Positions 1 to 64,000 of a stretch of DNA of 64,000 nt are shown here, piece after piece (position 1 is the first letter of the stretch; each line of letters opens with the position of its first letter). This DNA comes from Antedon bifida (Eukaryota > Echinodermata > Crinoidea > Comatulida > Antedonidae). The translations under genes and the position numbers were made by a program. Under the pieces are notes generated by a model. That model had not been told where the DNA came from, did no database searches, and was given only the letters and a program-made list of their open reading frames with translations. The stretch spans positions 21,452,001-21,516,000 of the forward strand of contig OY727097.1 of assembly GCA_963402885.1 (NCBI GenBank), given 5' to 3'.

Positions 1-34
1 TCACCACTTTCACATGTATCGTTGTTTTCCGTAG

Positions 35-2230
35 GTGGAAACTTTACTGATGAACTCTCACCTTCCGAAAGGGTGATAGTAAACGCAGACAAGATCGAAA
101 ATAATGATTTGTCTCAAAATGGCAGTCGAGCTGAAGGTCCTGATAATCTATTCAGTGGATTGGATGCTGATTCAAATAGTACTGGACTTGAGAGTCATCG
201 CGGTATGGTTCGTAGTAGAGGAGATGCACCCGAAAATGTTGTGAATATGCTAAATCTTGAAGATCCAAATGATGAAAAGATTGAGCCTCCAGGTTCAATA
301 ACTGTGAACGAAAACGATATCAAAGCAAACGGTCAAGCAGAAGGAAGCGACGAAACCCTGGACAGTGAAGAGGGATTGACAGTGGAACTGTCTCCAGACA
401 ACATCAGGCCAGCTAAAACGGTAGAAGAAAGCGTCGTAAAAGTGGACGATGATAAGAAACCAGCAGTAGTTATTGATAAACAAGACATAGATGATCCGTG
501 TACTGGTGGATGTGCTTGTTTCAAAGACACGTCTGAGACGGGTGTGTATGCCATCAAGAAACCTAAAAAGATTAAAAAGAAATCAACTCACATGAAGGTG
601 TACTGCGATATGTCAACCGACAGTGGTGGGTGGACAGTCATTCAAAGACGATTTGTATGTTATTTACCTTTTTTTTAAAATTAATACAGTTAAATAAAAC
701 GTTATAAATATAAAAATATAATTTAAGAAAAGACATGCAGTATAATAATATGCAAAGGAGAGAAGACTACCAAATACTGTGGATATCAAGCTTATTTTGA
801 GTGTCAATAAGGAGGAAGAAGAGAAATATAATGAGGAGGATATTAAATTACAATAAGCTAATCGACGACAATGATATTGATGAAAATTATTTACTTTATA
901 TTAATTGTAATTTGTATGTGTGAGATATTTTGTATTGTAATTCTTCCAGAATGTGTTGCTATTTTATGTTTTTATACCGAAATAATGGATCCTAATGGAT
1001 AATTGTTTAATTTATAGGATGGTACAGAAAATTTCTTCCGCTCATGGGCTCATTATGCTAGAGGGTTTGGAAATAAAAATAGCGAATTTTGGATTGGGAA
1101 TAACTTTATACATGCATTAACAAGTAATGGAAAGTACGAACTTCGTATAGGTAAGGTTTTGTTTTAGTATCATATTTATACGTTTTAAATTCAGAAAGAG
1201 CTACACCCGTTATATATGCATTATACTTTTTAAATTACTCCTTTTTAAAGAAAGCACCCAAAGGACTCGGGGATGGTACCGATAACGAATAAAATTACTT
1301 TTGTGTTACCGATTGGTTGATTTCAACATGGAGGACAAAATAAAAAGATCTCTCAAACCTATGATCACAAGCATAATGCTGTACACCGCGCTGATTGGTT
1401 TTGGTCATGATCTAAACCAGGATAGATTTTTATTATTATCATTATCTTTTTAGTATTCTTTTATTAAAACTTGTTCTTTGTTTTAATAGAATTTGAGGAC
1501 TGGGAGGGTCAACAAGGTTTTGCCCATTATGACAGTTTCCGCATCTTGGACGAAGAGAGCAAGTACCGTTTGTTGCTTGGTAAATTTGTTGGCGGCAACA
1601 GAGGCGATTCAATGTCCTATCATAATAACACCATGTTTACAACTAAGGTAAAGTGAAAGTTGTGTACAATTTATTGTCGATTGTTCGTACGAATATTATC
1701 TGTACTCAAAGCCTACCTAGATTTTGTTTCATAATGGGATGCTAGATGGTGGAAGTCTTCTTATCTCGGAGGACTATTTTAACTCGTAGGTCCAGTGTAC
1801 ACTCCCGTGTGTAATTTAAATAACCCAGTTCATCATTCAAGACGAGTGGGAGGAGGTTACCCCAATGATATGTTCACAAAATAGCCGTGTGTCAAGGGAA
1901 TTACCATTATCCGATAAAACAGTAATTAATTTACTAGCAATGTGCCTAGGGACATACAATAAAATAAAACATACAATAATATACATTACATTATTATTTT
2001 GACAGGATCAGGATAATGACTGGTTCTTTGGTAACTGTGCAGTTCTCAGGAAAAGTGGTTTCTGGTTCAAGGAATGTAACCATGCTAATCCAAATGGACT
2101 ATGGATAGGAAAGGGCGATGGATCAGGAAAGAATGGGGCCATCATTACATGGGGTAGTTGGGGAACGTACGGATATAAATATTGTATGAGAAGTTTCAAA
2201 ATGATGGTCAGACCAACACGTTTTAGATAA
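35..2230 (+). CDS. Fibrinogen C-terminal domain (FReD) protein, 5' partial
   Basis: Last four exons of a probably secreted lectin-like or adhesion FReD protein: 35-654, 1018-1150, 1490-1647, 2006-2230 (stop TAA 2228-2230). Acceptors are ..GTAG, ..ATAG, ..ATAG, ..ACAG and donors GTATGT, GTAAGG, GTAAAG; phases are continuous (1, 0, 1, 0 entering the exons). The first visible exon encodes about 155 residues of acidic, Ser/Asn-rich, unstructured-looking sequence, then a Cys-rich start (TGGCACF), a Lys-rich stretch and the FReD opening (MKVYCDM, GGWTVIQRR). Later exons give GFGNKNSEFWIGN, WEGQQGFAHYDSF, the calcium-site-like DQDNDWFFGNC, ECNHANPNGLW and the closing MVRPTRF. Upstream exons, including any signal peptide, are outside the window. 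FReD proteins act in innate recognition, matrix and clotting-like roles; which one cannot be told. The domain call is secure, the orthology open. Confidence 0.93.
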
Positions 2231-2254
2231 CTCTTCAATATTGAAATGGAAAAC

Positions 2255-2368
2255 AATAAATAGTAAACTGAAAGTTATTTTTATGGTGAATTTAGGCCTA
2301 TACGAAAATATTGTAAATGAATGCTTCAAATTGTTCTGTTTTTAAAATATTGGCAAATTTTAAATAAA
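2255..2368 (+). other. Polyadenylation signals of the FReD gene
   Basis: AATAAA occurs at 2255-2260 and again at 2363-2368, 25 and 133 bases after the stop codon. Either could end the transcript. AATAAA is frequent in AT-rich DNA, so use is inferred. Confidence 0.45.
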
Positions 2369-2680
2369 AAGGTTTAGAAATTTGATTTGTATTATTTAGT
2401 AGGCCTATTCCAATTGATTATAGGAATGATCCATTTTGATGTGCTGATTACAACAGTTTGTCATTTTTATCCTTAAAAAATTAAGCCTAAGTATATTTTT
2501 ATAGTGCGGAGTTGATTAACTATAAAATTACATTTTTAGGTTTGTAAATATTTCCGATGTGCAGTAGCACAGTAGAGTAAGCCAAATGTGACGACGTGTT
2601 CTCGATGCGAGTAACTGTTGTCATCAATTGTAGAGAAATACAAATTTAACACAAAAAAAACCAAGAAACAGTTACTGCTA

Positions 2681-2694
2681 TAACATTCTAATTA
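2681..2694 (+). repeat. Target-site duplication, left copy
   Basis: TAACATTCTAATTA, identical to 3408-3421 at the other end of the Penelope-like fragment. A 14-bp exact match flanking a retroelement is unlikely by chance even in AT-rich DNA. Confidence 0.8.
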
Positions 2695-3407
2695 CATAAT
2701 ATAAAAATAACGCTTAAAAAAGAACGACGTTTCGACTCCATCATGGGGTCATTATCAAGTCCAATGAATAAAATATAAAACAACAACTAATTAAATAGCA
2801 CAAGCCAAGGGTCAAAGTTTAAATAACAAAAGACCTATTGTCTAACATCCTGTCAAATGAAAAGCTTAGCTTTTACAGAGTCACTTTGTTTATTCAGACT
2901 ATAGGTTTTAATTGTCTGATATACAACATTTCATAGATAAGACAGTCAAATTTGTTTTTGCATTTCCTAAGTATGCTAAAACATGAATTAATTTTACTTG
3001 GATTAACAATCACGTTATGATCCTTTAAATGCTTTCCTATTAAGCATCTACTATGTCCAACAATGCGTTGGTAGAGGTGTCGGCATGTATATCCAACATA
3101 ACTTGCATCGCACAAGTCACATTTAAATTTATAAACAACACATTGTTGACTTATAATAGTTGGTTTCTTTTCGACTTTCCTAATGTTATCTTTAACTTTT
3201 TTACTTATGAATACAGGGACAATGTTTTTGTTTATCTTGTGACTTAGTTGGCATAGTTGTCGCTTGACGGAGTTCGCAGATTTCTGGTCTTTGAATGGCA
3301 GGATGATTCGCACTGGTATTTCGGATAAATCTGTTTCACCTTCTGCAAAACAGAAGGTGAAACAGATTTATCCGAAATACCATTTACAATAAACGTACCC
3401 TCATTCG
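2695..3407 (-). mobile_element. Penelope-like retroelement fragment (GIY-YIG endonuclease end)
   Basis: On the minus strand an open frame of 139 codons (3313 to 2894, readable upstream to about 3368) encodes the C-terminal part of a Penelope-like polyprotein: RIILPFKDQKS, then a zinc-knuckle-like CDLC, then the GIY-YIG-type core YKFKCDLCDASYVGYTCRHLY. The reverse transcriptase half is missing, so the copy is 5' truncated. It is flanked by a direct repeat TAACATTCTAATTA at 2681-2694 and 3408-3421, read as the target-site duplication. The truncated 5' end terminates in a perfect inverted repeat (separate entry), and the 3' region has a GTCGAAACGTC motif typical of Penelope-like terminal regions. 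Not expected to be active. Confidence 0.82.
3314..3382 (+). repeat. Perfect 32-bp inverted repeat with 5-nt loop
   Basis: Arms 3314-3345 and 3351-3382 are exact reverse complements separated by CAAAA. The left arm is the start of the Penelope-like coding region read on the minus strand (codons for TDLSEIP). The structure therefore consists of element sequence duplicated in inverted orientation at the truncated 5' end, as happens when reverse transcription switches template or snaps back during insertion. Confidence 0.9.
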
Positions 3408-3421
3408 TAACATTCTAATTA
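3408..3421 (+). repeat. Target-site duplication, right copy
   Basis: TAACATTCTAATTA, the partner of 2681-2694. Confidence 0.8.
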
Positions 3422-4035
3422 TTTTATACAAAAAATAAGTTGAGATGTAGTATCCTATTAAAACCCAGTAAACATTTTCTTAGAGACCTAGCCTACAATT
3501 CGGCCCGCGTGTGTTGGAATTGATTACTGTAAACTGCTCCAAAGATAGAATAAAACAACTATAATACCTCCGTTTGAGAGTGTTACATTTTAAAGGGGTT
3601 GTACATGACTGTAGCCTATGACTATTAAAAATCAATAAAGAAGTAATTTAATGAAAGTATAGAAATATATTATATCTCTTTTAAATTTATGGAAACCTGC
3701 AGTGAAGTTAGACTTTTTTATGTTTTTGTAACTTAATCACCGAAATTTCCAATTGATATTAAGTGATCAGAATAAAACCACTGATTTGACGAACATTCTT
3801 TTTTGTCGTCTTTTATTTGTGTTTTGAGACCAAAAGTGTAATCTACTTAAAAGCATTTTTTGTTTGAGAATAAAAATGGCATGGCCTACTTTTTTGATAG
3901 AATACACTTAATAAATTAAAACTTGATTGATCGTCATGAAAACTAAGATCGAGTCTTATTTAAAGGGAAACTCCGGATTATAAATTTATTGATAAAGCAG
4001 AACGAGTCACGTGAAAGAAATCCTATCCTTCCTAT
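3422..4035. other. Intergenic DNA, nothing recognised
   Basis: AT-rich single-copy-looking sequence between the Penelope-like fragment and the next element. No open frame with family resemblance and no clear repeat. Confidence 0.6.
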
Positions 4036-4253
4036 TAGTCCGGTGGCAGGAGGGGGGATATCACCACCCGAAAGGGGACAAATTGCCATCCAACTTTTCT
4101 AGACCAGAATTTTCCGTAGATTACGAATATGGAAGGTAATCGATCAGGATAGGAAGCGTTTTCGAGATATAAGGGGTCAAAGTTCAAAATTGACCAATAT
4201 AAAAACATGCTATATCTCTGGAAATTCTGGACCTAGTGAGATAATTTTGGTGT

Positions 4254-4800
4254 CAAATTGTTCACAATGTATATGTATATATTAGCTCTAACAGAACTTT
4301 CTTTGTAAAATTGACCGGAAACCCCATTTTTAGCAATTTTGACCTTTGACCTCTTTTTGCTATATCTAAGTAACGGCAGGTCGGAGAGAATTAAAAATAG
4401 AAGCAAATTGTTCCCAAGATATACATTTATATTCAGTGTAACAGATGATATTGCTTGAAAATGACCGGAAGTGTGGTTATTAACCTTTGACATAATTGAA
4501 TACTAAGGTTATAAAAACATAAATTAATAAATATTTGTCGTAAGGAGCCAATTTTGGTATCAAATTGTTCACAATATATATGTTTATACTTGCCATAATG
4601 CAACATTTTTTTCAAAAAGTGACTGAAACACTATTTTTCTGTAATTTTAACCTTTGACCTGTTTTTCTCATCTAAATAACGACATGGCATAGAGATTTCT
4701 AACGGCAAATTGTTTATAATAGATATTTTTATTCAATCTAATAGATTATACTGCTTGAAAAATACAAGTGTGATTATTGCTTTGAAATCCTGTACATAAG
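4254..4800 (+). repeat. Tandem array, four ~150-bp units
   Basis: Units begin near 4254, 4404, 4561 and 4706 with CAAATTGTTCACAATATATA-like sequence. They continue with a GACCGGAA-like word and TTGACCTTTGACCT. Unit spacing is 150, 157 and 145 bp; divergence is moderate. Confidence 0.7.
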
Positions 4801-4961
4801 AGCCTATCGGGCGGATTTAATGCAAAGAGGTGTGGAAGGGGAATACTACTACTATACAGTACAATGTCTTTCAGAAACATTTGAGCAATTTCAATCAGGT
4901 ATCCATGTATCTCCAACGGAATGTACGGTTCATAGAGAATTCAGAAGTTACCCTTGGTTCA

Positions 4962-5870
4962 TTTTGGCAAATCCATATGGGTTCCTTTTAAAAGGATTGA
5001 GGGGGCACAGACAGGCTTTTCCCATGGCTTAATATTGGAACCTACAGTTTTAGTTACCCGATATATTTCTTACACAGTAACTTATGTAGCCAAGTGCATT
5101 GATCCGATACAGGGGCCAAATGTAGAACTGAACATACAGTAGAGAAACACAGAAGGGTCTAAATAGATGACCTGCTGTTGTTTCATTTTAGGCAAAATCC
5201 AAATCGGTTCCTTAAGGATCGAGAGTGCACAGGCAGCTTTATTCCATGGTGCCTGTCTATATAAACCCACATTGTCACCCCTTATATTTCCATTATGGGG
5301 CTTAATGTCCATCCCTGGAGGACCGGCCTTTGGGGGGTTAATTTTGGCAAATCCATAAGTGTTCCTTAAGGATCGAGAGTGCACAGGCAGCTTTATTCCA
5401 TGGGCCGCGCCTGTCTATATGAAATCACAGTGCCACCTCTTATATTTCCATTATGGGGCTTAATGTCCATCCATGGAGAACGACCGGCCCTTGGGTTAAT
5501 TTGGGCAAATCCATAAAATGTTCCTTATGGATGATCGAGGGTGCACGGGGATATTTATTATATCTCTATGAACCCACATTTTCACCACACATACATTATT
5601 TCCAATATAGGGTCTCTTGTAGACCCACATAGAGAACCCTGAAAGGTCCATGAAGGATCGGCCCTTGGGTTCATTTGGGCAAATCCATAAATGTTATTTA
5701 AAGATTGAGGGTGAACATTTTAGTTTTATTTACCCCATATTAATTTCTAATACAGGGCCTTATGTAGCACACCACATAGAGATCCCAAAAGGGTCCTTAG
5801 AGGGTTCATTCAGGCAAATCCATATGGGTTATTTTAGAATCTTTTGTGTACCGGAAACTCTTTCCTGTAT
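4962..5870 (+). repeat. Degenerate tandem array, six units
   Basis: The recurring core is GGCAAATCCATA followed by a GTTCCTTAAGGAT-like word, GAGNGTGCACAGGCAG and TTCCATGG. Copies start near 4965, 5192, 5346, 5503, 5682 and 5814. The two middle copies (5192 and 5346) are the most alike. Open frames reading through this array are by-products of the repeat and not genes. Confidence 0.7.
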
Positions 5871-6119
5871 GGGCCAAACTATCTGTGGCTATATAAAAAT
5901 TGTGGTCTGTCTGTGTATTGAGTTGTGGATTGAGTTTGGCCACCTGGATCTGCCTATGCCCTATCCTGTACGAATTGGTATTCTCTGGTTCTGATGAATA
6001 GTAGTTTATTTTCCAAAAACGAATATTGTAGCTCTAATAAATGCAACTGTATAGTGGCAAATCATTGAAGGTCAGCGTAACATTTTAACATCATAACATT
6101 TTAACCGTCATAATATTAA

Positions 6120-7180
6120 TAATATTAATAATTTTATTATTTATTTTACAGTATTATTTTAATACATTTAAAATAATGCGCACTAGAAAAAATATAAAAA
6201 TACCATAACTTCACTGATCAAATAACGTGATTACATTTATGAACATCAATCTCATAACTTTGCATTATTTAGTATATCACTTGTTCAAATGTTGACCTTT
6301 GACCTATGTCAACTTGTGTAATGATAAATGTGCTCTTTTGATTGTGTATGATTGATAGATGTCTTAACAGAATGATAAAACATAACATTTTGTCCTAAAT
6401 GTTAGTTTTTATTTGGGTTTATATGCAAATTGTGTGATTGGTCAATATTGACATTTGACCTTTAATTGAAAAGTATTTGTTTTATAAGGCGACTGAATAG
6501 ATACCTATAACCATACAAATGTATTAAAAGACCAAATTGAACTTCAATAAATTGGTTATAATACATATGTATATAATACATTGTTATAATTGGTCAATTT
6601 TGAACTTTGACCCCTTATCTCTTCTTATTCGCTTCCTATCCTGATCGAAGTCTGATTTGATTAAAAACAGTATTATAATTATATTAATCAAAATTATAAT
6701 AAAATAACATAACTTTACTAATCAAATAATTTGATTAATTGCAAAACCATCAATATCATAGTTTGGACAACTTTGCATTTATTTGTTAACTAATACGTGT
6801 ATTAAAATGTTGACCTTTGACCTTATGTCAACTGATGAAATTGACCTTATGTCAACTGATGAAATGATGTATTCGCTCTTTTACATTGCGTATGATTGAT
6901 TAACAGGATAAGAAAACATCCAATTTTTATTAATATAAGTTTTTATTTGGTTTTAGAGGTACGTTCTATGATTGGTCAATATTGACATTTGACCCTTAAT
7001 TACAAAGGATTTTTTTTTCACAAGGTGATTGAATAGACACTTATAATCATAAAAATGTAATAAAAGACCAAATTGTGCTTCAATAAATTTGTTATAATAC
7101 ATATACATAATACATTGTTGTAATTGGTCAATTTTGAACTTTGACCCCTTATATCTCGAAAACGCTTCCTATCCTGATCG
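6120..7180 (+). repeat. Two direct ~536-bp repeats inside the TIR element
   Basis: Both copies share ATGTTGACCTTTGACCT, GATTGGTCAATATTGACAT and TGGTCAATTTTGAACTTTGA, the last at about 6589 and 7125. The first copy also ends with CGCTTCCTATCCTGATCGA, which belongs to the terminal inverted repeat. This shows that the array grew by duplicating the end of the element. Confidence 0.7.
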
Positions 7181-7284
7181 ATTACCTTCCATATTCGTAA
7201 TCTACAGAAAATTCTGGTCTAGAAAAGTTGGATGGCAATTTGTCCCCTTTCGGGTGGTGATTCCCCCCTCCTGCCACTGGACTA

Positions 7285-7704
7285 TATCTTATGATTTCGA
7301 AAAACGGTCCTGTTACCTCACTTTGTCGTAATGGGCTTATTTCACGCTTATTTTCGTTCTGCTTACCGGTGACGAAAAATACATAGACTTATTATCAATA
7401 TTGTTTATAGGGTAGCAGGCGAACACTGAAGTTAGGTTTGTGGGTTTGTGGTGGTACATCATCATATGTTTCCAAACTGAAATAAACAAAAGGTTTCGAT
7501 TATTTTGCTCAACCGTCTTCTGGAAAAAAACTAGGGGCCTAAAGTATTTACTTAAAGTAGCACAGTCTAATTTACACTAGGACGATAACGATCGATGATA
7601 AGGATAAATATGAATTTTTCCACAAAAAACAAAAGATAGGCCTAACCATGTTTGCTGCCTTTGATGAAAACAATATTTTCACACGTCGAAATTAATGGTT
7701 GTTA
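7285..7704. other. Intergenic DNA, nothing recognised
   Basis: AT-rich spacer between two mobile elements. No gene, RNA or repeat structure could be supported. Confidence 0.55.
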
Positions 7705-7744
7705 CACTGTAAAAACATCTAGCCTATTTTGTACCCACTTTTCC

Positions 7745-7802
7745 ACACGTTTAGCTTTTAAACACGAGTTACATGGTTAGCGTGTTTAAAAGCTAAACGT
7801 GT
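7745..7802 (+). repeat. Perfect 22-bp inverted repeat, 14-nt loop
   Basis: Arms 7745-7766 and 7781-7802 are exact reverse complements carrying the ACACGTTTAGC motif of the surrounding element. Part of its subterminal repeat structure. Confidence 0.85.
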
Positions 7803-7871
7803 TTAGGCCTATAGCTACATGTTGTTTTCTTCCACTCGTTTAGCAGTCAACATGTCACTATTATGTTCAGT

Positions 7872-9179
7872 CCAGTGGCGTATCCAGTGGGGGGGGGCCG
7901 GGGGGGCCCGGGCCCCCCCTGATTTGGCGTCCGTCGGCACATCATCGCGTCCGTCGGCAAACAAAGGTGCCGGGGAAAAAATAAAGTTAAGCAAATAAGA
8001 ATAAACTATTATTCTGACAATAATTGTACTGTAAACATAATTCTTTTGAGTGTTTGTTTATTTACATATCATATTATTACCTTCAGATCAACTATTTTTT
8101 ATTTTCATTACATCTAACCAAACACGTAAGAAAATTAGGTTAAAATCTCTTCTATCTTCTTGCACGTCGTACGGCCGTACGCGCTAGATTGTTTACTCTC
8201 AAAAAGTCTTTGAACCTTATCCTATTCAACCTTGTTTTTGCAGTTGACCTGGGATTTGTATGTTTTCCTACGCTAAGATTATATAGTTCCACTTGCCATG
8301 TGCTTTTTTCTCTAAGATATATTTATTATAAGTGCCAAAAACCCGGTTTTTTCTCGATATGAGGCCTTTATTATTCAAATTTTTTAAAGAAAAAGCACAC
8401 ATACCATAAAAAATATCCATGTATTTAATTTTTGGAACATAATATTCCGTGAGGCTCAATTAGAAAACCACCATTGTGTGATATGATGTCATCGTTAGCC
8501 AATCAAAGCTGAGCTTTCCCGTGATTATCGGCATTGGTCACGGTTGAATGATTTTGGATTCTGGCTGATTTGATTTGATTGGTGGATGCGAATCACCCGC
8601 AGCGGAATGTTTTCTCTCGCGCGTGTACAGTACCATGAACTCACATGATCTCTCGTTATACACAAAGTTAGAGCAATGAATTTGTCCGAATTCCGTTAAG
8701 TAAACAACTTTTTATATTTTATAAGCATTTAATAACATGTTTTATTGATATTTCCAATGGGTGATATATAAAATAAATTACTAAAAAACGTAATCATGTA
8801 AGTATTTAAACCAAAAATGGCGTAGTTAATAGAATTGTCGACTGAGGCCGGCCTCAAATGGTTTTACTTCTTTCGTGGCTAAAAACGATCTTTTTCGGCG
8901 ATGTTTTAGACCCTATATTTCGAAAACTACAAGTCAGATTTTCGTAATTCTTTTTTTATTGTAATATTAATACAACATACTAACAGATAATGTTTAATTT
9001 GGTTTTAATTTTGCATCGTTATCCCTATAAGACAACATATGACTATGCAATCCTAGAACATATATTGATCAGGTGTATATCGGGGTGTAGGCCCTATGTA
9101 CAGGTAATGACACTAATTTTGTCGGCAAATTGGCAATTCCGGGCCCCCCCAACTTCAAAATCCTGGATACGCCACTGGC
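7872..9179. mobile_element. Inner TIR element (CCAGTGGCGTATCCAG ends)
   Basis: The left end CCAGTGGCGTATCCAG (about 7872) and right end CTGGATACGCCACTGG (ending about 9179) are inverted copies. CAGTGGCGNATCCAG followed by a G-run is a known animal DNA-transposon terminus; superfamily not assigned. Beside the left end is a GC-rich block of G and C runs at 7890-7918. No transposase frame was seen; the interior is AT-rich with no recognisable gene. Insertion inside the outer element dates it as the younger of the two. Confidence 0.7.
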
Positions 9180-9541
9180 AACATGTTTAGGTACGTGTTT
9201 AGAGTTGCGTGCATATGATTTGACTGTGGCGGGAAAAATCTCCACACATGGCAAATGAAACACGTTTAAATCCTAACGTGTCTTTATTGCTCCACATGTT
9301 TAACAATCAACACGTCACTTATATTGTGTTGAGTTGGATACAGACTACGTGTTTAGAATGTATTTAGAACCTAAACATGTTCATATCTAAATATGTTTAA
9401 GGCTAAACGTGTGGAAAAGGTGAGTACAAAATACATTTTTAATATCTTTACAATATTTTTACTAGTGTGCAGGTGATGGGACTGGTGGTCATTCGCGGTC
9501 AACACCCACAGTGGTTTATCTTTTACATTAGAAGGTGCCTG

Positions 9542-9673
9542 TATACGAAGTTCGTACTTTCCATTACTTGTTAATGCATGTATAAAGTTATTCCCAATCC
9601 AAAATTCGCTATTTTTATTTCCAAACCCTCTAGCATAATGAGCCCATGGCAACTGGTATGTGGCCGCACCGTC
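9542..9673 (-). pseudogene. Inverted copy of the FReD gene's second visible exon
   Basis: Positions 9542-9648 are the exact reverse complement of 1043-1149 (107 of 107 bases by eye), encoding WAHYARGFGNKNSEFWIGN and onward to YELRI. The next 25 bases on the 5' side (to 9673) still start with GACGGT and stay in frame (DGAATYQLP) but differ from the true exon. An acceptor AG just before GAC is missing, and at the 3' end the GTAAGG donor is replaced by CAGGCACC, with the frame open to a stop near 9371. It is best read as a stranded exon fragment; a cryptic exon of an unseen paralogue cannot be excluded. Confidence 0.8.
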
Positions 9674-9830
9674 CCAGATTAAACATGATAAGTATTAAAA
9701 CAAATAGTTTGTTGTGAAATCCTCTGTGTATAAGCACGTCACTCTGGTTTGCTATGACGTAATAAGGTGCTTTCCCCTTTTGTCTCGCATGGTAGCGTAG
9801 GCAGAGAGTGAGATTCAAAAGTACAAGGCA

Positions 9831-12192
9831 ATGTCTGCTCTTCAGAGGCCTAAAATAAGTCATGTCATATTTGATATGGATGGTTTGTTAATTGGTAATT
9901 ATAAATCCCTTTTAATATTAGTGTGCGTTGAATAGTCAATATAATATTATGCTATTTTTCGTAGGCTTGGGCTAGGCCTATATAAACCAGATATTCAATA
10001 ACCGCGTATCAATCATTCTTCCTGTTTCAAATCATACTGTACGCAGTTCGGTCTTGTTGTAAAGCGTTTCGGTCGCCTGTCGGTTTGACAACCTATTTAT
10101 ATCTATGTAAATTAACAATTTGTATTTGAGCTTTGAATAAACGGTTGGTCTAATACAATTGATTTAATGAATGTTTTGCTTTCAATAAAAACCATTCATA
10201 GTGCTCATATTGATGTGCATGAACGATTTGATACTTATTTTATTTCATTTCAAGCACGACACAATAAAGTGAATATTATGTACATTTATGATTTACAGTA
10301 CTGTTGTATACAATCAAATACACAAAAATATCTTGCATCAGTTTAAAATTGCGCTGCTTAATTTCAATCGAGTATTTTGATTCAAATGGCACACAAACAA
10401 GCCAAACTTATATTTATTTGTTGACCAAACAAGATTTAGTCAGAGTGAATGTTTGGGGCTTCCTAGTGTACTGTTAACTGTTCCAAATTAGCTGCCGGTT
10501 TAAATTAAACATTTGATATTAACCTGTTGGACCTTTCATGAGTAGGCCTAGGACTAAAGTAATTTAAAAAAAAATAAGATATAAATATCTGAAACCAGAA
10601 GGTATGTTTACATTATTTATTTGGTGGGGTGTATCACTCAACTTCATTTTCACATACACTTAATGTTTGATGAAATGTTACGGTAAGTTCAATAAGTAAT
10701 GTGAAATACCAGGTCATCCGACATGCTAATCGCTTGACCTAAGATCACCAGACTTTAAAATGTTTAAGCACCCATATATTTGTATTATTTCAGATACAGA
10801 ACGTTTGTATACAATAGTTTTTGAAGAACTTTGTTCTGAATATGGTAAAGCTTACACATGGGAAATTAAAGAGCAAAGTATGGGTCGGAAGCCTGGAGAG
10901 GGCGCTAAGATAGCTATTGATTCATTACAGTTGCCGTTGACAGTTGAAGAATTTCTTACTAAAGCTAAAAAAAAGCAAAGGAATGTTTTTCCACAGTGTT
11001 CACTTATGCCTGGTAAGATATCCAAAACAAAGATATTGTATGGATCACAAATCTTAAGAACACTAAAATCAGTGGTTCTTATCCAAGGCCCACTTTGGTT
11101 AAAAATGAAGCAAATTTAATAAGTGGTTTCTATAATTTTTCATAACAAAGCATCCAGAGGTTGAATTTGCTCAGACCCTGAAATGTTATAGTGTATTTGC
11201 TTATTTTATCCCATGGGAGAAATCAGTACAGGAAAATATTGAATAAGGTATTCATGATTCAATAAAACTCTTTTATCTAGGAGCTGAGAAACTTGTAAAA
11301 CATCTACATAAAAGCAATATACCAATTGCAGTATCGACAGGCTCTGCATCAAAGATTTATGATGTAAAGACAACAAACCATAAGGAATTGTTTAAGCTGT
11401 TTCATCATATAGTGTGCTGTGGTGATGATTCTGAGGTGAAGGAAGGCAAACCACATCCAGCTGCTTATACTGTTGCTCTACAGCGATTTGAAGCACCGAT
11501 CCCAAAGCCAGAACAGGTGTGAAAGTCTGTTTATATATTATAAATTGAACAATTAACAATATAAATCTGTATATGACACATTAAGTAATGAGGGAAGTAC
11601 TGTAAATGATTTATACTGTGATTAGGTGTTTACGAATCCAGTTTAAGGTTTAGTTTACATTGAAAAGGTCTATTGCATATGTCTAGTCTGGCGTGAGGCT
11701 CCCGCTATTTTACCCAACTTCAAGCTTTTTCACAAATCTCAGTCTTTTTTTTTAAAATTACTTTTAAAACTTCAAAATTCTGTTTACCATGCCTAAAATT
11801 ACCAATCCTAGGCCACAAAAACGTTGTGGAGATAATTTTAATGAATTAGGAATGTTTCAGCCTATGAATGTTTTGACCCAGTTGGCTTTGAGGTTTGGAA
11901 GGCAGGGTCATCATTGGGAAATCTCAAGTCGGCAACAATTTCAAACTTGACATGTATGCTATTTTCATATCTCTATACTTTAAAATTGAACTAAAACTTT
12001 ATCAAATTCCAGGTACTTGTATTTGAAGATGCACCAAATGGTGTCAAGTCAGCCAGAGCTGCAGGGATGCATGTTATCATTGTTCCGGATGATCGATTAG
12101 ATGAATCAAAGTCAAAGGATGCACAACTGCGCTTGAAAAGTCTTGAGGATTTTGTGCCAGAAGAATGGGGCTTGCCTGCATATGACAGTTGA
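9831..12192 (+). CDS. PUDP: Pseudouridine-5'-phosphatase (HAD hydrolase)
   Basis: Four exons: 9831-9894, 10794-11012, 11281-11516, 12013-12192 (TGA 12190-12192), with donors GTAATT, GTAAGA, GTGTGA, acceptors TTCAG, TCTAG, TCCAG and continuous phases 1, 1, 0. The product is 232 aa, close to the roughly 230 aa of animal PUDP/HDHD1. HAD motif I is FDMDGLLIDTE with the Asp nucleophile and acid/base at about 15 and 17. The helical cap follows (MGRKPGEGAK, LPLTVEEFL, LMPG). Motif II is VSTGS at about 112, and the motif III/IV region is EGKPHPAAY and VFEDAPNG with the metal-binding Asp at about 179. The enzyme dephosphorylates pseudouridine 5'-phosphate from RNA turnover, in the cytosol. The start ATG follows a short leader and gives the expected N-terminus. 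Subfamily choice rests on remembered resemblance to PUDP. Confidence 0.94.
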
Positions 12193-12208
12193 TTACAATT
12201 ATTATTAT

Positions 12209-12214
12209 AATAAA
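12209..12214 (+). other. Polyadenylation signal of PUDP
   Basis: AATAAA 17 bases after the stop codon, the first such signal downstream of the gene. Confidence 0.5.
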
Positions 12215-13374
12215 CAGTGTGGTTTTTAATTACAATACTTATAATAATTACACCTTAAATTTATAATCAACATTGGCGGTAATTGGAGTGATGAACTTAT
12301 ACATTATTGGTATTGCAAATGCATAATGGTTAAGGGAATTAAACTGTACTGTATTTTGTAATACAGTATTGCAACAAGTAAGGAAGGAAAACAAATAAAT
12401 AAGCACCAATTGTACATTTAAGGAAGGCATTAGTGAGCTTTATCTTCAAGAATAATCTGCTCATGCGTATAAGCCCAATATACACCATTCCGTTTATTAT
12501 TTTCGTCCTTTATTTTAAAATGAAATCTCGCAATAACTTGAACAGGACACTTTCGAAACTACTGTATTCTTAATTTCAAATAACAAAATTAGAATTCATT
12601 AATATATTTTTTCTTAAGGTTTTCGTAAGATGTACTGAATAGTTTTTTTTTTTTTTAATCTTTTGTGGTTCAATCCATTCATTCAATGTTTCATTACATA
12701 ATTTATAAAACATTTTCCACCTTTTTTCATGTACTGAATAGTTTACATTTTGAGTTTTATATTTTGAGGTTAGCCCTAAATGAAATTGTCTTGCACTTTT
12801 TCACTAACTTTCCACATGGATTGCAAAGTATAAAAAGTATCTATAACAATATGAATGAAATATGTATAACTATAAATACTGTTACAGATTGTTTTTATTA
12901 CAATTACAGCAGATCTCCCAAACTCTCTCGGTATTGGCAAGAAGCTCCCGATATGGCTTGATTTACAATTATAGAGCCCTCTATAGTTTCATAAAACCTC
13001 CCAATATTAATTTTTCCAAGTTGAGAGAAGGGAGGTTACAGTAATGAATACATTACAAATTTATTCTTCCTTAATTTTTTACAAAAATCTATTCAAATAC
13101 AGTAATATTTCATGAACTGGTGTTAAATTTCCCTTCTTAAAAATGACTATGACCAAAAGTACATGTAAGACCTGTACATCAATTCCTCTTTCAAAACTTC
13201 ATATTTTCTATTTATGCCTCGATGGAAATTATCATCATCATCATCATTTGTATAAACTGCATGTTCTCTAATATACATATGCTGTTTTGAGATGAACGGT
13301 TATTGAGCAATAATGACCGATATTTAATGTCTTTTTTCAATCATACTGTGCTCCATTATACAGATGTCTTTTTC
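12215..13374. other. Convergent intergenic region PUDP / ZNHIT1
   Basis: AT-rich sequence holding the 3' untranslated regions of two convergent genes. No additional gene was recognised. A run of T (12643-12656) and a short (ATC)n tract near 13230-13247 are the only low-complexity features. Confidence 0.6.
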
Positions 13375-16300
13375 TCACACTGTCCATTTAAGACACCTGC
13401 AAAAATAATACCAATTTATAGTAAGTACTATTTATCATGTATGTAATGTAAATTTTAAATTCGGAAAGATATTAATAAAGTAACAATTTAATTATTTTGG
13501 TGTTATGTAATATTTCAGAGTTTCTTATGCATTCCCGTAAGTTATGTGTACAGTATATTATCATAGTGAGTTATTATTGCTACCTAGGTTATTATTTGTG
13601 TTTGTTTGGATAACGTAAAAATTAAAAGACGGATATTTACCAAATAGACAGATATAAACATATAGATATGTGGTCACGGACAACCCGGAACAGCATCCCA
13701 ATAATGGACCACTTTTTATTATTTTACTTAGCCCGTCTGTCAAAAATACAACCAGATCTTTATCATGATTCTCAATCCTTTTTCTCTTTTTACTCCGGCT
13801 GTGGGAGTTCAACTCTCTGATTGCTTTTGTTGTAAAATATATCCTTACCTTGTGTCTTGATGAGTTCCTAAACATTTAACACAACAGTATCTAGCACCAC
13901 ATGAAACACAAGTATAATTTGAAGGAAATGTGAACAACAGTTAAGGAAAAGAATTCATCATATAAAAGTCATGTTGTAAACCAGACCATATACTGTACAG
14001 TAATTGGTTTATAAAACATTAATTGTTTGATAATTTTCCAACTAAACTAGCCCTAGCTGCTGCTGACTGATTAGAAAAGAAAGTTATGTTAGTTAATACA
14101 GTATATGTTGATATTGCACACAGTCATGCAATTAATTTATAATTATTAGCAATGGTGCAGTGGAGGAGAAAGTAGAAACAAAGTTATTTGTTATTCCTGA
14201 TCAAGTTCACTGTAATGTGATTCTGGAGTGGTAAGTACTGTAGTAGTAAAACAGACACTGATGGGAAAACAAAATTTATACTGAAATTTATAGATTAGAA
14301 ACATTGGTAAAGGTTATTTACTACCCATGCAATCTGTACTATATTATTTTGTTGTGTAGTGGTAATTCATGTAAGCTTTTTGGTTTTATTGGGTCCACTA
14401 TATTTATTATTGTTTTATCAATCCTTTCACAATTTAAAGTTTTAAGGATTTTTATCATTTCTACATTCAAACAATATCAAAAGGATATCCACAGACATTA
14501 CAGAAATGCCTTTGAGGTAGAGTTGATGGCGATACACCAGCTGTGAAGTATGTATTTGGTTGCATGTTACTTGTCTGTTCTTCTTCTAATAGCATATTGA
14601 ACGTCTTGCGGAATCGCTGTTTAAAATGGTCTCCTCTTGTTTTCCTTTTTTTCTTAGGTGTATTTGATGCTGTAAGGTGAACATTTGATCATTTTATATT
14701 AAATAATGTTTCTGACACTATTATTAATAATTTATTTATTTTTTTTATAAACATATTTCTACTGGATGACAATATCAACGTTGTCCCACAAAGGGGACAT
14801 TGTTGTTTTTCAAAAGGTCCAGCATAAAACATAACAATATACATAATTATATAATACATAGTTTCTTAAAAATTGCTAAAATTAAACAGTCTAAAAATAC
14901 TAAAATGTGAGAACCATACATTAAAAATACAAAATTATGATTAAAAATCCAAGTTAAAAAGATGTTCATAAAATTATTTAATACATAGTTTCTTAAAATA
15001 GTAAAAAATGTTAAAATTAAACAGTCAAAAATAGTACTAAACTTTGAGAACCATACATTAAAAATACAAAAAAATGATTAAAAATCCAAGTTAAAAAGAT
15101 GTTCATAAAAAAGAATACACCACATAAAAAAAATACACTGAACAGATTTAAATTTTTTTTAAAAGTATTTCCCTAGAGAAAAAAAGTGTTTTTATAACTC
15201 GATTTGAACGCATTAATGGAAATTGAATTTTGAATGTCAAAATGTATGTTATTCCATATGTTTGCCCCTGCGACCCTCAGTGATTGTTCTTTCATTTTAT
15301 TCGTGTTTGGTATCGGGGGAACAACATTTAATGTCTCAGAAGCTCTCGTGTTATATCTATGTCTGTCTATTACCATCTCGATTTCATTACAAAGTCTATC
15401 TGGTGCAGCACCACGAACACACTTATACATAAGGGTAGCAAGAGAGTAATTTCTTCTCTGCTCAAAACTTTGCCAAGATAATTGTTTAACTATGTTTTCA
15501 CCCCTACTGTTTATGAAGTCGTGGTTCTTTGTAATTATTCTTGCCGCTCGTTTTTTAAACCTAAATATTTTACTTATATTTGTTGCAGATGTATTTCCCC
15601 ATACAGAAATGGCGTAGTCGCTACATGGCTGTATAGTCATTCTGTAAATTTTTTCTAGCAGGCTTTTGTTTAGAAATCTACTTACTTTGTTAAAAATTGT
15701 AATTTTGTGTCCAAGTGACTTACACAGATTACTAACATGATGGTTCCACGTTAAATGTTCGTCAATTTCTACACCTAGATATCGAGTGTGCTTAGAATTT
15801 TCAAGCTTTTTACCATTTAAGAAAATAGAAATATCACCATCTGGGCTAGAACGTTGGCCTCAAATTAACATAACTTTTGTTTTCTCTAGGTTTATACTGA
15901 GTTTGTTGCCCTCATACCATGTATTGACATTATCCATAATAGTTTGAAGCTTTTGATTGATTTCGTTAGTTGAACTCCCATTAACATAGATAGCAACATC
16001 GTCAGCAAATATACTACAAGAACCAGGGGAGATGTACTGTGAAATATCATTAATAAATATTAAAAATAAAATAGGACCTAACGAACTTCCCTGGGGTATA
16101 CCTATGTCAATATTGGTTGCTTTGGATTTACTACCGTTGCAAACTACAATTTGTTTTCTATTGCTCAGATAATTTCTGAACCAATCTATTTCGACGGTAT
16201 TGAATCCATAGTGTGAAAGTTTATTTATTAAAATAGAATGATCAATGGTATCGAAACACTTTGAAATATCAAGGAAACATACACCCACCATTTCAGATTC

Positions 16301-19300
16301 ATCGAGAATTTCTAGCCAATCATCAATCACTCTATGGAGGCAATTTACTGTGGAATGGTTTTTCCTAAAGGCAAATTGATTAACATTCATGAGATCATGT
16401 TCACTAAAGTATTTAACTATTTGTTTTTGAATTTCTTTTTCTACTAACTTAGCGATATGACACACAACTGATATTGGCCTGTAATTTGACATTGTTTGTT
16501 TGCAGCCATTACCTTTATAGATTGGTGTGGTCTTTGCTATTTTCCAGTCATTTGGTAATTTCCCTGATGTTAAAGAGATATTAATTATTCTGTACAGGGG
16601 TAAAGATATATGTTCTGCTGCAGTCCTTAGCAATTTACTATCAAAGCCTATAATATCATTATTGCTACTATTCGGTAGGCTTAAAACAGCTTTAAATAAT
16701 AGTGTCGGATATATTTATTTGTTTGTGTGTTTTAATTATCAACAATGACATATTTTTCTCGCAACCTTTTAAAACTATTCTGATTTCACATTAGCTAGTT
16801 TGACACTTTTGATTAACAAGCCAGTAATTTATGTGAACCTAAAATGATCTATAGAATAACCACCTTAACATTATCTAGTGGAATATGTTGGAGAATAAAG
16901 ATAAGATAAAGAGATACATAAACACTACATACACATTTCTGATGGAAAGAAAAGGAGAACTTCTGAATATCAGCTAACCCACTGGAAAGGTACCCCCTCT
17001 TTCCGTTTGAAATAAAAATAAACAAAGGAAGTAGATCTTAATTTTTCCCCATTAACCTAGTTTAATTTGCTAAATTAACTTGTAAGTTAGAATCACAGCA
17101 TTGATTAAGTATCCAAGTCATTGCACAGAACCTTGGCTCAATTACCTAATAGATCATGTATGTGAATCATACCTTATCTTACTAAAACTAACAAATTATT
17201 TTTTCTAAGGTTCAATATAAATAGAATAAAAAGTTAAAAATGTGTTACATTTGTTTGGGAATTTTACTGTTGAGTATAGTTATTCAGGAGTATTTTGAGC
17301 GTTGAGATTGTTCTTAACAAAAAGGCTTGCATTGTAAACGTTTTCTATTGGAATGATTTTCTGTTTGTTATTTAAATACAAAAGTACTCAACGAATCTTT
17401 ATGTTGACAATGAAAGTATCAATATGGTATAAACTTATAAATTCCAACAACCCAAAAACCAACTATAACAAAACTGATTAAATTAAGAGTTCAAAAGAAT
17501 AAAAAATAAAAATACCTGGTTCTTCATCAAACTGAGGTAATTTCTTCTTGAGTAAAACAAGATTAGCTTGAGGATCTTCCTGGAAATTGTCCTGCTCCAG
17601 TGCATCAAGCTGCTTTCTCATTCGTTTGGCACGGGTAAATTTATCAAGTATACGGCGCTGCTGTTGGTCTCTGATGCGCCCTTTTTAATGACACAAAACA
17701 AAATGTTTTATTTAGCTATGAGTATGATCTGATCAATAGATATGGGCCTAGGGCTAGGCCTATAAGTACAGGGTAATTCATGTGGGGCATGTGTGGGGCA
17801 TGTACGAGCCACAACGCACACTACCAACCCAAATGGTATTTTGAAAAAGGCTGTTCACTTTTTATTATTGAAGTATCATGATAATAATAATAAATGGGAA
17901 TATGAATAAATAATTTAGGAATCCATGGGAAAGTATGTCTTGAAGTGAGTGAACAGGACTCATAATATACTGTATAGACTGTTCTAAAATAAGCAATGTG
18001 AAGATCTTTGATGCCAATCTAGAAAATGATTCTGGCTAATTATCTAACTTAACTTAATATTATTTTCTACATTTGATTTGCGTGTGTCCTTCCTTATTTC
18101 ATTCTGTACATACATATATACTTACAGAACATACCTATTGATTTTTTTTTGTAATAAAAATTATTTAAACAAATTATAAACCCCAGCAGGATTTGAGCCA
18201 TGTAAAGCTAATACCTAAAGCAAAAAAATAATTTAACATGCTCCCTATCAGTGAATATATTTTGCCAAATACTTCACTCAGTTTCTGAATGCTTTCATTT
18301 GTTTGTTAGCAGGATTACTGAAAAAGTAATTACAAGATCTTTACCAAAATGATAAGATTTAGACTAAAATACAGATAGATAAATGGTAAAGGGCTACTCC
18401 ATTAAATGTTGGAGGCAATCCACACCACAGTCCCAATTATGGACCATTTTTTTTACTGTTAAAAGATAGGACAGAATTTTCAAAAGCTGGCGAACAGTCT
18501 TAAAGTAACAAGTAAACTGAAATTGCATTTTCTCGAGAACTACATGTCCAAAAATCTTCATTTTTGTACAAGAGGCAAGAGTTATAATTTGTGATTTGTA
18601 ATTTTAAAACATAATTTCATTCAATTTACAGGTTTTTTTAATATAAGTAGTTTTAAAAAACCTATTTCTTTTAAAATTCGCCCGTTAGTTTTTGGCGTTT
18701 CTGTTCTATTGTTAGTCAACTGATACTATTGTTAGTTGAAAGGCTGGTTACATAACCATTACACCAAATTCGCATACACATGCTTTTAGTGAAATTAGTC
18801 TAAATCACACACAGCATTAAGACACACACAAATATATATATATATATATATTTTCCCGGAGAAATCCTATGTAGGAGAATTTTACAGTAGGCGGAGGTAT
18901 GCACGCTCGGAGTGACTTCTTGTTATATTATTTATTTAATTTAAGTGTATGATAATATTCTAGGCCTATAGTTAGATAGGCCTACTGTAGTACAATTATT
19001 ATATTAGGCAATGCATACTTAGTCAGTAGTTATACTGTAATATATTAAAAAATCGAGATAGGCCTATGCCATGCCCTAGTATAGGTCTAGGCCTTGTATT
19101 ATTATGGCTACATTAAGCCCATTTGTGGATTATTCCGTCCCCTCCTCGACGATCTAGTCAAATTCGATCCAACTTGGCCAAAAACTAATCGGTCAACTCG
19201 GCCCCATTAAAGTATGGAACGCAAAAAGTGCAGACGAAGCGAATTGATAAAAGAATATTTAAATAATATATTATATATTTTTTTATTTTACTGTATTAAT

Positions 19301-19743
19301 CTAATATTATATATCTAATATATCTAAGAATGTTTCGAATCATTTTGGGAACATCAAAATATAGACCTAACATTAACAAACACATTACTGAGACTAACAT
19401 CACAACTAATAATATTTACTATAATAATATTAATAGGGCTATATATAAATAAATACTACCTATCAATTAAACGAAAAACGACAGGGTGTGTTATAATAAT
19501 TTATATTGAATTTTCCATTTTATTTTGTCTAGGCCTTTAACCTTTTAGTAGAGTGTGCGAAGCGAGAGCCTACCCTAGCTGGTCAAAAAATTGTTAAAAA
19601 GGGGCCGAGAATAAGACAATTATTTCTTTGATATTCCCATGACGGATAATTATTGTTTATTTCTAAAACAATATTGCATTTATAGTAAGTGTGACGTTAC
19701 AAAAACAAAATATCTTTTTACCCGATTCACGTTTATCAGCCAT
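13375..19743 (-). CDS. ZNHIT1: Zinc finger HIT domain protein 1 (SRCAP/SWR1 subunit)
   Basis: Five exons on the minus strand: 19743-19722, 17680-17516, 14669-14489, 13929-13849, 13396-13375 (stop TGA 13377-13375). The joined frame is 156 aa; human ZNHIT1 is 154. It starts MADKRESGR, then QQQRRILDKFTRAKRMR, ALEQDNFQEDPQANL, KKLPQFDEEP, a basic KKKRKTRGDHFKQRFRK region, and ends with the zf-HIT module from Cys119 to the end: C119/C122, C130/C133, C138, C142, H146, C151, last residues CLKWTV. The family member (p18Hamlet, yeast Vps71) is a nuclear subunit of the complex that deposits histone H2A.Z. Introns 1, 2 and 4 are GT-AG. Intron 3 is AT-AC with U12 signals (separate entry); only that choice gives the conserved CGFPSNYTC. 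Intron 2 holds a broken LINE in the same orientation. The acceptor of exon 2 has a weak pyrimidine tract. Confidence 0.95.
13930..14488 (-). other. U12-type AT-AC intron in ZNHIT1
   Basis: Read on the minus strand the intron begins ATATCCTTTTG (14488 downward), which fits the minor-spliceosome AT-type 5' site. It ends with the branch site TTCCTTAAC (13948-13940) followed 10 nt later by the terminal AC (13931-13930). Length 559 nt. No AG lies between the branch site and the conserved coding sequence, so a normal acceptor is not available. Splicing at AT...AC joins GG to A, giving the Gly of the conserved Cys-Gly-Phe-Pro in the zinc finger. Confidence 0.93.
14720..16712 (-). mobile_element. Broken non-LTR retrotransposon (LINE), 5' truncated
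   Basis: Minus strand. One frame runs from about 16709 to 15173 and encodes a reverse transcriptase: NYRPISVVCHIAKLVEK, FLDISKCFDTIDH, GIPQGSSLGPILFLIFIND and the catalytic FADD box. Downstream comes the usual C-terminal region (RYLGVEIDEHLTWNHHV, FKKRAARIITKNH, IWNNI). The frame is interrupted by one in-frame TGA at 15860-15862; otherwise it stays open. No endonuclease domain is present, and an upstream stop lies near 16710. The architecture resembles Jockey/CR1-like elements, but the clade was not resolved. It sits in intron 2 of ZNHIT1, same direction as the host gene. Confidence 0.88.
14851..15112 (+). repeat. Tandem duplication in the LINE 3' region
   Basis: Two ~130-bp copies in direct order (about 14851-14974 and 14975-15110). 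Both contain ATACATAGTTTCTTAAAA, GAGAACCATACATTAAAAAT and AAGTTAAAAAGATGTTCATA. Small indels separate them. Confidence 0.8.
17681..19721 (-). other. ZNHIT1 intron 1
   Basis: Non-coding AT-rich intron with scattered AGGCCTA words and the (TA)n tract. No exon or mobile-element coding sequence was recognised. A stretch near 18430-18450 (CCCAATTATGGACCATTTTT-like) resembles one near 13698-13718, probably an old repeat. Confidence 0.55.
18830..18852 (+). repeat. (TA)n microsatellite
   Basis: Run of alternating T and A in intron 1 of ZNHIT1. Confidence 0.85.
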
Positions 19744-20834
19744 TTTGTCGTCTGCTTTGTTGTTTTGGCCTTTGCTTCTAAATCAGTTGATTGGATTGGA
19801 CAAATAAAACGTGGTTTCCAATTGGACAGGGGAAGTTTGAATAGTTTCAAATAATAAAAATACTTGTAATTTCTTTATAAATTATGTGTAATAAATAAGT
19901 AAAACTATATTAATTGGAAAAATTATAACAGTCTATTGTGTATAATCATTTAAAGCTTGTATTGTATTTTGTACAATTACTGCTTTTTATGTGTATTGCC
20001 TCTCTGACCAATCAGAGGTGAGATAGCATAATCACAGGCCTAGCGGCTAAGCGGATTTTTTGAAATAACAAAAGTCAAGGAATAGGAAATCAAGTTTGAT
20101 GGTGCTGAAGTTTAGGCCTAAATTTTATATAATTGTAAGTATATCAAAGATGAAACTGATTTATTTTACTCACTAAAATGTTATAATATAATAATATACT
20201 TGATAATTGACTAGCAATATGAATATTAGGCCTATACACTAAACATTTTTGTTGGATACCTAGTTAGGCTAGGCCCAGCAGGGCCTACTAGGCTACATAC
20301 AGGCAGGCCTAGCCTAGGCGCAGCCTAGTAGTAGGCTAGCTAGGCCTAATTGGAACTAGGCGGCCTAGGCCTAATTGGAACTAGGCTAGGCGGCCTAGGC
20401 CTACTCTAAGCTAGGCCTACCTTCCTATCTAGCTAGCCTTTCGGAGGCTATTAATCCTAAATCCTATCTCTCTATCTCTAGTAGCTAGGGCTAGGCTATA
20501 TAGTAGGTAGGGCTAGGGTCTACTAGCCTATACTATTACTACCTAACCTAGTACTAGGCTAAGTCTTTAAAAATGTTACAAATGTATTATATTTTTACTT
20601 GATTTACTTGATTTTGAGACTTATTAAGGCCAGAGCTTGCTTGTGTGTCCCTCGACGTGTTTCTATATATATATTATTTTAATATTATTTTCCAAAAAGG
20701 GTGGGAGGCCCAAATAATTAGATATAGTGGGTCACCCACCACAACTACTGTACATCTGAATGAACATATTGTATTTTACTCTTATTAAGTATTCTCATAT
20801 TTTCAGATCTAAAAGGATTAGTAAACTTTTAAAG
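19744..20834. promoter_or_regulatory. Divergent promoter region ZNHIT1 / ECT2
   Basis: The start codons of the two head-to-head genes are 1.1 kb apart. An acceptor at 20805-20806 (TTTCAG) precedes the ECT2 start exon, so ECT2 has at least one upstream non-coding exon in this interval, not located. No TATA box could be assigned with confidence. The interval contains the TAGGCC/CTAGG array. Confidence 0.5.
20262..20563. repeat. Dense TAGGCCTA / CTAGG low-complexity array
   Basis: About 300 bp made almost wholly of overlapping, partly palindromic words: TAGGCCTA, CTAGGCCTA, GCCTAGGC, GTAGGCTAGC. One unit GCGGCCTAGGCCTAATTGG is present about twice (near 20330-20400). The same word is scattered through the rest of the window, but nowhere this densely. 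Confidence 0.8.
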
Positions 20835-23800
20835 ATGTCATCCATTTTGTTAGCGCAAGAGTCTCAAATTGACATGAGTTATGCTTGTCAAGGTGACCAG
20901 ACAGTTCAAGAACATCATTGTAAGTTCACATGCAGAGATTAGTAAACATAATTAAGTGAGAAACATACTATAGTATATGCAGAGATATATCATCTATGTC
21001 CTGGTTTGGCTGGGATACATTCTGCCTCAGTCAACCCTGGCAATTCAATGACCAAGATAAATTGCACTGTTTCACTAGCTTACAATTGTACATTTGTTCC
21101 CAGTAGTGTATGACCCAGGTTACACAATTATGGATAAATCTTCTCAATTTACAGTTTATAAAAGTGATATAATGATTTATTTTAAAACAGATAGCTTTTT
21201 AAAATTTCAATCTTTCATAAATTTATACATAAATAGTAAATTTGAATCTAAATGTAAATGTTTATCACAGGTGATGAAGAAATGATACCACTTGATGTTC
21301 GTATTTGTGTTGTTGGTGAAGTACTTGCTGATAATATTGAGCTTGCACGTTCCTTAGAGGTAAGATTTTTGTGCCTTTTATTATAATTAAGAATTAAATG
21401 CTTTGTGAGTTGGAAAAGAGTGAACAGAGTTATGGATTCATAGTAGTTTCTTGCTTTATATCTCTAATTTTGTGACAGTCAACCAATGACTTATGACATC
21501 CTATGAAGGTACTATTCACGTTGTTACGTTTGGTTTGGTAAATTTTGCAAGTTGCCAGACTCAATTTTCATTGATTCTAAATCCAGATGACGACCCCACA
21601 TAGATTATGTTACACATTTTGACCCTTTTTTGGGTGTACAATCGTCACAAAAAAAATGAGAAATCTGTTAAGGACATATTGTGTTTCATTGTTGCTAATG
21701 CATGAATGATTGTATTTAACAACTGCTTTTGTGAAAGAGAGAAGATTATTATGTGTGTTTATTAGAGAAGTATTCATTGTTAATATTAAATAATCATCAC
21801 AGAGTCATATACACCACCTGTAATTAATTATTAACCAAATGTTTGTTAATGTCAATGCATTAATTTTGTAGAAGCTGAAGTTTCCTGTTTTGTACTCGCC
21901 TGATGGTAGTGAATATTACCAGCACTCCGAGCAGTTTGACACTGTGTTTGTCATTGATAATTTTGAAGGAGCCTTATTCAAAAGACTAGCGCAGTCAGAA
22001 CATCGTGTTATTGGACCTTCTGTTATCTTGAGTTGTGCTAAAGATGCTCAGGTTTGTTATATCTCAGTCATTTCTGTTTAATCAAAGAAAGTCATCTATT
22101 GCAAAAATGTTGTACAGAAAGCTTATAGGGGTCATCAAATCAAATGTATACTGACCTAGATGTATATTGTTATGTAAACAATAAAGCATTTTTTTAATGC
22201 ACATCCAATGCCAGCAAAGTGATTACTTTGGTCAGGGAAGAGTGAAATTTCACTACTTTTCCCTGCGTTGGTTACATCATCATGCTTATAAACTAAGTCT
22301 CATTTAAGGCCTGTAGAGTGAATTAAAAGCAGTCGTGAGTTATAGCCTTGGCACTAGGTCAGGAGTAAACCCCTGACCTTGGGATTGTATCTTATCTGCC
22401 TGGTTGTTATTTTATAAATGACCATGGATACTGTATACTTTGAAATTATTTAAAGAATTATATTGTGTTTTTTAGCAACTTCCCTATAACTCAAGACCTG
22501 TTTACTGCCAGCATATGTCAAAACTTGTTGTTTGCTTCACTGGATTTCTGGAGAAGGAACTCCTGAAAAGAATGGCAGAACTTGTACATCACATGGGAGG
22601 CAGCGTCCGTAGAGAATTCACTTCTAAAGTCACGCATCTCATTGCTAACACACCTTCTGGAAATAAGTATAAGGTGAGAAAGTATCAAATTTGAAATTGA
22701 TAATTTGTCATTTAAACTTGTGACCTGTGTATTCACACTTAAAAGGACAATTGACAACATGTGTCATGCAATCTGACAGGTAAATAGGTAATAATACCAG
22801 CTGCTAAATACCATGGGATTTTGGTTTTGGTATTTTTAAAATGGTATCAACTAATATAATTATGTTGCATCTAAATTATTGTAATATTGGGGATGGAGAA
22901 GAAATTGTGGCATATTTACATTGCGTAAACTAAACTGGCTTCCTTATTAATAAACAATCTATTGGACTATTCTAGTTATAACATTTTAAATATTAATACC
23001 CTATCTATATCTTTTCACATTTATTCTCTGTAAACTTTAAATATGATTTTGTAAAAATGAAAATAATTATCTCCCTTAAGCTGCTTTCACATGACGGCCG
23101 AATTTGATCCGGCATCTGGCACCCTGAAAACATTTTGTGGAAAATGGATTCAGTGGTAATGCATAGGATCGTTCATATAAAAATCTTACATATACAAATC
23201 CATGCCTGATTCGAACTCTGAATTCGGAGCGATGGGTCAAGAAGCCATTTGCTGAAATTGTACAATTTTTTCTTTTGACTGAATGACCTCGCTAGACAAC
23301 GGATTATCACATTCATGCTCGATGTGAAAGCTCAATCGCGTTCACGATATTTTTGCCGTACTGAATCTGCAATGTGAAAGTAGCTTAATTGTTACAAATG
23401 ATTCCTGCTGAGGAGCTATTGAAGTAATTGCCTGCAAATATACAATCATAATAGGCATATGTACTGTTGTCTTTAAACTGTTTAAAAAGATCTGTCTTAA
23501 ATTAGAAGTTAATGTGTACCTTAAAGATGTATTGTCCCTTTGACTAATTCCAAAAAAATAAAAAATAACAGATTTCGAAAAAAGGTGGGTCATTTTGAAG
23601 TATCATAATAGTTATTAACTATCACCAAAAATTTGTCAAAAAAAAAATCATTTAACTGAAATACAGACGTTTTTTTGTTAAAAAAATAACTCTGACTTCC
23701 AGTCAAAGTTTTCGATCAAAACATACCCCATAATGAAACGCGCTTGTTTGGCTACTCTGTATGCATAATTATAAAACTTCCTCATGATCAGTGTGAAAAT

Positions 23801-26800
23801 ACCTTCTCAACCGTGACGAGTTGTAAACAATCCTAATTAGCATATGCATAATGCGTACTCGTGGTTTGAAATCCTTGTTTACTTTCGCTCGCGACGATTT
23901 TCCAGACGAAATGTAATTAAACTAATTTACCTGTTAATTACGTAAACTTGTTGCTTTTAGCTCGAATTTTCGACTTAAAGTGAATAACTTTATTATTGCT
24001 TTGATATGGCCAATTTAAATTTAGAATATTTTGACCTTCATTTTTTTGTGTTTCAAGGGACAATACATCTTTAACATTGTGTGTGTGAAAAGATAAATGA
24101 AGAAAATAATAATTTTTGCTGAATTGTATTACGTTTTAGGCTGCTGTTAGTCTGGGAACTCCTGTCATGACCCAACAGTGGGTACATGAAACCTGGAACA
24201 ACCGTGACGATATCAGCATCAGTTCACTCTCGGACAAAATGGTAACTTAATTTTTAAAGATTCACTTCCTACCTGTTTATTTGCAGTTAAATTTTAAAAC
24301 AGTATAGCTAACTGTATTATTAAATATTAATAGTTCATATTCATGCATTGAATATAAATAAGCTTGATATGAATGAGGATGGTTCAACCATCTTCTTGAC
24401 AAACTTTAAAGATTGTGTCTTTAAAAGTAATAGGGACTTTACGAAACACAACGGTTAGGGTAGGACGACAAATATCCTGTGTTCACTAGAGCATAAAATC
24501 ATATACAGTCAACATAGCCTTTTATTAGTTACGCACTATTGCGTGAATATAACGATGACCGGCATTCTCTCCCTCCCCTGTCTCGTGGCGCTGGGCCTTC
24601 TGAATCGCTTGGCTCTGGTAATACATCATCGGCATAGCCTTCCTAGATAGGGCCTCGCATTCAAACGCTACTTTTAACACAGCCATTTTAACCCAATAAA
24701 ATTGTTATTTTAATAAACAATTAAATTGGAAGTTCAAATATTATTTAGAGTTTTGAAAATTCCATGTTTAAGTGTAATTTGAACTGTATATTTAAGGTTA
24801 TATGTACATTATTTCTAGTCGTTCTCCGAACACGGCAAAATGGCAACTTTATCGTTCTCAAAAAGTTAAGACGATGGAATTTCACGCTAAGCTCCGCCCA
24901 CTTTGTTAAAGCTCATGCATTAATTATTCATGAGCACCGTCCTATGACTTCCTGTCGTGTTTCGTAAAGTCCCTAATTACACCAAGTAGATAGCAAGCAT
25001 TTGTTTTTCTAAATTTTCTTATCAGAATAGTCACAATCATATACAAATTACTTTCAATTCTTAAAAAGCCCTACTTTCAGTTTTTGTCATCTCTACGTTG
25101 TGAAAGTGAAATCACTGACTTATCTGTTTTTGTCATTTTCTTGAATATGTTTCTATAAATATTTATCAGATGATGTATAAGATGAAGCCCTTTCATAAGT
25201 GTGTGTTAAGTTTTATTGGATTTTCCGAGGAAGAACAAAAACAAATGCAAGACATTTCTACAGAACAAGGTAAGCCTTTCATCTGAATTGTAATTATGTA
25301 TTTGATTTATTTCAATAAAATATGGCAGGCAAAACCAACAAAGATATGTAGTAATTACCATGGTATCAGCTCTCTGAATCCCCAGAGCATTTACATCCTG
25401 AGGCTTCCCTTCTACATGAAAACAATTATGTCTTTTTGACATGTAATTCAAAATTGATAAAAAGCTGAATAAAATAGAAACATAGGTATAACTTAAAGAT
25501 GTATTGTCCCTTTGTCAAATTCCAAAAAAATAAAAAATAAAAGATTTCGAAAAAAAGTGGGTCATTTTGAAGTATCATAATAGTTATTAACTTTCACCAA
25601 AAATTAGTCTAAAAAAAATCATTTAACTGAAATACAGACGTTTTTTGGTTCAAAAAATAACTTTGACTTCCAGTCAAAGTTTTCGATCAAAACATATCTC
25701 ATAATGCAAGGCGCTTATTTGGCTACTCTGTATGCATAATCATAAAACGTCCTCGCGATCTGTGTGAAAACACCTTCTTAACCGTGACGAGTTGTAAACA
25801 ATCCTAATTAGCATCATGCATAATGTATAATCATGGTTTGAAATCTTTGTTTACTTTCGCTCGCGACGATTTTCCAGACGAAATGTAATCAAATTAATTT
25901 AGCTGTTAATTACATAAAATTGTTGTTTTTGGCTCGAATTTTCGACTTAAAGTGAATAACTTTAATATTACTTTGATATGGCCAATTTAAATTTAGAATA
26001 TTCTGACCTTCATTTTTTTGTGTTTCAAGGGACAATACATCTTTAAGTACTAAATCAAAAAAAAAAACTGCCTCAATATAAATTTATTAAGACAACATGT
26101 TTCGGGCATAGCCCATCATCTATATATACAATATGGTGTTCTCAACTCAACTCCACAATTGGCAATTGAATAAAACGAAAATACCAATTTATTCAATACC
26201 AATTATTTGTACTCATACAGGTGGATCTATATCAGAGCCTTCTGATCAATGCTGCACACACATTGTCGTCGATGATATCAATTTATCGTCATTACCATTT
26301 GAAGTACGCCCAAAGCTGACTGTTGTTAAACAAGAAGTATGTAAACAACAATGATATCCTATATTCTAAAACGTTACTGGTGAAATTGATAATTTTTAAA
26401 TAATAATTATTTTATATAGAATCTATCAAGATTAAACAAATCATTCTCTTTTGATTTCTCAAAACACATTTGTACATAGAAACTTTGTCAAAGTGCCTCT
26501 GAACATTACTTTATGGCTATAACATAAGTCTTATTGATTGATGTTTGTACTTGTACCTTTGGACAATATATATTTTAAAAAAAATTTAACTATTTAAAAA
26601 GACTAAAGGAAATTTGTTTGCAATTAATAAAATCCATTTCTAATTTGTAGTGGTTTTGGAGCAGTATCAAGATTGATGCCTGTGCTGATGCTGATATGTA
26701 CATATTTAACAAGGTAAAACTTCATAGATGATTACAATTCTATGATGATTAAATTGTATCATCGTGTTTATAATCTCATATTAGGAATGTCAGCCATAAG

Positions 26801-29800
26801 TTATAACTCTGGCGCTTGGTCCGGACTGAGCCCTTGGGCCACCAAGCTACGGCTTCGAGAAGCCTAGTACTGTTAAGCGTGAACTTTATTTTTCTCTACT
26901 TTTGTGACAAGCATAAACAAAACTAATTAAGTATTTTCTGAATTATATTATTTTGAAGATGGCAACACCAGCAAGATCAACTTCTGTGTCAACCCCATCA
27001 TCCAAGTCTCGAAAACGTCGAAGATTGCGGGAAAGCATCGCTCAATTTAGCCATGACACAGACAACATGGAAACGCCAGGGTTGCCTCGGAAGCGTAGAT
27101 CAAGCGTGTTAAATGAGACAGGGATATCAGCATCGTCGGTTCTGGATGCGTCGCAGACACCAGAGACTGCTTCTATGATGAATGGTGAGTTTTATATAAA
27201 TAAATATACAAGACTAGTTTCCATAAATTGCACAACCATTGCTACAGCATTTCTATTAAAAATAATATGACTAATTGAGTCCACATTTAGCGTGTGCCTG
27301 TCTAGTTCTTCAAGTCCTGTTTTAAAATGATTAAGAGTCTTTCAACAGATTTCCAAAGAATATTAGCCTTCCAATCGAAAGAATCTCTCAAAATTTATAC
27401 TTTAATTTGTTCCTTAACTCAATTTCAAGAAGTATCTGTTTACCATAAAATGAGAAGTTCATAACTTATTACCACAAAGAATTTTTTTTTTTTGTTCCAA
27501 TTAAGTAACAATGTATTGAATTTTTTTTTATCCTTAATGTCTTTGATTTTGTTCTTAGGACTGTGCACTCCAGTAGAAGTTGATCAAACCCCTAAGCAAC
27601 CAGTTTCAAGGCGACAACAAACTATGATGGAACTACTGCAAACAGAAACCAACTATGTAGCTATACTGAGTACAATTATTAAGGTAAAATGCATCACATT
27701 TTTGTATATTAAAGTAGAATAGGTTTATTTTTGCAAGCTAAAAAGAAAACAAATCTTATCAGTTTGATAGACCAATTGTATTAAAAAAAAAAACTCCAGT
27801 AATTAATAGTAAAATCTAATTTTGTGAAAAACATTCCATATTAATCCTGCAGTAAGAATGTTATACAAGATGAAAGTCTTGTTTTGCTGTAATTCAGAAT
27901 AAAGCATAGCATTTGTTTTGGTGGATAATTACATTAGTTGCCACTAGTGCTATTTCTATTTAGTCCTGTTGTATTTAAAATTCTAAATCCCCTGCTTGTA
28001 ATTTCTTGAAGATTTTCAAAGAACCTCTTGAGCAGCATCAGGTTGGAGGTGCTCTACTGCCACAAGAAGACATCAAGACCATGTTTGGCAAGATTCCAGA
28101 TATCTACAACGTTCATCGACGCCTCAAAGAAGACCTTCAAGAACTGCTCAAGGACTATTCAGAAGAGAAAAGTATCGGAAATATTATTGGGAAACATGTA
28201 CGTCTAATAACCACTACCTTCAAACATTACAGAGTGTGATGACCTTTATCCTTTGACCTATTGTGTCATTTGTCGGACCTAGAATCCACCAAAACTGAAT
28301 CAAGTTGAGAAGTATGCCCATATGTCCCTGCATGCCTGCATGCACACGATCATTTAACATAACTAGTTCCTATGTAAAATCGAAATATCCCTCGAATCAG
28401 TACCACAAAACCTTCACCCTGTAATTAAGTAATGAATGTGATGCTTAACTTGATATTGTAAAAATACAACTAATGTTTGTGACAAACTTCCGCTATTTTA
28501 ATACTTTCAGATCCTCAAAATAGAGATATTAAAATAACAGAAGAATTTGCAACATACACATACTGGCATAATGCCTTAATTACATTATCTTATACATGCT
28601 GTATATTTTATTTCAACATTTGGTTGTTCATATTAATGCAATGTTGGTATTTTATCTTGTAGTCTGGAGATATAATGAAGGCATACCCACCATTTGTCAA
28701 CTTCTATGAGATGATCAAACAAACTGTAGAGAGATGTGAAAAGACTCAACCACGCTTTCATGCTTTTTTAAAGGTAATGCATACAATCAGAAAAACTCAG
28801 CTCTACATTCACATTAATGTCCCTGCTTCTAATCCATTACATCAATATTATTTTGCTCTATCTTTAGACTAAGAATGAGTGACCCCAAAATATAATATCA
28901 ACCATTTATGTACTGTATCATAGTTTATTAGTAATTGTACAATGTAGTTCCATTAATATTTGTGTCGTTTTTCAACCTTTTGTCATAAATTTTTGTCAAA
29001 ATTTACATAGTTTTAAATTAATTTCAAATGATCAATTTGATTTAGATTCAACAAAGTAAACCAGAATGCAGTCGTCAGAGGTTAGCAGACTTGTTAATCA
29101 GACCTGTTCAAAGGCTACCTAGCATGATCCTGCTACTGTCAGGTAAATTATTTAAGGCCTCTTCACACATAAAATAAACTGGATTGATACATTCACACAT
29201 AAAGTACAGACACATCAAGGCTTTTCAATCATCATTAAGGGTCACCTTCAATTGAAGTTTTTAAAACCAGTTCTTTTAATATCTCTGTAATATCTCAACA
29301 TTTTATATATTTTAATAATTATATTTCCTAGCGTTTATGGAACAATCTGCAGATTGAAAGTGCTATAAGTATGACATTGACAAATTAACATGTAGCATTT
29401 GTTTGCATAGATTTTTTAATTTGTTACAATCCAAGTACATATGACATCAGAATAATTTTAGCATAACATTGTATTTAAGGTGCAACATTCTATAGACTAC
29501 TTCATATTACCTTTTTTCCTCCTTGACTCCCTTTCTTTTGGTTATGTGATACTATTATACTCTATTGTTATTAATGTTTAAAATGTTTATAATTTCTATT
29601 TTTTTATTATGAAAATAATGTTGACAATTGTTTTCACTCTTTGTTTTTTCTATGAAGATCTTTTAAGGCGGACAGACAAGTCAAACCCAGATCACTCAGC
29701 TTTAGAAAGAGCACTTGATTCATTGAAACAAGTCACTGAGTAAGTACAAATATATTTACATTTAAATTAAACCTATCTTTACATGCACTAAAGTCAAGTG

Positions 29801-32800
29801 TACATATAACAAACTTAAGGCCAATTTACACAGTCGAGCGGTAAACGGAAAAGCGTGTGTACTTGTCTCACATACAATCTGTGTCTATTCTGAGCGGGTT
29901 TACGTTCAACCACCCGTCCCGTTTTGTGTAAATGCTCGTAAGAAATAGCATAGATTCTATATTTTTGCTTTTTGCATTAATGCTCGTCTGTGTAAATTGG
30001 CCTTTAACCCTCTTAGTGCCACGGGCGGCGTTAGACACCATATGGGACATGCGTTGAAAACCCCTAGTCGGCGATACACACCAAACGTACCTTCTGTGTT
30101 TGAGGGCGATAATCACTAACTTCTGCTTGTCTGAGGATTCTGGGATAGCTTTTATTCGATCAAGCGTAAAATTTTCTTTCGAAAAATGTCAACGAAAAAA
30201 TTTTCGCTATAGGAAAATCTTTTGGAAATATCAATTAAAAACTAATTAATTAATCAAAATCATGTTGTTTGTTGATTACACGTTCTCCGTATCTAGTCAC
30301 ACAACCGGAAATACTGACTCCTTTGTTGAAAAATGTGCAACGCGAGACGAATTGTTTGTAGGCCCATGCAGCACGTTGTCAGAATTTACTCGCCTGAGTA
30401 ACTTGCTTATAGTGGGCATGCTCAGACTAACGATGGTGATAGGATGGTTTGATTGGGCCTAGGCTAAGATTATACGATGGCGGTTTATTTGAATAAAATA
30501 ACTCGTATCTAATTCTCCTATTATTACTTTTGTTCAAGTAAATATACATTTATAGGTATGTATTATAAATATTTGTTTGTTGGGGTTTTCTAAATATCAT
30601 TTTATTATCGTTTTTATACGATTTTTTAAAGCAATTTCTTGGAAATTTTAATTAAAAATTAGAATTTTTTTTTAATTCATACATTTCATAAATAAAAATA
30701 AATCATACAAATATACATTATACATCATTTTACAGGAAATTTAATAAGGAATATTTGTTTTTAGAAACATTTTTTCATACATTTATGATAAAATGATGAA
30801 ATTACTGTTTGAAAAATTTCAACTCCCTGGAGTATTACAAAAATGCTGTTCTGAAAAGAATACGGTTGAGGGGAAATGGCTCTCTCTCGGGAATTTGGAA
30901 CTAAGAGGGTTAAGCTGATTAGAATCATATCCAAGTTGCATTTAATGCTTGTGTGATCAGTTTACTCTCTTAAGCATCCATGTTGTTGCCGATGTACCTC
31001 TTGATATAACTCTCATATGTTTCAGATGTACATTCAATGTCACTACTACAGGTTTTAAAGGTTTAAGTACCTTCCAATCATATTTCAACCGGGTTATATC
31101 ATATTTTGAGCCCGTGTCTTGCTTGAATGCTAAAGCTAAACCACAATATAACTTCAATAGAGAAATGAGTATGTAAACATGGCTACAAATACAGTTATCT
31201 TGTGACAAAACACAAGATGAATTATCTAAAGAGAAAATTTGTTTAAATCTAGACATATAAATGAGGATAAACGCAAGACAGAAGGGCATACTCAGATGTT
31301 TGACGTCATCAGTGAAATAGATGGCGTTCCGCCAACACTTTTATCTGCCCATCGCAGCTTTGTCACAAGGATTGACACTATAGAGATTGGTGATCGTGAA
31401 CATGGCAAGGGGGATAATTTCTCAGAAAAGGGAGGGAGTGTATCAATGTTTTTATTTACAGATTTATTAGAGGTAAGATTTAAACAAAATATTTTTCTTT
31501 AGATATTAGTTAAAACTTTAGGCTAACCATTCAAAAAGGCAGTAATAGAACCATTGAATAGAACCTTTGTCCAATAGAACTAATATTGAACAGGTGAACA
31601 TGTTCTAAAAATTGTTTAAAAACAAGGCATGAGTTCTAATAAATTGCTTGTCTATAGTATATTAGTTACTCTCTAAAAGTGTCACTCTTACATATGGAAT
31701 AGAACAACATAGAGAATGAAATCATCAACAGAAAATTTATCAATGAAGAACAAATATATTAATTTTATTTGATTATAGATCTGTAAAAGAAGAAGTAAAG
31801 CAAGCACAACATCTCACAAAAGTCCTGCTCTTAGCAAGACATCTAAGTACTACAAGCATATTGAATTGTTACCATTGTCGCATATAAGGCGAGTGTTGGA
31901 TGTTAAAGAAACTGAAGGTAAGGAAATGCATTAAAAAAATACAACTTTATAAATGTGTCAGTTCCATATGCCTATTATTACATTCACTTGGATGGAAACG
32001 GCTTACTTGAGTATGTAACAAAGTACTTTAAGCTATTAAAATATACAATATTTTTCAAAGCTGACAGCCAATCAGGTGCTGTTTTGTTTTTGCCATCTAT
32101 TATTAATAAATGATCTTATTAAAAGTTATTTATTAAAATGTTTACCATTAAATATGATATGTTATACTAGTTATTTTATCTTTAATTATATATATTTTGA
32201 GCTGTTTTTCTATGCATCAACTTTTTGAAGTAAATCTTACATCATAAGTGATGTTTTGTTTCAATAACAAACTATTACTGCTTTCAGATTGTAAAAACAC
32301 ATTTGCATTGCTTTGTAAACCACCAATGGAGATATCGGACCGCACAGACAGACTGTTTATGTTCACATTGATTGGTGATGAAAAGAGTAAAACACAATGG
32401 TTGAAGACACTCTCACAACACATGGCAAATATAACATGTAAAGCCAATTCGGTAGGTTTACTTATTTCTAATCTTATTCTACTGGGCTTTTTACATTTCA
32501 ACTGCTTTATCATGTGTGAATAGCATACTGTGGCAATTTGTATATTTTTAAAGCAAAAAATACTCAAATTGGCTGCCAGCCAATGGGTTCTTTGTTGAAT
32601 TTAACCATTTATTTTGTCGTTTTAGTGAAGTGAAAACATTAATTAACTTTATTAAAACTACAAAATAATCTATTCAAAGTCTGATTTTATTAATCTTTAT
32701 TTTTCATGTTTTGGGGGACAATACATCTTTAAATAAAATATGTATATCCACTGATACTAGCTATGTAGACACAATGTATGCTTAACTTAAGTACACTAAT

Positions 32801-34993
32801 ATCTAGCAAAATATGCACTTATCATCTAACCAGTTAACTACAATGGATAAATAATGTGACTTTAGTTACTGGCAAATGTTACATTCTCCATCTGTTTGAT
32901 GCACTTTTTAAGCTCTGTCTACACTAGTTTGACACCAAAAAAGTGTGATGTGCTCAAATATGGAAGTGATATTCCCAAATACAGTAGTGATATGACATCA
33001 TGTCCATGATGAGTATATCACATTTTTTTCACATAAAGTTTGATAGTGTAGACAGAGCTTTACACATAATTTTCTAAAGTATGCTGTAGTTTTTCATCAC
33101 TCAAATGATGCTACAATCACATTTTAGAAGATCCTCACACATATCTCCTATTATATATAACCTCCATTGGCTACCTATTGACTCCCGTATAAAATATAAG
33201 ATTCTTTTACTAACATTTAAAGCGCTACTTCTTAAACAACCTTCTTATCTCCTTGATCTTCTTCCCTCCTACACCCCTCTTGCTTGTCTTCGTTCGGCTG
33301 ATCAAAACCTACTACTTGTAGAATTAACACCAAATCTTATGGACAAAGGTCTTTTATGTTCTCTGCTGCTTCTCTTTGGAATTCTCTCCCTCGTCATTTT
33401 ACTAAATCAACTTCTATTGCTATTTTAAAAAAAGAACGCATCTTTTTAACATCCTATTATAAGCGCCTTTGATTTTTACTTCAGTTTAGTTGATTCTGGC
33501 CCTATACAAATACCTAAATTATTATTATTATTAATATTATTATTAAATTATTAATAAATTATTGTTATTAAACATTCAACTGGCATTCACCTACAGATAT
33601 TTTGCATATTCTGCATAAGTTGATTCTATATTTTTTTATTATTGACGTACTGTTTTCCTTTTCAAGGCAAGCTTCATACTTAAAATTGAACCAGAGGAAC
33701 TTGAATTGAGTAAAAGTGATTTTGAAAATAGTAAACTTGGAAAAGCAATGAGGTAAGTTTATATATAATTTGTTTATTAGTTAAAAGGTTCGTCTGGATC
33801 CAAAAACAAAAAAAATCTATAAAATAGTTTCAGGGATGAGATTTCTCCACGGAATGGTGACTGACCCTGAAGTCTCTTTTTTAGGTGCGAAACTGCAATA
33901 GCGCCAGCAATGTTAAAGGTTTTTCTATTTTTATGTTATATAATAATAATCTTGTAATTGTTATTTTTAATAGGAAAGCAAAGAAGGCAACCAGAAAGGT
34001 TGGCAGGACATTCTCATGGAAAGGAACGCCGCATCGTTTACAAAGAGCTATGTCATCGTTGTCAAACGCCAGTCCTATGTTAAATGACCAGGTCACAACG
34101 TTAGTTGGCACACCAAGGTCAAGAACAGGTGCCAGACTGGCATCAGTAGCCACACTCTCACGGGTATGTTGGATTCATATATTTCAGGTTCTACCATATT
34201 TTAGTGCCAGTTTAATGTGTTTTACTTACATCCTACTTTATTCATTTTTATGCAAATCGAAATCTAATTGATTAAAAACTGATAATAATAAACAATATTT
34301 ATATAACGCCTAATGGATCACTGACCCCTCTAGGTGCTTTACATTAGGCCCTAACTAATGGTAATAAACTATCCCCCGCCGGACACCATTCCGGTATTTC
34401 TTAGTCGAGGTTTCGGGGATGGAAACAATCAATAATGTGAAAGAATGTATTACTATGCTTAACTAAGGTAAAACTATCCCCCGCCGGACACCATCCGGTA
34501 TTTCTGAGTCAAGGTTTATAATGATAATATTAGTCCATTAAGTGAAAATGTTCATTGTGTTTATGTGACAGATTTATTTTAAATAATAATCACCCTCAAT
34601 GTACTAGGAATAAATCTAATAACTTGATGAAACAGTAATGGACTAGAGTACAGGGCCAAGGGATACTTTAAGGGAAACTGACATATACACCCTAAACAAT
34701 ATTTTATAAATATTCTATAAAATCCTTTAGATCATTACATTTAAACAATGCTTAATTGGAATGATGACATTTAGAAGTAAAGCTCTTTTTGTCCATGCTG
34801 TAGATAGCCTGTGTAATACCAATGCTGAAAGAAAGAAATAAATAACATTTTAATTTGTTGTACTTATATATATATTTATTCTTCTTCTTCACGTCATCAG
34901 GTTATGTCATCTCCTGTGCGTTCTCGGCCTCCACATACACCCAAGATGATAAAAAATGCAACTATTGGGCCTTCGTCATCAAGTTGGTTGTGA
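20835..34993 (+). CDS. ECT2: ECT2, RhoA guanine nucleotide exchange factor
   Basis: Twenty coding exons, all GT-AG with continuous phase: 20835-20919, 21271-21359, 21872-22051, 22476-22673, 24140-24241, 25170-25269, 26221-26336, 26651-26713, 26959-27184, 27559-27683, 28012-28197, 28663-28773, 29046-29142, 29658-29739, 31253-31472, 31779-31917, 32288-32451, 33667-33752, 33974-34163, 34901-34993. The product is 883 aa, human-like in length. Order: BRCT repeats (about 35-118, 120-215, 218-311; GFLEKELLKRM, VTHLIANTPSGNKYK, VVKQEWFWSSI), nuclear-localisation clusters (SRKRRRLRE, LPRKRRSS, about 330-365), DH domain (about 400-600; MELLQTETNYV, AYPPFVNFYEM, KPRFHAFLK-like, LLIRPVQRLPS, HINEDKRKTE), PH domain (about 615-755; MFLFTDLLEICKRR, WLKTLSQHMAN) and a basic C-terminal tail. 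ECT2 activates RhoA at the midzone for cytokinesis. The start ATG at 20835 lies just after an acceptor. Confidence 0.96.
23076..23388. mobile_element. TTAA-flanked MITE (GCTGCTTTCACAT ends), ECT2 intron 4
   Basis: Bounded by TTAA at 23076-23079 and 23385-23388, with inverted ends GCTGCTTTCACAT and ATGTGAAAGTAGC. No coding capacity. TTAA duplication is the piggyBac hallmark. Confidence 0.72.
23521..24074 (+). mobile_element. TTAA MITE, copy 1 (AGATGTATTGTCCC ends), ECT2 intron 4
   Basis: Bounded by TTAA at 23521 and 24071. Terminal inverted repeat AGATGTATTGTCCCTT and complement AGGGACAATACATCT. 554 bp, no coding capacity. Very similar along its full length to 25493-26046 in the same orientation. 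Confidence 0.85.
24430..24977. mobile_element. TIR element (AGGGACTTTACGAAACAC ends), ECT2 intron 5
   Basis: The left end TAGGGACTTTACGAAACAC (24431 on) and right end GTGTTTCGTAAAGTCCCTA (to about 24976) are inverted copies. About 545 bp, non-coding; a chance frame at 24764-24967 lies inside it. Confidence 0.75.
25493..26046 (+). mobile_element. TTAA MITE, copy 2, ECT2 intron 6
   Basis: Second copy of the AGATGTATTGTCCC element, bounded by TTAA at 25493 and 26043, same orientation as 23521-24074. The copies differ at scattered bases and a few short indels. Confidence 0.85.
29815..30007. mobile_element. Short MITE (GGCCAATTTACACAG ends), ECT2 intron 14
   Basis: Inverted ends GGCCAATTTACACAGTCGAG and GCTCGTCTGTGTAAATTGGCC, with TTAA at both limits (29815-29818 and 30004-30007). 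About 190 bp, non-coding. Its right TTAA is also the left TTAA of the next element. Confidence 0.75.
30004..30913. mobile_element. TTAA element (CCCTCTTAGTKCC ends), ECT2 intron 14
   Basis: Bounded by TTAA at 30004-30007 and 30910-30913. Inverted ends CCCTCTTAGTGCC and GGAACTAAGAGGG. About 910 bp, no transposase; the open frame at 30262-30462 has no family resemblance. Confidence 0.72.
32729..32732 (+). repeat. Solo right end of the AGATGTATTGTCCC MITE family
   Basis: GGGGGACAATACATCTTTAA ends at this TTAA in ECT2 intron 17. A matching left end was not found upstream, so this is a partial copy. Confidence 0.55.
32910..33061. mobile_element. Palindromic MITE (AGCTCTGTCTACACTA), copy 1
   Basis: Inverted ends AGCTCTGTCTACACTAGTTT and TAGTGTAGACAGAGCT around a 110-bp core with AGTGTGATGTGCTCAAATA. 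About 150 bp, ECT2 intron 17. A related copy lies at 49348-49513. Confidence 0.8.
33105..33578 (+). mobile_element. LINE 3' end fragment with (TTA)n tail
   Basis: The frame at 33105-33428 gives YNLHWLPIDSRIKYKILLLT and then YLLDLLPSYTPLACLRSA, the extreme C-terminal signature of CR1/Jockey-like polyproteins. It becomes frame-shifted near 33350, where another frame would read the expected WNSLP. It ends with AAGCGCCTTTGATTTTTAC and a (TTA)n run at 33521-33578. Dead fragment in ECT2 intron 17. Confidence 0.8.
34290..34520 (+). repeat. Dispersed repeat with internal duplication, ECT2 intron 19
   Basis: Contains ATATTTATATAACGCCTAAT, the kind of sequence found at LINE/SINE 3' ends in invertebrates. 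ACTATCCCCCGCCGGACACC is present twice (near 34367 and 34472) in ~105-bp direct copies. Confidence 0.6.
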
Positions 34994-35012
34994 GGTCACA
35001 GGTTAACTTGTG

Positions 35013-35018
35013 AATAAA
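35013..35018 (+). other. Polyadenylation signal of ECT2
   Basis: First AATAAA after the stop codon, 20 bases downstream. Further signals follow, so a longer 3' UTR is possible. Confidence 0.45.
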
Positions 35019-35993
35019 TACCGTTGAGTCTTTGCACCTTGTTTTATTACATCTTTATTGAATACCTGTAGTGGATCCTATCAAGTCTGTATATTATTCT
35101 CAATCAAACAATTTTCAATATTGGATCCACCGGGATGTTTTATATTATTATACAATTAATGAAATCATATCTTTTTAAATTAATAGTTTTTCAAGTATTA
35201 TTGTAAAATAGTAAAATATTATAAATTTGAAAAATTGAAAAATCGATATTCTATGCAATTTTTGACAGCAGGAAAATAGTGGTGTTGCTCTTGATGTTCA
35301 CCTCATTATGAACACTTGGACATCACAATATTTTGGTCACAACAACTTTATCCACATTGATCAATGTCTTACTACTGTAATAACATTTTCCACAGTTTTT
35401 AAACAATTTATCAATACTGCTAGATTTTCTACAATATACTTTTACTGACAGTCTTAATTGCATTGTACATAACAGTAGATGGTGTGATTAAAATGTATAC
35501 TACAATTTCTAATAATATTTTGATTATATCAGATATTGAGCAAAGTAAAACAATTTGGACTCTATTATTTCACCACATCCTGATATATAAGTCTACCTCT
35601 AGTTCAGTTATGTGTAAATAGCGATCACTGGTAGTGGACTATTCAAGCTTCTATGGTTGCTGGGCGTGTCTTTCACACATTTTAGTCTGTATTTTAAATC
35701 TTAATTTCCAGTAAATTGGATTCAGCCTTACTTTTATAATCTCGCTTATGTTCAAAAGATAACATTCTTTTTATAGAATTCAAAATTGAAATAATAAATC
35801 CAAAAATGGTGAAAGATAAGGAAGTTTTGTTTTGGTATCACAGGATGATTTTTGTAGATGAATGTTTTGCTTTTCAAAATTGCATGATGTTGACTCAAAC
35901 TTTACTGACATAAGAGGCAACATCTACACAGTTATAAACCATACATTTAGTCATAGATTCACCAACTACCCCAAATTTGGCATATAATATATA

Positions 35994-36150
35994 CAGTCAA
36001 GTCTCTCAATACCGGACACCTTTGGGTTGGCCTATATATCTTGTTTTCCAGAAAGTCTGGTATTTGGAATGTGTTTTTAATGGTAACAATTTATTTGGGA
36101 CATCTGGTTTGGAGAGTTTTCAGAGAGTCCGGTATTGGGAAAGTTAACTG
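35994..36150. mobile_element. Pogo/Tc1-like MITE (CAGTCAA..CCGGAC), copy 1
   Basis: Inverted ends CAGTCAAGTCTCTCAATACC and GGTATTGGGAAAGTTAACTG, flanked by TA on both sides (35992-35993 and 36151-36152). 157 bp, non-coding. TIR and TA duplication suggest a Tc1/mariner-pogo origin. Confidence 0.8.
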
Positions 36151-38261
36151 TATACATATTATATGACTGGAGGCCAAACGCCCAGTCTTTTTAAATGGCC
36201 TAACAAATAGGGGAGAGCTAGCTATGGACACGTTCATTTGTTAACATAAAGGCAGTGGGTGGCGTACTGTGACCACCACACCTACATTGTATTGCCTTGT
36301 AGTATTCTATCTATCCCTACTGATAGTTTGACTAATTACAATCTATATATATGTGGTGATTGGGGTTTAATCCTATAATGAGAAACTGAAATGTTGTAAA
36401 TATGATAAGTAATAATATTCTGTATAGTTAGCATTATTATTTATTTTACTTAATTAAGAATGGGAATAATTGGACTGAAAGTAAGAAGATGGGACACAGG
36501 ACAACTACCACATGAACAATCATCCTTAGACTACTGTTGTAGGATAATTTCCACTCAAGCATCACCCGATTAATGCTTAGATAGTTCTGACATGTCTGGG
36601 GTTTGTCCTGAATCAAAGAATAATCTGGGACCTTCATGAAAGTCTGGTTTTGGGAGATCTTCTGATTTGATTCAAGTTTCTTGATGTCCAGTGTTAGGAT
36701 ATTAATGACAAATATAGACTGCAATACCACACACAACCATATCCTTTCAATGTTATGTTCATCGTAAAATTGATTTATCTATTTTTTTTTTCAATTATTT
36801 TTGTCTACAATGTTGGCTTTGGACACCATGACCAATTTTTTTCGGGATTAAATTATGGTTTTTATTTCTGTGTGCTATCAATTAAGAACTGAACTGATTT
36901 AATATTTAATTGTTTTACTTCCTTTAGATATTTTTGAATTTACATGTATTTCCTCCAAAGAGAATACTTTTTATTTACAATTCTTTTGAATGAATGAAAT
37001 GTTGAATGGGCTATTTTGAAATTAATAATATTAATTGATGCAAAATTACAGCAAAGTACTTACTACATTTAATTTAAACTTCTTTATCTGTCAACTGTTG
37101 GCACTGGTTTTATTTCTGTAACTTACTGTGTAATAGGCCTAGTTATTTTACTGTGCAGTTGATGTATTATATTTAAATGATAATGGGTGTACCGTCTACT
37201 ACAAATACCTAATTAATTCATATTCGTTTGTTCCTTTAGAAAGCTACATTTATACTGTTCCGTTTCACGGAACGGAAGACCGTGCCGTTTTGTTGAAAAA
37301 TTATTATTATTTGATTGACAACAATTATGTTAACAAATATTTATTTTGAATGTATTTAGGACTAATGTTAAAATGAATTACTAAGATTTACAATGCCAAT
37401 TCAACTCAGTCAATGTATATTAATACTGTAGTATAAAATAATTCTTAAAATGATATGGTATAGTTATCGCAACATTAATGGAACTTATAACATGTAATTG
37501 TTATTAGTATTTAAAATACATATAATAATAGGCTAATTGGTAAGAATATTAAGTATGAATTATTCGTCTTAAGTTGGTTACATTTGTACTTTAAACTTAA
37601 CATTGGTGGCCTGGTTACAGTATTTAAAAAAATGTGTATTTTCATTCATATTTGCACTAAAAACTGAACCTTTAGTGGATATAGCCCTACTGAACACTCG
37701 TGTTACTAGAACCAAGTCTACGGTTAAACGTGTATGCCTAATATTCATATTTTAATGGCCGTGGTTTGTGGAAATAATATTTAAAAAATCTGGCGTTGTA
37801 TGCATTTATCGAATAAAAAAAATGACGGTAATAAAAGTATTTTTATTATTAGTTTAATTAGCATTTTGCGATGTTTCTTTATTTCGCACAGAACCTTCTA
37901 CATTGTCCTGCTATGGTCCAATAACTATGTGACAATAAACAATTATAGATAATGCTGTCATGAAGATATTGTAGAAAAAAAATCCTGACATTGGCGTGTG
38001 TGTTTTCATTGGAATCCTTGTCACTGGCTTTGAAAACGTTCATGAAAGAAATTTAGGACCATTTTGCTAACGGTTGAAGAAATACAAACAGAAGAATACA
38101 AACAGACTAACTTAACTAACACACCACACACACAAACTGAGACCAAACCAAGTCAAAGATAACTTTCAAGAATGTTTCCCAAGACCATCCACATTTCTTC
38201 TTTAGTCTATATACACCATTGTTACGCGTTTAGTGATTACATTTAAAGTTACGTCAGTCAG

Positions 38262-38345
38262 TTGTTTGTTTACGTTAGTGGTTACGTTGTTTGTTTACGT
38301 TAGTTGTTACGCTGTTTGTTACGTTAGTGGAATCGTTACGTTATA
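38262..38345 (+). repeat. Minisatellite, ~24-bp unit
   Basis: About three imperfect copies of a GTTTGTTTACGTTAGTGGTTAC-like unit. Confidence 0.65.
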
Positions 38346-41333
38346 GTTTTATTCTAGTGTATTACGATTATAGTGGTTAGTTTTTGTTACGTTGACTGAT
38401 GTTACATTAGGATTGGTTAACACTAGGACGAAACGCAAATACGTAAGCGCAACGCCATCGAGTTGACCAATGATGACAGATTAAGTAATCCATTGCTTGT
38501 GATTGGTCAAATTACTTGCGCTCATGATTAAAGATAGGGGTTGGTATAATAGCACATGTAAGTAGCCTACTGGTATTCGTTTATTATCTCCTTCATCCAC
38601 GCACGCGACATCAGCAAATGAATACAAATTTTATCCTGTGTTATATTATATGGTATAATATATCGTTACTCATTAGATGGATAATATCGAGTATAGATTT
38701 TGATTACGTGGAAATGTACAATCAACTTGGTTAAGATTTATAGCATGTGTACACTTTCGCATTTTATTTATTTTTAGATTTCGCGAAATTAAAGAGACGA
38801 ATAAATCAATTTGTTGGAAAGCGTTCATATGGAAATCTGCAGAGACGAAGGATGAAATTAGGCCTGGTAGGCCTACTATTTTAATCACTACTAGTTCAAG
38901 ATATAGATTAAGGGATCCCAGATTAAGTATTATGCCTCTTTAAAAAACAATCAAAGATGGTGAATATTACGGCCCTAGTATTTTAGAATTGTAAACCATG
39001 TAAAGAAGTTTGCAAAGCTATCTTTATTGTGCTCTTTTAGATTGTTCAGGGGATCATTTAACATTCAAACCATCCTCGTAATATTAAGCAATTCTTTAAA
39101 ACCAAAATAAAACCACCAAAACGTCATCAATGAACTTGTATATATAGTTAGTTAAGTTAAAATGCAAGTTTGCTTTGTCATTGACACAGGTTGACTCATT
39201 TCTAAAAAACACATTACACTCATCTATACATTGTTTTGTTAATTGTTGATATTAGTCAATAAATAAAACATCAAAGGTGTGAACGAGGTGCTTGCATCTT
39301 GCTATTGTATTCGCAACCCACCTTAAAATCGATCCAAGGCCTGGGCATTATTTTAAAGGCCTACATGCACACTCACAACCGAAGAAGTAATATGTAAGGC
39401 AGCATGAATGAATATTCTTAATTTATAGTGGTATCCAATTTTGATTTTATTTACTTTGTGTTACTTTTGTAATCGAGAAAAGTTCCCCGAAACAAAATTG
39501 ATTGATTGAATAATTATAATACGCGATATCCTCTTTAACTATACCCCCTCTATAGTTTGTTCCCTCTTGCGCTGAAACTTCTTTATTACGTTTAGCCCAA
39601 CATCAGATTGTACAGTACTACCATATAAGGTAGGGACAAGTGAAACTTCAAATTCCTACCAGTTTTTTGGTTTTTAAACGGGCCTACCAGTTTCTAAACG
39701 GTGGCAGATATTAATCACCATTTATATTTAAATTTAAAAACACATTTAACTAACTTGGAAAAGTTATGTTGAAAATTATTATTATATACAAAATGGGGTT
39801 TTAGTAGGCCTATCGTTAATTTAGGCCAATCAACGTCTGTGATAATTATCGGTATCAGGGATTAATTTTTTTTTTACATTTGAAACACAAGAAATCCAAA
39901 ATATGACGTAACTATTTAGGTATCATCGTTGAATGTAAGTAAAGTCGCCGGAAGTTGTTCAATGGACGATTGTTTCCTGTATTATCAGTAATAGCTATAT
40001 AGCGGATATAATTAATCTCAATTAGATAAATGTCCATCGTCACATGGTTACGTGCAGTTACGGTAGTCCCGCGTTTGGTACCAATGCCTTCTGGGTATAC
40101 TGATATTTGTTGACTTTCAGGGTAGGGTAGCCTTGAATAAGTAAAGTGAACTTGGCTATTAGTAGAACATACAATTAACTAAATTAATACCATGCACCTT
40201 TATTAAAGATTATCACGATACTATAATCATTTTTTCATTTAGTAAGATATATGTTGAGTATAAAATACTCAAAGTGCGTGATTTTCATACGTATTGTACG
40301 TAAACAAATTAAGTATGCGCGTGAGTGAACTAAGAACTTACTTTATTTTCCCGAAGATCGGTGGAAGAAGAGCCTTTTAAGTTTTATAATGTATGTGGTT
40401 ATTTTAGTATGCTACCTGAGTCCAATTTTACAAATTAGAAAATTATTATTAAATATTACTCTTCATTTAAATTCCGAATTTGTTAAAAAAAAAAAGATAT
40501 ACAGAGTATTCTAAAACCGAATCGCAAGATAGAACTGAAATAATTTACTGTAATGTCTGGGGCACGACAATGGTATAAACTATGACAATCGCCAAAATGT
40601 CTGGCCCCGCCCTTGTTTCACCTTGCGATACCACTCTGTGACGTAGAAAGTATCCTTTTGGCATGAAAGTGCATTTGAAGAACCCCCACGTAGTTTTCGT
40701 ACCTGAGTACGCACTACTAACTAAGTGGAGTCGGATAACTCATGGTAAATGTTCATCCGCTGAAGTTTTATATTTGAACGTTTACAGCTTGCAGTGGGTA
40801 ATGCATTATTTTTCATCTAAACACGCGTATACAGATTCATTAGATTGTGCATATGTACGATTGAAGTGTACACAATTTGTTTCATAGTGTTTTATTTTTT
40901 GAACTATTTTATTTGATCTATATCTATTGGCGGAAGTGCACGATACCAGTCGGTCGTTGACCCAAATTTGGGAACAAGGTAGATGTGTGTATTGGTAGTT
41001 ACTGAAGTGTACACCTCCGCTCTACAGTGCAGAACAGCGTACTATTGGTGTGTAGCAATTGGTGTGTAGCGATTGTTGTTCGCGACGCTAAGTCATCAAC
41101 AATTTCAACAATAGTTTACAGTAAAATTCAGGATTGATTCATGCATTTCATTGCGTGTTTTTATTGTTTGAATATAAATTAAGATAACTGGTTTGTTAAA
41201 TACAAAGGTAACGCTTATAATTGTGTAATAAAACAGGCGATTTATATTTTAGTGCTAGGCCTGGCTTAGCGGCTGTCATCAGCTAGTATTAGACGTCATC
41301 AACGCAAAGTACCACCGTTAGGGTTGGTCCAAT

Positions 41334-61642
<20,309 letters not shown>

Positions 61643-64000
61643 GGTGATCTAAATCAATAAATTACTTTTGTATTATATACTATTTTATAAGAAATAAGGG
61701 AAAAACTACTGGTTAGTATCTTCAACACCAGAATTGAAATCTGTAAATTGAGTTCCATACTCTTTATTTAAATGTTAAATTAACTGGATTAATGTGGATA
61801 TATTTTCTATGCAAAGTAAGATAACTTTGAGTGAGCTGAAGTTGTATTTATTCTATAGTCTCATCATCAGGTGTACATCCCATGTTATCTTTAGTTCATT
61901 CAAATTGTCCATAACTGTTTGTACTTTATTAAAATTGTTGTATCAAAATACAGATTGGAAATGGTGTTAACCAATCATAAAAGCTATTTGCCTAAAACCT
62001 CAGGATGATAAATTCAGTAGGATGAATGAAAATAGAGCCACACCAAAGCACAAAAAAGCTGATTTGAATCAAGTAACATTTTAAAACTGTATATTAATTA
62101 ATTTATATAATTATAACCATTTTAATATGCCATTATTTTAAGAATGATAGCCTTGATGCCATTATAATAGACTCCAATGTCCAGACTGATGTGTAGAATT
62201 ATACAATTATGTCTGGATCTGTTGTCTGTAACTCTGAAAAAGCAATAACAATTAACAAATAGTACTAACTCAATAATTAATTTGTAGATGTACTTAGTTA
62301 TGCAAAAATATTAGTTTAGTGACATATATGCCTATTACTTATTTAACATTATATTGGATCATTGGCAAAACCTTGGGTAAAACTTGTATCTTGCAACTTA
62401 TATGCACTCTCATTATTCCATTCAATGTGAGTTGCATTTTTTACAAGAACAAATTGCTGTTTGTAAACAAGCACAACACACAATGGAATTGTCAACACAA
62501 ACTTATAAAATATGCCACAAGCACATGGGCGTGGACTGCAAAATGTAAGATTTTTTTCAAACTTAAAGGCATTTGAAAATATAAGAATTGTTACATAATA
62601 CTAATTTTAAGAAACTGGAGTTGCTTAAAGTTGTACTGAATTGCCTTCCATCTAAATAGTAGAATTGAATGTAGCCTGTTATTTTCATCTTATTATCAAT
62701 TCCATCCAGTGTTATGCATCACCTTGAAAACTCATTCCTTGAACAACAATCTTGGCAGTTTTGGTCTAAACATTATTTATTAAATGAAGCAATAAATAAA
62801 CAGGAATAACAAATAATAAATTACTTCAATCCATATTTTATTCTATTATGATTTTTTTTTAAATATTAATAATAATTTTTCGTTTGGAATTGAAATATAG
62901 TAATCAGAGCAACTTCTATATTAATATTTCCATTTAATTTAGCATTTCTCATAATAATATGTCAATGTGTTTGGGTCGAAGTACAAAGTTTGAGTTTATT
63001 TGATGTTTATGTGCTCTCTTAAACTTTACAGTTAATAATGCTTGCCTGGAGGTGCCAGTGTTTTTGGTTTTTATGGAAACTGTCTGATTTCATGTGAAGT
63101 TGATGTATTGGTTTTCCTCCCTCTGCCAGCTGTTACCTTGTAGATGATGTGATTTGTTGCCCAGGTGTTGCTGTCTGTAATTTTACTCCAAAATATGACC
63201 TTTTTCAGCTTGCTTCTTCTTAAAGGTCACGCCATCATTGAAAGTTTCAAAGATAATATCAACCTTTAATTTTTGTTTATTTGATTAACTTTTTGTTTTT
63301 CTTGGCTCTTGATACACACCAATCACACTTGCATCCTATATAGTTACCTACTATATTAATTATAAAATTTCCTACTTGATTAAATTATTTCTTAAAACTC
63401 AAGTTAAACGTTGAAAGAACAAAGTTGTATGTTATGATTTTACATTGATTTGCAGCTATAATTGATGATGTCTCTTGACGACAAACTAACCAATCACAAC
63501 TTGTCTTTGATTACATCATCATCATATATCTACCTCATCTTCACAAAAACCGTATTATTGGCATCAAAACCCCATTTAAATTAATACAGTAATTGATACT
63601 ATTCACATGGTTGTTGGTTAGCTTTTTATGTTTTACTTAGCTGTCTTCTTTTCCTATGTAAGAAATGTCCACCTTCTTGATTTGTAATTACTGGACCATG
63701 CTAGAAGGAAACTGGTTGAACTCTGACATCTTAAAGGTGACTGAATGATTACCAAATATGGATTGAGTGTTGGTAGGAGGTAGATGAAGAAGTGTGTTGA
63801 TTTCGCATGTGTTGCTTAGCAAGGGTAGTGTAGTGGTCCACTGCGTCATGTTTGAAATTTGATATTATGTAGGCTAAACATCCATCTAAAGAAACTGGCA
63901 TGCATTTTGAAAGCTTAGCTAATTTGGCTACAGCTCATTCTTAATGCTTGTTAAAGTGTTTTGCATCTGATAAAACTTTGAGGAGCCAGAAGTCATTACG
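61643..64000. other. YAP 3' UTR and downstream DNA
   Basis: AATAAA at 61656-61661, 14 bases after the stop, is the first polyadenylation signal; others follow. The remainder is AT-rich with no recognised gene or repeat up to the window edge. Confidence 0.55.

Follow-up and report, generated by a model that had tools for sequence, protein, structure and literature searches.

A ZNHIT1 gene and its surroundings

On the minus strand of the window, by which is meant the whole 64 kb stretch of DNA analysed, a five-exon ZNHIT1 gene can be assembled between positions 19743 and 13375, with a predicted product of 156 aa (Table 1). Three of its four introns (introns 1, 2 and 4) have GT-AG termini. When a hand-entered human ZNHIT1 sequence was used as tblastn query against the window, exons 3, 2 and 4 were the three best matches (E = 2.9e-19, 1.6e-15 and 4.1e-13, respectively) and exon 5 was the fourth (E = 0.99, 7/7 residues). 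Exon 3 exhibits 56% identity to human residues 62-123, with a match that extends 7 nt into intron 3, and exon 4 exhibits 85% identity to residues 122-148. Exon 1, placed by eye and missed by tblastn, is the least certain of the five.

Regarding the identity of the product, its similarity to human ZNHIT1 is close and runs from residue 9 to the last residue of the human chain, which has 154 aa. Aligned with the human chain 8x15_L, the spliced product gives E = 8.2e-40 over residues 63-154 and is gap-free at the intron 3 junction. The full 156-aa protein also harbors a zf-HIT domain (Pfam PF04438, 39.6 bits, over the cut-off), and this domain together with the near full-length similarity identifies the product as ZNHIT1. 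Yeast Vps71/Swc6 shows a weaker similarity over the finger (E = 9.2e-6 for Vps71). ZNHIT1 is known as a subunit of the SRCAP complex, and in the locus described here its finger is predicted to be split by an AT-AC intron.

Table 1. Positions, within the window, of the ZNHIT1 gene parts, the putative signals of intron 3 and the neighbouring features
Feature	Position	Strand	Basis or remark
ZNHIT1 exon 1, coding part, MADKRES + 1 nt; donor GTAAAAAG, phase 1	19722..19743	-	by eye
ZNHIT1 exon 2; donor GTATTT, phase 1	17516..17680	-	tblastn, 55% identity, human residues 9-61
ZNHIT1 exon 3; 3' end ...FCNVCG, with GG from the Gly codon; carries finger Cys 1 and 2	14489..14669	-	
ZNHIT1 intron 3, AT-AC, predicted U12-type, 559 nt, phase 2	13930..14488	-	
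Putative U12-type 5' splice site ATATCCTTT	14480..14488	-	9/9 vs /RTATCCTTT
Putative U12-type branch site TTCCTTAAC, then T	13940..13948	-	complete consensus match
3' terminus AC of intron 3, context TTCAC/ATTTCC (slash, splice point)	13930..13931	-	
ZNHIT1 exon 4, FPSNYTCVSCGARYCCVKCLGTHQDT; remaining finger minus last Cys; donor GTAAGG, phase 2	13849..13929	-	
ZNHIT1 exon 5, (R)CLKWTV stop; acceptor TTTTTGCAG	13375..13396	-	tblastn and spliced reading
Non-LTR-type reverse transcriptase frame in ZNHIT1 intron 2	15173..16714	-	RVT_1, 125.4 bits, at 15860..16714; type by eye
Second open stretch of the intron 2 LINE	15173..15859	-	same frame after one stop; no Pfam match
Two repeat copies of ~577 nt	23498..24074 and 25470..26046		~1972 nt apart; 90-94% alike over three ungapped pieces
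ECT2-like gene	31230..31502	+	Pfam ECT2_PH, 38.1 bits
YAP/Yorkie-like gene	41322..61642	+	TEADIR3 (TEAD-interacting region) 41322..41747; WW domain 54224..54616; last piece 61340..61642, by eye only
HAD-like hydrolase exon	11247..11522	+	
GIY-YIG-like frame	2894..3367	-	22.1 bits, just under the Pfam cut-off of 22.6
Dense low-complexity sequence of GCCTAGGCCTA type	20250..20600		

Several other features can be found in the window. The LINE in ZNHIT1 intron 2 has an A-rich tail, the end of which lies under 100 nt upstream of exon 3. Low-complexity stretches of the GCCTAGGCCTA type, as at 20250..20600, are reminiscent of echinoderm or hemichordate genomes. Upstream exons of the ECT2-like gene, BRCT-like by eye, start at about 20.8 kb, so that this gene lies head to head with ZNHIT1. 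The two repeat copies have inverted-repeat-like ends by eye and probably represent a non-autonomous DNA transposon. The HAD-like hydrolase exon is one that we take to resemble pseudouridine-5'-phosphatase, and the GIY-YIG-like frame may, we assume, come from a Penelope-like element.

Elsewhere, one of 87 pattern matches, on the Desulfobacteraceae contig L001, was confirmed by tblastn as a match to ZNHIT1 and was taken as chance; it consists of 17 residues alike in GC-rich sequence, and the other matches in its 10 kb locus have E values of 0.35 or worse. In viral contigs, 17 stretches fit the peptide pattern and none was confirmed.

Borders and signals of intron 3

Read on the minus strand, intron 3 has 14488 as its first base and 13930 as its last; it begins ATATCCTTTTG and ends TTTTCCTTAACTGTTGTTCAC. 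Joining the end of exon 3 (TGT GG) to the start of exon 4 (A TTT CCT) gives Cys-Gly-Phe-Pro, gapless relative to human ZNHIT1. If the junction is slid 1 or 2 nt downstream, an identical mRNA results and the intron termini become TA-CA or AT-AT, so that only the unslid junction, with AT-AC, has accepted termini.

The U12 signals were judged against published consensus words instead of a weight matrix; PMC2846911 gives /RTATCCTTT as the donor word and UCCUUAACU as the branch word. The donor word stands at the very first base of the intron. After the branch word, which is directly followed by TGTTGTTCAC, ten bases remain in the intron, the last two being AC. The candidate branch adenosines, 13942 and 13941, are separated from the final intron base by 12 and 11 nt, and a review gives 11-13 nt as the optimum distance between branch and 3' splice site for U12 introns (PMC3584512). 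With RTATCCTTT at its first base, a branch word at the proper spacing and AT-AC termini, intron 3 has features by which U12-type introns are recognized. Donor, branch site, spacing, termini and a phase other than 0 are all common to it and to known U12-type AT-AC introns, and no sequence difference from the latter was seen. Based on the consensus words and on protein homology, its assignment to the U12 class is well supported.

The first-pass annotation had proposed an AT-AC intron on the minus strand with exactly these borders, opening with ATATCCTTTTG and closing with TTCCTTAAC and ten bases of which the last two are AC; both ends are present as it described, and the 5' site and branch site that it called near-ideal are full matches to the published words. 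Its placement of the intron inside the zf-HIT finger agrees with the gapless human match at the junction and with the zf-HIT scores, which reach 40.9 bits in the 93-aa spliced piece vs 13.7 bits in the 66-aa piece that reads on into the intron (cut-off, 24.7).

By themselves, the U12 words are not significant in the AT-rich 64 kb window, where ATATCCTTT occurs twice (shuffle mean, 1.39), TTCCTTAAC twice (shuffle mean, 0.84) and RTATCCTTT three times (2.28 expected). The joint arrangement of an AT-AC donor, a branch word and AC was found anywhere in 3 of 300 dinucleotide shuffles of the window. Chance is nevertheless an unlikely explanation, because the words sit at a junction that is fixed independently by protein homology: computed from the shuffle rates and assuming independence, the probability that the junction base carries a perfect donor word and that an equally perfect branch word occupies one of three spacings is about 1e-10 to 1e-9.

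Other splice pairs and rival readings

Splice pairs were enumerated within 14669-13849, taking GT, GC or AT donors from 14569 to 14220, AG or AC acceptors from 14470 to the end of that range and introns of at least 40 nt. The 3592 pairs tried comprised 1563 AT-AC, 802 AT-AG, 718 GT-AC, 371 GT-AG and 138 GC-AG; those that left an open frame in the phase required by exon 5 were kept and scored against human ZNHIT1. Such pairs numbered 61 (25 AT-AC, 17 AT-AG, 9 GT-AC, 6 GC-AG and 4 GT-AG), and an intact zinc finger was obtained from a single one, 14488/13930, which also has the top score (306).

A conventional intron, with a product that merely differs from human ZNHIT1 at this place, would have to use one of the open, in-phase pairs with GT-AG (4/371) or GC-AG (6/138) termini. 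In the range searched, none of these preserves the finger, all ten dropping at least half of it, and the best of them score 158 (GT-AG) and 178 (GC-AG) vs 306; a conventional intron is extremely improbable. Across the enumerated range, the earlier statement holds that Cys-Gly-Phe-Pro is regained with neither a GT donor nor an AG acceptor. The nearest competitors are the AT-AC pairs 14486/13940 (292) and 14477/13940 (289), which are open, in phase and keep all cysteines, and which would insert 4 or 7 residues after Cys-Gly. The added residues are absent from human ZNHIT1, the U12 donor word is not the 5' end of either intron, and both, like 14498/13940 (285, with one finger cysteine lost), would place the acceptor where the branch word ends, which is unlikely. 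The use of either neighbouring pair in place of 14488/13930 is accordingly given hardly any weight. Part of the finger is lost with the GT-AC pair 14492/13940 (276) and with 14488/13912 (263).

AT-AC termini alone leave the class of an intron undecided (PMC2831892; PMC3584512), and intron 3 could in principle be removed by the major (U2) spliceosome, as is SCN4A intron 21. A pyrimidine-rich run, TTCTTTTCCTT, which lies near the 3' end of the intron and overlaps the branch word, would fit removal by U2, but the donor and branch words constitute a complete U12 consensus at U12 spacing, which makes a U2-dependent AT-AC intron very unlikely. That the locus is a non-functional copy or is misassembled, with the true ZNHIT1 elsewhere, might be suspected from the LINE inside intron 2. 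Against this stand five exons that are all open, with plausible borders and a product close to the human one, as well as the fact that processed copies have no introns, and we regard this explanation as barely credible. We thus put at roughly 95% the probability that the sequence at 13930..14488 is the third intron, AT-AC and of the U12 class, of an animal ZNHIT1 gene that is ordinary in other respects.

Predicted consequences and context of a probable U12-type intron in ZNHIT1

For such a U12-type intron, U11 and its 48K protein would be expected to recognize ATATCCTTT and U12 to pair with TTCCTTAAC; in general, U11-48K recognizes the first donor bases, and U12 the branch site (PMC3584512). 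U4atac/U6atac would complete the catalytic complex, and the joining of GG to ATTTCC would complete the zf-HIT finger. In conceptual translation, retention of intron 3 gives CNVCGYPFDIV, with six intron codons read, and a stop after 129 aa, so that failed splicing would leave a protein with only two of the finger cysteines. Decay is expected for retained transcripts that carry a downstream exon junction. Since an exon junction lies downstream of the stop in the transcript retaining intron 3, nonsense-mediated decay is predicted for it.

The ZNHIT1/SRCAP complex has a role in H2A.Z loading. Human ZNHIT1 is a member of the SRCAP complex (PMC5460035), and by homology we infer membership of an SRCAP-type complex for the present product. 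If intron 3 is of the U12 class, dependence of ZNHIT1 expression on the minor spliceosome would follow from that class, and in this animal the output of ZNHIT1, hence the SRCAP complex and H2A.Z loading, would be tied to the activity of the minor spliceosome. No minor-spliceosome snRNA was found in the 64 kb window (Rfam, 0 families at gathering score). In mouse Cwf19l2 mutants, skipping of Znhit1 exon 2 goes with lower ZNHIT1 protein (PMC11336944). This is a different event, and its description there does not name the minor spliceosome; since a splicing fault in Znhit1 is accompanied by lower protein in mouse, sensitivity of ZNHIT1 to splicing is nonetheless plausible.

U12-type introns make up less than 0.5% of introns (PMC3584512), and AT-AC introns represent 26% of human U12 introns and 8 to 47% of those in the tabulated animals that have any (PMC7367187, Table 2); the first-pass description of AT-AC introns as a rare minority class is thus right per intron. 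Rare as they are in this sense, U12 AT-AC introns are well known and present in many animal genomes, and finding one more, here in ZNHIT1, is not surprising. Minor-intron density in deuterostomes resembles that of vertebrates, tunicates excepted (PMC10639083), and U12 introns with AT-AC termini convert to U2 type less often than those with GT-AG termini (PMC2831892). Lists of U12 genes are usually placed in supplements; in the article texts searched, no published link of ZNHIT1 to a U12 or minor intron was found.

It is possible, if rather doubtful, that an old U12 AT-AC intron has persisted at this codon in one animal lineage or more, with H2A.Z deposition responsive to the minor spliceosome and the retained half-finger transcript degraded. 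Conservation of the intron would connect chromatin remodelling with minor splicing. Should the assignment to the U12 class be true, ZNHIT1 would join the genes that need the minor spliceosome in at least one animal, and gene finders restricted to GT-AG introns would truncate this ZNHIT1 gene.
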